NCBI GenBank assembly: GCA_014879945.1
Contig: JACSRE010000158.1
Location: 1-44,650, forward strand
Origin: Myxococcus sp.
GTDB taxonomy: Bacteria > Myxococcota > Myxococcia > Myxococcales > Myxococcaceae
Direction: 5' to 3'
DNA length: 44,650 nucleotides
Shown here: one piece after another, positions 1 through 44,650 of the stretch
Layout of the letters: each line of letters starts with the position of its first letter
Numbering within the stretch: position 1 is the first letter of the stretch
Position numbers and translations under genes: made by a program
The notes under the pieces: generated by a model
Told to the model about the DNA's origin: nothing
Database searches by the model: none
Seen by the model: the letters and a program-made list of their open reading frames with translations, nothing else

Positions 1-404
1 AGGGGGGCGGCGACGGCCTGGGGGGCCGCGACGGTGGCGACGAACGGCTGGGTGGCGGCGGCGTCGGCGACGGGGGCGATGGTGGGCGCGATGGCCGGCG
101 CTGCGCCTGCCTTCTCGATGCGAATGGTGGTGCCTCCGACCTGAATGGCGTCTCCGAAGGTGAGCGGGCTCTTCATCACCCGCTTGCCGTTGAGCATGGT
201 GCCCTCGACGGTGCCCATGTCGGTGACCGACAAGGCCCCGTCTGGCGCGACGTCGATGACGGCGTGAATGCGCGCGACCTTCTCGTCATCGATGGTGAGG
301 TGGGCCGACGCGAGCCGGCCGATCTTGATCAGATCGCGATCGAAGTCCTTCGACGAGATCAACTGCTCGCCCTTGAAAACCTTGAGCGTCAACGGGACAG
401 GCAC
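1..404 (-). CDS. FHA-domain protein, GltG-like, 3' part outside window
   Basis: The gene begins with GTG at 404 and runs off the left edge, leaving 134 codons. GTG is chosen over an in-frame ATG at 449 because GGAG lies seven bases before it. Residues about 3-95 form an FHA fold: the IGRL strand, the conserved SAHL and ARIH segments, and the GTMLNGKRV turn that lines a phosphothreonine pocket. From about residue 98 the chain becomes an Ala/Pro-rich linker. FHA domains bind phosphothreonine peptides. The position after two TPR genes and two small secreted-protein genes resembles gltG of the Myxococcus gliding cluster (or nfsG of its sporulation paralogue), where a cytoplasmic FHA domain precedes a membrane segment and a periplasmic TonB-like part. 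That later part lies outside this window, so GltG identity is inference. Confidence 0.85.
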   Translation of the reverse strand, partial: MPVPLTLKVFKGEQLISSKDFDRDLIKIGRLASAHLTIDDEKVARIHAVIDVAPDGALSVTDMGTVEGTMLNGKRVMKSPLTFGDAIQVGGTTIRIEKAGAAPAIAPTIAPVADAAATQPFVATVAAPQAVAAP

Positions 405-489
405 AGGTGCCTCCAGGAAACAGTTACGAGGGCGTTCTCGAACCGGCATGCGCTCCGACACCGGCGCGCAGACGAGGTTCCGCCGGGGT

Positions 490-747
490 TCAGAGTTCGC
501 CGACCGACTGCATCACCTTGTCTTTGAACTCTTCGCGGATCTTGATGAGGTTCGAGTGCTTCACCTTCTTGCGGGCTTCGACGTACTCGCCGTCAGGCTT
601 GGTGAGGTCGCCCTCGATCGTGTCGTCTTCGAAGCTGTACTCGGTCTTCTTGTTGTACGTGACGTTGCCGTCGCCCTTCTTGTCCTGAGCGAACGAAGAC
701 GTCGCCAGCAGCGCGGCTGCGATGACGACCCACAGGTGCTTCGACAT
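490..747 (-). CDS. Small secreted protein of Glt-like cluster (85 aa)
   Basis: Starts at ATG 747 with AGGAGG five bases upstream; a longer in-frame reading to 870 has no such support. Residues 1-20 are a signal peptide ending SSFAQ. The mature part of about 65 residues is charged, with an IEGDL motif at 44-48 and an LIKIREEF motif at 67-74, followed by SV near the C-terminus. The same pattern appears in the neighbouring 82-residue protein, so the two look like diverged paralogues. It sits between a GltE-like TPR lipoprotein and an FHA gene, the place where gltF is found in Myxococcus, but I cannot confirm that name. Role unknown; a small periplasmic or outer-membrane part of an envelope machine is a reasonable guess. 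Confidence 0.8.
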   Translation of the reverse strand: MSKHLWVVIAAALLATSSFAQDKKGDGNVTYNKKTEYSFEDDTIEGDLTKPDGEYVEARKKVKHSNLIKIREEFKDKVMQSVGEL

Positions 748-876
748 GGAACCTCCTGACACCCTTTGCAGCGCAGACCCTACCACTCTCGAGGTGTCCG
801 CAAACCTCCTGCATCCGTTTCTTGCATCGCACACAGTGAGAGCAGGTGTGACCACCACCGTGGGCACCATGGACCT

Positions 877-1125
877 TCACCGCATGGCATCGACCGAGCG
901 GTGGAGCTCGTTGGCGAACGAGCCGCGCAGCTGAATCAGGCGCTTGAAGCGGGGGCGCTCGGGCAGCACGGTGAACTCGACGACCGGGGCCTCGACGGAG
1001 CCGCTGACCGAACTCCCGGTGCTGAAGTCGACGTGCTGCACCGGCACTTTGGGCGGGGCCCGGTCGGCCTGGGCCAGCGCGGAGGAGGCAGCGAAACAGA
1101 CGACCAACACGAAGGCCAGGCGCAT
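877..1125 (-). CDS. Small secreted protein of Glt-like cluster, paralogue of its neighbour (82 aa)
   Basis: ATG at 1125, with AAAGGAA about eight bases before it. Residues 1-18 form a signal peptide (MRLAFVLVVC...SSALA). The mature protein has VSGSV at 40-44 and RLIQLRGSF at 62-70, then SV at 77-78. These line up with IEGDL, NLIKIREEF and SV of the 85-residue protein encoded next, at similar spacing. No Cys remains after signal cleavage. It lies 71 bases after the GltE-like gene and 129 bases before the next small gene, all on one strand. No enzymatic motif is visible. Function unknown. Confidence 0.7.
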   Translation of the reverse strand: MRLAFVLVVCFAASSALAQADRAPPKVPVQHVDFSTGSSVSGSVEAPVVEFTVLPERPRFKRLIQLRGSFANELHRSVDAMR

Positions 1126-1196
1126 GGAGGCGTTCCTTTCGGGGGACGACGCCTTCGACGCCTGGCCTGACGGTGACGTTCCGCGTGGACTGGAGC

Positions 1197-2708
1197 TCAG
1201 AGCCCGTCGCTCGGCTCGTCGGACGCGGGCTTCTTCGGCTCTTCTTTCCGGGGCGCTTCCTTCTTCGCCTCGGGGGCCGGCGCGGGCCTGGCGGGCGGCG
1301 GCGGCGCGGCCTTCGGCGCCTCCTCCTTCTTGGGCTCCGCTTTGCCGTCGGCGGGCTTCGCCTCGTCCTTGAGCGCGTCGGCGGCGGCCTTGCCCTTCGC
1401 CGCGTCTTGCTGCTTCTTGAACTCCTCTTCCTTCTGCTTGCGCTCTTCTTCCTTGGCGGCGGCCTCGGCCTTCTTCATCTCTTCTTCCATCTTCTTGGCT
1501 TCTTCTTCCGCCTTCTTCATCTCTTCGCGGGTCGCGATGGCGGCCTCTTGCTCCTTGATGAGCTCGAAGACCTGGTGGTTCGCGTTGACCGAGGTCTCAC
1601 CGCCCGAGAGCTGAACGAACTGCTTGTAGTAGGTCAGCGCCTTCTCGGGGTCGCCCTTGAGGCCGATGATGATGCCGCGGTTCAGGTAGAGCGCGGGGAG
1701 GTTGGGGTTGAGCTTCTGGGCCGCGTCGTACGCCTGGAGCGCCTTGTCGATCTGCCCCATGCCCTTGTAGGCGACGCCGAGGTTCACCAGCGCCTCGGCG
1801 TTGTTCCCGTTGGCCTGGAGGATGCGGCGCACGTGCTCCTCGGCGCTGCCGTAGTCCTCTTGATCGAAGGCCATCTTGGCGAGCTGGTAGTGCGCGGGCA
1901 GGAAGTCGTTGCGGGCCTCCACCGCGCGCTTGAACTGCACGCGGGCCTTCACCGGCTCCTTCTCGGCGAGGTTGAGCAACCCGAGCGTGTAGTAGATCTC
2001 GGGGTCGTTCTCTTCGATCTTGGTCGCGCGCAGCGCGATGAGCCGGGCCAACGAGTACTGCTTCTGCTCGTAGTGCACCTGCATCATCGTCTTGTAGGCC
2101 TGCAGCGTGCGCGGGTCGCGGAAGAGCGCCTCCTTGGCCAGCTCGAGGGCGCGGCCGCTCTCACCACGGCGTCGGTGGATCTCGGCCAGCCGCGCGCGGC
2201 TCCCGGCGTCGTCGGGGTACGTCGCGAGGATGTTCTCGTAGATGGCGACGGCGCCCTTCTCGTCGCCCTGGTTCTGGGCGATCACCGCGAGGTTCTCGGC
2301 GGCCTGCCGGAGGGTGGGCTTCTTCGCGAGCGCCTCTTTGTAGAAGGCCACCGCGTCCTTCGTCTTGCCCTGGCGCTCGGCGATGACGCCCAGGTTGTAG
2401 GTGGCCTCGGCGAGGTTGTCGTCGGCGTCGGCCGCGCTACGGAACTTCTTCTCGAGGGTGGCCCAGTCGTACTGGCCCGTCTTCTTCTGGGTCTCGAAGG
2501 CCTTCACAGCGTCTTCGAACATCAGCTTCGCCTTGCTCGAGATCTGCGGCGCGTCGTCGGCGCGCGCGGCGCCGCCTCCAGAGCGCACCTTCGGGCCGTC
2601 GACGCGAACGTCGGCGCCGGCCTCGGTCGTCTTGCAGGCGGGGGCCGCCAGGGCGACCAACGCGGCGACGGCGCCGCGGACCATCAACTTCGTCAAGGGG
2701 GCGCTCAC
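1197..2708 (-). CDS. gltE: TPR lipoprotein, GltE/AglT-like
   Basis: 503 residues from a GTG whose GTGA overlaps the stop of the upstream TPR gene, so the two are translationally coupled. The N-terminus has a hydrophobic run ending LAAPAC, with Cys25 as a probable lipid-attachment residue, although Pro in the lipobox is unusual. Residues about 65-370 hold a series of TPR units with the typical spacing (YNLGVIAERQGKTKDAVAFY, LVNLGVAYKGMGQIDKALQAY). Residues about 390-445 are a Lys/Glu/Ala-rich coiled coil, followed by a Pro/Ala/Lys-rich tail. In Myxococcus AglT (GltE) is an outer-membrane TPR lipoprotein of the gliding apparatus; NfsE is its paralogue. Gene order supports this group, but gliding versus Nfs assignment is open. 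Confidence 0.75.
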   Translation of the reverse strand: MSAPLTKLMVRGAVAALVALAAPACKTTEAGADVRVDGPKVRSGGGAARADDAPQISSKAKLMFEDAVKAFETQKKTGQYDWATLEKKFRSAADADDNLAEATYNLGVIAERQGKTKDAVAFYKEALAKKPTLRQAAENLAVIAQNQGDEKGAVAIYENILATYPDDAGSRARLAEIHRRRGESGRALELAKEALFRDPRTLQAYKTMMQVHYEQKQYSLARLIALRATKIEENDPEIYYTLGLLNLAEKEPVKARVQFKRAVEARNDFLPAHYQLAKMAFDQEDYGSAEEHVRRILQANGNNAEALVNLGVAYKGMGQIDKALQAYDAAQKLNPNLPALYLNRGIIIGLKGDPEKALTYYKQFVQLSGGETSVNANHQVFELIKEQEAAIATREEMKKAEEEAKKMEEEMKKAEAAAKEEERKQKEEEFKKQQDAAKGKAAADALKDEAKPADGKAEPKKEEAPKAAPPPPARPAPAPEAKKEAPRKEEPKKPASDEPSDGL

Positions 2709-5700
2709 AGCGTGTCCTCCGGCTCGTCGTCGTTCCTGGGCTTCGTGGGCGCGGGCGCCGCGGGCTTGTTGGTGGCGGTCGTCGCCCTGGGCTTCTCGGC
2801 CTTCGGCTCAGGCTTCGGCTCTGACCTGGGCGGGGGGAGCGTGTCGGGGTCTTCACCGCGGGGCCGCGCGTCGACCACGTTCTTCCCAACGCCCGAGGTG
2901 TTGTTCTTCAGCTCGGCGGCGCTCTCGGCCGAGATGGTCGGAATGGGCTGAATCGAGGTGAGCAGCCCCTGCCCGATGGCGCTGAGCCTGGCGCCCTCTT
3001 CGGGCTTCAGCTCGAACGTCTCTTCGGCCATCTTGGGGAACTGCTCGGGCTTGTACCTGGTGCGCAGCAGCTCGAGCGCCTTGGCGGAGCACGGGTTGAA
3101 GACGTCGAGCTCCTGGCTCTTCTGCACGGTGGCCGCGAACGCCTCGGCCGCCTTCTCACGAATCGGCATCGCCTCCTGGTTGAACTGGGTCTTCACCTCG
3201 AACAGCAGCTCCTCGGGGATGCCCTTGGGCACTGGCGGGTTGGCGAGCGCCTCGGCGAACTGATCGTAGGCCAGGCCGATGCGGGCCAGCGCGCAGATGG
3301 CGGGGTCGGCCGACTTGAACTGCACCGTCTTGGTGTACGCCTTCTGAATGTCTTCCAGGCCCTTGGCCTTGGTCTTGATCGAGCCCTTCAGCTCTCCGAT
3401 GTTCTGGAGCGTCGTCCACTTGAGCTTGATGGCCGAGTAGCGCTTGAAGTCGTCTTCGTTCATCACGAACGAGGCGCGCGCGACGGCGTCGAGGGCCTGA
3501 ATGTCGAGCGCGTCCTTCTGCTTCTTGTTGAGCTTCTCGTAGTAGTCGAGCACCCGAATGAAGATCTTCCGCGCGCCGGTCGGGTTCTTCAGCTTCTCTT
3601 CGTAGATCGAGGCGATGCGCCCCTCGGCCCAGAGCAGTTTGCTGGGGTCCTTGATCTGGTCCTTCTCGTACTCCTCGTAGAGCTTCTGCGCCTTCGCCCA
3701 GAGGTTCATCTTCTCATGGAGGTCGATGATCGACTTGGTCACCGCCTCGGCGTCCTTCGACTTGGGCCACAGCTCGAGGTACTTCTCGCGGTTCTTCAGC
3801 GCCTGCTTGTACTGGCCGAGCCCGTCGCGGAAGACGCCGGCGTTGTAGAGCGCATCCTGAGCCTTCTGCTCCTCCCAGACCTGCTCGGCGGCCGGCGCGA
3901 CCTCTTTCTTGCCCCTGGGGGCGGCCTTCTTCGCCGGGCCCTTGCTCTTCTCGTAGTTGGCCGCGTACCGCTCGTAGTGATCGGCGGCGTCGTCGAAGTC
4001 GGCGACGGCCTCGTAGCCCTCGGCGAGCGCGTAGAGCGTCTTGGGCACGTACTGCGACTTCGGGTAGCGCTGAATGAGCTGCTTGCGCACCTCGATGGCG
4101 CGGTCGAGGGCCTTGGCGTTGAAGTAGTCGATCGACGCGTTGTAGAGCGCCTTGTCGGCCAGCTCGCTCTTGGGCCAGTCCTGCACGAAGGTCATGTAGG
4201 CGTCGGCGGCCTTGGCGTACTCGTTCTTCGCCTCGAGCTGGTTGATGAGCTTGAACGACGACTGCTCGATCAGCTTGGCGAGATCTTCACGGAACTTGCC
4301 GGTCGCGAGCTTCTCTTCGGCGTAGAACTTCTTGGCCCACTCGTTCACCTTCCCCCAGTCCTGGAGAATGTTGTACGAGTCGAGCACGAGGTTGGCGGCG
4401 ATCTCGCCCGCGCGGTCTCCGTTCTCGAACTTGTAGTCGGGGTGCTTGAGCGCGATGTCGGCGAAGCGCGAGACGGCTTCGTCGAGGTAGTTGTAGTCGT
4501 AGTAGATCTTCGCGGCCTTGTAGGCGATCTCGACCTTCTTCTCGCCCTTCTCCACGTACTTCAGGTACCGCTCGCACGAGTCGAGCAGCGCCTGCTTCAC
4601 CGGAGGGATGGCCGCCTTCTTCGAGGGGTCGCCGCCGCCCGAGGCCGACTTGCCGCCGTCGGCCGTCGCCATCTCTTTGAGGAGCGAGTCCCACGCGAGG
4701 ATCGAGTTGTAGGCGGCGTTGTTGAGCCACTTGCCGGGCTTGCCGGGGCTGCCCTCGACCTTCTTCTCGAGGCGGTCGATGTCGGTGAGGGTGACGCGCG
4801 TGTACTCCTCGGCCGCGCGCTGGTACTTGCTCAGGTTGTCGTTGAGGAGCTCGGCCCAGAAGAAGCGCAGATCGTACGCCTTGGGGCTCTCGGGGAAGAG
4901 CGTGAGGTAGTCGGCGTAGACCTCGTTGGCGAAGCCGAAGGTCTCTTCGTCGCGGGTCTTCTTGGCTTCGTTGTGCCAGTTGACCGCGAGGTTCGAGATG
5001 GTGCGCTCCGAAAGCTCGCGCGCCTCGTCGAGGGCCTTCTTGTCTTTGTCGTTCATCGACGGGTTGCCCTTGAGCACGTCGTCCATGATCTTCACGAGGC
5101 GGCGCACCTGGGTGACGGTCTGGCGCTTGTTGCCGGCGCGCATGACGCAGTCGACGATCTTCCCCTGGAAGCCGGGGGCGTCGGGCGCGGTGGGGCGCTC
5201 CTTGATCAGCATGTCGAAGGTGACGGCGGCTTCGCGGTCTTTGCCGTCTTCGTAATAGAGGTTCGCGAGCTGCTTCATCATCAGGCGCAGGTCGTCGGCC
5301 TTGTTGGCGAGCTTGCTGAAGCGGTCCTTCGCCTCGGTGGGCGTGCCACCGCCGCGCGAGTAGGCGCGCACGTAGTCGTTGCGGGCTTCCTTCACCAGGC
5401 CCTGGCGGCGCGACTTGCCCTTGCCCTCGACCTCTTCGGCGCCCTGCATCTCGGCGTAGAGGACCACCGTCTTGAACTGGTCCATGGCCTTGTCGTAGTC
5501 GGCCATGTTGAAGTGACACCAACCCTGCTTGTAGAGCGCGTAGCCGTAGACCTTGTTGTCGGGGTACTTCGCGGCGTTCTTGTAGTTCTCGAGGGCCTTC
5601 TCGAGCTGGTCGCGCTTGCCCTTTGAGCCGTTGAAGTAGAACTCGGCGACGGCCAGGTAGGCGTCGGGCAGGTACTTCGACTTCTGGTACTTCTCGATGA

Positions 5701-6319
5701 GGCGCTTGTACGAGGCGAGCGCCTTCTTCTGGTTCTTCTCGTCCGACGAGTCCATCAGGTTGAGGCCGAGGAAGTAGAGGACCTCGTCGGTGCGCTCGTA
5801 GTTTTTGTACTCCTGGACGATGAGGTAGTACTTCTCGACGGCGAGGTCGGCGAACTCCTTCGACTTGGCCATCAGCTCGGCCTTCTCGGCCTCGGCGCGC
5901 TGAACGCCCGCGTCGTCTTTGGCGTTCATCGCCTTGATCTTGTCGTCGTCCTTGCGGTTGGCCTCGAAGAAGAAGTGCTTCGACTCTTCCCAGTAGAGCT
6001 CGCCGAGGCGGAACAGCAGGCCCGGCTTCTCTTTCTTGTCGGTCGACAGCTCGATGATCTTCGACAGGTCGGTGATCTGCTCACGCCGCTTCGAGGCGAC
6101 CTGCAGCTCCACGTCGAGCCGGAAGGTGTCGTACGAGAGGGTCGGCGCCTCTTCTTCCTTCTTCTTCTTGCGCGTGATGTCGCCGGCGAGCGACTTGTCG
6201 GGCGCGATCGACGTTTCCTTCTTCTTCAGCTCGGCATCGACGGCCTCTTTCTTCGCAGCTGGGGCCTGGGCGAGCGCGAACGAGGAGACGAGGAAGAGAC
6301 TCGTAATCAGTGGACGCAT
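2705..6319 (-). CDS. gltD: Large periplasmic TPR protein, GltD/AgmU-like
   Basis: 1,204 residues from ATG 6319. Residues 1-18 are a signal peptide (MRPLITSLFLVSSFALAQ); a longer in-frame reading to 6400 would bury it. Nearly the whole chain is TPR-like helical repeats, visible as repeated ALYxxG/A, Yxxxx-YPKS and KALxxYKxxxxKYPxS units, ending in a Pro/Lys-rich tail (about 1150-1204). Myxococcus AgmU (GltD) is a TPR protein of about 1,200 residues required for adventurous gliding, and NfsD is its sporulation paralogue; size, signal peptide and the coupled TPR lipoprotein agree with that family. It is probably a scaffold binding other machine parts in the periplasm. It is the first gene of the cluster in transcription order, with a candidate promoter about 100 bases upstream. 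Confidence 0.75.
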   Translation of the reverse strand: MRPLITSLFLVSSFALAQAPAAKKEAVDAELKKKETSIAPDKSLAGDITRKKKKEEEAPTLSYDTFRLDVELQVASKRREQITDLSKIIELSTDKKEKPGLLFRLGELYWEESKHFFFEANRKDDDKIKAMNAKDDAGVQRAEAEKAELMAKSKEFADLAVEKYYLIVQEYKNYERTDEVLYFLGLNLMDSSDEKNQKKALASYKRLIEKYQKSKYLPDAYLAVAEFYFNGSKGKRDQLEKALENYKNAAKYPDNKVYGYALYKQGWCHFNMADYDKAMDQFKTVVLYAEMQGAEEVEGKGKSRRQGLVKEARNDYVRAYSRGGGTPTEAKDRFSKLANKADDLRLMMKQLANLYYEDGKDREAAVTFDMLIKERPTAPDAPGFQGKIVDCVMRAGNKRQTVTQVRRLVKIMDDVLKGNPSMNDKDKKALDEARELSERTISNLAVNWHNEAKKTRDEETFGFANEVYADYLTLFPESPKAYDLRFFWAELLNDNLSKYQRAAEEYTRVTLTDIDRLEKKVEGSPGKPGKWLNNAAYNSILAWDSLLKEMATADGGKSASGGGDPSKKAAIPPVKQALLDSCERYLKYVEKGEKKVEIAYKAAKIYYDYNYLDEAVSRFADIALKHPDYKFENGDRAGEIAANLVLDSYNILQDWGKVNEWAKKFYAEEKLATGKFREDLAKLIEQSSFKLINQLEAKNEYAKAADAYMTFVQDWPKSELADKALYNASIDYFNAKALDRAIEVRKQLIQRYPKSQYVPKTLYALAEGYEAVADFDDAADHYERYAANYEKSKGPAKKAAPRGKKEVAPAAEQVWEEQKAQDALYNAGVFRDGLGQYKQALKNREKYLELWPKSKDAEAVTKSIIDLHEKMNLWAKAQKLYEEYEKDQIKDPSKLLWAEGRIASIYEEKLKNPTGARKIFIRVLDYYEKLNKKQKDALDIQALDAVARASFVMNEDDFKRYSAIKLKWTTLQNIGELKGSIKTKAKGLEDIQKAYTKTVQFKSADPAICALARIGLAYDQFAEALANPPVPKGIPEELLFEVKTQFNQEAMPIREKAAEAFAATVQKSQELDVFNPCSAKALELLRTRYKPEQFPKMAEETFELKPEEGARLSAIGQGLLTSIQPIPTISAESAAELKNNTSGVGKNVVDARPRGEDPDTLPPPRSEPKPEPKAEKPRATTATNKPAAPAPTKPRNDDEPEDTL

Positions 6320-6372
6320 GGGACTGTTCCCGAAACAAGGGCGAGTACGCGAGGGCATCGTGGCGTTACGAA

Positions 6373-6390
6373 CGAGGCTACCGAGCCTCG
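6373..6390 (-). terminator. Hairpin between the envelope operon and the gltD-like gene
   Basis: A perfect 7-bp stem, CGAGGCT paired with AGCCTCG around a 4-base loop CGGT. It lies 70 bases after the stop of the 6461-7291 gene and 54 bases before the gltD-like start. It may terminate the upstream operon. If the promoter at 6418-6447 is real, the hairpin instead lies in the gltD leader. No clear U tract follows (TTCGT), so termination is uncertain. Confidence 0.4.
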
Positions 6391-6417
6391 ACTCCTTCAA
6401 CCCTTTGAGAGGCGCGG

Positions 6418-6447
6418 ATTCTCGCCGCTCGGGTCAAGGAAGGTCAA
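6418..6447 (-). promoter_or_regulatory. Candidate promoter of gltD-like operon, with tandem TTGACC
   Basis: On the minus strand TTGACC (6447-6442), an 18-bp spacer and GAGAAT (6423-6418) resemble a sigma-70-type promoter. A second TTGACC (6437-6432) follows the first exactly 10 bp later, one helical turn, which could be a protein-binding direct repeat. The predicted leader would be about 90 bases. Identified by eye only. Confidence 0.4.
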
Positions 6448-6460
6448 GCAATCCGCGAGG

Positions 6461-7291
6461 CTAACGGCCAAGCAGCTCGAGCAGCGCCCGGGCCTTGCCC
6501 ACCTTGCGAACGTCGTCGCCCACCTGCACCACCAGCTCGATCGACGGGTCTCGCACGATCAGCGACTTGAGCAGCCACGGCTCGACATCGGGGTTCACCT
6601 CGACGCGGGTGCCGATGCCGCAGGGAAACACCCCGTCGCTGACGGCCAGGAGCATGGCCACGTGCAGCTCGGCAGCCGGCTCGGCTGGGTCTCGTGAGGC
6701 GCAGTCGCGGGGCAACAAGAACCCCGGCGAGACGACGACGGCCTTTCGGCCGGGGAGCGCCTTGAACTGGCTCCATTGGAGCAGGTCGACCGCGCCCGGC
6801 GGCGACCACCGCGTGAAGGATGGCCGCTGGGCCACCAGCAGCGCGCGCCGGGCGTCGTCGAGCTCGCCGCGGACCTCGAGCGCGAGGGGCCTGCGGCCGC
6901 GAAACCGCGACAACGGCGCGCTCAGCGCCTCGTCGAGCGGCAACCACAGGCCCGCGGCGGGTGCGCGGCTGAGCGCTTTGCCGTCGACGGCAGTGAGCGG
7001 CGGCCGCAGCTGCACCCACGCGGCGCCGAACAGCCTGAGCGTCTCGAGGGTGGACTCGCGCAGCGTGTTGGAGCGGGTGGTGAGCCACAAGGTGACCTCG
7101 GGCCTGGCGAGCGCGCGCAGCACGTCGGGCTCGAGCTCTTCGCTCGCGACGACGTGCACTCGCACCGAGCGCCCGACGACGAGGTCGGGGGTCTGTGCCG
7201 GCAGCGGGCGCTGGGCCTGCGCCGTGGCCACCGACGCCAGGAGCGCCGCGACGAGGCTACTGGTTCTTCTCAATCCACTTCGCGAACGCAT
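6461..7291 (-). CDS. Secreted protein of unknown function (276 aa)
   Basis: Begins at ATG 7291, overlapping the end of the FecR-domain gene by 35 bases; a TTG at residue 7 is an alternative start. Residues 1-26 look like a signal peptide (LVAALLASVATAQA). The rest is mixed alpha/beta with no motif I recognise. It contains RVHVVASEELEPDVLRAL, an LWLTTRSNTLRESTLETLRLF segment, and two Cys (in PRDCAS and FPCGIG) that could form a disulfide. It is the last gene of a five-gene operon of exported proteins. I do not assign a function. Confidence 0.7.
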   Translation of the reverse strand: MRSRSGLRRTSSLVAALLASVATAQAQRPLPAQTPDLVVGRSVRVHVVASEELEPDVLRALARPEVTLWLTTRSNTLRESTLETLRLFGAAWVQLRPPLTAVDGKALSRAPAAGLWLPLDEALSAPLSRFRGRRPLALEVRGELDDARRALLVAQRPSFTRWSPPGAVDLLQWSQFKALPGRKAVVVSPGFLLPRDCASRDPAEPAAELHVAMLLAVSDGVFPCGIGTRVEVNPDVEPWLLKSLIVRDPSIELVVQVGDDVRKVGKARALLELLGR

Positions 7292-7982
7292 CGCGCCTGG
7301 CCGCCTCTTCGAACTGCGCCACGTCCCAGAGGTCGACGCCCACCGCGATCTGCTGGTTCTGCTGCAGGTCGACGAACTTCTTCTCCCACTCGTCAGCGCT
7401 CACCTCGGTGGGGCCGGCGACCTGCACGCGGGGGCCCTTCTTCGGCGGCGGCGCGGCGCCGGTCGAGGCCTTCGCCACCATCGCCGACGGCCTGATGTTC
7501 ACGGTGCCTTCGACGATGCGCACGATCGACGCCTTGCGCGCCCTGGGGGGCTTCGAGGCGGTCACCATCTTGTCGGCGTCGATGCGGAAGATGGTGCCGC
7601 GCACGCCAGCCACCGCGCGCTCGGTCGACACCTCGTAGCCGCCGCCGCCGAGGGCCTTCTTCACCTTCGTCCACAGGCTGCCCGACTGGAGCAGCGCCTT
7701 GAAGCCCTTGCGCTCCTGGCCCTCGAACTCGGCCTCGGTGATCTCGAGCTTCGACGCGGGCGCCAGCATGATGATGCTCTCGTCGGTGAGCTCGAGCTTG
7801 AGGTTGCCGCTCTTGACCTCGATGGTGTCGCCCAGCTCGATCGCCGAGTCCTTCGCGAGCGCGACGGCCTGCCCTCCCCTGGGCGTGCGGGTGGCGGCGC
7901 CCTCCAGCAGGGCGACCTTGCCGACCTCGGCCGAGGCGACCACCGCGCACAGCAACGCTGCCAGACTGAAAAGGCGCTTCAT
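7257..7982 (-). CDS. FecR-domain exported protein
   Basis: 241 residues from ATG 7982, with GGAGGAAG just upstream; the ATGA overlaps the stop of the preceding lipoprotein gene. Residues 1-18 are a signal peptide ending VVASA. Residues about 20-165 carry the FecR fold: VGKVALLEGAATRTPRGG, an IELGDTIEVKSGNLKLEL strand pair, SIIMLAPASKLEI, then TERAVAGVRGTIFRID and a further VEGTVNIR. This domain is found in periplasmic regulators and in many surface proteins. No sigma factor or TonB receptor gene lies nearby, so classical iron-dicitrate signalling is unlikely here. The C-terminal 75 residues are basic and helical. Confidence 0.85.
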   Translation of the reverse strand: MKRLFSLAALLCAVVASAEVGKVALLEGAATRTPRGGQAVALAKDSAIELGDTIEVKSGNLKLELTDESIIMLAPASKLEITEAEFEGQERKGFKALLQSGSLWTKVKKALGGGGYEVSTERAVAGVRGTIFRIDADKMVTASKPPRARKASIVRIVEGTVNIRPSAMVAKASTGAAPPPKKGPRVQVAGPTEVSADEWEKKFVDLQQNQQIAVGVDLWDVAQFEEAARRDAFAKWIEKNQ

Positions 7983-8323
7983 GGACTTCCTCCGTTGGGC
8001 AGCAACGTCACGTTCATCACGACGCGGGTTTGATCCGCGGCCAGCCAGCTCTCCCACGTCACGAACCCGGCCTTCTTCACTTCGACCCGTCGCGGCCGCT
8101 CGCCGACCTTCAGCGCGCGGGGCTCGCCGTTGAAGTCACTGCAGAGCCCCTGAGAGACCCCGTCGAGCGCCACCTCGGCGTCGACCGGCTGGCACTTGAG
8201 CACCAGCTCGCCTGCGCCCGAGACCCGGTAGGGCCGCAGCCGTGTCTCGGTGACCCTGGGCATCGAGGTCAGGCCCGAGGGGGCCGCGGCACACCCCGCG
8301 AGGAGCAGCAGACTCCACTTCAC
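7979..8323 (-). CDS. Small lipoprotein with PEGA-like domain
   Basis: 114 residues. The GTG at 8323 forms a GTGA overlap with the upstream gene, and its own stop forms an ATGA overlap with the FecR gene, so all three are coupled. The signal LLLLAGC is a good lipobox with Cys11 as the lipidated residue. The mature part (about 40-108) resembles a PEGA beta-sandwich: LVLKCQPVDAEVALDGVSQG, then RRVEVKKAGFVTWE and a final VVMNVTLLP strand. PEGA domains are common in surface proteins and kinase sensor regions. It is probably an envelope structural or assembly part of the operon. Confidence 0.75.
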   Translation of the reverse strand: MKWSLLLLAGCAAAPSGLTSMPRVTETRLRPYRVSGAGELVLKCQPVDAEVALDGVSQGLCSDFNGEPRALKVGERPRRVEVKKAGFVTWESWLAADQTRVVMNVTLLPNGGSP

Positions 8324-9540
8324 TTCGCGACGGTGACCTCGACGAGGTTCGACTTCACGGTCGTCACGACGATCTTCCTCTTCTTGAAGCTCGCGCCCTT
8401 GAGCGCCTTCCCGAAGTCGCTCGCGTTGCCCATGAAGACCACGTTGTAGTTGGCCTTGCCGTCGGCGAAGTCGCTGGAGCGCACGCTCTTGACGCCAGAC
8501 ACCGCATTGAGGGCCTGCTCGAAGTCCTCAGCCGCGTCGAAGTCGATGCCGTTGACCACCATCGAGACGGGCGACCCGTTCACGTCCTGGTTGCGGAGGT
8601 CCTCGAAGATCGCCGCGAAGACGGCCGAGACGATCTCGGAGGCCGTGTTTTCGGCCGCGAGCGACGCACTCTGCCCATACGAGAGCCCGGCTTTGGAGAC
8701 GTCGTTCTTCATCGAGGTGGGCTTCAACCGACCGGCGACCCGGCCGAGCTCGCGCCCGGTCTTGGTCTCGAACATCGACAGATCGTAGTCACCCGCGACG
8801 TAGAACAGAATCTGCTCACCCTTCGCGTTGAGCTCGGGGATCACCTGGTAGGGCTGTGGAGGCAGGTAACGGGTGGTGGCGTTGCCGTAGACGATGAAGT
8901 CAGCGTCGGTCTTCCGGGCAACTTCTTTTGCGTCGAGCTTTCCCTGGGCGGCGCCGCTGGCCACCGTCAGCGCGCCCTCGCCGGTGGCCTTCTCGTTGAT
9001 GATGGTGAAGTTCGCTTCGCTGAACTTCTTCCGCAACGCCGTCGAGATGAACTCGCTCTTCGTGGCGATGCCCTTGTCGTCCATCAACTGCTCCTGCAGC
9101 ACCACGAGCAGCTTGGCCTGGTGCAGGCGACCGACGATCGCCTGGGCCGCCTTCATGTCCTTGTCGAGGGTCGCGGTGCTGATCACCGCCTTGACCTTGA
9201 CGCTGACGAGGGTCTGGTTGGCAGGTGTCGTCTTGCGGCTATCGGACAGCACCTCGTAGGACTTCACGTAGCCCGAGGCGTTGGCCGACACGCGGTCGAC
9301 GACGAGGGCGCTGTTCCGGGTCATCGAGGTCGAGTCGATCATCACGCCGGCCGCCTGCTCCACCGCAGCGCGCAGCGCCTGTTTGAGTGCGCCGTCGTAG
9401 GCCGCTTGCAGACGCTCTGGCAGCGGGATCTTGGCCGTCTGCGCGACGGCGAACTCGCCAGTCGTCTCTTTGACGACCGTGTCCTGGGCCAGCGCGAACG
9501 TGGCGAGCAGCCCTGCGAGGAGTGAAAGTGATCTGAGCAT
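8320..9540 (-). CDS. FlgT-like exported protein
   Basis: 406 residues from ATG 9540, preceded by GAGGAACC. Residues 1-18 are a signal peptide (MLRSLSLLAGLLATFALA). Residues about 45-140 match the N-terminal fold of flagellar assembly protein FlgT and related proteins: ALKQALRAAVEQAAGVMI, a DRVSANASGYVKSYEVLS turn and a LVSVKVKAVIS strand. The middle (about 145-300) has KLLVVLQEQL and ADFIVYGNATTRY, recalling the CsgG/FlgT middle domain. The last 80 residues look like a second small alpha/beta domain (NGIDFDAAEDFEQALNAVSGV). In Vibrio, FlgT forms a ring at the flagellar base. No flagellar gene is in the window, so the ring or pore role is inference. Confidence 0.7.
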   Translation of the reverse strand: MLRSLSLLAGLLATFALAQDTVVKETTGEFAVAQTAKIPLPERLQAAYDGALKQALRAAVEQAAGVMIDSTSMTRNSALVVDRVSANASGYVKSYEVLSDSRKTTPANQTLVSVKVKAVISTATLDKDMKAAQAIVGRLHQAKLLVVLQEQLMDDKGIATKSEFISTALRKKFSEANFTIINEKATGEGALTVASGAAQGKLDAKEVARKTDADFIVYGNATTRYLPPQPYQVIPELNAKGEQILFYVAGDYDLSMFETKTGRELGRVAGRLKPTSMKNDVSKAGLSYGQSASLAAENTASEIVSAVFAAIFEDLRNQDVNGSPVSMVVNGIDFDAAEDFEQALNAVSGVKSVRSSDFADGKANYNVVFMGNASDFGKALKGASFKKRKIVVTTVKSNLVEVTVAK

Positions 9541-9548
9541 CTGGTTCC

Positions 9549-10424
9549 TCAGTTGAAGACGATGACGACCTTGCCCTGCGCAAGGAACGGGGGGTTCATC
9601 GAGACGAGCTTCTTCGCCTCGTCTTGTGAGAGGAGCACGTCGGCGCCGTTGGCCTTGGCGGCCTTCATCACCACCGGCTTGTCTCCCGCCTTGAGGCTCT
9701 TCTTCGCCTCTTCGAGCGACTGCACGTAGGCGGCGACGCCGGTCGTCTTGCGGGCGTCGGCCGAGAGCGAGTCGACGGTGTAGAGGGGCTTGCCGGTCTC
9801 GTCGAGGATGCGCGGGAGCAGCGCCGGCATCAGCTTGAGCCCACGCGCGTCGATCACCAGACCCGTGCCACCCGCCTCGGAGGGCTTCGCCGCGGCCTCG
9901 GGGGCCTTCGCCACGGCCTCGAGCGCCTTGATGGGCTCGGAGGCCTTCTCGGCGGGCTTGTCGCTGGGCTTCTTCTCGGGCGTCGCCGGCACCGCGAGCT
10001 GCTGGGTGGCGTCGGGGTCGAGGATGTCGGTCAGCATCGCGACCGGCACCTCGATGTCGATCTCGACGCCGTTGTCCGAGAAGTACCGCTTGTTGGTGAT
10101 CTTGTAGCCGCGGATGACGCCCTCGACGCGCGCCTTCACCTCGTCGGCCTTCATCACGTCGTCCATCTTGCGGGTGGCGTCGACCTGCACGCCCTTGATC
10201 TGCTCGAGCATCTTGCGAAACGCGTCGAGCTGCGCGGCGCGCTCGGCCCCCAGGCGGGCCTGGGCGGGGCTCGAGGCCTTCATGTCGGGGGCCCCGGCGC
10301 CGGTCGCGCGCACCACCTGGCCCTCCCAGTTCATGCCCTGCGGCGGGCCCTTCGCGTCTTTCTGGCTTTCGGCGGCCGCGAACACGGACACGGCCAGCGC
10401 CACTGCCAACACCAATCGTTTCAC
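9549..10424 (-). CDS. LPP20-family (FlgP-like) exported protein
   Basis: 291 residues from GTG 10424, with a GGGGG run upstream. A signal peptide (VLAVALAVSVFAAAES) lacks a lipobox Cys. Residues about 33-135 carry the LPP20 pattern: VVRATGAGAP, ARLGAERAAQLDAFRKMLEQIKG, VEGVIRGYKITNKRYF and VEIDIEVPVAML. A Lys/Pro/Ala-rich linker (about 145-190) leads to a second domain with TGLVIDARGLKLMPALLPRI and a final GKVVIVFN strand. LPP20 proteins include FlgP, an outer-membrane ring component in Vibrio and Campylobacter. It sits eight bases before a FlgT-like gene, mirroring the FlgP/FlgT partnership, but without other flagellar genes. First gene of the operon. Confidence 0.75.
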   Translation of the reverse strand: MKRLVLAVALAVSVFAAAESQKDAKGPPQGMNWEGQVVRATGAGAPDMKASSPAQARLGAERAAQLDAFRKMLEQIKGVQVDATRKMDDVMKADEVKARVEGVIRGYKITNKRYFSDNGVEIDIEVPVAMLTDILDPDATQQLAVPATPEKKPSDKPAEKASEPIKALEAVAKAPEAAAKPSEAGGTGLVIDARGLKLMPALLPRILDETGKPLYTVDSLSADARKTTGVAAYVQSLEEAKKSLKAGDKPVVMKAAKANGADVLLSQDEAKKLVSMNPPFLAQGKVVIVFN

Positions 10425-10466
10425 GGGGTACCCCCTGGAAGGCCTGAAGAAGACTGCGCGGTGGCT

Positions 10467-10496
10467 ACTCTACGGACGATTCGCGCAGACCTTCAA
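10467..10496 (-). promoter_or_regulatory. Candidate promoter of the LPP20/FlgT-like operon
   Basis: TTGAAG (10496-10491), an 18-bp spacer and TAGAGT (10472-10467) on the minus strand, giving a predicted leader of about 35 bases before the GTG at 10424. Four of six bases match the sigma-70 consensus at each hexamer. Identified by eye only. Confidence 0.4.
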
Positions 10497-10515
10497 GGGA
10501 AGTGGCCCCGACCGG

Positions 10516-10851
10516 TCAGTGCTCGGCGTTGCGCGAGACGAACTGGTCGATCATGCGGCGGTGGCGCTCGGTGAGCAGGGTGAAGCGCACGCCCGAGCCC
10601 TCCTCCTCGCGATCCATGTCGAGCCACTCGCGCACCACCTCGCCCTCGGCGTAGATGACCTCCTCCGAGCCGGGCAGCTGGAACTGGAGCCCCACCCGCT
10701 TGCCGGCCATCTGGGGCTCGATGAGGTGCGCCAGCCCGAGGCCTTCACGCGAGATGTCCGACGAGCGCGCCATGTAGGGCACTCCGGCCACGTACTTGTT
10801 CAAGTAGATGTCGAGAGAGACCCGGTCGTTCTTCCGCTTGTTGTTGGCCAT
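10516..10851 (-). CDS. PilZ-domain protein
   Basis: 111 residues, a single PilZ domain. RKNDRV near the N-terminus resembles the RxxxR c-di-GMP-binding arm, and DISREGLGL matches the D/NxSxxG motif with one residue varied (DISREG). The C-terminal half has GLQFQLPGSEEVIYAEGEVV and GVRFTLLTERHRRMIDQF, both typical. ATG 10851 has CGGAG five bases upstream. PilZ proteins bind c-di-GMP and act through protein partners. A diguanylate cyclase gene lies 9 kb away at 19669-21639. It appears to be a single-gene transcription unit, with its own candidate promoter and an upstream terminator. Confidence 0.85.
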   Translation of the reverse strand: MANNKRKNDRVSLDIYLNKYVAGVPYMARSSDISREGLGLAHLIEPQMAGKRVGLQFQLPGSEEVIYAEGEVVREWLDMDREEEGSGVRFTLLTERHRRMIDQFVSRNAEH

Positions 10852-10903
10852 GCACGCTCCGTTGAGGTGACAGCTGCTGCACTGCTGCAGCGAGCTGTTG
10901 CGG

Positions 10904-10931
10904 AGCGTACGGACCTGATCAGCGACGTCAA
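10904..10931 (-). promoter_or_regulatory. Candidate promoter of the PilZ gene
   Basis: TTGACG (10931-10926), a 16-bp spacer and TACGCT (10909-10904) on the minus strand. The -35 hexamer begins inside the T-run of the preceding terminator. The predicted leader of about 46 bases contains a direct repeat of CTGCTGCA (plus-strand reading). Confidence 0.4.
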
Positions 10932-10952
10932 AAAAGCCGCCGAAACGTCAGC
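10930..10952 (-). terminator. Intrinsic terminator of the metallopeptidase gene
   Basis: On the minus strand a short hairpin (GCTG, A, CG, loop TTT, CG, G, CGGC; one G-T pair and one mismatch) overlaps the stop codon at 10948-10950 and is followed directly by six Ts. This is the clearest rho-independent terminator in the window. Confidence 0.55.
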
Positions 10953-13044
10953 GAACTTGCGCTGGCCGCTGATCAGGCGTCGGGGCGGGCGCGAGCGCCT
11001 TCTCGGTGGCGCGCAGGAGCGGCTCGGCGCTCACCGGCGCGCCCGTGGCGCCCGTCATCCACACGTCGGGCGCGACCGCGCCCTGCACCGACATGCGCTC
11101 GATCTCGGGCCCCACCACGCCCGTCTTGTTCACCTGCTCCTCGATCTGAAACGCGATGAGGTGCCCGAGCGGGTAATTGAACAGGTAGAGCGGGTAGCTG
11201 ATCATGTGGGAGTAGATGCCCAGCAGCGGTGTGTCCTTCCCGCCCAGCACCGGCGCGTAGTGCTGGTTCCACACGCGCCGGGCGATGCCGACGGTCGCCT
11301 CTCGCAGCTGCGCGGGGGTGGCCTTCGGGTTCTCGGCCATCCAGTGCCAGACCTCGAGATCGACCAGCGCGACCCCGGCGATCTCCCAGGTGGCCCAGAA
11401 GTCGTTGAGCACGCGCAGGCGCTCCTGGTCGGCCGACGGCTTGCCCAGGCCCAGCAGCTCGAGGTCGCGCGCCTGAAAGACGAAGGCGATGGCCTCGGTG
11501 AAGGCGGTGTTGGGCACGCCCGCCAGGAGCGTGTGGTCGACGTCGTAGAGCGAGAACACCTGCTCCACGTTGTGGCCCAGCTCGTGGACGGCGATGTTGT
11601 AGCCCTTGTAGTTCATGCCCTCCTTCTCGACCCGGGTGCGCAGGCGGGGGAAGTCGCCGCGCCGCGCCGCCTGCATCGCGTGCCCTGCCCCACGCGAGGG
11701 GTCGACCTTGATGCGCTCGGCGAGGTACTTCGCCCGCGCGGCCGAGAAGCCCAGCCCGGTGAGGATGCGGGGGATGTCCTTCGCGAACGCCTCGGCCGTC
11801 GGGTAGCGGGCGCGCACCTTCGCGTCGAGCTCGGCTTCGGGGACCGCGCCGCGCGGGAGGAAGCCGTTGAACCAGAGATCGGTGGGCTCGAGCGGCCGGC
11901 CGAGCCGCCGCTGGACTTCGGCGGCCACCCGGGGCACCTGGGGCGAGGTCAGCACCGCCTCGAGCAGCTTCCGCACGCGGGCCTCGGGCATCTCGGCCCC
12001 GAGCGCGAAGGCCCGGTCGATGGCCGAGGGCGCGGTCGGTGAGAACGGGTCGGCGCGCTGCTGCGCCAGGTTGTTGGCCCACAGCCGCTGGTACCGAACG
12101 TCGGGCTCAGGGGTGGTGGCCGGCGTGGCCGGGCGCTTCGGCGCGTCGTCCTCGACCGTCTCGGCCGGCGCCACCGTGACGGCGTTGGTGAACGGGTTCC
12201 AGTCGAGCCGCGGGTTGTCGATGACCGCCGCGGGGATGGACTGGGTGACGATGCGCTCCATCACCTTGATGATCGCCCGCTGCCTGGGCAGGCCCTTCGG
12301 GTCGGCGTACTGGGCCTTGAGCTCGTCGCGCAGGTTCCAGTGGCTGATCAGGCGCTTGCCTTTGGGAAAGAGCCGCTCCCCCGACGCCGAGAGCACGTGG
12401 TGCATCCACACGTTGTACTCGGCGATGTAGAGGTCGGCGGCGGCCTGCGCGGCGGTGATGCCCTGCTGCACCTCGGCCGGCACGCGCCGGGCGAAGCGCC
12501 CCGTCAGCCGCGCCTGGGCCCACTGCCTGCGGCTCCACGACGGGCCCTGGGCGAGGCGCTCGTCGAGGGTGGTGAGGGGGAAGTTGAGCAGGGCGACGAA
12601 GGCCAGCTTCGAGGCGAAGAGGTCTTCGGTGAGGTGCGCTGCGGGGTCCCACGCGGCGAACAGCGGGTCGACCTTCTCGAGCGGGCCGAGGTCGAGCTCA
12701 GTAGGCCGGCGCAGCTCCCGGCCGATCTCGAGCAGGTGCCCGTCGATCTGCTCGAGGTTGGTCTCAAAGCGCGTGAAGGCCGCGTCGAGCCGCGCTGGCT
12801 CGGCGATGAAGTGCTCGAGGGCGAAGGTCGAGAGCTCGCCGTCTGCGCTCGTCCACAGCGAGGCCACTTGCCGCACGCCCTGCTCGACGCGTGAGCGCGC
12901 CGCTTCTCCGTGGAGCGCGATCAGCTTCGCCTCGAGGGCCGCCGTGTCGGGGCGCTTCGTGGTGAGCGACTTCACCGGGGCCACCGCTTTCGGGGCCGCG
13001 CCCGTGAGGGGCCCAGCAGCCAGGAGGATCAGGAGGATCGACAT
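10948..13044 (-). CDS. Exported zinc metallopeptidase with HELGH motif
   Basis: 698 residues from ATG 13044; an in-frame TTG at 13080 would add 12 residues. The N-terminus is a signal peptide (MSILLILLAAGPLTGAAP). His487-Glu488-Leu-Gly-His491 is a classical zinc site, with Glu517 in TAFTEAIAF as a likely third ligand, as in gluzincins. The pattern VHELGHNVEQ recalls the M3 oligopeptidase superfamily, but the rest of the chain is not a standard M3 enzyme. The N-terminal 300 residues are mostly helical. Substrate unknown; it probably acts in the periplasm. It lies 55 bases after the M23 peptidase gene and may be co-transcribed with it. Confidence 0.8.
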   Translation of the reverse strand: MSILLILLAAGPLTGAAPKAVAPVKSLTTKRPDTAALEAKLIALHGEAARSRVEQGVRQVASLWTSADGELSTFALEHFIAEPARLDAAFTRFETNLEQIDGHLLEIGRELRRPTELDLGPLEKVDPLFAAWDPAAHLTEDLFASKLAFVALLNFPLTTLDERLAQGPSWSRRQWAQARLTGRFARRVPAEVQQGITAAQAAADLYIAEYNVWMHHVLSASGERLFPKGKRLISHWNLRDELKAQYADPKGLPRQRAIIKVMERIVTQSIPAAVIDNPRLDWNPFTNAVTVAPAETVEDDAPKRPATPATTPEPDVRYQRLWANNLAQQRADPFSPTAPSAIDRAFALGAEMPEARVRKLLEAVLTSPQVPRVAAEVQRRLGRPLEPTDLWFNGFLPRGAVPEAELDAKVRARYPTAEAFAKDIPRILTGLGFSAARAKYLAERIKVDPSRGAGHAMQAARRGDFPRLRTRVEKEGMNYKGYNIAVHELGHNVEQVFSLYDVDHTLLAGVPNTAFTEAIAFVFQARDLELLGLGKPSADQERLRVLNDFWATWEIAGVALVDLEVWHWMAENPKATPAQLREATVGIARRVWNQHYAPVLGGKDTPLLGIYSHMISYPLYLFNYPLGHLIAFQIEEQVNKTGVVGPEIERMSVQGAVAPDVWMTGATGAPVSAEPLLRATEKALAPAPTPDQRPAQVR

Positions 13045-13099
13045 GGCGCGCACCCTCGTGAAACGAGAGCGCGCTGACAAGCACGAAAACGCTCGGCGC

Positions 13100-14008
13100 T
13101 CAGTCGTCGAGGATGAACTTGCGCGGGTTCTGCGCGATGCCGTTGACGCGCACTTCGTAGTGCAGGTGTGGGCCCGTCGAGCGCCCGGTGTTGCCCATGG
13201 CGGCGATCAGATCGCCACGGCGCACGCGCTCACCCGGCTTCACCTTGATCGACGCGAGGTGGCCGAAGCGCGACTTGATGCCGTAGCCGTGATCGATGAC
13301 CACCACGTTGCCGTAGCCGCCCTCGAGCCCGGCGAAGACGACCGTGCCGTCAGAGGGCGAGATGATCTCTTTCCCGTGCGGGCCCGCGATGTCGATGCCC
13401 GCGTGCATGACGCGCTCGCTGGTGTAGGGGTCGACGCGCGAGCCGAAGTCGCTGGTCACCCAACCGCGGGTCGGCCACACCGAGGGAACCGAAGCCAGCA
13501 GCGACTTCTGCCCCGAGAAGTAGGCTTGGAGCTCCTGGAGGCTCTGCTCCTGGCGGGTGGCCTCGGCCGACAGCTTGTCGAGCTTGCTCAAGAGGGCCTG
13601 AGGCGACTCCTGGCCTGCCGAACGCACGAACTGGTTCTCGGTGCCCGGCGCCGCCACCGGCTCGGTCGGGCCCATGGCGAGGTTGCGCTGCGGGTCAGAC
13701 AGGAGCGTGATGGCGCGGAGCTTCTGATCGAAGCGCTCGACGCGGTCGAGGGTGCCCTGCACGTGGGTGAGCTGCTCGCGAATGACCGAGATCTCGCTCT
13801 TGAGCTTCAGGTTCTCGTCGCGGAGCGCCGGGTTCTCGCGGGCTTCGCCGACCACCTGCGTGTAGTGAACGAACAGCACGGCCGCGAGCGTCGCGAGGAA
13901 CGAAGCCGCGACCAGGGCCTGAACCACCCACGAACGACGGAGGCGAAAGCGTCGCACCTCCGACTGGCGGTCCGGCACGACGATGAGGGTAAAGCTCTCG
14001 TTTGCCAA
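13100..14008 (-). CDS. Membrane-anchored M23 (LytM-type) peptidase
   Basis: 302 residues from TTG 14008, chosen because GAGGG lies seven bases before it and MANESFTLIVVPD is a typical opening of this family. A short cytoplasmic part rich in Arg is followed by one membrane segment (about 30-48), then a coiled coil (about 55-105). The C-terminal 130 residues are the M23 domain: VTSDFGSRVDPYT, MHAGIDIAG with the zinc ligands His and Asp, GYGNVVVIDHGYGIKSRFGHL, and HLHYEV with the catalytic and zinc His. All key residues are present, so it is probably an active peptidoglycan endopeptidase. Confidence 0.9.
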   Translation of the reverse strand: MANESFTLIVVPDRQSEVRRFRLRRSWVVQALVAASFLATLAAVLFVHYTQVVGEARENPALRDENLKLKSEISVIREQLTHVQGTLDRVERFDQKLRAITLLSDPQRNLAMGPTEPVAAPGTENQFVRSAGQESPQALLSKLDKLSAEATRQEQSLQELQAYFSGQKSLLASVPSVWPTRGWVTSDFGSRVDPYTSERVMHAGIDIAGPHGKEIISPSDGTVVFAGLEGGYGNVVVIDHGYGIKSRFGHLASIKVKPGERVRRGDLIAAMGNTGRSTGPHLHYEVRVNGIAQNPRKFILDD

Positions 14009-14118
14009 CGCGTGGCCCTCAGCGGCAGGGGTGAAAACGGCGGGGCACCTTCCCCGAACCGGCCGTTCAGTGCAACAGGAATCTGGGACGATCGCGCACC
14101 CTTCATGATGCGCTCAAC

Positions 14119-14142
14119 GGCGGCCCTCCGCCAGTTTCTGGC
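14119..14142 (-). terminator. Paired hairpins after the PP2C gene
   Basis: Two short stems lie in the 141-base gap after the PP2C stop: GCCAG-AAA-CTGGC and GGCGG-AGGG-CCGCC on the minus strand, sharing the central GGC bases so they may be alternatives. Neither is followed by a T tract. Weak candidate for a terminator or leader structure; otherwise I see nothing in this gap. Confidence 0.25.
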
Positions 14143-14149
14143 CGGTGGA

Positions 14150-14935
14150 TCAGGCCGGAACGGCGCGCACCACGATGACGGTGATGTTGTCGTCACCGCC
14201 CCGCTCGTTGGCGAGGTCGACGAGCTTTCTGGGCGCGTCTTTCAGCTCGGTGGAGGCGATGACGTCACGGATCTCGCGGTCCTCGACGAGGTTGGCCAGG
14301 CCGTCGGAGCAGAGAATGAACGTGTCGTCGGGCTCGAGCATGATGCCCATCACGTCGACCTGCACCTCTTCTTCGAAGCCGACAGACCGGGTGATGATGT
14401 TCTTGTAGCGCGAGTGCCGGGCCTCGTCGGGCGTGATCATGCCGGCCTTGATCTGCTCGTTGACGAGCGAGTGGTCTTCGCTGATCTGCTGAATGAGGTC
14501 GCCGCGCACCAGGTAGGCGCGCGAGTCACCGACATGGGCGAAGAGCGCGTGCTGGTGCTGCACGCACAGGGTGATGACGGTGGTGCCCATGCCGGCCAGC
14601 CGCGGGTCTTCCTGGGCGGCGCGGAAGATCTCGAAGCACGCCTTCTCGACGGCGGCGCGCAGAAAGTCCGGCAGCGGCGAGTCCTGGAGCGAGGTCTCGG
14701 CATTGAACGGGCTGGTGGCCCCGTTGCGAACGCCCCGCATCTCTTTGTCGATGGTCTCGACGGCGATGCGGCTGGCCGTACCGCCACCCGCGTGGCCGCC
14801 CATGCCATCGGCGACGACGAAGAGCTGCAGCTCGTCGTCGATGAGGTAGCTGTCCTCGTTATGTGAGCGCTTGCGGCCAACATCGGTGAGCCCGGCCGAC
14901 AACGCCTTCAATCGCACGCCAGCGGTCTTCGACAC
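14150..14935 (-). CDS. PP2C-type Ser/Thr protein phosphatase
   Basis: 261 residues from GTG 14935, placed in the gap after recN; an in-frame reading to 15016 would overlap recN. It is a single PP2C catalytic domain. Motifs include HNEDSY at 25-30 with Asp28, ADGMGGH with metal Asp43, MGTTV, HVGDSRAYL, TRSVG, LCSDGL and a final DNITVIVV. All metal-binding Asp positions that I can locate are intact. The enzyme removes phosphate from Ser/Thr of proteins and would counter Ser/Thr kinases such as the two encoded at 25 kb and 40 kb. It lies 46 bases after recN on the same strand. Confidence 0.92.
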   Translation of the reverse strand: MSKTAGVRLKALSAGLTDVGRKRSHNEDSYLIDDELQLFVVADGMGGHAGGGTASRIAVETIDKEMRGVRNGATSPFNAETSLQDSPLPDFLRAAVEKACFEIFRAAQEDPRLAGMGTTVITLCVQHQHALFAHVGDSRAYLVRGDLIQQISEDHSLVNEQIKAGMITPDEARHSRYKNIITRSVGFEEEVQVDVMGIMLEPDDTFILCSDGLANLVEDREIRDVIASTELKDAPRKLVDLANERGGDDNITVIVVRAVPA

Positions 14936-14981
14936 GGGGCGCAGGTTAGGCGCGCAAAACGGACCGGGCAAGGAAGCAAAT

Positions 14982-16718
14982 TCACGCAGTGCGCCGTTCG
15001 CGGGCGGCCCGCACATCGCGCTTGCGTCGCGCCGGGGGCGGTGATTCGGCGCGCGCCGCGCCGGCGATCAAGACCTGCGCAGCCGCCCTCGCCTCCTTCG
15101 AGACCTCGACGCCCGACAGCATGCGGGCCAGCTCGTCGGAGCGCGCGTCGAGGCTGCCGAGCACCTCGATGGTCGACTGAACCCGGCCCCCGGTGAGGTG
15201 CTTCTCGATGCGCAGGTGGCGCGCGGCGTGGGCCGCGACCTGCGGCAGGTGGGTGATGCAGAGCACCTGACGGTGGGTGCTGATGTCCTTGATCAGCCGG
15301 CCCACCACGTCGGCGACCGCCCCGCCGACCCCGGTGTCGACCTCGTCGAGCACCGAGACCGTCACCCGCTCGGTCGCAGCCAGCACGGCCTTGATCGCCA
15401 ACATCACCCGCGAGGCCTCGCCGCCCGACGCCGTGCGCGCGAGCGGGCGCGCGGGCTCACCCGGGTTCGGCGCGAAGAGGAACCGAACCGAGTCGGCGCC
15501 CAGCGCGCTCGGCGCGGCCGGGGTCAGGTCGACCGAGAAGCGGGCGTTCTTGAGCGCCAGCCGGGCCAGGGCTTCTCCCACCCGCTGCTCGAGGGCCTGC
15601 CCGGCTTCTCGGCGGGCCCGGGTGAGCACCGCGGCCTGCCGCGCGAGGGCCTCGTCGAGCGTCGCCAGCTCGCGCTCCACCTCGGCGCGCAGCTCTGCCC
15701 GGCGCTCGAGCTGATCGAGCTCGACCACCAGCGCCTCTCGTCGGCGCCCGAGCTCATCGACGGGAACGCCGTACTTCCGGCTCAGGCTCTTGAGCAGGTC
15801 GAGCCGCTCCTCGACGTCGCGGAGCCTCGCGGGGTCGAGGTCGATGAGCGAGAGGTAGCGGCTCAACGCGCGGCACCCCTCGTCGAGCTCGGCCAGGGAG
15901 GCCGCGACCCGCTCTCTGGCGCCGCTCACGCCGGGGTCGAGCTTCTCCATCTCGATCAGCCGTTGGCCCGCCTCGCGGAGCAGGTCGCTCGCGTTCACCT
16001 CGCGGGTGGCCAACAGATCGTCGGCGGCCTGGGCGAGGGCCTGCAGCCGGCTGGCCCCGGCCAGGCGCCGGCGCTCCTGCTCGAGCGCGACCTCTTCACC
16101 GGGCCTGGGCGTCACGCCGTCGAGCTCCTTGACCTGGAAGCGGAGGTACTCGACGCGCGCGCGCACCTCACGCTCATCACCGCCGAGGTCGGCCAGCCGC
16201 CCGAGCGCGCGCCGGCGCTCCTCGAAGCGCTCGTGGTAGCGCGCCCGGGGCCCGCCGTCGGCGTCGAGCCCTCCGAAGCGGTCGACCAGGGCGCGGTGGT
16301 TGTCTTCGTCGTAGAGCGACGCGTGCTCGAGCTGCCCGGCGATGTCCACGAAGCCGCGCATCACCTGCTGGAGGATCGACACCGTCACCAGGCACCCGTT
16401 CACCCAGGCCTTGCCGCGCCCCTGGGCGGTGATGGTGCGGCGAACCAGCACCTCGTCACCAGCCGCTTCGAGGCCCCGCTCCTCGAGCCGCGTGGCCAGC
16501 TCGGGCGAGAGCGCGAACACGCCCTCGACCGAGGCCTCGTCGCACCCCGCCCGCAGCATGCTGGTGTCGGCGCGACCGCCCGCCAGCAGCATCAGCGCGT
16601 CGAGCAGCATCGACTTGCCCGCGCCCGTCTCGCCCGTCATCACCGTGAGGCCCGAGCCCAGCTCGACCTCGATCTCTTCGATCACCCCAAAGTTCCGCAC
16701 CCGCAAGTTCCGAATCAT
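14982..16718 (-). CDS. recN: DNA repair protein RecN
   Basis: 578 residues, close to the usual RecN length. The chain opens MIRNLRVRNFGVIEEIEVEL, with Walker A GETGAGKS at 29-36. A long central coiled coil (about 160-370) follows, then the ABC signature TASGGEASRVMLAIKAVLA, Walker B VSVLDEVDTGVGG and the ITHLPQVAAHA switch His. RecN is an SMC-like ATPase that acts in double-strand break repair. ATG 16718 has AGGAGG six bases upstream. A LexA-like box lies 15 bases before the start, consistent with SOS control. The Arg-rich C-terminal tail (about 555-578) is longer than usual. Confidence 0.95.
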   Translation of the reverse strand: MIRNLRVRNFGVIEEIEVELGSGLTVMTGETGAGKSMLLDALMLLAGGRADTSMLRAGCDEASVEGVFALSPELATRLEERGLEAAGDEVLVRRTITAQGRGKAWVNGCLVTVSILQQVMRGFVDIAGQLEHASLYDEDNHRALVDRFGGLDADGGPRARYHERFEERRRALGRLADLGGDEREVRARVEYLRFQVKELDGVTPRPGEEVALEQERRRLAGASRLQALAQAADDLLATREVNASDLLREAGQRLIEMEKLDPGVSGARERVAASLAELDEGCRALSRYLSLIDLDPARLRDVEERLDLLKSLSRKYGVPVDELGRRREALVVELDQLERRAELRAEVERELATLDEALARQAAVLTRARREAGQALEQRVGEALARLALKNARFSVDLTPAAPSALGADSVRFLFAPNPGEPARPLARTASGGEASRVMLAIKAVLAATERVTVSVLDEVDTGVGGAVADVVGRLIKDISTHRQVLCITHLPQVAAHAARHLRIEKHLTGGRVQSTIEVLGSLDARSDELARMLSGVEVSKEARAAAQVLIAGAARAESPPPARRKRDVRAARERRTA

Positions 16719-16732
16719 GGCGTCCTCCTGAC

Positions 16733-16749
16733 ACTGAACACCCTATCAG
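16733..16749 (-). promoter_or_regulatory. LexA-like operator overlapping a recN -10 element
   Basis: The minus-strand 17-mer CTGATAGGGTGTTCAGT agrees at 14 of 17 positions with CTRHAMRYBYGTTCAGS, the Myxococcus xanthus LexA motif as I remember it. The outer CTGA and TCAG are inverted. It encloses TAGGGT, a likely -10 hexamer 21 bases before the recN ATG. A perfect GTCAG-C-CTGAC palindrome lies immediately upstream (16751-16761). Confidence 0.5.
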
Positions 16750-16812
16750 GTCAGGCTGACACGCACGACCCCTGGACGAAGAAGCGCTGTTCGTTCAGGG
16801 GGTTACGGCGGG

Positions 16813-16828
16813 CCGCTCAGCTCAGCGG
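16813..16828 (-). terminator. Hairpin at the stop of the LysM gene
   Basis: CCGCT and AGCGG pair around GAGCTG, overlapping the stop codon of the LysM gene. There is no T tract after it. It could help terminate transcription before recN, which appears to have its own promoter. Confidence 0.25.
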
Positions 16829-17958
16829 TTGGCGGTGCGAGGGGCCGACACCACCATCTCGGCGACGTCCCCGACGACCAGCTCGCGCATGGTGAAGGTG
16901 AGCACGCACGCCGAGGCCTTCGACTTCACGTCCATCACCATGCAGGCGCCGACGGGCTCGCGCGGAAACGCCTCGTCGTTCTCTTGCGGGTTGAAGTGGC
17001 GGTTGATGGGCGCGGTGTCTCCGGAGCGGAAGAAGGTGAAGGTGTTGCCGACCTTCACGCCGTCGTCGGCGCCCTTGTCGACGATGACGATGAACGACTC
17101 GCTCTGGTGGTGGGTGTAGCGCTTGGCGCCGGCGACGAGGGTCGCGCCCTTGACCTCACGATCGTTGGCGCGCGGGGCCACCGTGCGAATGACCGACTCG
17201 CCCGCGGGGCTGACCGAGTCGCCGCGGTGGATCTCGTCGACGCTGCGGGTGATCTTGATGGTGGCGATGTTCTTCTTGGAGTCCACGGCCACCACGCTGC
17301 CCTCGCCGACGATGCGGGTGAGGTAGCCGATCAGCTCGCGGCTGACGGGGTGGAAGACCTCGCCGCCGTCGCGGTAGATGACGGTCGAGTCGCCCACCTT
17401 GAGGTTCTTCTTCCCCGAGATGTCGACGTAGGCCGAGAACGGAATGGTGAGCATCTCGTTCTCTGCGAAGGAGCCGACGATGTGGGCGGTCTGCTCGAGC
17501 TCTTTGGTGGTGACGAAGCCGATCATCGCCAGGGTGACCGCGTTCTTGGGGCGGTAGCCGATCTGGCCGGCCTTGGTCACGCCCTCGCCCTCGTCGAACA
17601 CGCCCTCTTCGACGTCGGGCACCTCGGTGCCGACCTCGACCTGGGTGGGCTGCTCATCGGCGCCGTAGAAGCGCACCAGGTTGCCCGGGTAGATCCAGTG
17701 GGGGTTGGCGATGTCGGGGTTGTACGACCAGACCTTGGGCCAGTACCACGGGCTGCCGAGGAACTTCTGCGACAGATCCCACAGGGTGTCGCCGCGCTCG
17801 ACGGTGTGTGACGCGTTGGGGGCCTCGGTCGGCCTGCCAGCGGGCTCGGGGCTGACGCTGGCGGCGCCCTCCATGTTGGCCGCGCCTTCTTCTTCTTCTT
17901 GCGCGAAGGCGGTGGTGGCCAGCGTGAGGGCAGCGAGGACGACGGTCAGATGACGCAT
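16822..17958 (-). CDS. Exported LysM-domain protein
   Basis: 378 residues from ATG 17958, with AAGGAA before it and only four bases after the upstream stop. Signal peptide 1-19 (VVLAALTLATTAFA), then an acidic stretch. Residues about 50-98 are a LysM domain with HTVERGDTLWDLSQKFLG and NPHWIYPGNLVRF, which binds peptidoglycan. The remaining 270 residues are beta-rich: IGFVTTKELEQTAHIVGSF, a KVGDSTVIYRDGG segment, VAVDSKKNIATIKITRS, and VGNTFTFFRSGD. No catalytic motif is visible. It is likely a periplasmic protein that binds the cell wall, co-transcribed with the CpoB-like lipoprotein. Confidence 0.85.
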   Translation of the reverse strand: MRHLTVVLAALTLATTAFAQEEEEGAANMEGAASVSPEPAGRPTEAPNASHTVERGDTLWDLSQKFLGSPWYWPKVWSYNPDIANPHWIYPGNLVRFYGADEQPTQVEVGTEVPDVEEGVFDEGEGVTKAGQIGYRPKNAVTLAMIGFVTTKELEQTAHIVGSFAENEMLTIPFSAYVDISGKKNLKVGDSTVIYRDGGEVFHPVSRELIGYLTRIVGEGSVVAVDSKKNIATIKITRSVDEIHRGDSVSPAGESVIRTVAPRANDREVKGATLVAGAKRYTHHQSESFIVIVDKGADDGVKVGNTFTFFRSGDTAPINRHFNPQENDEAFPREPVGACMVMDVKSKASACVLTFTMRELVVGDVAEMVVSAPRTANR

Positions 17959-17962
17959 GGGT

Positions 17963-18790
17963 TCATTCCTTCTTTGACGCGGAGGCGAGGCGAGACTGGG
18001 CGAGGGTGGCGGCCTGGGTGCCCGGGTAGGTGGCGACGATCTTCTCCCAGGTCGCGCGCGCGTCGGCCTGGCGGTTGAGGCGGGAGCGGCACTCGGCGAG
18101 CTTCACCAGCGAGTCGAGGGTCGCGTCGCCGGCGGGGTACTGCCGAATGGCCTGCTCGAGCAGGGTCTCGGCGTCCTTGAACTCGCGCAGCGCCATCAGG
18201 CCCACCGCGGCGTAGAACAGCGCGTTGTCGGCGCGGGGGTGTTTGGGCCAATCGCGCGCGAACTGCTGCAGCAGCGCGACGCCGCCTTCGGAGTTGCCGG
18301 TCTTCAGCGCGTCGACGCCCTGAAGGTACTGCTGCTCGAGCGCGGCGACCTCGACGGCGTCAGGCGGCTCGGGCGCGGCGTCGACGGCGGGCGCAAGCTC
18401 GTCGACGATGGCGACCGGCGGCTCGACGACCTCGACCTCGGTGGCCAGGCGCGGCGGCGCCTCTTTCTTCGGCTTGAGCTTCACCACCGTCAGGCTGGGG
18501 ACCTCGTCGCGAGGCGCCGACGTGGGGGCCGCAGCCACCGCCATGGCCGCTCCCGCGCTCGGAGGCGCGCTGGCGGCCTTTCGTGGCCCCTTGAGCTCGG
18601 CCTCGACCTTCTCGAGCCTCGCCTCGATGCGCGCGTTCTCGGCCCGCAGCGCGCGCAGCGACGAGAGCAGCTCGGTGTGCTCGGCGCGTGAGACCTGATC
18701 AGTCGCGCACGCGCAGAGCGCGGCGGACAAGGTGGCGAGGAGGAGTCGAATGGCTTTCAAAGTGTACGGACCGCGCTCTCCGAGGGTCAA
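17963..18790 (-). CDS. CpoB/YbgF-like TPR lipoprotein
   Basis: 275 residues from TTG 18790; a TTG at 18760 is an alternative start. The signal ends LCAC, giving a lipid-attachment Cys at residue 28. Residues about 30-65 are a coiled coil (LLSSLRALRAENARIEARLEKVEAEL), followed by an Ala/Pro/Val-rich linker. The C-terminal 120 residues are TPR units (YLQGVDALKTGNSEGGVALLQQFARDWPKHPRADNAL and following). This layout, coiled coil then TPR, is that of CpoB/YbgF, which links Tol-Pal to cell-wall synthesis; no tol genes are here. It is 20 bases after pgeF and four bases before the LysM gene. Confidence 0.75.
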   Translation of the reverse strand: MTLGERGPYTLKAIRLLLATLSAALCACATDQVSRAEHTELLSSLRALRAENARIEARLEKVEAELKGPRKAASAPPSAGAAMAVAAAPTSAPRDEVPSLTVVKLKPKKEAPPRLATEVEVVEPPVAIVDELAPAVDAAPEPPDAVEVAALEQQYLQGVDALKTGNSEGGVALLQQFARDWPKHPRADNALFYAAVGLMALREFKDAETLLEQAIRQYPAGDATLDSLVKLAECRSRLNRQADARATWEKIVATYPGTQAATLAQSRLASASKKE

Positions 18791-18810
18791 GAAATCGCCC
18801 CGCGCGACTG

Positions 18811-19611
18811 CTACAGCGATGTGTCACGCCCACACTGGATCAGCGAGAGCTGCCGGCCCGTCACCCCCCGCTCGCGGCGGTGCGAGAAGAATCGGTCGTC
18901 GCAGTGGGTGCAGTGCGGCAGCGCGTCCACGTGGCTGGCCGGCACGCCCGCCCGCGAGAGCGACCGGCCGACGGCCCAGGCGAGATCGAGGTGCACCCGG
19001 GCTCTTCCGGGCTGCGCCTTGACGACGCCCGAGCCAAAGGCCGCCGAGAACCTCTCGGGAAGATCTCCATCGACCTCGAAGCAGCAGGCCTGAATGCAGG
19101 GCCCGATGGCCACGCGGAGCTCCTTCACGTCAGCCCCGTGCTCGACCAGCCGCTCGAGGGCCCGCAGCACGATCTCGCCGATGACGCCGCGCCACCCGGC
19201 GTGCACCGCGGCGACCAGGCCGGTCTTGCGGTCCTCGATCAGAATGGGAAGACAGTCGGCGGTGCGCACGCCGACGAGGAGGCCGCGAGCGCCGGTGAAG
19301 ACCGCGTCACCTTCTCCCAGCACGCCCTGCCCTGCCGCGGTCGCCTCGAGCACCGCGGTGCCGTGCACCTGGTGAGCGGTGACGAGCTGCTCGGGGTCGC
19401 GCCCGAAGGCCGCGGTCAGCCGCGCCAGGTTCTGCGCCACCGACGCCGGCGCGTCGCCCACGCTGGCTGAGGTGTTCAACGACGCGAACGGCCCGCCCGA
19501 TACGCCCCCCTCGCGCGTGGGGAACCCGTGCGGCGCCTCGATCAGCCGGGAGCGGATCAGCACGGGGGTCGTCGAGGGGCGCGGCGCCACGCCCGCCACC
19601 GTATCCCACAT
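18811..19611 (-). CDS. pgeF: PgeF/YfiH-family (multicopper polyphenol oxidase-like) protein
   Basis: 266 residues from ATG 19611; a GTG at 19626 is an alternative. Family motifs are clear: FPTREGGVS near the N-terminus, LVTAHQVHGTAVL with a ligand His, GVRTADCLPILI, AAVHAGWRG and GPCIQACCFEV. The Cys and two His that bind zinc in this fold are present. E. coli YfiH (PgeF) hydrolyses wrong UDP-MurNAc-L-Ser precursors; relatives have purine nucleoside activity. It is first of a probable pgeF - cpoB-like - LysM operon, so a cell-wall role fits. Its start is 57 bases from the divergent diguanylate cyclase. Confidence 0.9.
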   Translation of the reverse strand: MWDTVAGVAPRPSTTPVLIRSRLIEAPHGFPTREGGVSGGPFASLNTSASVGDAPASVAQNLARLTAAFGRDPEQLVTAHQVHGTAVLEATAAGQGVLGEGDAVFTGARGLLVGVRTADCLPILIEDRKTGLVAAVHAGWRGVIGEIVLRALERLVEHGADVKELRVAIGPCIQACCFEVDGDLPERFSAAFGSGVVKAQPGRARVHLDLAWAVGRSLSRAGVPASHVDALPHCTHCDDRFFSHRRERGVTGRQLSLIQCGRDTSL

Positions 19612-19668
19612 CGGTGCTGCTCTCACCTTGACGACTCACCCCAGAAGCGAGACGCACCCTGCCGTGAG

Positions 19669-21639
19669 GTGCTCACCCTGAGATCGATCGGCCGCAAGCT
19701 CTTCGTCGCGATCGCCCTGCCCACGGCGCTGGTGGCGCTGCTCGGGGTCGGGCTCGTCTGGCGGCAGACCGATCTCGCGGTGCGCGACGAGAGCCGGCGG
19801 CAGGCGCTGGGGCTGGCCGAGTTCATCGCGACCAGCTTCGGCACGGTCGAGAAGTCGCCCCCGGGCACCACGCCCCGGGTCGCCCACCGGAGCGTCACCG
19901 CCATCGTGCGCAGCGACTGGTCGGGCCTCAAGGTCGCCAGCGACATTCGCATCGTCGACGGCAAGGGCCAGGTGCGGTGGTCGCGGCGCATCGAAGAGGA
20001 GGACAAGCCCTTCGCCGACGCGCAGCGCCTCTCGAGCATCAAAGAGGGGCAGGCGGTGTTCGCGGCGCCGTCGTTCCTCTGGCCGTGGGGCAGCGGCGGC
20101 GGCGGCGAGGTGCTCTACCCGCTCGGCGGGGTCTCGTGTGGCGGGTGTCACACTGGCGAGGCGACGCTGCGCACCGGCGTGCTCCAGCTCACCGTCGAGG
20201 AGCCCAAGCTGCGGCGCCACGTCTCCGAGGTGTTCTCGAGCGCCATGTGGAGCGTGGTGATCTTCACCCTGGCCCTCGCGGCCGCGGTGGCGCTGTCGCT
20301 GCGGCTCTTGCTGACCCAGAAGCTCAAGCGGCTGGCGCGGGTGATGAAGCGGGCCGAGGGCGGCGAGCTGGTGGTGCGGGCGCCCGACCTTGGCGCCGAC
20401 GAGATCGGCTCGCTCGCCAGATCGTTCAACTCGATGCTCGAGAAGCTGACCGAGCTGAAGGTGAGCGAGATCGACGCCCAGCGCGATCTCGACCACGCGC
20501 GCGCCGAGCTGCAGCTGAAGACCGAGCTGGGGGCCGCCAACACGCGCCTGGCGGTGCGCGTCGACGAGCTCGAGGTGCTCTTCGAGATCGGCCGCACCAT
20601 CGCCTCGACGCTCGAGCTCGACGAGGTGCTCTCGCGCATCGCGTCGCTGCTGCCGACGCGCCTGAAGGTGGACCGCTCGTCGGTGATGCTGCTCAACCGC
20701 GACGGCAAGCTCGAGGTGCTCAAGGCGTTCCCTCCCAACGAAGGCAGCGAGGGCCTGCTCTTCGAGGTGGGCGAGGGCATCGCCGGCCACGCGGCCAGCA
20801 CCCGCAAGTCGGTGTACGTGCCCGACCTCGAGAAGGAGCAGCGGTTCAAGCTCCTGGGTGACGGCGTGCGGCGCGGCCGAGGCTGCCTGCTGTCGATCCC
20901 CATGCTGCACGGGAGCGAGCTGCTGGGCGTGCTCAACTTCGAGCGCGCGCAGAAGGCCGACTTCGATCGCGAAGAGATCGAGTACTTCACCGCCGTCGCC
21001 GATCAGACCGCCATCGCGGTGCAGAACGCGCGGCTGCACGCGCAGACGGTCGAGCTGTCGATGACCGACGCGCTCACCGGCGTGCCGAACCGGCGGCACC
21101 TGTTCCAGCAGCTCGAGGCCGAGGTGAACCGCGCCAGGCGGTACGGCACCCCGGTGTCGCTGGTGATGATCGACATCGATCACTTCAAGCACCTCAACGA
21201 CGCGGCCGGCCACGCGGCGGGCGACGCGGCGCTCAGGGAAGTGACCAACGCGCTCAAGCCGATCGTGCGCAAGGTTGACACCCTGGGGCGCTACGGCGGC
21301 GAGGAGTTCGTGGTGCTGCTGCCGCAGGTCGGGCGCGAAGAGGCGCTCGAGGTGGCCGAGAAGCTGCGGCGGGCCGTGGAAGAGACGCCCTTCGAGCACG
21401 GGGCCGTGCAGCCCGGCGGCAAGGTGACCATCTCGGTCGGGGTGGCGACGCTGCCGACCGACGCCACCGAGCAGGCCCGGCTCGTCGACGCGGCAGACTC
21501 GGCGCTCTACGCCTCGAAGCGCGGCGGCCGAAACCGCGTCACGGGGTTCTCGCCGGGCATGGAGCAGCACCCGGGCCGCGAGCGGGGGCCGTTCGCGCAG
21601 AAGCGGCGCACCGGAGAGATCCCCGTGGTGAAGGCCTGA
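19669..21639 (+). CDS. Diguanylate cyclase with periplasmic heme-c motif, HAMP and GAF
   Basis: 656 residues from GTG 19669. A membrane segment (about 9-31) leads to a periplasmic domain of about 160 residues containing Cys157-Gly-Gly-Cys160-His161, a c-type heme attachment site. A second membrane segment (about 192-212) is followed by HAMP (about 213-265), a coiled coil, GAF (about 300-460) and GGDEF. The active site reads RYGGEEF, and RKVD five residues before GGEEF is an intact inhibitory I-site, so it should make c-di-GMP with product inhibition. The heme could sense redox state or a gas. The gene stands alone between divergent pgeF and convergent rlmE. Confidence 0.9.
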   Translation: MLTLRSIGRKLFVAIALPTALVALLGVGLVWRQTDLAVRDESRRQALGLAEFIATSFGTVEKSPPGTTPRVAHRSVTAIVRSDWSGLKVASDIRIVDGKGQVRWSRRIEEEDKPFADAQRLSSIKEGQAVFAAPSFLWPWGSGGGGEVLYPLGGVSCGGCHTGEATLRTGVLQLTVEEPKLRRHVSEVFSSAMWSVVIFTLALAAAVALSLRLLLTQKLKRLARVMKRAEGGELVVRAPDLGADEIGSLARSFNSMLEKLTELKVSEIDAQRDLDHARAELQLKTELGAANTRLAVRVDELEVLFEIGRTIASTLELDEVLSRIASLLPTRLKVDRSSVMLLNRDGKLEVLKAFPPNEGSEGLLFEVGEGIAGHAASTRKSVYVPDLEKEQRFKLLGDGVRRGRGCLLSIPMLHGSELLGVLNFERAQKADFDREEIEYFTAVADQTAIAVQNARLHAQTVELSMTDALTGVPNRRHLFQQLEAEVNRARRYGTPVSLVMIDIDHFKHLNDAAGHAAGDAALREVTNALKPIVRKVDTLGRYGGEEFVVLLPQVGREEALEVAEKLRRAVEETPFEHGAVQPGGKVTISVGVATLPTDATEQARLVDAADSALYASKRGGRNRVTGFSPGMEQHPGRERGPFAQKRRTGEIPVVKA

Positions 21640-21645
21640 GCCTTC
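21630..21645. terminator. Hairpin between convergent genes
   Basis: A perfect 6-bp stem, GAAGGC paired with GCCTTC around the loop CTGA, which contains part of the cyclase stop. The stem serves both strands and separates the convergent cyclase and rlmE. No strong T tract on either side. Confidence 0.4.
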
Positions 21646-21646
21646 G

Positions 21647-22246
21647 TCAGAGGCGGTCGAGGCCGACCAGGTAGATCTCCATCGAGCCGCCGCGCGTGGC
21701 CTCGGGGCGCACCACCTTCACCTCGCGGAACAGCTTGCGGAGCTCTGCGCGGAACGCCTCGAAGTCGCGGCCCATGAAGAGCTTGGCCACGAAGTGCCCA
21801 CCGGCACGGCCGCGCGTCGCCGACACCTCGAGCGCCTTGCCGGCCAGGGCGATCGAGCGGGCCTCGTCCACGTCCTTGATGCCCGTCGTCTTGGGCGCGA
21901 GGTCCGACACCACCACGTCGAAGGCGCCCCGGTGCAGCGCCAGCAGCAGCGCGTCGAAGTCGTCGGCCAGCACGTCGGCGACGGCCGTCTTCACGTTGGG
22001 GCGGTTGAGCGGGCGAATGGGCACCAGGTCAACGCCCACCACGGTGCCCTTCGGGCCCACCTCGTCGAGGAGGATCTGCAGGAACCCGCCGGGCGCCGCG
22101 CCCATGTCGAGCACCGTCTGGCCCTTCTCGAAGATGCGAAAGCGCCGGGCGATCTCGTCGATCTTGAATGCCGACCGCGCGCGCAGCCCCTCTGCCTTCG
22201 CCTGTTTGAAGAAGCGATCTTTGGGCTGGTACGGCCGGTTCGCCAT
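21647..22246 (-). CDS. rlmE: 23S rRNA 2'-O-methyltransferase RlmE (FtsJ)
   Basis: 199 residues, the usual length. The SAM site is VLDMGAAPGGFLQ, and the K-D-K-E catalytic tetrad can be seen: Lys28 in RSAFKIDEI, Asp in SDLAPKTTG (about 114), Lys in FVAKLFMG (about 155) and Glu190 in SMEIYLV. RlmE methylates U2552 of 23S rRNA (E. coli numbering). ATG 22246 is four bases after the stop of the upstream secreted-protein gene, so the two are probably co-transcribed. Confidence 0.95.
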   Translation of the reverse strand: MANRPYQPKDRFFKQAKAEGLRARSAFKIDEIARRFRIFEKGQTVLDMGAAPGGFLQILLDEVGPKGTVVGVDLVPIRPLNRPNVKTAVADVLADDFDALLLALHRGAFDVVVSDLAPKTTGIKDVDEARSIALAGKALEVSATRGRAGGHFVAKLFMGRDFEAFRAELRKLFREVKVVRPEATRGGSMEIYLVGLDRL

Positions 22247-22249
22247 CGG

Positions 22250-22903
22250 TCAGTGCTGCGCCGTCGGCGCGCCGCTCTCGGCCGAGAGATCGTCGCCGTT
22301 GGTGACGCTCTTCACCTTCTCGAAGAGCTTCAAGTAGCGGGTCTCGGCGAAGTCCTTCACCTTGTCGGCGTTGATGCGGCGGGCGCCCGACGCGCTGATG
22401 AGCGCCTGGAACACGCGGTTCTTCTGCGCGGCCTTGTCGTTGGCGTACACGGTGACGGTCGAGGCGATGGGGCACACGTTGGCGACCGACACCGCGGCGG
22501 TGCAGGCCTGCACCCACAGGTCCTTCGTCTCTTCGTTGAACCACTGCACGTAGATGACGGCGTGGGGCGCGTCGGTGTCGACCTCGACGCGGCCCAGCGA
22601 GTCCTTCAGCTCGGTGCCGGCGAGGGCCTCTTTCACGTTGGCCTCGCAGCGGGCCTTCACGTCACCGGCGGCCTCGCCGCGCTCCATCGCCTTCTCGAGC
22701 TCCTTGAGCTTGAACTTCGCGTCCTTCGCGATCGCCGACAGGCGCACCTCGGGCTTCATGGCCTGCACGCGCGGATCTTCGAGCGCGAGCTTGGTGTGCT
22801 TGAACATGCGGAACTCGTCTTCGGTGAGCTCGATCTTCTCGTTCGCGTGAGTGACGGACGGCAGCAGGGAAACGGCGGCGACGACGGAGAGCAACAGGCG
22901 CAT
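22250..22903 (-). CDS. Secreted protein of unknown function (217 aa)
   Basis: Starts at ATG 22903 with GGAGG 12 bases upstream; longer in-frame readings would run into the divergent zinc-ribbon gene. Residues 1-20 are a signal peptide (MRLLLSVVAAVSLLPSVTHA). The mature chain is helical and charged at first (LTEDEFRMFKHTKLALED), with three Cys (in ARCEA, QACTA and ANVCP) and a VIYVQWFNEETKDLWVQAC segment. Gene order with rlmE suggests shared transcription but not shared function. Not recognised. Confidence 0.75.
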   Translation of the reverse strand: MRLLLSVVAAVSLLPSVTHANEKIELTEDEFRMFKHTKLALEDPRVQAMKPEVRLSAIAKDAKFKLKELEKAMERGEAAGDVKARCEANVKEALAGTELKDSLGRVEVDTDAPHAVIYVQWFNEETKDLWVQACTAAVSVANVCPIASTVTVYANDKAAQKNRVFQALISASGARRINADKVKDFAETRYLKLFEKVKSVTNGDDLSAESGAPTAQH

Positions 22904-22931
22904 CGGCAAAAGACCTCCAAACGGGAGCTGC

Positions 22932-22939
22932 GATATAAC
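22932..22939. promoter_or_regulatory. AT-rich divergent promoter patch
   Basis: GATATAAC in a very GC-rich 42-base gap between divergent genes. On the plus strand TATAAC (22934-22939) ends six bases before the ATG at 22946, so transcription could start at that A and give a leaderless mRNA. On the minus strand TATATC (22937-22932) could serve the secreted-protein gene. No clear -35 on either side. Confidence 0.4.
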
Positions 22940-22945
22940 CGACTC

Positions 22946-23233
22946 ATGGCTGGCTGTGGGAAGTGCGGAGCGAAGCTGGACCTCGGAATCGCGGCCGTCG
23001 GCCGGCGCGACGTCTGCCCGAGCTGTGGTGCCGAACTGCACGCCTGTCTGCATTGCCGGCACTACGACGAGCACGTCGCCAAGGAATGCAAAGAACCTTT
23101 CGCCGAGGTGCCGTCGGACAAAGAATCCGCGAACTTCTGCGACCTCTACCAGATCGGTGACGGGACCGACCGCGGCGGCAAGGCCTCAAAGACCGAGGCG
23201 CTGTCGGCGGCGGAGGCCCTGTTCAAGAAGTAG
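22946..23233 (+). CDS. Zinc-ribbon protein (95 aa)
   Basis: A small Cys-rich protein: CGKCG near the N-terminus and CPSCG at about 28-32 make one zinc ribbon, and LHACLHCRHYD, KECKEP and NFCDLY supply a second Cys cluster. The pattern CLHCRHYD...DKESANFCD is one I recognise from small proteins of many Deltaproteobacteria/Myxococcota, function unknown. No Shine-Dalgarno sequence lies close to the ATG. The last 48 bases overlap the 3' end of the convergent M6-type protease gene. Confidence 0.85.
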   Translation: MAGCGKCGAKLDLGIAAVGRRDVCPSCGAELHACLHCRHYDEHVAKECKEPFAEVPSDKESANFCDLYQIGDGTDRGGKASKTEALSAAEALFKK

Positions 23234-24727
23234 CAGGCCCAGCAGCCCCAGCGGGCCCGTCGGCAGCGCCGCGCAGCCAGTCCGCGGGGCCTCGCCGCAC
23301 CGCACCGGCGCACAGGCCTCTCCCTCGGGGCACAACCGCTCCTCGCACTGGCCCGAGGCGGGCGCGTCGAGCGTCACCTCGATCGAGCCGTCGTCGAGCA
23401 ACCGCACGTCGTTGAGCGCGAAGCCCGACGGCTGGCCCGAGTAGAAGTTGGTCGCGTTGACGGGGTTCGTCTTGCTCCGCACCGAGCTCGACGGATCGGA
23501 GAGGATGAAGTCGCCCGGCAAGAAGAGATCATCGGCCGCGTTGAAGCGCCGGTTGTTCTCGAGATCGAACGCGCCGTCGGCCTGCACCAGCCGCACGTAG
23601 GGGTGCCAGGCGTCGCAGTTCACGCAGTCGAGGATGCGGTTGACGAAGTCGCCCTCCTTCGCGCCCAGCTTGGGGAAGCTGCCCTGGGTGGTGACGCTCC
23701 GCACGTCGCGGTCGACGTGAAAGACCGCGAGCCCGCGCACCGGCAGGTGTCGATCGAACGCGCCAGGGCCCCGGTTCTCGACCAGGAAGTACTGGTCGCC
23801 GATGCCGACGCGCGCCACCTCACCGCTGGTCTCGACGGGCTTGAGGGTCAGCCGCTGCCGGCCCTGCACCTGAACCCAGTTGGCCCACCGCAGCCGCCAG
23901 CGCGTCTCGGCGTCGGGGAGCACGATCTTCGGGTCGTAGCTCCACGCGCCCATCACCGAGAGCTGGAGGCCGCCGTAGTTTCCGGCCTCGTCGTAGAGAT
24001 CGGTCAGCCCCAGCAGGTGACCGAACTCGTGCACCATCACGAAGACGTCGGCGTCACCGGCGACGGCGAAGTGGCCGATGCGAACCCCGTCGACGACCAG
24101 CGGGCCTGAGGTGCCGCCGCTCAAGTTGTCGCCCCGGTTGAAGTACGCGAAGGGAAACGCGATGCCGCCGAAGGGCACGTTGGTGAGGAACATCACGCCG
24201 TCGGCCCAGCGATCGGCAACCCCCGCGCGCCCGTTCACGTCGAACGCGGTGAAGTCCACCCCCGCCTCGTCGGTCTTGCGCACGGCCTCGCGGAGCAGGT
24301 CGATGCCGGCGGCGAAGGCGTTGATGTCGCCTCGCGCGACGCTGCAGGTGGGAAACTGCGCGGCCGGCAGCGGACAGGCGTCGTAGCCGATGGTGGGCCC
24401 GACGGTGACCCGGGGCCGGTAGCGCCCGAGGCTGGCCACCTCGTAGTACCGGACGAAGCCGTTCTCGTCGTCGGGCGAGAAGAAGCGCTCCAGCCGCGCG
24501 CGATCGAGCGGAGGAAAGCCCTTCACCTCGACGGGGATGAGCAAGAGCCGCGCGTCGCCGAGCGACGGCGCCTTTCGCGGCCCCACGTCGTCGCGCTGGG
24601 CGAAGTGATCCATGTAGTCGGCGCCCGCCAGCGCCGGCAGGAGGAGCAGCACCAGGACACCGAGACGACCGAGCACGAGCCCGGGTCTGACACGCAGCAG
24701 AAACCCGAGCAAGCCGCCGCGGCCCAC
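23186..24727 (-). CDS. M6-type secreted metalloprotease with MYXO-CTERM-like tail
   Basis: 513 residues from GTG 24727, preceded by GGGAG at six bases. The N-terminal signal has a long n-region, then VLGRLGVLVLLLLPALAGA. His233-Glu-Phe-Gly-His237 followed by LLGLTDLYDE is the immune-inhibitor-A (M6) zinc signature, and SVMGAWSY follows as in that family. The C-terminus has Cys-rich GQCEERLCPEGEACAPVRCGE and then Cys485, a hydrophobic run (LPTGPLGLLGLLLL) and an RRRQR cluster. That matches the Cys - hydrophobic - Arg plan of MYXO-CTERM surface-anchoring tails. It is probably a cell-surface protease. Its 3' end overlaps the zinc-ribbon gene by 48 bases. Confidence 0.85.
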   Translation of the reverse strand: MGRGGLLGFLLRVRPGLVLGRLGVLVLLLLPALAGADYMDHFAQRDDVGPRKAPSLGDARLLLIPVEVKGFPPLDRARLERFFSPDDENGFVRYYEVASLGRYRPRVTVGPTIGYDACPLPAAQFPTCSVARGDINAFAAGIDLLREAVRKTDEAGVDFTAFDVNGRAGVADRWADGVMFLTNVPFGGIAFPFAYFNRGDNLSGGTSGPLVVDGVRIGHFAVAGDADVFVMVHEFGHLLGLTDLYDEAGNYGGLQLSVMGAWSYDPKIVLPDAETRWRLRWANWVQVQGRQRLTLKPVETSGEVARVGIGDQYFLVENRGPGAFDRHLPVRGLAVFHVDRDVRSVTTQGSFPKLGAKEGDFVNRILDCVNCDAWHPYVRLVQADGAFDLENNRRFNAADDLFLPGDFILSDPSSSVRSKTNPVNATNFYSGQPSGFALNDVRLLDDGSIEVTLDAPASGQCEERLCPEGEACAPVRCGEAPRTGCAALPTGPLGLLGLLLLEQGLRRRQRLGL

Positions 24728-24742
24728 GTCAGACTCCCGCCG

Positions 24743-25078
24743 ATGCCACTGCCGAAAGAGCTCACGGTGATCGAGGTCAAAGCGTGGCTCGACGACCCGA
24801 CCCGCCCACCGCCCCTGATGCTCGACGTGCGCGACCACCAGGAGTGGAGCCACGTTCGCCTCGCCCGCGCCGTGCACGCGCCGCTCGGCGATCTCGAAGA
24901 CGAGCACGGTGAGCTCGAGCGCTTCAAAGGGCAGCCGATCGTCGTGTACTGCCACCACGGGGTGCGCTCGCTCTACGGCGCCGAGTACCTGCGCACGCTC
25001 GGGCACGACGCGACCTCGATGCGCGGCGGCATCGACGCGTGGGCGCGGCAGATCGACCCGACCCTCGCGCGGTACTGA
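24743..25078 (+). CDS. Single-domain rhodanese
   Basis: 111 residues, a full single rhodanese domain. LMLDVRDHQEWSHVRLARAVHAPLGDL is the N-terminal half, and VVYCHHGVRS carries the active-site Cys and loop; MRGGIDAWA is the usual C-terminal motif. Rhodaneses carry sulfur as a Cys persulfide. The acceptor is unknown. There is no good Shine-Dalgarno before the ATG. It starts 15 bases from the divergent protease GTG and ends against the convergent kinase stop with no gap. Confidence 0.92.
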   Translation: MPLPKELTVIEVKAWLDDPTRPPPLMLDVRDHQEWSHVRLARAVHAPLGDLEDEHGELERFKGQPIVVYCHHGVRSLYGAEYLRTLGHDATSMRGGIDAWARQIDPTLARY

Positions 25079-27232
25079 CTACTTCGGGGCCGGCGCCTTC
25101 TCGCTCACCGTCGAGAGGTCCACCGGCACCTTCTTGAACTCGCGGGGCTTGAGCGTCACCTCGAACGGGAAGGGCCTGTCGAGCGAGTCGGCCCGCACCT
25201 CGAGGTCGTGCCGGCCCTCCATCAGCTTGATGTTCATTCCCACCTGGCCGATCTTCTGACTGCCTCGCCAGATCGACGCGCCCTTGAGCGGCGGGTTGAT
25301 GGTCACCGCGATGGTGCCCTCGTCGAACGTCTTGTTGATCGTCTTGGTCTCGTTGGGCTGGCCGAACTCGAACTTCTCTTCGTAGCGGATGAAGCGCTCT
25401 TCGTTGATGAGCAGGATGGTGTCGTTGACGAAGGCGCCGCTGACGCGGTCGAAGGGCGTCTCGCCGAGATCGACGCGCTGCCGGTTGGGGGCGTCAGGCG
25501 GGGGAATGATCTGCACTCGCACCCGCGGCTTGGTGCTGACGCTCAACAGAATGGGCGTGCCCTCGTCGATGCGGCGCTCGAGGAGCAGGTGCTTGATCTG
25601 ATCCTTGAACAGCACCCCGAGCGCGATGAGGCCGCCGAGCGCGATGACGAAGACGAGCGCCTTGAGCCGGCTCGCCTGGCGCGCCTTCATCTCGCGCACG
25701 TCGACGAGCTTCGAGACCTCGCTCTTGTCGAAGAGCTTCGACTTGCGCGGCGGCGGCGGCGAGGCCTTCGCGCTGGGCATCTGGGGGCGCGACTTGCGGG
25801 GCGGCGCCTCGGGCATCGAGCTGGCGGTGTTCTTGCGGGGCTTCGGCCTTCGGCTCGGGGCCTCGTCGGGCACCTCGTCGAGCTCGTCCGAGGTCATGTC
25901 GTTGCGCACGGGGACGCGGGTCGACGAGCGCTTGAGGGGCGGTCGCGCGGCCTCCATCTCGGGCGCTGAGGGGCGGCGCGCGACCGAGGTGGCGTAGCTG
26001 CGCGACGGCATCACCGTGCCGGCCGGCAGCGAGAAGCCTCCGACGCTCGGCCGGTCATCGCCCTCTTCGGGCATGCCGTCGTCAGCGTCGAGGTTGGGGG
26101 CCAGCTCGTCTTCGTCGCGCGTCGAGCCGGGGCCCGGGCCGGGCGGCGCAGGCCTGGGGCTCGGCTGCGCCAACGGTGACGGACCGCCGGGGTTCGACTC
26201 GAGCTGGGTGTGCGAGGGCTTGTCCTCGTAGACGGGCTCGGCCGGCTGGGCGATCGGGTTCGAGACGCTGCTCTCGCTGGCGGGGGCGGGCGCCCCGAGG
26301 CGGGCCTCTTCGCGCAGGCGGTCAGCGAAGATCGTCTCCATCAGCTCGCTGACCTGCACGCTGGTGGCGACGGTGCCTTCCTGAACGAGGTACTGCTCCA
26401 GGGCCATCTGGAACTGGCGGGCGTCGCGGTAGCGATCTTCGGGGTCCTTCGCGAGCGCGCGCATCACCACGTCGTCGAGCGACGCGGGCACCTCGGCCAC
26501 CAGCGAGGGCTTCTCGATGGCGCACTCCAGCGCCGCCTGGAGCGTGCCGATCTCGCTGTCTCGCTTGAGCGGCCGCACGCCGGTGATCAGCTCGTACAGC
26601 ACCAGCCCCAGCGCGAAGATGTCGGTGCGCGCGTCGAGCGGCTTCCCGCCCGCCTGCTCCGGCGCCATGTAGGCGAACTTGCCCTTGATGGCGCCCGACT
26701 TGGTGTTCGACACCTGATCGGCGGCCTTGGCGATGCCGAAGTCCACCAGCTTCACCGAGCCGTCGAAGCTCACCAGGATGTTCTGCGGCGAGATGTCGCG
26801 GTGCACGATGCGCAGCGGGCGGCCCTGCTCATCCATGCGGGAGTGGGCGTAGTAGAGGCCCGCGGCCGAGTCGGCGACGATGCGAATGGCCAGCGGGCGG
26901 GCGACCCACTGCCCGGTGCTCCAGGCGCGGCGCATCACCCGGCCGAGGTCTTCGCCGTGGATGAACTCCATGGCGATGAAGTAGGTGCCGGCGTTCTCAC
27001 CGAGATCGTAGATCTGCGCGATGTTGGGGTGGTTGAAGCGCGAGGCGATGCGCGCCTCTTGCAGGAACATCTCGATGAACTCGGGGTCTTCGGCCAGGTG
27101 CGCGAGGATGCGCTTGACGACGATGTGGCGGTTGAAGCCCTCGATGCCCGTCTGGCGCGCGAGCCACACCTCGGCCATGCCGCCGGTGGCCAGCTTCTTC
27201 TCCAGCTGATATTTGCCGAACTTCTGAGTCAC
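25079..27232 (-). CDS. Membrane Ser/Thr protein kinase with PEGA-like exterior
   Basis: 717 residues from GTG 27232. The kinase domain spans about 7-280: glycine loop [15 protein letters not shown] with the ATP Lys, His144-Arg-Asp146 in [17 protein letters not shown] and YMAPEQ. The catalytic loop has Ser where most kinases have Lys (HRDIS rather than HRDLK), common in myxobacterial kinases. A long disordered Pro/Arg-rich linker (about 310-505) leads to one membrane segment (about 520-540). The periplasmic 180 residues have beta repeats ([30 protein letters not shown]) like PEGA domains. It is likely a sensor kinase for the cell envelope. The divergent neighbour starts 44 bases away. Confidence 0.92.
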
Positions 27233-27276
27233 AGGCGGGCAGGAGCTTAACGGCAGAACGGTCGTTGCGAACCACA

Positions 27277-27846
27277 ATGTTCCTGAGCGCTTACCTAGCC
27301 ATCGTGTTGAGCCAGCCTCCGCCCGAGGGCTTCGTGCCCGAGAACAACGCCGATCGCATGGCGTTCGTCCTCAAGCCCTCGCCCACCGGCGCGAGCTTCG
27401 ACTGGTCCGACGTGGAAGATCGGGTGCGCGGCACGGTGAGCCCCCGCGAGCTCTCGGCGGGCGACCCCCTCTCGGTGTCGGTGGCGGTGGGGAGCTTCGC
27501 GACCGGCGATCTCGACGGGCCCGTCACCCTCGGCCTCGAGCAGGTGGGCGGGAGCTGGAAGGCGCTCGAGACGGTCGCCCCCTCGAAAGAGGTGCCCCGG
27601 GTCTGGAACGCGACCTTCACCCCGCCCGATCGCGGCGCGTACGTGCTGAAGGTGACGTTCCGCAGCTCCCACCAGAAGTCGCTCAAGGCGCCGCTCGAGG
27701 TGGGCATGGGCCGCGTCTCGCCAAACACGGCGTTGGGCATCGGAATCGGAGCCATTCTCCTCGGGGTGGTGTACGGGCTCTTCATTCTCTTCGGGAAGAA
27801 GAACGGAGCAACGAGTGAAGCCCAAGGGCCCCCGCCGCCTGCGTGA
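27277..27846 (+). CDS. Exported, C-terminally anchored membrane protein (189 aa)
   Basis: ATG 27277; a signal peptide (MFLSAYLAIVLS) is followed by an Ig-like beta-rich region (about 45-145: LSVSVAVGSF, GPVTLGLEQVGGSWKALETV, WNATFTPPDRGAYVLKVTF). A membrane segment (about 153-171, GIGIGAILLGVVYGLFILF) and a short cytoplasmic tail (GKKNGATSEAQGPPPPA) follow. The last 32 bases overlap the start of rsmB, so translation may be coupled. Not assigned to a family; the beta domain suggests binding of a ligand or partner outside the membrane. Confidence 0.75.
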   Translation: MFLSAYLAIVLSQPPPEGFVPENNADRMAFVLKPSPTGASFDWSDVEDRVRGTVSPRELSAGDPLSVSVAVGSFATGDLDGPVTLGLEQVGGSWKALETVAPSKEVPRVWNATFTPPDRGAYVLKVTFRSSHQKSLKAPLEVGMGRVSPNTALGIGIGAILLGVVYGLFILFGKKNGATSEAQGPPPPA

Positions 27847-29149
27847 AGACCTGATCGCCCAGGCCTGTCTCGAGGCCTATGGCGCCGTACGTCACGACGG
27901 CCGCCTGTCAGACCGCGCGCTCGACTCGACACTGCGCAGCCGCAAGCAGCTGTACTCCTCGGAGCGCCGCGCCGTCGCCGAGCGCGTCTACGGCTTGCTG
28001 CGCCGGCAGATGCTGGTCGACTTCCTCGCCGAGCACGGGTGGAAGGGCTTCGACGCCCTCTCGGTGACGCACAAGGATCTGGTGCGCCTGGCCATCTCGC
28101 GGCTGATCGAGGGCGAGTCGCCCGACGAGGTCGGCGACAGCATGGCCTTCCGCGGCGACGACGGGAAGAAGCTGCGCACCGTGCTCGAGGCCCGCGCGAA
28201 GCTCGAGCGGCTGCCGTCGCTGGAGCGGTTCTCGATCGAGGCCTCGGTGCCCGCCTTCGCGGCGTCGAAGCTGGTCGAAGAGGTCGGCGACGAGGCGCTC
28301 GAGGCGGCCGAGGCGATGAACCGCCGGGGCCCGCTGTGTGGCCGGGTCAACACCCTCAAGTGCACCCGCGACGAGCTCATCGCGGCGCTCGAGCGCGAAG
28401 ACGTCAAGGTGACGCCCACCCTGCTCTCTCCGCTCGGGGTGATCCTCGAGACGCGCACCAACGTGTACTCGCTCGAGGCCTTCAAGCGGGGCCTCTTCGA
28501 GGTGCAGGACGAAGGCAGCCAGCTGCTCGGCATGCTCGTCGACGCGCCGCCCAAGAAGGTGATCGACGCGTGCGCTGGCGCTGGCGGCAAGACGCTCCAG
28601 ATGGCGGCGCAGATGAAGAACCGCGGCGATCTCTACGCGATGGACGTCGACGCGCGCCGCCTCGAAGATCTGAAGGAGCGCACCCGCCGGGCCGACGTCC
28701 ACAACGTGCGGGTCAAGCCGATCACCGACGACGCCGACGCGCTCGCGTCGGTGAGCGAGCTGATCGCCAGCGCCGACCGGGTGTTGATCGACGCGCCCTG
28801 CAGCGGCTCGGGCACCTTCCGCCGCAAGCCCGACGCGCGCTACCGGCTGACCGAGGCGTCGCTGGCCGAGCACGTGGGCATTCAGAAGGCCCTGCTCGAG
28901 CGCTTCGCGCCGCTGGTGCGCCCCGACGGCCTGCTCATCTACGGCACCTGCAGCTTCTTCCGCGACGAGAACGAGGGCGTGATCGAGTGGTTCCTCGGCA
29001 AGCACCCCGAGTTCTCGGTGGTGCCGGCCGAGCGCTCGCTGGGCAAGGAGCTGGCGGCGAAGACCTGCCGTAACGGCTTCTTGCGGCTGTTCCCCCACCG
29101 GCACGGCACCGACGCCTTCTTCGGGGCGATCTTGAAGCGCGCGAAGTAG
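27815..29149 (+). CDS. rsmB: RsmB/NOP2-type rRNA cytosine-5 methyltransferase
   Basis: 444 residues from GTG 27815, with GGAG seven bases upstream. The N-terminal 140 residues are a NusB-like helical RNA-binding domain (SSERRAVAERVYGLLRR). The SAM domain has VIDACAGAGGKTLQMA, DAPCSGSGTFRR with Cys329 (motif IV) and YGTCSFFRDEN with the nucleophile Cys379 (motif VI). RsmB makes m5C967 of 16S rRNA in E. coli. NusB-like plus methyltransferase architecture favours RsmB over other NOP2 types, but target site is not proven. Confidence 0.9.
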   Translation: MKPKGPRRLREDLIAQACLEAYGAVRHDGRLSDRALDSTLRSRKQLYSSERRAVAERVYGLLRRQMLVDFLAEHGWKGFDALSVTHKDLVRLAISRLIEGESPDEVGDSMAFRGDDGKKLRTVLEARAKLERLPSLERFSIEASVPAFAASKLVEEVGDEALEAAEAMNRRGPLCGRVNTLKCTRDELIAALEREDVKVTPTLLSPLGVILETRTNVYSLEAFKRGLFEVQDEGSQLLGMLVDAPPKKVIDACAGAGGKTLQMAAQMKNRGDLYAMDVDARRLEDLKERTRRADVHNVRVKPITDDADALASVSELIASADRVLIDAPCSGSGTFRRKPDARYRLTEASLAEHVGIQKALLERFAPLVRPDGLLIYGTCSFFRDENEGVIEWFLGKHPEFSVVPAERSLGKELAAKTCRNGFLRLFPHRHGTDAFFGAILKRAK

Positions 29150-29164
29150 CCTCTTCGACGCGCC

Positions 29165-30847
29165 ATGCGCGACGAGACCGGGACCAGCATCGACGTCGCC
29201 ACGCCCGAGCGGGTGTCGGTGGAGCTCCCCGTGGCGGGCATCGGGTTTCGCGCGCTCGCCTACGCCATCGACGTGGGCACGCTGTTCGGCGCCACCATCG
29301 TCCTCTACTTCCTCTACTCGTTGGTCGGCCCCAGCGCGGTCGAGGTCTTCAACGGGCTCTCGAGCCTCGAGCGCGCCGGCGGGCTGCTGGGCCTCTTCCT
29401 CGCCATCTGGGGCTACTGGACCGGGCTCGAGGTGCTGTGGCGGGGGCAGACCCTCGGCAAGCGGTTGATGCGCATTCGGGTGGTGCGGTTCGACGGCTCG
29501 CCGGTGGGGCCGTTCGAGAGCGCGGTGCGAAACCTGCTGCGGCTGATCGACTTCCTGCCGGGCTGCTACCCCATCGGCGTGATGACGATGCTCGTCGATC
29601 GACGGCACCGGCGGCTGGGCGACATCGTGGCCGGCACCATCCTGGTGCGGGAGGAGGACTTCGACCTGACGCGCTACCAGAAGGCGCCGGCCCAGAGCGC
29701 GCGGTCGCTGCCCACCGCCGACCTCGAGGTGGTGTCGTCATTCTTGAGCCGTATGGCGTCGCTCGATCTCGACGCCAGGCTCCGGGTGGGTCGGCAGCTG
29801 TGCGTGCGGTATGGCGCCGCGCCCGAGGTGGCCGCCGGCTTCGACGAGGCGGCGCTGCAGGCGTTCCTCGGCGGCTTCGGCAGCGGCGCAGAGACCGGCG
29901 GCATCAACGCCTTCGTGACGGCGCGCCTGGCCGACTGGCGCCAGCTCGAGCACCTGCTCGACGGGCTGCGCAGTCGCTCGGTGACGCTGGCGGAGCTCTC
30001 GAGCGTCGATCGGCTCTACCGGCGCGCCGCGGCCGATCTCGCGCACGCGCAGACCTGGTTCGGCGGCACCGACGTGCACCGCTACCTCAACCAGCTCTGC
30101 GGCCAGGCCTACGGCGCCATCTACCAGCGCGCGGGCGCGGGCCTGGGCGGGCTGTGGGCGTTCTACCGGCAGGGGTTCCCGGCCGTGGCGCGCGAGACGC
30201 TCGGCTACACGAGGCTGGCGGGCGCGCTGCTGGTGCTGGGCTCGGTGCTGGGCGCGACGACGGTGTGGCTGTCTCCCGGAGGCGCCGACCTGATCCTCGA
30301 CCCGATGCTGCTCGACCACATTCGCCGCCGCGAGCTGTGGACCGACCAGCTCCTCGAGCAGCTGCACCCCGCCGAGGCCGCCATCGCCATCTTCACCAAC
30401 AACCTGCGGGTGTCGTTCCTCGCGTTCGCGGCGGGCATCACGGCGGCCACCGGCACGGTGCTGCTGATGGTGTTCAACGGCCTGCACATCGGCGCCATCC
30501 TCGCGGCGTGCGCGCAGCACGAGGTCGCGGGCTCGATGCTGTCGTTCATGTCGGCGCACGGGCCGGTGGAGCTGTCGATCATCGCGATGACGGGCGGCGC
30601 GGGGTTGATGATCGGCCACGCGCTCATCGAGCCGGGTGAGCGGGCCCGCGGCGTCGTCTTGCGGGAGCGCGCGACGAAGGCGGTGCAGCTGGTGCTGGGC
30701 TGCAGCCCGTTCCTGGTGGGCATCGGGGTGGTCGAGGGCTTCGTCAGCCCGGGCGCGTTCTTCCCCTGGCCGCTGAAGCTGCTGCTCGGCGTCGGCACCG
30801 GCTTCGCCTTCTGGCGCTACCTGCTGCGCGCCGGCCTGCCTCGCTGA
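29165..30847 (+). CDS. RDD-SpoIIM fusion membrane protein
   Basis: 560 residues. Residues about 20-165 are an RDD domain: FRALAYAIDVGTLFG, a WRGQTLGKRLMRIRVV turn and RRHRRLGDIVAGTILV. After a charged helical region (about 185-345) containing LYRRAAADLAHAQTW and RYLNQLCGQAYGAIY, typical of the SpoIIM/DUF95 N-part, four or more membrane helices fill residues about 350-560. SpoIIM-like proteins are best known from endospore formers and from MoxR-type operons; here it is a single fused chain and stands beside rsmB. Role unknown, probably in membrane remodelling or transport. Confidence 0.85.
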   Translation: MRDETGTSIDVATPERVSVELPVAGIGFRALAYAIDVGTLFGATIVLYFLYSLVGPSAVEVFNGLSSLERAGGLLGLFLAIWGYWTGLEVLWRGQTLGKRLMRIRVVRFDGSPVGPFESAVRNLLRLIDFLPGCYPIGVMTMLVDRRHRRLGDIVAGTILVREEDFDLTRYQKAPAQSARSLPTADLEVVSSFLSRMASLDLDARLRVGRQLCVRYGAAPEVAAGFDEAALQAFLGGFGSGAETGGINAFVTARLADWRQLEHLLDGLRSRSVTLAELSSVDRLYRRAAADLAHAQTWFGGTDVHRYLNQLCGQAYGAIYQRAGAGLGGLWAFYRQGFPAVARETLGYTRLAGALLVLGSVLGATTVWLSPGGADLILDPMLLDHIRRRELWTDQLLEQLHPAEAAIAIFTNNLRVSFLAFAAGITAATGTVLLMVFNGLHIGAILAACAQHEVAGSMLSFMSAHGPVELSIIAMTGGAGLMIGHALIEPGERARGVVLRERATKAVQLVLGCSPFLVGIGVVEGFVSPGAFFPWPLKLLLGVGTGFAFWRYLLRAGLPR

Positions 30848-30909
30848 GGCCGGCCTCACCCACAGCAGCCCCGGCACACCGCGTGACAGTGACCGGGCGG
30901 CGCTGGCCC

Positions 30910-31305
30910 ATGCGCACGCCCCTCACCATCGACGACGATCTGATGGCCCTCCTCCAGGACGAGGCGCATCGTCGCCGGGTGCCTTTCCGGGACGTCGTGA
31001 ATGACACCCTTCGACGCGCGCTCACCGAGCCCCCGCGCGCCAGGAGGCGCGTGCCATCGAAGACCTACCCGTCGAAGCTGCACACCGGGCTCGACCCGGC
31101 GGGGTTCAATCAGCTCGCAGACGAGCTCGAGGACGAGTCGATCGCCAAGCGGCTGGCAAACGGCCGGTGGTCATCTGCGACATCAAACCAGGGGCTGCGC
31201 TGGGTCATCCCCCCTGGAGTCGTGGGGCCTGACCACCAGGAGCGAGCTCACGCCGCCGGCCGGGTCTCGAGCTGCTTCACCAGCGCCAGCGCCTGCTCGA
31301 CGTGA
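30910..31305 (+). CDS. VapB-like ribbon-helix-helix antitoxin, read through at 3' end
   Basis: From ATG 30910; a GTG at 30883 is possible but lengthens it beyond the family. Residues 1-40 (MRTPLTIDDDLMALLQDEA...VVNDTLRRAL) form a ribbon-helix-helix DNA-binding fold, and FNQLADELEDESIAKRL (about 65-81) is the toxin-binding segment of VapB antitoxins. Normally the chain would end near residue 86. Here the frame stays open to residue 131, and the last 45 residues are antisense to the peroxiredoxin gene, so they are probably not a natural part. The expected vapC toxin gene is missing except for a short remnant. Confidence 0.7.
   Translation: MRTPLTIDDDLMALLQDEAHRRRVPFRDVVNDTLRRALTEPPRARRRVPSKTYPSKLHTGLDPAGFNQLADELEDESIAKRLANGRWSSATSNQGLRWVIPPGVVGPDHQERAHAAGRVSSCFTSASACST
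31167..31232 (+). pseudogene. Probable vapC (PIN toxin) remnant
   Basis: In the frame that overlaps the end of the antitoxin, GTG 31167 opens a 21-codon reading, MVICDIKPGAALGH and a few more residues, then TGA at 31230. PIN toxins begin with a similar hydrophobic strand and Asp (MIxPDVNxLL). Only the first six residues agree, so the call is tentative. If correct, the toxin was deleted and the antitoxin is now an orphan. Confidence 0.35.
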
Positions 31306-31715
31306 TCGCCGATGCGCAGCTGAGACTCGAAGCGATGCCGAATCACCCCGCCGCGATCGATCACGAAGGTGACGCGCCCCGCGAAGAGGCCGAGCGACTT
31401 CTTCACCTCGAACGCCTTCGCCGCGACGCCCCCGGGGTCCGAGAGCAGCACGAAGGGCAGCCGGTGGTGCGACTTGAAGCTGGCGTGGCTCGCCTCGTCG
31501 TCGGCCGACACGCCGATCACCTCGGCCCCCGCCTGGGTGAAGTCCTGGTAGGCGTCTCGAAACGAGCAGGCCTGCGCGGTGCAGCCCCGCGTCTCGTCCT
31601 TCGGGTAGAAGTAGAGGACGACGGTCTTCTTGCCGACGTACTCCGACAGCTTCACCGGGGCGCCGTTGGGGCCCAGCAACGAGACTTCGGGAGCGCGCTG
31701 ACCGACGGTTGCCAT
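31248..31715 (-). CDS. bcp: Peroxiredoxin of Bcp/PrxQ type
   Basis: 155 residues. The AhpC/TSA fold is clear: APEVSLLGPNG, VVLYFYPKDETRGC with peroxidatic Cys45, resolving Cys50 five residues later (GCTAQACSF), and VTFVIDRGGVIRHRF. The CxxxxC spacing marks the atypical two-Cys PrxQ type. It reduces peroxides with thioredoxin. ATG 31715 faces the divergent TerB-like gene 57 bases away. Confidence 0.95.
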   Translation of the reverse strand: MATVGQRAPEVSLLGPNGAPVKLSEYVGKKTVVLYFYPKDETRGCTAQACSFRDAYQDFTQAGAEVIGVSADDEASHASFKSHHRLPFVLLSDPGGVAAKAFEVKKSLGLFAGRVTFVIDRGGVIRHRFESQLRIGDHVEQALALVKQLETRPAA

Positions 31716-31758
31716 GCGGGGCCAACTAGCGAGCGGTCACCGGCGCCGCAACGCGATG

Positions 31759-31764
31759 TAGGCT
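31759..31764 (+). promoter_or_regulatory. Candidate -10 for leaderless TerB-like gene
   Basis: TAGGCT ends eight bases before the ATG at 31773, and no Shine-Dalgarno sequence is present, so the mRNA may start about two bases before the start codon. No clear -35. Confidence 0.3.
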
Positions 31765-31772
31765 CTCGCGCC

Positions 31773-32105
31773 ATGATCGCCCCTCCGTCCACCGACCCCG
31801 TCTTCAACGCCGAAGCGCTCAAGCTGCTGCTGCAGGTCGCCTGGGCCGACGATCAGCTCGACCCGAAGGAGCGGGCGTTCGTCGCCACCCTGGGCCCGGC
31901 GTGGAAGGTGCCCGAGGCGGTGATGACGGTGCTCCTCGATCACCTCGATCGCGGCAAGCCGCTGCCGCAGCCGAACCTGAAGCTGCTGCGCACGAGGCCC
32001 GACGACGTGCTCGCCGCGGCCGAGGCGCTGACGGCCGCCGACGGGGTGATCGACGGCGTCGAGCTGGACTTCATGGACCAGGTTCGCGAGCTGCTCGGCC
32101 GCTGA
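31773..32105 (+). CDS. TerB-like protein (110 aa)
   Basis: A small all-helical acidic protein: NAEALKLLLQVAWADDQLDPKERAFV (first helix pair) and VLAAAEALTAADGVIDGVELDFMDQVRELLG (second). The two D-x-x-(L/I)-x-x-x-E units (WADDQLDPKE and AADGVIDGVE) are characteristic of TerB-like domains and may bind metal. Function unknown; TerB homologues are tied to membrane stress. Its stop is embedded in a palindrome shared with the convergent J-domain gene. Confidence 0.8.
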   Translation: MIAPPSTDPVFNAEALKLLLQVAWADDQLDPKERAFVATLGPAWKVPEAVMTVLLDHLDRGKPLPQPNLKLLRTRPDDVLAAAEALTAADGVIDGVELDFMDQVRELLGR

Positions 32106-32112
32106 CGTCAGC
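32101..32112. repeat. Palindrome containing both convergent stop codons
   Basis: GCTGACGTCAGC is a perfect 12-bp palindrome. TGA at 32103-32105 ends the TerB-like gene, and its mirror at 32108-32110 ends the J-domain gene. Without a loop it cannot form a good hairpin; likely coincidence of GC-rich stops. Confidence 0.6.
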
Positions 32113-32593
32113 CGACCGAGTGCGCGAGCGAGACGCGCCGAATGGCGTGCGGTGACTGGGCCTTGCGCTCCAGCACGATCGTCTCCCACGCCTCGTTCAG
32201 CGAGCGCATCGTCGCCTCGTCGCCGCCGGCGTCGGGGTGGTGCCTGCGGGCCAGCGCGCGGTAGCGCTCACGAATGAGCTCGTCGGGGTCGCTCTCGACG
32301 CAGCCCAGCACCCGGTAGGGGTTCCTCGCGTCGAGGCTCTTGAGCCACGCCTCGAGCCGCTCCTTCACCCCGCCCAGGCCCGACGCGGGCGCGGCCGGCT
32401 GCGCCGAGCGGGTGCGCACCTTGGTGTCGGCGCGGAAGACCTCGGTGTACATGCTCGAGACCCAGCGCTGGCACTTCGGGCACTGGAAGTACCGAATGGT
32501 GCCGCCGCCGCCGCTCGACGAGCTCATGGTGACGCCGCAGTGCGTGCACTCGACGTCGACGTTCTCGAGGGTCACCGACTTCGCCGTTCGCAT
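32108..32593 (-). CDS. Zinc-finger and J-domain protein
   Basis: 161 residues from ATG 32593. Cys16-Thr-His-Cys19 and Cys38-Pro-Lys-Cys41 form a zinc ribbon. Residues about 90-140 are a J domain: NPYRVLGC, ERYRALARR, and His119-Pro120-Asp121 in RHHPDAGG, the motif that stimulates DnaK ATPase. The J domain is C-terminal, unlike DnaJ itself. It could recruit DnaK to a particular client through the zinc ribbon. A candidate promoter lies in the inverted-repeat region upstream. Confidence 0.88.
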   Translation of the reverse strand: MRTAKSVTLENVDVECTHCGVTMSSSSGGGGTIRYFQCPKCQRWVSSMYTEVFRADTKVRTRSAQPAAPASGLGGVKERLEAWLKSLDARNPYRVLGCVESDPDELIRERYRALARRHHPDAGGDEATMRSLNEAWETIVLERKAQSPHAIRRVSLAHSVG

Positions 32594-32630
32594 CAAAGGC
32601 GCACTCCCGTGTGCTACAGGTCTGTGACCG

Positions 32631-32658
32631 GTTGTACCCCCGGGAGATCGGCGGGCAA
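32631..32658 (-). promoter_or_regulatory. Candidate promoter of the J-domain gene
   Basis: TTGCCC (32658-32653), a 16-bp spacer and TACAAC (32636-32631) on the minus strand, about 40 bases before ATG 32593. The -35 side overlaps one arm of the inverted repeat at 32646-32675. Confidence 0.35.
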
Positions 32659-32675
32659 TTTTCTGGCCGCCGATC
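32646..32675. repeat. Inverted repeat between divergent genes
   Basis: GATCGGCGG (32646-32654) and CCGCCGATC (32667-32675) are perfect 9-bp arms around a 12-base, AT-rich centre (GCAATTTTCTGG). It lies in the 99-base gap between the J-domain and HEAT-repeat genes and could be an operator or a leader hairpin. Confidence 0.6.
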
Positions 32676-32692
32676 GGTTCCTTCCCGGCATC

Positions 32693-33256
32693 ATGAGACC
32701 CGCCATGCGCTTCGTCTGCCTGCTGCTCTTGTTGGCCCTGCCCGTGCTCGCCCAGCCCAGAAAGGCCTCGGCCTTCGGGAACACGAAGGACGATGACGAG
32801 CCCGCGTCGCCCCAGCCCAGCGCGCCCGCCGCCGAGTGCGCGGGGGCTGACGTCGCGCTGCTGCGGGGGCTTTTGTTCGCCACCGAGCCCAACCCCCTCG
32901 AGGTGCGCGTTCAGGCCATCGAAGACCTGGGGCTGCTGGGTGACGCCCGCGCCCTCAACCCCCTGGCGCAGCTGGTGTTCGACCCCAACGCCCGGGTGTG
33001 GAGCGCGGCCCTGCGCGCCATCGGCGCCATTCGGCACCCCAGGGCCGAAGAGATCCTCTCGAACATCATTCGGCACCCGCAGCTGGCCGAGGCCCAGAAG
33101 CTCAAGGCGCTCGAGTACCTGCCGTTCCAGAACACGCCCTCGGCGATTCGCTTCATCGCCTCGGTGCAGCGCACCACCACCCTGCCCTCGGGGGTCCAGA
33201 ACCTGGGCCGGCGCATCATGCTCGAGATTCCCCTCGCGCGCGGAGGCACGCAGTGA
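32693..33256 (+). CDS. Exported HEAT-repeat protein
   Basis: 187 residues from ATG 32693, or 183 from ATG 32705; both keep the signal peptide MRFVCLLLLLALPVLAQ. A charged, Pro-rich linker (about 22-50) precedes HEAT-like helical repeats: VRVQAIEDLGLLGDARALNPLAQLV, then VWSAALRAIGAIRHPRAEEILSNII. Such repeats bind other proteins. The stop overlaps the proC start as GTGA, so the two are translationally coupled although one product is exported and the other cytosolic. Confidence 0.8.
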   Translation: MRPAMRFVCLLLLLALPVLAQPRKASAFGNTKDDDEPASPQPSAPAAECAGADVALLRGLLFATEPNPLEVRVQAIEDLGLLGDARALNPLAQLVFDPNARVWSAALRAIGAIRHPRAEEILSNIIRHPQLAEAQKLKALEYLPFQNTPSAIRFIASVQRTTTLPSGVQNLGRRIMLEIPLARGGTQ

Positions 33257-34077
33257 TCGACCAGCGCATCACCTTCCTGGGGGCCGGGAACATGGCCAAC
33301 GCCCTCATCCGCGGCCTCCTGCGCTCGGGCGAGAAGGCCTCGAACATCACCGCCACCGTCAAGCGCGAGGAGCGCAAGGCCGAGCTCGAGAAGACCCACG
33401 GCATCTCGGTGGGCTTCGACAGCGTGGCAGCGGCGCGTGACGCCGACGTGGTGGTGCTCGCGGTGAAGCCCCAGGCGATGGACAAGCTCCTGACGCAGAT
33501 CGCGCCCGTCATCGACGCCCGCAAGCTGGTCATCTCGGTCGCCGCCGGGGTGCCCATCGCCGCCATCGAGCGGCGCTTCGGCGCCGGGGCCCGCATCGTG
33601 CGCTCGATGCCCAACACCCCGGCCCTGGTGGGCCTGGGCGCCACGGCGGTCTCGGGCGGCGAGCACGCCACCGCGCAGGACCTCGAGCTGGCGAAGAAGC
33701 TCTTCGACGCCGTCGGCACCACCCACGTGCTCGACGAGGCCCTGCTCGACGCGGTGACGGGCCTGTCGGGCAGCGGCCCGGCCTACATCTTCCTCATCAT
33801 CGAGGCGCTCTCGGACGCCGGAGTGAAGGTGGGCCTCTCGCGCCACGTGGCGCTCAAGCTGGCTGCCCAGACCGTCTACGGCTCGGCCAAGCTGCTGCTC
33901 GAGACGGGAGAACACCCGGGCACCCTGAAGGATCAGGTGACCAGCCCCGGCGGCACGGCGATCGCCGGGCTCCACACGCTCGAGGCCGGCGGCCTGCGCA
34001 CCACCCTCATGAACGCGGTCGAGTCGGCGACCGCCCGGGCCAGGCAGTTGGGCGACAGCTTTCTGGAAAAACAGTGA
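33253..34077 (+). CDS. proC: Pyrroline-5-carboxylate reductase
   Basis: 274 residues, normal length. ITFLGAGNMANALIRGLL is the NAD(P)-binding site, VVLAVKPQ and RSMPNTPALVG follow, and the C-terminal signature is TGLSGSGPAYIFLIIEAL...DQVTSPGGTAIAGL. The enzyme makes proline from pyrroline-5-carboxylate. GTG 33253 overlaps the stop of the HEAT-repeat gene. The following divIVA and yggU genes match the proC-divIVA-yggU neighbourhood known from many bacteria. Confidence 0.95.
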   Translation: MIDQRITFLGAGNMANALIRGLLRSGEKASNITATVKREERKAELEKTHGISVGFDSVAAARDADVVVLAVKPQAMDKLLTQIAPVIDARKLVISVAAGVPIAAIERRFGAGARIVRSMPNTPALVGLGATAVSGGEHATAQDLELAKKLFDAVGTTHVLDEALLDAVTGLSGSGPAYIFLIIEALSDAGVKVGLSRHVALKLAAQTVYGSAKLLLETGEHPGTLKDQVTSPGGTAIAGLHTLEAGGLRTTLMNAVESATARARQLGDSFLEKQ

Positions 34078-34126
34078 GGGCACGGCAGGCTGACCGCCAC
34101 AGGCCCCACCGCACGAGGACGACCCC

Positions 34127-34621
34127 ATGAAGATGACCCCGCTCGACATCCGGCAGAAGCGCTTCGAAGTCAGCTTCCGCGGCTACTCGAAGAAAGAGGT
34201 CGAGGGCTTCCTCGAGCTGACGGCCAGCGAGTTCGAAGAGGTGGTGCGCGAGAACATCTCGCTCAAGGAAGAGCTCAAGCGCACCCAGGCCCGCCTCGAG
34301 ACCCACCTCGAGCGCGAGAAGACGCTGCAAGAGACGATGGTGACGGCGCAGCGCATCTCGGAAGACGTGAAGGCCCAGGCGCGGAAAGAGGCCGAGGTGA
34401 CGGTCGCCGAGGCCGAGCTGCAGGGCGAGAAGATCGTCGCCACCGCCAACAACCGCATCGTCGAGCTCAAGGGCGACATCGCCGAGCTGCGGCGGCAGAA
34501 GGTGCAGTTCGAGGCCCAGCTCGAGCAGACCATCGAGTCGCACCGCAAGCTGCTCGAGACGTTCAAGACGCACCAGGCGGGCGCCGAGGTGGCGTACCTG
34601 GTGAAGAAGACGGGCGAGTGA
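34127..34621 (+). CDS. divIVA: DivIVA-domain protein
   Basis: 164 residues from ATG 34127, with GAGGA eight bases upstream. The start [29 protein letters not shown] is the membrane-curvature-binding N-domain. The rest is a long coiled coil (about 35-150). DivIVA proteins mark poles and septa and recruit other factors. The GTG of yggU overlaps its stop (GTGA). Confidence 0.92.
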
Positions 34622-34905
34622 GCTGGCTGAAGGTCAGCGGCGCCGCCGTCGAGCTGCTGGTGCTGGTGCAGCCGCGGGCCTCACGCACGAAGGTGGTGGG
34701 CGAACACGACGGCCGGCTGAAGATCGCCCTGTCCGCGCCTCCCGTCGACGGTGAGGCCAACGCCGCGTTGATCGACTTCCTGGCCGGCGCGCTGAGGGTG
34801 AAGAAGGCCCAGGTGGCGCTGGTCGAGGGCGACACCTCGCGGCGGAAGCGCGTGCGCGTCGATGGCGTCGCTGAAGCGGTGGCCCGAGACGCGCTGCTGC
34901 GCTGA
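34618..34905 (+). CDS. yggU: DUF167 / YggU-family protein
   Basis: 95 residues, the usual length. [43 protein letters not shown] is the family signature, followed by [18 protein letters not shown]. Function unknown. Overlaps divIVA by four bases, so it is the last gene of the HEAT-proC-divIVA-yggU cluster. Confidence 0.93.
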
Positions 34906-34964
34906 GCCCGTGATTTCGGGCGGGGGCTGGTCGACAAGGGCCCCGCGACGTTTGATGGTGGTGC

Positions 34965-36011
34965 GTGCTCGCGACGCTCCTCTCAGCCCTGCTGGCGACG
35001 TCGCCCCCGCCGGAGCAGGCGCCCTTCGAGCTGCCCGCCATCTCCACCCGCGCCCCGGTGGACACGGTGGCCTTCGACTCCGAGCGGTTCCACCTGGTGG
35101 CGTCGGTGCGCGCGGAGCAGCCCGCCCGCGCGCTGGCCCCCGAGCTCGAGGCCCTGCGCGACGAGGTGGCCGCCCTCATCGGCACGGACTGGACCGGCCG
35201 CACCGAGGTGCGGGTGGCGCTGGGCCGGGAAGAATACGACGCCATGGCGCTGCCGGGGCCCCGGCCTCCCGGCTGGGCGGTGGCGCTGGCGTGGCCGGCG
35301 GCCAACGTCATCCTCGTTGACGCGCGCTCCATCGCCAGCGCCGAGGGCAAGACGACGCTGCGCCACGAGCTGGTGCACATCGCCCTGGGCCGGCTCGGCA
35401 GCGGCTGGCCGCGCTGGTTTCAAGAAGGCGTCGCGCAGATGGTGACGCGCGAGCGCCAGTTCAAGAGCGGCCACTACTCCACCATGGCCATCGCCATCGC
35501 GACCGACCGCCTCTACGACTTCGACGCGCTCAGCGACGGCTTCCCCGAGCGGCCCCAGGACGTCGAGGTCGCCTACGCCCAGAGCGCAGAGTTCATCAGC
35601 TTCCTCTACGCGCGCCACGGCCCGGTGCGGTTCGGTGAGCTGATCGAGCTGGTGGGCCAGGGCGTCGTCTTCGAGCAGGCCTTCGCCCGCGCGTTCCACA
35701 CCTCGCTGTCGCTCGAAGAGGCCGCCTTCAAGCAGCACATCGCCCTGCGCTACCCGTGGTGGCCGGTGATCTTCATGAGCGGCACCCTGGTGTGGGTCGG
35801 CGGCGCCCTGCTGATGACCTTCGGCTTCCTCCGGCGGCGGCGCGCGGTGGCGGCGCACCGGCAGAACCAGCTGCGGCTGGAGCAGCTCGAAGACACCGCG
35901 GTGATCCTCCTGGGCACCCTGCCCTACGCGGTCAACGACGACGCCGGGCCGGTCATCGACCCGCTCCCCGGGCTGCCGTGGCGCGTCACCTCGGTGCGCA
36001 CCGGCTCCTGA
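34965..36011 (+). CDS. Membrane gluzincin peptidase (peptidase MA-like)
   Basis: 348 residues from GTG 34965. The N-terminus is a short signal (MLATLLSALLATSPPP). His134-Glu-Leu-Val-His138 in LRHELVHIALG is the zinc site, and WFQEGVAQMV about 20 residues later supplies the third ligand Glu. This is the peptidase MA-like/gluzincin pattern. A membrane segment near 265-285 (PVIFMSGTLVWVGGALLMTFGFL) and an Arg-rich stretch (RRRR) place the C-terminal 60 residues in the cytoplasm. Substrate unknown. Confidence 0.82.
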   Translation: MLATLLSALLATSPPPEQAPFELPAISTRAPVDTVAFDSERFHLVASVRAEQPARALAPELEALRDEVAALIGTDWTGRTEVRVALGREEYDAMALPGPRPPGWAVALAWPAANVILVDARSIASAEGKTTLRHELVHIALGRLGSGWPRWFQEGVAQMVTRERQFKSGHYSTMAIAIATDRLYDFDALSDGFPERPQDVEVAYAQSAEFISFLYARHGPVRFGELIELVGQGVVFEQAFARAFHTSLSLEEAAFKQHIALRYPWWPVIFMSGTLVWVGGALLMTFGFLRRRRAVAAHRQNQLRLEQLEDTAVILLGTLPYAVNDDAGPVIDPLPGLPWRVTSVRTGS

Positions 36012-36020
36012 GCGCGCGCG

Positions 36021-36956
36021 TCACGCCAGCTCGTGCGCGACGCACTTGAGCGCGCTGGGCTGCTGGAAGTCGACCGCGCTCGCCCCGAAGGCCGTCACCC
36101 GCCGACTGCGCCGCGCGCCGAGGCCCCGAGAGAGCTGCGCCTCGAACGCCTCGCCGGTGAGGGCCTCGACGTTGCACATCGACAGGAGCAGCCCGCCTGG
36201 CGCCACCACGCGCTCCGCCGCCGCCACCAGCTGGTGGTAGTCGCGGGCCGCCGTGAAGCGGCTGCGCTTCGTCGTCGCGAAGCCGGGCGGGTCGAGCACC
36301 ACGAGGTCGAACGCCTCGCCCTTCTTCGCCAGGCGCGCGAGCCACTCGAACGAGTCGCCCGTGATGAAGTCGAAGCGCTCGGGCGCCAGGCCGTTGCGGG
36401 CGAGGTTCGCCTCACCCCACTCGAGCACCTTGCGTGAGACGTCGACGTTGGCCGCGCGCGCCGCGCCGCCGAGCCGGGCCGCCACGCCGAAGCCGCAGGT
36501 ATAGGCGAAGAGGTTGAGCACCCGCCGGCCGCGCGCGTTCTCCCGCACCCAGCGCCGGGCGTCGCGGGCGTCGAGGTACAGCCCCACCGAGAGCCCGTTG
36601 GGCGGGCGAATGATGAACCGCGCGCCCTGCTCGAGCACCTCGAGCTCCGCGACCGCGTCACCGGCGACGGGCTCGGTCGGCGCCAGCGCCGAGCCCGCTT
36701 CGTTCGCCGCGCGCCTGGCCTCTCTGGGCCGGTGCTTGACGTAGACGCTGCGCGCCGCGCCGGTCGAGAGGAGCGCCTCTCCCAGCCCGCGCGCCTCGTC
36801 GGGCGCCGCCACCCGGTAGAAGGACACCACCGCCACGTCGGCGAAGAGATCGACGGTGACGCCCGGCAGCTCGCCGTCGAGCCAGCGGAAGCAGCTCGTC
36901 TCGGCAGGCAGTCGGGCCCGGCGCCGCACCAGCGCCTCGGTCAGGAGCGCTTCCAC
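36021..36956 (-). CDS. RlmI-like class I rRNA methyltransferase
   Basis: 311 residues from GTG 36956. The SAM-binding loop is LNLFAYTCGFGVAA, with acidic NVDVSRK next, FITGDSFEWL, and the catalytic VVLDPPGF followed by LLSMCNVEALT. The RlmI/RlmK family makes m5C or m7G in 23S rRNA. The N-terminal PUA domain of RlmI is absent; the chain starts at the central domain. It overlaps the 3' end of the amidohydrolase gene by 16 bases. Confidence 0.82.
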   Translation of the reverse strand: MEALLTEALVRRRARLPAETSCFRWLDGELPGVTVDLFADVAVVSFYRVAAPDEARGLGEALLSTGAARSVYVKHRPREARRAANEAGSALAPTEPVAGDAVAELEVLEQGARFIIRPPNGLSVGLYLDARDARRWVRENARGRRVLNLFAYTCGFGVAARLGGAARAANVDVSRKVLEWGEANLARNGLAPERFDFITGDSFEWLARLAKKGEAFDLVVLDPPGFATTKRSRFTAARDYHQLVAAAERVVAPGGLLLSMCNVEALTGEAFEAQLSRGLGARRSRRVTAFGASAVDFQQPSALKCVAHELA

Positions 36957-38257
36957 ACCGCCTCGACGGCCCGCGCGGCCTGGTGCTCCAGCTCGAGGTG
37001 CGGCGCGGCCAGCAGCTGGCCTTCACGCACCACCACGCGCCCGTTTACGATCGTCCACGCCGCGCGGGTCTGGCTCAGCTGCATCAAGAGGTGGGGCGTG
37101 AAGTTGCCGACCTCCTGCGCGGGCACGAAGTCGTGCACCACCAGGTCGGCCATCGCCCCGGCGTCGAGGGTGCCCGAGGGCTGACCGAACACCATGGTGC
37201 ACAGCTCGGCCGGGCCGCCGACGAGGAAGGTGGCCATCAGGTTGTCGGGGTCGAGCATTCGGCCCGAGCGCGCCAGCGTCATCACCCCGGTGAAGCTGGC
37301 GGTCAGCTCTTCCCACAGGGTGCCGCTGCCGCCGGTCCCGAGGCCCACCAGGTTCTGGCTCAGCAGCACCGCCTCCATGCCCAGGGCGCTGCCGCCCTCG
37401 AGCGTGTGGGTGAGGCGCGGGCTGAGGGCGATGAGGGTGCGGGTGCGCGCCAGCCGCTGCGCCTCGGCGCGATCGATGGCCCGCGCGTGGGCGCCGATCG
37501 ACGCGCCGCCCAGCAGCCCGAAGGTCTCGAAGCGGTTCACCACGCGGGTGTTGTGCCGGTCCCAGGTGAGGGCGAGATCTTCGTCGCTCTCGGCCATGCG
37601 AAAGTGGGCGCCCACGCCGAGCTCTTCTTTGAGGCGGCCCACCTTGCGCAGCAGCTCGTCGTCGGCGCAGAACGAGGCGGCCAGGCCCAGCGACGAGCGC
37701 ACCAGCGGGTTGCCCTTGGTCGCCACCACGTGGCCGGCGTTGGCCTCGACCTGCGCCTCGCCGGGGAAGTCCTCGAGCTGGCTGCTCGAGGCGTGGCTGT
37801 TGATGAGGCGCGCGCCCAGGCGCTCGGCGACGCGGGCCTGGACGCCCAGGGCGTCTTCGACGCACGCGGGCGCGTGGAGGTGCTCGACGAACATCGTGGT
37901 GCCGCGCAGCAGGCCGCGCGCGATGGCCACCGCGGTGAGCGCCTCCACCTCGCCCACCGTGACGTGCTTCTCGAACTCGGCCTCGACCTTGTAGCGCTCC
38001 TCGAGCGGGCGCAGCAGGTGATGGCCAGACCAGGGCGACAGCTGGGCGCCCACCAGGCGGGTGTGGCAGTCGACGAAGCCCGGCGTGACGAGGCGCCCAC
38101 CGCACGGCACCGCCCAGTCACCCGGGAGCGCGGGGAGCTCGGCGTCGGGCTGCACCTGGGCGATCGCGCCGCCCTCGATGAGCACCGCCATGTGCGCCCG
38201 CACGCGCCCATCGGCGCTGAACAGGCTGCAGTCTTTCAGGAGGAGCCGGCCTTCCAC
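36941..38257 (-). CDS. SsnA-like amidohydrolase with lost metal ligands
   Basis: 438 residues from GTG 38257. The overall fold is that of SsnA/chlorohydrolase-type amidohydrolases: a short beta domain, VTPGFVDCHT, a TIM-barrel region and a closing GAMADLVVHDF...IVNGRVVVREGQ. Key residues differ from active relatives. The first HxH is His65-Thr-Arg67, the HIH-type site is His218-Phe-Arg220, and the LGTDG Asp is Gly309 (LGTGGSG). His257 (GAHARAI) is kept. With three of the usual metal ligands or catalytic residues changed, metal-dependent deamination is unlikely by the standard mechanism. It may have another role. Confidence 0.85.
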   Translation of the reverse strand: MEGRLLLKDCSLFSADGRVRAHMAVLIEGGAIAQVQPDAELPALPGDWAVPCGGRLVTPGFVDCHTRLVGAQLSPWSGHHLLRPLEERYKVEAEFEKHVTVGEVEALTAVAIARGLLRGTTMFVEHLHAPACVEDALGVQARVAERLGARLINSHASSSQLEDFPGEAQVEANAGHVVATKGNPLVRSSLGLAASFCADDELLRKVGRLKEELGVGAHFRMAESDEDLALTWDRHNTRVVNRFETFGLLGGASIGAHARAIDRAEAQRLARTRTLIALSPRLTHTLEGGSALGMEAVLLSQNLVGLGTGGSGTLWEELTASFTGVMTLARSGRMLDPDNLMATFLVGGPAELCTMVFGQPSGTLDAGAMADLVVHDFVPAQEVGNFTPHLLMQLSQTRAAWTIVNGRVVVREGQLLAAPHLELEHQAARAVEAVWKRS

Positions 38258-38265
38258 GCCCCGAC

Positions 38266-38271
38266 ACCCTA
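38266..38271 (-). promoter_or_regulatory. Candidate -10 of the amidohydrolase gene
   Basis: TAGGGT on the minus strand lies eight bases before the GTG at 38257, with no clear Shine-Dalgarno, so the mRNA may begin about two bases before the start codon. The same hexamer occurs before recN and the FHA-cyclase gene. Confidence 0.3.
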
Positions 38272-38292
38272 GCCTGACTGCGAGACTTCACC

Positions 38293-38463
38293 TCATTGGC
38301 GGCTGGGCGCCGGCGCCGGCGGGGTCGACTCCTGCTTGACGGGCGCCTCGCGGCACTTGCAGCGCTGGTCGCGGGGGACTCGGCCAAGCACCGCCTCGAC
38401 GTGCGCGCCACAACCGCGCCAGTCGGGCTTCGAACAGGTGGGACAGGTCACGGCCATACACAT
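38293..38463 (-). CDS. Small zinc-binding protein (56 aa)
   Basis: Starts at ATG 38463 with AGGAG exactly seven bases upstream, an excellent site. The protein opens MCMAVTCPTCSKPDWRGCGAH, with a CPTC pair and a third Cys, and ends in DQRCKCRE then a Pro/Ala-rich tail. Four or more Cys can hold a zinc ion. Many bacteria carry short proteins of this type with the CPTCxKxDWxGCGxH pattern; function unknown. It is separated from the kinase gene by 58 bases. Confidence 0.85.
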   Translation of the reverse strand: MCMAVTCPTCSKPDWRGCGAHVEAVLGRVPRDQRCKCREAPVKQESTPPAPAPSRQ

Positions 38464-38521
38464 GCGGAGACTCCTGGTGAAATGGGAACGCCGGTAGGAG
38501 TCGGGCGCGCGCGCAGAGGGT

Positions 38522-40513
38522 TCAGTTCGCGGGTTGGCCTGCGGTGGGTCGGGGGCGGGGCATCGCCTTGCCGCCCACCACCAGGTTCGAGAAGCGGCAC
38601 TGCAGGTTGCGGCAGCCCAGCGCCACCTTCCCGGTGCGCAGCCCCAGGCTGGGCAGCTCCTTGCGGAGCACCTCGGCGCCGTTCACCAGGCCCTTCACCT
38701 CGACGCTGCCGGTGTTGAGCGCCCTGAGCGTCAGGCCCATGCGGAACTTCCCCCGCGGCACCGGTATGCGGTCTTGCGTCATCTGGTCGGCGGCGCTGTT
38801 GCCCACCACCTCGGCCCCGTTGGCGTTGAAGTAGCGCCACATCAGCCGCATCTCGTTCACCGGCGGCAGCCCCGGCACGTCGGGGATGGCGAAGAGGCTC
38901 ACCTGGGTGTCCTTGATGCGGAAGCTGAGCTCGACGAAGCGCTGGCTGCCGGGGTCGAGCGGCGGGAACTCGGGCGAGAGGCGCTCGAACACCACCGTCA
39001 CCTCGGCGTTGAAGGCCTCGGTCGAGTAGTAGCGGGCCCCGAGGTACGCGCGGGGAATCACCGTCACCGGGCCCTCGGGGTCGGTCGCGTCGCCGAACTG
39101 AATCGCCGTCAGCGCGCCGTCATCGAGCGCCCAGTGCCCGGCGTGGGCGCTGATCTCTTCTCCGCTCTCGGCGCTCGCCGGCTCGAAGCCCAGGGTCAGC
39201 AGCTTCGGCTCCTCCTTGCGGGTCGCGAAGAAGGCCTCGTCGGTGTCTCGGTACCAGGCCGGAGCGCGCGTCGGCGGCGGCGGCGGCACCTTCGGCGCCT
39301 CGACGGGCCACAGCCGCGCGCCCACGGCGACCACCAGCAGCGCCCCCAGCACGAAGACGCCGACCTTCCAGCCACCGCCGGGCTCCTGCGCGAACGACGC
39401 GACCCGGTTGGGCACCGTCGTCGGCCGCTTGACGGGCACCGCGCTGGCGGCGCTGTCGATCAACGGCTCGAGCGCGGTGGCGATCTCGCTCGCGCTCGAG
39501 GGGCGCTGCTCGGGGTCGGTGTCGAGCAGCCGGCCCACCACGTCGTCGATCACCGGCGAGAGCCCGTGCACCTTCTCGCTCGGCAGCCTGAAGCGGCCCA
39601 TGGGCAGCTCGCCGGTGAGCATCTCGTACAGCAGCACGCCCAGCGAGTAGAGGTCGGCGCGGTGATCGACGTGCTTGGCGTCGCGGCGCTGCTCGGGGGC
39701 CATGTAGTTGACCGTGCCCATCGCCACCGCGGTCGCCGTCAGCGCGATGTTCTTCTCGCTGTCCTTCATGCCCGCGAGGCCGAAGTCAGCGATCTTCACG
39801 TGGCCGCGAGGGTCGACGAGCACGTTCTCGGGCTTGAGATCGCGGTGAATCACCTTCTGCTCGTGCGCGTAGTCGATGGCCCGGGCGATCTGCACCACGA
39901 TGCGCAGCGCGTCTCGCGACGAGAGCCTGCGGCCCGTCAGCATCTCGCGCAGGTTGACCCCGGCGACGAGCTCCATCGCGAAGTAGTAGTGCGTGCCCGC
40001 CTGCCCGCGGTCGATGATCTGCACGATGTTGGGGTGGCTCAACGCCGCCAGCGCGGTGGCCTCTTTCTCGAACCGCGCGACGAACTCGCGATCGGCCGCG
40101 AACTTCGCCGGCAGAATCTTCACCGCCACCTGCCGGTTGAGCGACGCCTGTCGCGCGCGCCACACCTCGCCCATGCCTCCACGCCCGAGGAGCTCGACCA
40201 GCTCGTAGCCGGGCACCACGGGGTTGGGCTCGGCGATGGCGGTGTCAGAGGGGCTCCGCGGCGAGCTGGTGGTGGCCGCGAGATCGATGTCGACGCCCGA
40301 GGGCTCCGGCGGCGGCGGGGGCCCGTTGAGCGCCCCCGGGCGCGCGGCCTGCGTCTGGCCCGCAGGTGGCGACCGCACGTCGGTGCGCCGCACCTCGAAG
40401 CGAATGCCGCAGGCGCACACGACGACCTGGCCCGAGACGTACACCGACGTGTCATGCACCCGCGCGCAGTTGGGGCAGGCCTGCGTGACGGTCTGGCGGC
40501 TCGACCGCGTCAC
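38522..40513 (-). CDS. Membrane Ser/Thr kinase with zinc ribbon and beta-sandwich exterior
   Basis: 663 residues from GTG 40513, 13 bases after the cyclase stop. An N-terminal zinc ribbon (CPNC...CACG, about 13-36) precedes a Pro-rich linker. The kinase (about 100-360) has the loop GRGGMGEVW, VAVKIL, His223-Arg-Asp225-Leu-Lys227-Pro-Glu-Asn, DFGLAG and NYMAPEQ, all intact. A membrane segment (about 380-400) is followed by about 250 exterior residues forming a beta-rich, concanavalin-like domain (LTLGFEPAS...GHWALDDGALTA, ending RFSNLVVGG). The exterior may bind a carbohydrate or partner. It is probably co-transcribed with the FHA-GAF-cyclase. Confidence 0.92.
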   Translation of the reverse strand: MTRSSRQTVTQACPNCARVHDTSVYVSGQVVVCACGIRFEVRRTDVRSPPAGQTQAARPGALNGPPPPPEPSGVDIDLAATTSSPRSPSDTAIAEPNPVVPGYELVELLGRGGMGEVWRARQASLNRQVAVKILPAKFAADREFVARFEKEATALAALSHPNIVQIIDRGQAGTHYYFAMELVAGVNLREMLTGRRLSSRDALRIVVQIARAIDYAHEQKVIHRDLKPENVLVDPRGHVKIADFGLAGMKDSEKNIALTATAVAMGTVNYMAPEQRRDAKHVDHRADLYSLGVLLYEMLTGELPMGRFRLPSEKVHGLSPVIDDVVGRLLDTDPEQRPSSASEIATALEPLIDSAASAVPVKRPTTVPNRVASFAQEPGGGWKVGVFVLGALLVVAVGARLWPVEAPKVPPPPPTRAPAWYRDTDEAFFATRKEEPKLLTLGFEPASAESGEEISAHAGHWALDDGALTAIQFGDATDPEGPVTVIPRAYLGARYYSTEAFNAEVTVVFERLSPEFPPLDPGSQRFVELSFRIKDTQVSLFAIPDVPGLPPVNEMRLMWRYFNANGAEVVGNSAADQMTQDRIPVPRGKFRMGLTLRALNTGSVEVKGLVNGAEVLRKELPSLGLRTGKVALGCRNLQCRFSNLVVGGKAMPRPRPTAGQPAN

Positions 40514-40526
40514 GCGTACCTGGCGG

Positions 40527-42203
40527 TCAGCCCTTGAAACCCAGGACGCGGAAGGTGGGAACGCCCTTCTCCTTGCCCTTCACCTGCAGCACGGAGACGG
40601 GCTCGACGATGAAGCCGGGGCCGGCGCGCTGCACGGTCGTCTCGGTGGCCAGCACCTCGGCCCCCTTGGCCAGCCCGCACAGCCGCGATGACGTGTTGAC
40701 CGAGTCGCCGATGGCGGTGAACTCGTGCCGCTCGTTCGAGCCGATGTAGCCGACGACGGCGGGCCCGGTGTTGACGCCGATGCCCACCTCGATCGGCTTC
40801 TTGCCGGCCGCTTCGCGCTGGCGGTTCATCTCGTGGATCTCGTCGAGCATCTCGAGGGCGCAGCGCAGCGAGCGCGCGGCGTCGTCCACGTGGGTGATCG
40901 GCGGGCCCCAGGTGGCCATCACGCAGTCACCGATGAACTTGTCGAGGTTGCCCTCGTACTTGAAGATCACCCCCGCCATCGCGGTGAAGAAGGTGTTCAG
41001 CATCGCGACGGTCTCTTGCGGGCTGTCGGCCTCGGCCATCGAGGTGAACCCGCGGATGTCGGCGAAGATGACGCTGACCTCGGCGAGGCGCCCGACGCGC
41101 AGCAGCTCCACCTTGCCCGACACCACCGCCTCGGCCACCGCGGGCGCGAGGAAGCGCGACAGCTCGGCGCGGGTGATGGCCTCACGCTCGACCTTCCCGG
41201 CGAGATCGGCGTTCTCGAGGGCGATGGCCGCCTGCGAGGCGATGCCCGCCAGCACCTTGAGGTCCTTCTCCGAGAAGGCGTTGGTGCGCTCACGGGTGTC
41301 GCAGAACAAGATGCCCTTGAGCACGCCCTTCGACAGCAGCGGCACCGCCATGGCGGAGCGGATGCCCTGCGCCACGATCGACTCGGACGACGAGAACCGC
41401 GAGTCGAGGATGGCGTCGGCCGTCAGCACCGCGCTCCGGGTCTCGGCCACGCGCTTGAGCACCGTCTCAGAGACGGTGACCTCGCTGTTGTCCTGCTTGC
41501 GGCGCTTGATGGCCTGCGGGTTCAGCTCGCCGTCGTCGTCGGTGAGGAAGATGACGGCGTTGTCGGCGGCCAGCAGCTCGAACGCCACCCCGAGGATCTT
41601 GTCGAGCAGCGAGGGCAGGTCGCGCTCCATGCCGACGAGCCGGTGGAACTCGTTGGCGATGCGCAGCTTCTCGTAGTCCTGCTTGAGCGTCTCGATGTCG
41701 CTGAGCTTGTCGGCGGGCCTGAACTCCGACGACTCCATCTGGGCGACCGTCGCCAGGAACGCCGGCATCGAGTGCGCCGACTGCACCACCGTGACGCCCG
41801 CGTTCGAGGTCGGGGTCGCGCCGGCCTGATCGACGCCCGACATGAAGACCAGCCGGCTGTTGCCGAGGGCGATCTCATCGCCGTCGCGCAGCCGCAGCTC
41901 GCGCACCTTGCGCCCGTTGACGAAGGTGCCGTTGGACGAGTTGAGGTCGCGCAGCAGGAAGGTCGCGCCCACCCGCTCGATGACGCAGTGCTCTTTCGAG
42001 ACCTCGCGATCGACCAGCCGCAGGGTGTTGTTCGGGTGGCGGCCGAGCGAGGTCTTCTCCGCGAGGGGGAACTCTCCCTGCTTGCCGTCGGCGAACTTGC
42101 CCGACAGGCGCGGGCCCTTGATCTGACCAGGCGCGTAGACCTGAGCGGGTTTGGGGTCGCTCGACGCGGCGACGTTGGTCAGGGGGATGGGTTGGTGAGC
42201 CAA
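40527..42203 (-). CDS. FHA-GAF-adenylate cyclase
   Basis: 558 residues from TTG 42203; an in-frame TAG lies five codons upstream, so TTG is the first start. FHA (about 50-118): GRHPNN, EVSKEHCVIE and LNSSNGTFVNGRKV. GAF (about 190-345) contains VAFELLAADNAVIFL and AMAVPLLSKGVLKGILF. The class III cyclase domain (about 380-550) has FADIRGFTSMAE with a metal Asp, DKFIGDCVMATWG and FTAIGDSVNTSSRL. These match adenylate cyclases such as CyaA/CyaB of Myxococcus. The FHA may bind a phosphothreonine, and the kinase gene directly downstream is the obvious partner. Confidence 0.92.
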   Translation of the reverse strand: MAHQPIPLTNVAASSDPKPAQVYAPGQIKGPRLSGKFADGKQGEFPLAEKTSLGRHPNNTLRLVDREVSKEHCVIERVGATFLLRDLNSSNGTFVNGRKVRELRLRDGDEIALGNSRLVFMSGVDQAGATPTSNAGVTVVQSAHSMPAFLATVAQMESSEFRPADKLSDIETLKQDYEKLRIANEFHRLVGMERDLPSLLDKILGVAFELLAADNAVIFLTDDDGELNPQAIKRRKQDNSEVTVSETVLKRVAETRSAVLTADAILDSRFSSSESIVAQGIRSAMAVPLLSKGVLKGILFCDTRERTNAFSEKDLKVLAGIASQAAIALENADLAGKVEREAITRAELSRFLAPAVAEAVVSGKVELLRVGRLAEVSVIFADIRGFTSMAEADSPQETVAMLNTFFTAMAGVIFKYEGNLDKFIGDCVMATWGPPITHVDDAARSLRCALEMLDEIHEMNRQREAAGKKPIEVGIGVNTGPAVVGYIGSNERHEFTAIGDSVNTSSRLCGLAKGAEVLATETTVQRAGPGFIVEPVSVLQVKGKEKGVPTFRVLGFKG

Positions 42204-42212
42204 GCGGCGGGA

Positions 42213-42239
42213 ACCCTAGCAGAGGCGCGGCGCTGACAA
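42213..42239 (-). promoter_or_regulatory. Candidate promoter of the FHA-cyclase/kinase operon
   Basis: TTGTCA (42239-42234), a short 15-bp spacer and TAGGGT (42218-42213) on the minus strand, the latter preceded by an extended-type TGC. It ends nine bases before the TTG start, again suggesting a very short leader. Confidence 0.3.
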
Positions 42240-42311
42240 AACGAAGTGACGGCCCGCGGCCCCTCGCTGGCGATGGCAACGGGCGCTGTTGCTTGCTACC
42301 TCTGCGCACCC

Positions 42312-43358
42312 ATGCCGAAGCCCGCGCAGCGCGCCCCGAAGCGGCCATCAAGTCCCCGAAAGACCTCGAAAAAGGTGAAGGGGCCGGCCTCCAGGACCCG
42401 CCCGGGGCGCACCGCCTTGAAGGCCCCCACCGCGGTGAAGGTCTCCCTCGCTGAAAGGCGGGGGCTGACCCTGGCGGCGCTCGAGCGGGCGCAGGCCCTC
42501 TTGTGGGCCGCCGCGAAGGTCACCAGCGCCACCGTCGGCGGCGTCGAGGTGCGCGTCGCGGCCCTGGGCTCCATCTGGGCCTTGAGGACGCACGGGCTCG
42601 CCGCGGCGGCGGGCCTCGAGGTGGCGCTGCGGCTCCCGCGGCTCAAGGACGAGGCCCACCCGCCGGCCTGGGCCTTCTCGGTGCTCGAGCGCCTCATCGG
42701 GCTGGCCCGGGAAGACGGGCTCTCGAGCGGCCAGGTGGTGCGATGGCCGACGCCCTTCGGCGAGGGGGCCCAGACCGATCTCGAGGCGTTCGCCATCGCC
42801 GTCGACCCCTCCTTCGGCGAGGTGAAGACGGAACATGACGTGGTGCCCGTGCTGTTGGCGGTCGGCATCACCGGCGACGAGGTGCGGCTCCTGCGCGAGT
42901 GGAGCCCCGAGGGCCTGCTCGAGGTGCTCTCGAAGCTCGACCCCACCTGGTCCACCGCCCTCGATCGCGCCTCCCTCCTCGCCTCGCCGCGGGCCCGACA
43001 GGCCATCGAGCAGCGGGTGGAGCGCGAGGGCTCCTCCATGGGCGTGCTGCAGGCGCGGGTCTCGAAGGGCGCGGGCAAGGGCCGCCTGGTGTGGACCGTC
43101 GACGCCGAGACCGCTGACGCCATCGTCAGCCTGCTCAAGGGCCGCATCGGCCACCAGCGCCCCTTCCTGGTGCGGGGCGGCGACTTCGAGCTCGAGCTCC
43201 AGCCCGGCGACGCGCCCGCCCTCAGCGTCGAGGGCGCTCGGGCCACGCTCAAGCTGACCCAGGCCATGGCCCGAAACCTGCGCGCCACCCTGAAGGCCCG
43301 CCCGGGCAGCTACACCTGGGAGGGCCTGCCGACGCTCTTTGTCGAGGTGGTTCCCTGA
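42312..43358 (+). CDS. SUFU-domain protein
   Basis: 348 residues from ATG 42312. The first 45 residues are basic and disordered. Residues about 70-210 resemble the suppressor-of-fused (SUFU) fold seen in bacterial proteins: THGLAAAAGLEVALRLPR, PAWAFSVLERLIGLARE, DLEAFAIAVDPSFGEVKTEHDVVPVLLAVGITGDEV and LREWSPEGLLEVL. The C-terminal part (about 235-348) is separate and mixed alpha/beta. In animals SUFU regulates Hedgehog signalling; bacterial versions often occur near toxin-immunity genes, but I see no toxin here. Function unknown. Confidence 0.72.
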   Translation: MPKPAQRAPKRPSSPRKTSKKVKGPASRTRPGRTALKAPTAVKVSLAERRGLTLAALERAQALLWAAAKVTSATVGGVEVRVAALGSIWALRTHGLAAAAGLEVALRLPRLKDEAHPPAWAFSVLERLIGLAREDGLSSGQVVRWPTPFGEGAQTDLEAFAIAVDPSFGEVKTEHDVVPVLLAVGITGDEVRLLREWSPEGLLEVLSKLDPTWSTALDRASLLASPRARQAIEQRVEREGSSMGVLQARVSKGAGKGRLVWTVDAETADAIVSLLKGRIGHQRPFLVRGGDFELELQPGDAPALSVEGARATLKLTQAMARNLRATLKARPGSYTWEGLPTLFVEVVP

Positions 43359-43406
43359 CAATCCGGGGCTCACGCCAAAGGCGAGAACCGGGCTAAGGCG
43401 ATCCAC

Positions 43407-44650
43407 ATGAAGCTCAAGCAGCGCCCAGAAGACTTCTCGGTGAAAGAGTCGTACCGGTTCGACGAGGACCCGGACGGCACGCACCGCGTCTACTTGATGG
43501 ACAAGCAGAAGCTGTCGACGTTCGACGCGGTGGGCCGCATCGCCAAGAAGTTCGGGCTCAAGCCGGGCGCCATCAGCTACTGCGGCCTCAAGGACAAGCA
43601 GGGCCGCACCGAGCAGCTGATCGCCGTCGATGGCTTCGACGTCGACATGCAGGACCCCGACCTGCGCCTGAAGTTCCTCGGCCGCATCGCCGAGCCGCTC
43701 ACCTCGGCCAACACCACCTCGAACCGCTTCGCCGTCACCGTGCGGCAGCTGCGCGAGCAGGAGCTGCAGGACGTCACCATGGCCGTCGCCGAGGTCGGGC
43801 GCCTGGGCGTGGTGAACTACTTCGACAACCAGCGCTTCGGCTCTCTCAAGCACGGGCAGGGCTTCATCGCGAAGGACCTGCTGCGCGGCGACTTCGAGAC
43901 CGCGCTCAAGAACTACCTGGCGGTGCCCTCACCGCTCGACCTGAGCGACGACGCCAAGGTGAAGGCCTTCTGGGCGGCCCACTGGGGCGACTGGACCCAG
44001 CACTGCCCCTACGACACCGCCAACAAGAAGTACGGCCGCGTCTTGAACGTGCTGCGCAAGTCGCCGCGCAACTTCGTCGAGGCCTTCCTTCAGATCGACT
44101 CGCAGTACCGCGCGATGCTGCTGTTCACCTACCAGTCGTACCTGTGGAACGAGTCGGCGCGCCGGCTGCTCCAGCTGGTGCTGCCGCGGGAGTCCCTCTT
44201 CGTCATGCCGTACCAGGCCGGCTCGCTCCTCCATCACCGAGACGCCCCCCACGAGCTCCTCAACTGGATGCGCCACACCTCGGTGCCGCTGGTCGGCCCC
44301 ACCACCACCTTCACCGATCGCAAGGTGGAAGAGGCCGTCACCTGGGCGCTCGGCAAGGACAAGCTGACGCTCGATCAGCTGGTCGTCAAAGATGCCCCGC
44401 GGCTCCTCTACTTCAAGCACGAGGAGCGCCCGCTCCTGATCCAGCCGCAGAAGCTGGTCGTCGGCCGCGCCAGCAAGGACGAGCTCAACCGCGGCTTCTT
44501 GAAGGTGAACGTCGCCTTCACCCTCCCGCCCGGCAGCTACGCCACCCTCACCGTCAAGCGCCTGTTCCACTTCGGCGTCGAGCAGCTCGAGCGTGAAGCG
44601 GCCGAGCGGCCCGTGCGCAAGGAGCCGCTTGAGCTGCTGGCCGACCCCCG
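43407..44650 (+). CDS. truD: tRNA pseudouridine synthase TruD, 3' end outside window
   Basis: ATG 43407, with AAGG eight bases upstream. The open frame runs 414 codons to the right edge without a stop. LKQRPEDFSVKE is the usual N-terminus, and YCGLKDKQGRTEQ carries the catalytic Asp63. SNRFAVTVR, VVNYFDNQRFGS and LLFTYQSYLWNESA are further TruD motifs. TruD makes pseudouridine-13 in tRNA-Glu. The usual length is about 350 residues, so a C-terminal extension is likely. Confidence 0.93.
   Translation, partial: MKLKQRPEDFSVKESYRFDEDPDGTHRVYLMDKQKLSTFDAVGRIAKKFGLKPGAISYCGLKDKQGRTEQLIAVDGFDVDMQDPDLRLKFLGRIAEPLTSANTTSNRFAVTVRQLREQELQDVTMAVAEVGRLGVVNYFDNQRFGSLKHGQGFIAKDLLRGDFETALKNYLAVPSPLDLSDDAKVKAFWAAHWGDWTQHCPYDTANKKYGRVLNVLRKSPRNFVEAFLQIDSQYRAMLLFTYQSYLWNESARRLLQLVLPRESLFVMPYQAGSLLHHRDAPHELLNWMRHTSVPLVGPTTTFTDRKVEEAVTWALGKDKLTLDQLVVKDAPRLLYFKHEERPLLIQPQKLVVGRASKDELNRGFLKVNVAFTLPPGSYATLTVKRLFHFGVEQLEREAAERPVRKEPLELLADP

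Follow-up and report, generated by a model that had tools for sequence, protein, structure and literature searches.

A candidate second GltF-type subunit encoded beside gltF in a myxobacterial gliding operon

A myxobacterial gliding operon carries, between gltE and gltF, a small gene whose 82-residue product (F2) appears to be an old paralogue of the gliding subunit GltF, encoded in the same operon and probably sent to the same compartment. Judging from sequence, we put the probability that the Glt machine has F2 as a second periplasmic subunit of GltF type at roughly 0.68. The window, the entire 44,650-nucleotide stretch of DNA analysed, is one contig (C363) of a myxobacterial assembly of 7.72 Mb in 448 contigs. 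What is new here is the F2 subfamily, the recurrent doubling of GltF-type genes and the F segments fused into larger proteins; the 85-residue protein encoded next to F2 is already known. The available portions of the literature on GltF, CglF, GltG and GltD make no mention that we could find of a second GltF beside gltF.

The genes run gltD-gltE-F2-gltF-gltG on the minus strand, an order best explained as the myxobacterial gliding operon. The gltD-like gene (2705–6400) encodes a protein with TPR matches and holds the same position relative to gltE as M. xanthus gltD; its frame spans 1231 residues, with the true start probably internal. The upstream neighbour of F2 is gltE (1197–2708), whose TPR lipoprotein product matches NF033758 (gliding_GltE) with 570 bits (cutoff 225). 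F2 itself occupies 877–1125 and gltF occupies 490–747. The minus strand of the spacer between them (748–876) has AGGAGG directly 5′ of the gltF ATG and no terminator-like site. An alternative, longer frame of 126 residues starting at 870 was judged less likely for the 85-residue protein. At the contig end, gltG is cut to its N-terminal part (3–461), which contains an FHA domain (E 1.6e-12) and scores 192 bits over the first 132 positions of NF033760 (gliding_GltG); the full-length GltG of a close relative (L008) reaches 917 bits against a cutoff of 650. GltJ is encoded elsewhere in the same genome with a score over its family cutoff, so the Glt gliding machine is probably present in this organism. 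Further along the same strand, the window also encodes a FecR-domain protein (7257–8057) and, scoring slightly below the Pfam cutoff, an LPP20-like lipoprotein (9549–10424).

The 85-residue protein matches NCBIfam NF033764 (gliding_CglF) with 130.6 bits against a curated cutoff of 90, and it is the sole over-cutoff match to this model in the whole genome. Its gene is flanked by the NF033758 and NF033760 matches, with F2 intervening on the gltE side. By family membership and location it is GltF (CglF), a small, exported component of the Agl-Glt gliding machine. According to the available part of PMC3169522, M. xanthus gltF (MXAN_4868) lies between gltE and gltG and encodes an 89-residue protein that has a signal peptide but no recognised domain; the protein is required for gliding and, as GltF-mCherry, localises to focal adhesion clusters. 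CglF has been equated with GltF and described as periplasmic and inner-membrane (PMC4488436, in the part available), while the accessible text of PMC3325183 groups CglE and CglF, which have type I signals, with outer-membrane-associated proteins that are probably transferred between cells. The window protein shares the family, the gltE-gltG location, the size and the signal-like N-terminus of its M. xanthus counterpart; M. xanthus, however, has a single such gene at this site (PMC3169522, Table 1, as available), whereas the window has two. The initial annotation had suggested that both small proteins might be unrecognised structural subunits. This does not hold for the 85-residue protein, which belongs to the family of a proven M. 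xanthus subunit, but may hold for the 82-residue one. The sole PDB match of GltF, to 3zq6 (E 0.003), looks like chance.

The 82- and 85-residue proteins are, as judged by profile comparison, true relatives: GltF and an unannotated, fast-evolving second copy. The shared N-terminus and motifs at matching spacing that had been described at the outset are borne out. The 85-residue protein carries I44-x-G46-x-L48, L67-I68-x-x-R71-x-x-F74 and S81-V82, while the 82-residue protein carries V40-x-G42-x-V44, L63-I64-x-x-R67-x-x-F70 and S77-V78; the distances from G to L (21) and from F to S (7) are identical, and both N-terminal helices are signal-like, with the signal peptides assessed by eye from sequence. 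Alignment of the 82-residue family (10 rows) with the 85-residue family (20 rows) by hhalign gives a probability of 98.8 and an E value of 1.3e-16 over 79 columns. F2 retains the G, P, R, F and S positions that it shares with GltF, and its middle segment has lost the charged stretch DDTIEGDLTKPDGEYVEAR that is nearly invariant in GltF. F2 is homologous to GltF by profile and has the same size and operon, but it matches no Pfam or NCBIfam model (NF033764 included, at E 0.1), and a whole-genome scan with NF033764 at 0.001 does not find it. The annotation is hereby corrected for a protein that escapes current family models. AlphaFold places an N-terminal helix at residues 3–14 of F2 and a C-terminal helix at residues 61–81, the latter spanning the shared LIxxRxxF...SV segment, both at low confidence (pLDDT 61.5).

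Selection was compared in ten pairs among five relatives for both genes. F2 has dN/dS values of 0.07–0.51 and gltF of 0.05–0.16, while the corresponding dN values are 0.026–0.382 and 0.005–0.060. Since all dN/dS values lie below 1 and dN is higher for F2, F2 is constrained by purifying selection, yet changes faster than GltF. Both genes are conserved in relatives, a check that the initial annotation had proposed. The faster evolution, together with the absence of F2 from the gltE-gltF spacer in one genome of the same genus (G090) and from most of the family, would also fit a duplicate being lost, or a lineage gene that is dispensable and plays no part in gliding. We regard this as unlikely: each of the ten dN/dS values points to constraint, the F2 frame is intact in the 12 genomes counted as having the gene, the core motif is retained, and doublets recur in other families. 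A recent tandem copy of gltF, on the other hand, does not fit the trees, in which the F2 rows split from GltF and from the related groups F3 and F4, with support of 97/97 in the first tree and 50/91 in the second (53 columns, long branches); F2 sequences this short and divergent do not yield a firm tree, and the row X_L150b is placed differently in the two. The proposal of a duplicated, diverged small component is therefore supported by profiles, position and conservation, with the qualification that F2 looks like an old paralogue of GltF and not a recent copy.

To survey the distribution of F2, 195 genomes of the phylum were scanned with a model made from 12 F2 rows. Twelve genomes score at least 83 bits and all others at most 68.2 bits, with the model built from those same sequences. 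The window's family, with 96 genomes, contains all 12, and no genome outside it lies above the gap; this count is set by the score gap, so that very diverged F2 genes could escape it. F2 fills the gltE-gltF spacer in seven of the 12 (G000, G091, G092, G093, G095, G053 and G088), and in three others (G010, G011 and G012) F2-gltF-gltG follows a different gene instead of gltE. In the remaining two (G050 and G090), the F2-type gene is found apart from the glt genes, so its link to glt is not absolute; in G090, gltF has no F2 before it. Another genome, G094, has gltF at a contig end. In loci of Corallococcus, Archangium and Hyalangium, gltF is present once and the spacer is short. Most of the 96 family genomes, including those of many-genome genera, contain no F2 above the score gap, indicating that the machine can generally do without F2. 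The lone F2-type gene of G050 (contig C100, L088:5091–5474) sits beside genes resembling, from their translations, pilR/pilS, pilMNO and prepilin peptidase.

These placements bear on whether F2 serves another envelope machine, such as a type IV pilus or a further system of DEFG type, and merely shares the gltF promoter. The pilR/pilS- and pilMNO-like neighbours in G050, the unrelated genes around the G090 copy and the occurrence of F-type proteins in further D-E-F-G operons of these genomes would all suit such a role. In 10 of the 12 genomes, however, the F2-type gene adjoins gltF, and it stays with gltF-gltG in the three where gltE is not directly upstream, which makes a role in another machine quite improbable. 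Least probable by far is that the F2-GltF resemblance reflects chance or convergence through a signal peptide and a low-complexity motif, which is refuted as far as sequence allows: although both proteins are short and BLASTP finds no match between them at E ≤ 100, their mature parts alone align with a score of 57.2 and an E value of 5.8e-12 where none of 200 column shuffles does as well (maximum 21.2), restricting the 82-residue side to its five closest rows still gives an E value of 1.2e-6 (0 of 200 shuffles as good), and the second small frames of two intermediate loci, L017 and L019, are matched by each protein as a single-sequence query.

F-type proteins extend beyond these two groups. 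The window's genome encodes three more, on contigs C102, C143 and C295, followed by a GltG-like gene in C102 and by an FHA-like gene in C143, while C295 carries a full D-E-F-G operon. Like GltF, the small exported proteins of such operons are encoded just 5′ of a GltG-like FHA/TonB-like protein; unlike GltF, they fall under the CglF cutoff and into separate tree groups (F3 and F4). Over all fetched loci we counted 152 distinct small F-type proteins, after merging identical F sequences and setting aside eight frames classed as fused or internal; of these eight, at least three (L141, L142 and L144) are not fusions but small proteins with a long N-terminus. Where 1 kb or more of downstream sequence is available, a GltG-type gene lies 3′ of the F-type gene in 132 of 144 cases; where the same length is available upstream, a GltE-type gene lies 5′ in 110 of 128. 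Because F-type queries were used to retrieve the loci, these counts describe neighbourhood rather than frequency. GltF, a little-studied subunit, is thereby placed beside GltG almost everywhere.

Among the 91 distinct E-F-G operons in the fetched loci, the window excluded, 12 contain two F-type genes, a frequency biased by the fetching of loci for F2-like scores. Six of these doublets are in the window's family and consist of F2 and then gltF. The other six, one each in G155, G151, G183, G182, G099 and G100, have the canonical F first and a changed copy second (E-F-F′-G), and G100 has a second F-F′-G at a contig start (L212). Of 76 scanned genomes, 7 show two same-strand F-type matches no more than about 1 kb apart, at 8 places in all; six stretches were fetched because two adjacent matches had been seen there. 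The second tree comprised 57 rows and 53 columns and excluded four near-identical GltF rows, three fused-segment rows and the C295-type row. In it, the second copies of L211 and L212 group with their own neighbours (100/99 each). An AU test rejects a single clade of all second copies and F2, and with it one common origin, at p 1.1e-5 on this short alignment. With 53 columns and long branches, the remaining second copies have no firm placement, and some rows fall in different places in the two trees. GltF-type doubling thus seems, from these trees, to have arisen separately more than once in the phylum. In one of the seven genomes with close matches, G165, the tandem F-type pair (G165:C279, L147:4464–5372) has no glt genes beside it and adjoins a radical-SAM-like gene that has repeated sequence on both sides.

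F segments also occur within longer chains. A 988-residue protein (L146:612–3575, G049:C617) consists of VIT and VWA domains followed by an F segment (residues 819–870, 65.5 bits to NF033764) and a GltG/AgmX-type C-terminal domain (residues 896–984, 100 bits to NF033768). Fusion of two proteins in one chain is a classical hint that their separate versions meet, and the joining of an F segment to a GltG-type domain in L146 offers a direct interaction for testing. An F segment is also present in the N-terminal part of three distinct YfbK-like VWA proteins whose starts resemble those of lipoproteins (L049:4923–6794, L053:4686–6788 and L115:1050–2876); the segments of L049 and L053 score 67.6 and 65.0 bits with NF033764, and that of L115 scores 45 bits with a custom F model. 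The start of the L116 sequence is the same as that of L053.

The adjacency of gltF and gltG touches on the question of how force is handed over from the inner-membrane gliding motor to the outer membrane. In the published model, as given in the available part of PMC5349195, the TonBC domains that GltG and GltJ carry are driven by proton flow through AglRQS against partners in the outer membrane, for which GltAB are named only as possible candidates. If F2 is indeed a second GltF-type subunit, it would be produced from the gltF operon and exported to the compartment of GltF, where the predicted C-terminal helix carrying the shared LIxxRxxF...SV segment could attach it to the periplasmic/outer-membrane side of the complex. 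Its altered middle segment may contact a different or variable partner. GltF-type proteins would then act at the periplasmic handover between the TonBC domains and their outer-membrane partners, with F2 as a second such subunit. From gene adjacency and the L146 fusion, we infer that F-type proteins contact GltG.

A bolder version of this contact draws on the Tol/TonB systems. GltG and GltJ are TolA/TonB-like, and their TonBC domain is thought to reach outer-membrane partners (PMC5349195, in the part available); in L146, the F segment is fused just before the TonB-like C-terminal domain. The F-type segment could be a portable docking module grasped by the TonB-like C-terminal domain of GltG-class proteins, the Glt counterpart of the TonB box, with GltF as the standard outer-membrane-side adaptor, F2 and the doubled copies as a second adaptor, and the F-bearing VWA proteins as cargo or adhesins on the same motor. 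We consider this extension doubtful. Docking was examined with a natural GltF-GltG read-through frame (L051), folded as is by AlphaFold. The F part is not packed on GltG in this prediction and appears disordered (pLDDT 24–33 over approximately residues 1–66), while the GltG domains reach a pLDDT of about 75–95. Since the fold used 36 mostly unpaired rows, with an alignment slip at the C-terminus of F and the last part of the F helix missing, docking on GltG lacks support here but is not disproved.

In three Corallococcus loci (L050, L051 and L052, about 5001–5135), a second gltF copy is frame-shifted and continues into gltG. Weak F-like stretches occur in two frames of about 660 residues, scoring 27.5 bits in L151 (560–2548) and 12.9 bits in L152 (1298–3283), the latter of which is matched by DUF4139/DUF4140.

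Follow-up and report, generated by a model that had tools for sequence, protein, structure and literature searches.

FlgP and FlgT are regarded as accessory parts of the flagellum, and their origin is unclear. Genes for two related proteins lie beside gliding genes in a Myxococcus genome, which raises the question of what such proteins do away from flagellar genes. They belong to a block of five minus-strand genes within the 44,650-nucleotide stretch of DNA analyzed here (the window). In order, the block encodes an LPP20/FlgP-like secreted protein (positions 9549 to 10424, GTG start), a FlgT-like secreted protein (8320 to 9540), a PEGA-type lipoprotein (7979 to 8323), a secreted FecR-domain protein (7257 to 7982) and a secreted protein that we call E (6461 to 7291). 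The first two genes are 8 bp apart, the FlgT-like/PEGA and PEGA/FecR junctions are 4-bp overlaps (GTGA and ATGA), and FecR and E overlap by 35 bp. A sequence-only reading had described five tightly coupled genes with these overlaps, and both the genes and the overlaps are confirmed; its protein names (LPP20, FlgT-like, PEGA, FecR and unknown secreted) proved correct, given the Pfam matches and those of relatives. A PilZ-domain protein is encoded directly upstream (10516 to 10851, minus strand; Pfam PilZ, E = 4.3e-11), and its gene adjoins the block in most loci of the host family and in several other loci. Most members of the family also encode, close to the block, a 710-residue secreted protein that has no Pfam match and contains a HELGHN-like zinc-protease motif (10948-13080).

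The LPP20 protein on its own scored just below the Pfam cut-off (LPP20, E = 1.5e-5, 25.8 bits against a cut-off of 25.9). A profile of the family matched Vibrio FlgP (PDB 8z5n, E = 8e-6; FlgP structures overall 8e-6 to 6e-5), so that one component of the H-ring, a FlgP homologue of the LPP20/SHS2 family, is present in the block. The same profile matched Treponema pallidum Tp0624 (PDB 5jir, E = 7e-12), its positions 55-261 aligning to residues 32-262 and covering domains D1 and D2 in order; the protein thus has, besides its LPP20 domain, a counterpart of Tp0624 D2 as its second domain, and it lacks the OmpA-like domain of Tp0624. The available text of PMC5104382 describes the D1-D2 pair as uncharacterised and reports no operon with FlgT. 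Ring formation in the FlgP family accompanies an insert after the long helix (PMC12222027). The alignment to Vibrio FlgP is nearly free of gaps through this stretch, which is consistent with a ring-forming insert and falls short of proof. The lipobox of a FlgP-type outer-membrane lipoprotein was absent from 35 of 36 LPP20 homologues.

For the FlgT-like protein of the window alone, the Pfam match to FlgT_N was marginal (E = 0.027). All 33 homologues aligned matched FlgT_N (best E = 2.5e-12), so that the N-terminal domain of the H-ring protein FlgT is found here as well. An AlphaFold model (pLDDT 84) had Vibrio FlgT as its best solved structure in Foldseek (3w1e, E = 2e-9; 8z5n, E = 5e-9). VIA-align gave Z 10.9 over 249 residues against 3w1e, with an rmsd of 15.9 that reflects differently placed domains, and Z 10.6 with an rmsd of 3.9 over 151 residues against 8z5n. 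The middle domain resembles TolB-N, LpoB, PelC, CsgG, GNA1162 and FlgO, which form a broad superfamily. The C-terminal domain differs: FlgT_C (PF16538) was unmatched in the protein and its homologues, and the host genome contained no FlgT_C match at E 0.001. A search of the host genome with the FlgT_N family gave no match anywhere, and its controls were likewise unmatched. Judged from profiles and the predicted model, the homology to FlgT is real and remote. An unrelated, well-described family, which would have explained the protein otherwise, did not emerge; FlgT itself was the best match. In five genomes, FlgT matches with E values near 1e-4 turned out to be cross-matches to LPP20; they were excluded from the FlgT counts. 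Elsewhere in the window, a LysM protein (16822-17958) has a marginal match to FlgT_C (0.022).

Of the remaining proteins, FecR is clearly recognizable (Pfam FecR, E = 6.4e-11), and neither the PEGA lipoprotein nor E of the window matched Pfam. The former was assigned from its lipobox (LAGC), its conserved position and a Desulfobacterota orthologue (L138) that matches Pfam PEGA (1.8e-5). E is predicted to form a TIM-like (beta/alpha) barrel: its model (pLDDT 84) matched generic barrels, among which designed TIM-like barrels scored highest (Z 12.5). Homologues of E were restricted to the host family by tblastn.

The order LPP20-FlgT-PEGA-FecR is conserved across Myxococcota and in Desulfobacterota, with PEGA undetected in some loci, and the gene order of the block is kept in dozens of genomes, far beyond chance. 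We took loci L138-L143, deposited as, for example, Syntrophaceae or Deltaproteobacteria, as Desulfobacterota. The block adjoins thrS-infC in most loci, and because it does so in both phyla, this is probably its ancestral site. A fuller, seven-gene operon beside thrS-infC in Desulfobacterota (L138:547-6799) reads LPP20, TPR/SLH lipoprotein, FlgT, GNA1162-like (1.5e-23), CsgG (5e-29), PEGA and FecR, and the CsgG protein itself carries FlgT_C (7e-7). The TPR gene matched GltE through a generic repeat, and orthology was rejected. CsgG is part of the operon at L138-L141, L143 and the Myxococcota locus L156, where two CsgG genes lie between FlgT and PEGA, and the extra FlgT copies at L060 and L185 also adjoin CsgG. 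The operon thus joins genes of the CsgG/GNA1162 lipoprotein systems in the Desulfobacterota relatives, and the FlgT middle domain has a related fold, whereas the operon of the window contains neither a CsgG nor a GNA1162 gene. We found no paper in the open-access literature that joins FlgT or FlgP to CsgG, FecR or PEGA, and none that describes FlgT or FlgP in myxobacteria.

Within the host genus, flgT stands out from its surroundings. Between the congeners G002 and G004 most of the flanking DNA is 93-98% identical, and the segment from about residue 150 of FlgT to the start of PEGA is 41-59% identical. Breakpoints against L040 and L045 fall inside FlgT and at the PEGA start, and the window holds a third allele. 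Its FlgT clusters with those of genera g5 and g19, apart from its own genus (AU test, p = 3e-9). Fast evolution of FlgT was rejected as the cause: pairs with the same allele diverge normally (81% for FlgT in G004/G005 against 83-86% in LPP20, PEGA and FecR; mostly 91-97% for FlgT in Corallococcus pairs), and the low identities are therefore due to replaced alleles. On these alignments, FlgT alleles are exchanged in place by recombination, and the allele of the window is foreign to its genus. Such replacement hints at a partner of FlgT that varies. In the host family there were 6 changes of state for FlgT and 7 for FecR, nearly always shared by both (of the independent pairs, 5/5 or 4/5 are co-losses; p about 0.06). 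Compared with L106, Corallococcus L104 and L112 show two separate clean deletions of flgT and fecR with PEGA left between them; C. praedator (L110) has kept FecR and lost FlgT. A locus titled Comamonas sp. KCTC 72670 (L117) sits inside Myxococcus on the tree and is probably mislabelled or contaminated.

The explanation that we favor, with somewhat more confidence than doubt, is an ancient periplasmic ring or scaffold locus of the FlgP/FlgT family that is independent of the flagellum and was ancestrally associated with a CsgG-type channel. We infer ring assembly, membrane location and pore association as follows. A fold that forms rings in the H-ring and basal disk of flagella is shared by the LPP20 protein and by the FlgT-like protein in its N-terminal domain; the two may oligomerize as concentric rings under the outer membrane, to which the PEGA lipoprotein would anchor them. 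FecR could partner FlgT, since the two are lost together. The ancestral operon also held genes for a channel of the CsgG type and a lipoprotein of the GNA1162 type, so the ancestral ring is likely to have enclosed or gated a pore in the outer membrane; the CsgG and GNA1162-type genes would then have been lost from most Myxococcota. In the clade of the window, a single rearrangement brought the block to its present place immediately upstream of glt G1. Compared with the Vibrio H-ring/LPHT ring (FlgO, FlgP, FlgT), the block has in common the LPP20/FlgP fold, FlgT_N, a FlgO/FlgT-type middle domain and the neighboring position of the genes. It differs in lying outside a flagellar cluster and occurring without flagella, in an LPP20 protein that is unlipidated and has an extra second domain, in a FlgT-like protein without a detected FlgT_C, and in its additional partners PEGA and FecR. 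Several points speak against a scaffold: the missing LPP20 lipobox, the unmatched FlgT_C, the absence of CsgG from the operon of the window and an association of FlgT with the flagellar protein FlgH when genomes are counted.

This association bears on an alternative that we consider unlikely, namely that the operon supplies an H-ring or basal disk from a distance in flagellated lineages and is a relic, or has a second use, elsewhere. The sequence-only reading had found nothing else flagellar, which holds within the window and fails for the genome: contig C206 of the host carries a cluster with FlgF, G, H, I, K, L, FliD, FliS, FliJ and FliF, and because of this cluster and its FliF the host is probably flagellated, contrary to the premise of that reading. 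FlgH is present in 7/7 genomes of the host genus. The block genes are the host's only LPP20 and FlgT-like matches, 14/16 FlgH-positive genomes of the family keep FlgT, and the losses of FlgT fall in lineages without FlgH. Across the phylum, 33 genomes have FlgT and FlgH, 15 FlgH only and 64 FlgT only. The resulting odds ratio of 2.9 (p = 0.003) by genome also favors the alternative, but it is inflated by relatedness, and the association falls to 1.3 (p = 0.63) by genus. All six genomes with FlgT and without FlgH that were checked for FliF, five from the family and G069, contained only YscJ of the type III secretion system and no FliF. Conversely, several flagellated genomes have no FlgT, for example G045, G085 and G088 (family f5). 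The surroundings of the operon in relatives were searched for flagellar genes, whose presence would have contradicted the sequence-only reading, and none occurred in any block locus fetched. Hence, unlike the H-ring, the block is neither restricted to flagellated genomes nor encoded with flagellar genes, and with 64 FlgT-positive genomes lacking FlgH, no flagellar neighbors and no association by genus it is not tied to flagella, though a flagellum may make use of it where one exists. Members of the Myxococcaceae are known for gliding and pili, and a flagellar cluster alongside the Glt gliding cluster is unusual there; the window's relatives in this family encode both (L146 and L147, host contig C206).

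The gliding machinery itself offers another alternative, in which the clade of the window recruited the block as an outer-membrane ring or anchor of the Glt machine. Downstream of the block, all on the minus strand, lie gltD, for an AgmU-like TPR protein (2705 to 6400, likely real start near 6319; TPR matches, orthologues adjoining GltE/CglF/GltG), gltE (1197 to 2708; NF033758, E = 2.5e-171), cglF (490 to 747; the same protein as L044:17238-17495, CglF 4.9e-38) and, cut by the contig end, the N-terminal part of gltG (3 to 404; assigned by translation, the congener L044 matching GltG at 1.2e-278). The order GltD-GltE-CglF-GltG is readable in the window and confirmed in a congener. With GltE at 570 bits against a cut-off of 225, this is a genuine G1 cluster, and the earlier term Glt-like was an understatement. 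The block is directly adjacent to and co-directional with these genes in about 16 loci, an arrangement kept since a single origin, and a UDG gene that separates E from gltD in several genera of this adjacency clade was lost in the genus of the window. FlgH was found in 13/15 genomes with the adjacency (all except G010 and G107). On a tree of 49 loci, however, a single change accounts for the adjacency, a secondary rearrangement away from thrS-infC, and the link to Glt that the sequence-only reading drew on is young. Corallococcus sicarius, a gliding relative, has FlgT and no GltD within the locus fetched. A promoter-like site precedes gltD (6418 to 6447, minus strand; the single sigma-70-like site in 6250-10950, where shuffling expects 0.1), which suggests that gltD may have its own promoter. 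M. xanthus AM003 (L123) has kept PilZ-LPP20-PEGA at thrS and lacks FlgT and FecR, so the block is not conserved with glt in gliders; because this glider has lost both, FlgT and FecR are, on the genomic evidence, not core gliding parts. The block also lies outside the Glt/Agl gene sets G1, G2 and M1 described in the available text of Luciano 2011 (PMC3169522). Recruitment by Glt therefore seems rather improbable to us. We give still less credence to a general envelope-integrity or stress module that forms no ring and works with TolB-, LpoB- or GNA1162-like lipoprotein partners. It would agree with the resemblance of the FlgT middle domain to TolB-N, LpoB, PelC and GNA1162, with FecR and PEGA as generic envelope domains and with the repeated dispensability of block genes; against it, FlgT is the best whole-protein match, and LPP20 and FlgT_N are conserved together.

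Overall, our analysis partly supports the original interpretation of the operon as a FlgP/FlgT envelope structure for a non-flagellar machine. A more far-reaching version of the flagellum-independent ring locus, which we put forward as speculation and think doubtful, is that LPP20-FlgT-CsgG-PEGA-FecR at thrS-infC in Desulfobacterota and Myxococcota could be an undescribed non-flagellar ring machine, older than or parallel to the H-ring; it would have been captured by the gliding locus in one flagellated, glt-bearing clade, and FlgT would be the subunit responsible for recognition, with allele swapping as the source of its diversity. For the uncharacterised D1-D2 pair of Tp0624, the locus supplies relatives whose genomic context is known. 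A conserved non-flagellar locus with FlgP and FlgT, joined by CsgG in its fuller form, is a concrete candidate for the source or a sister system of the H-ring, whose origin thereby becomes testable.
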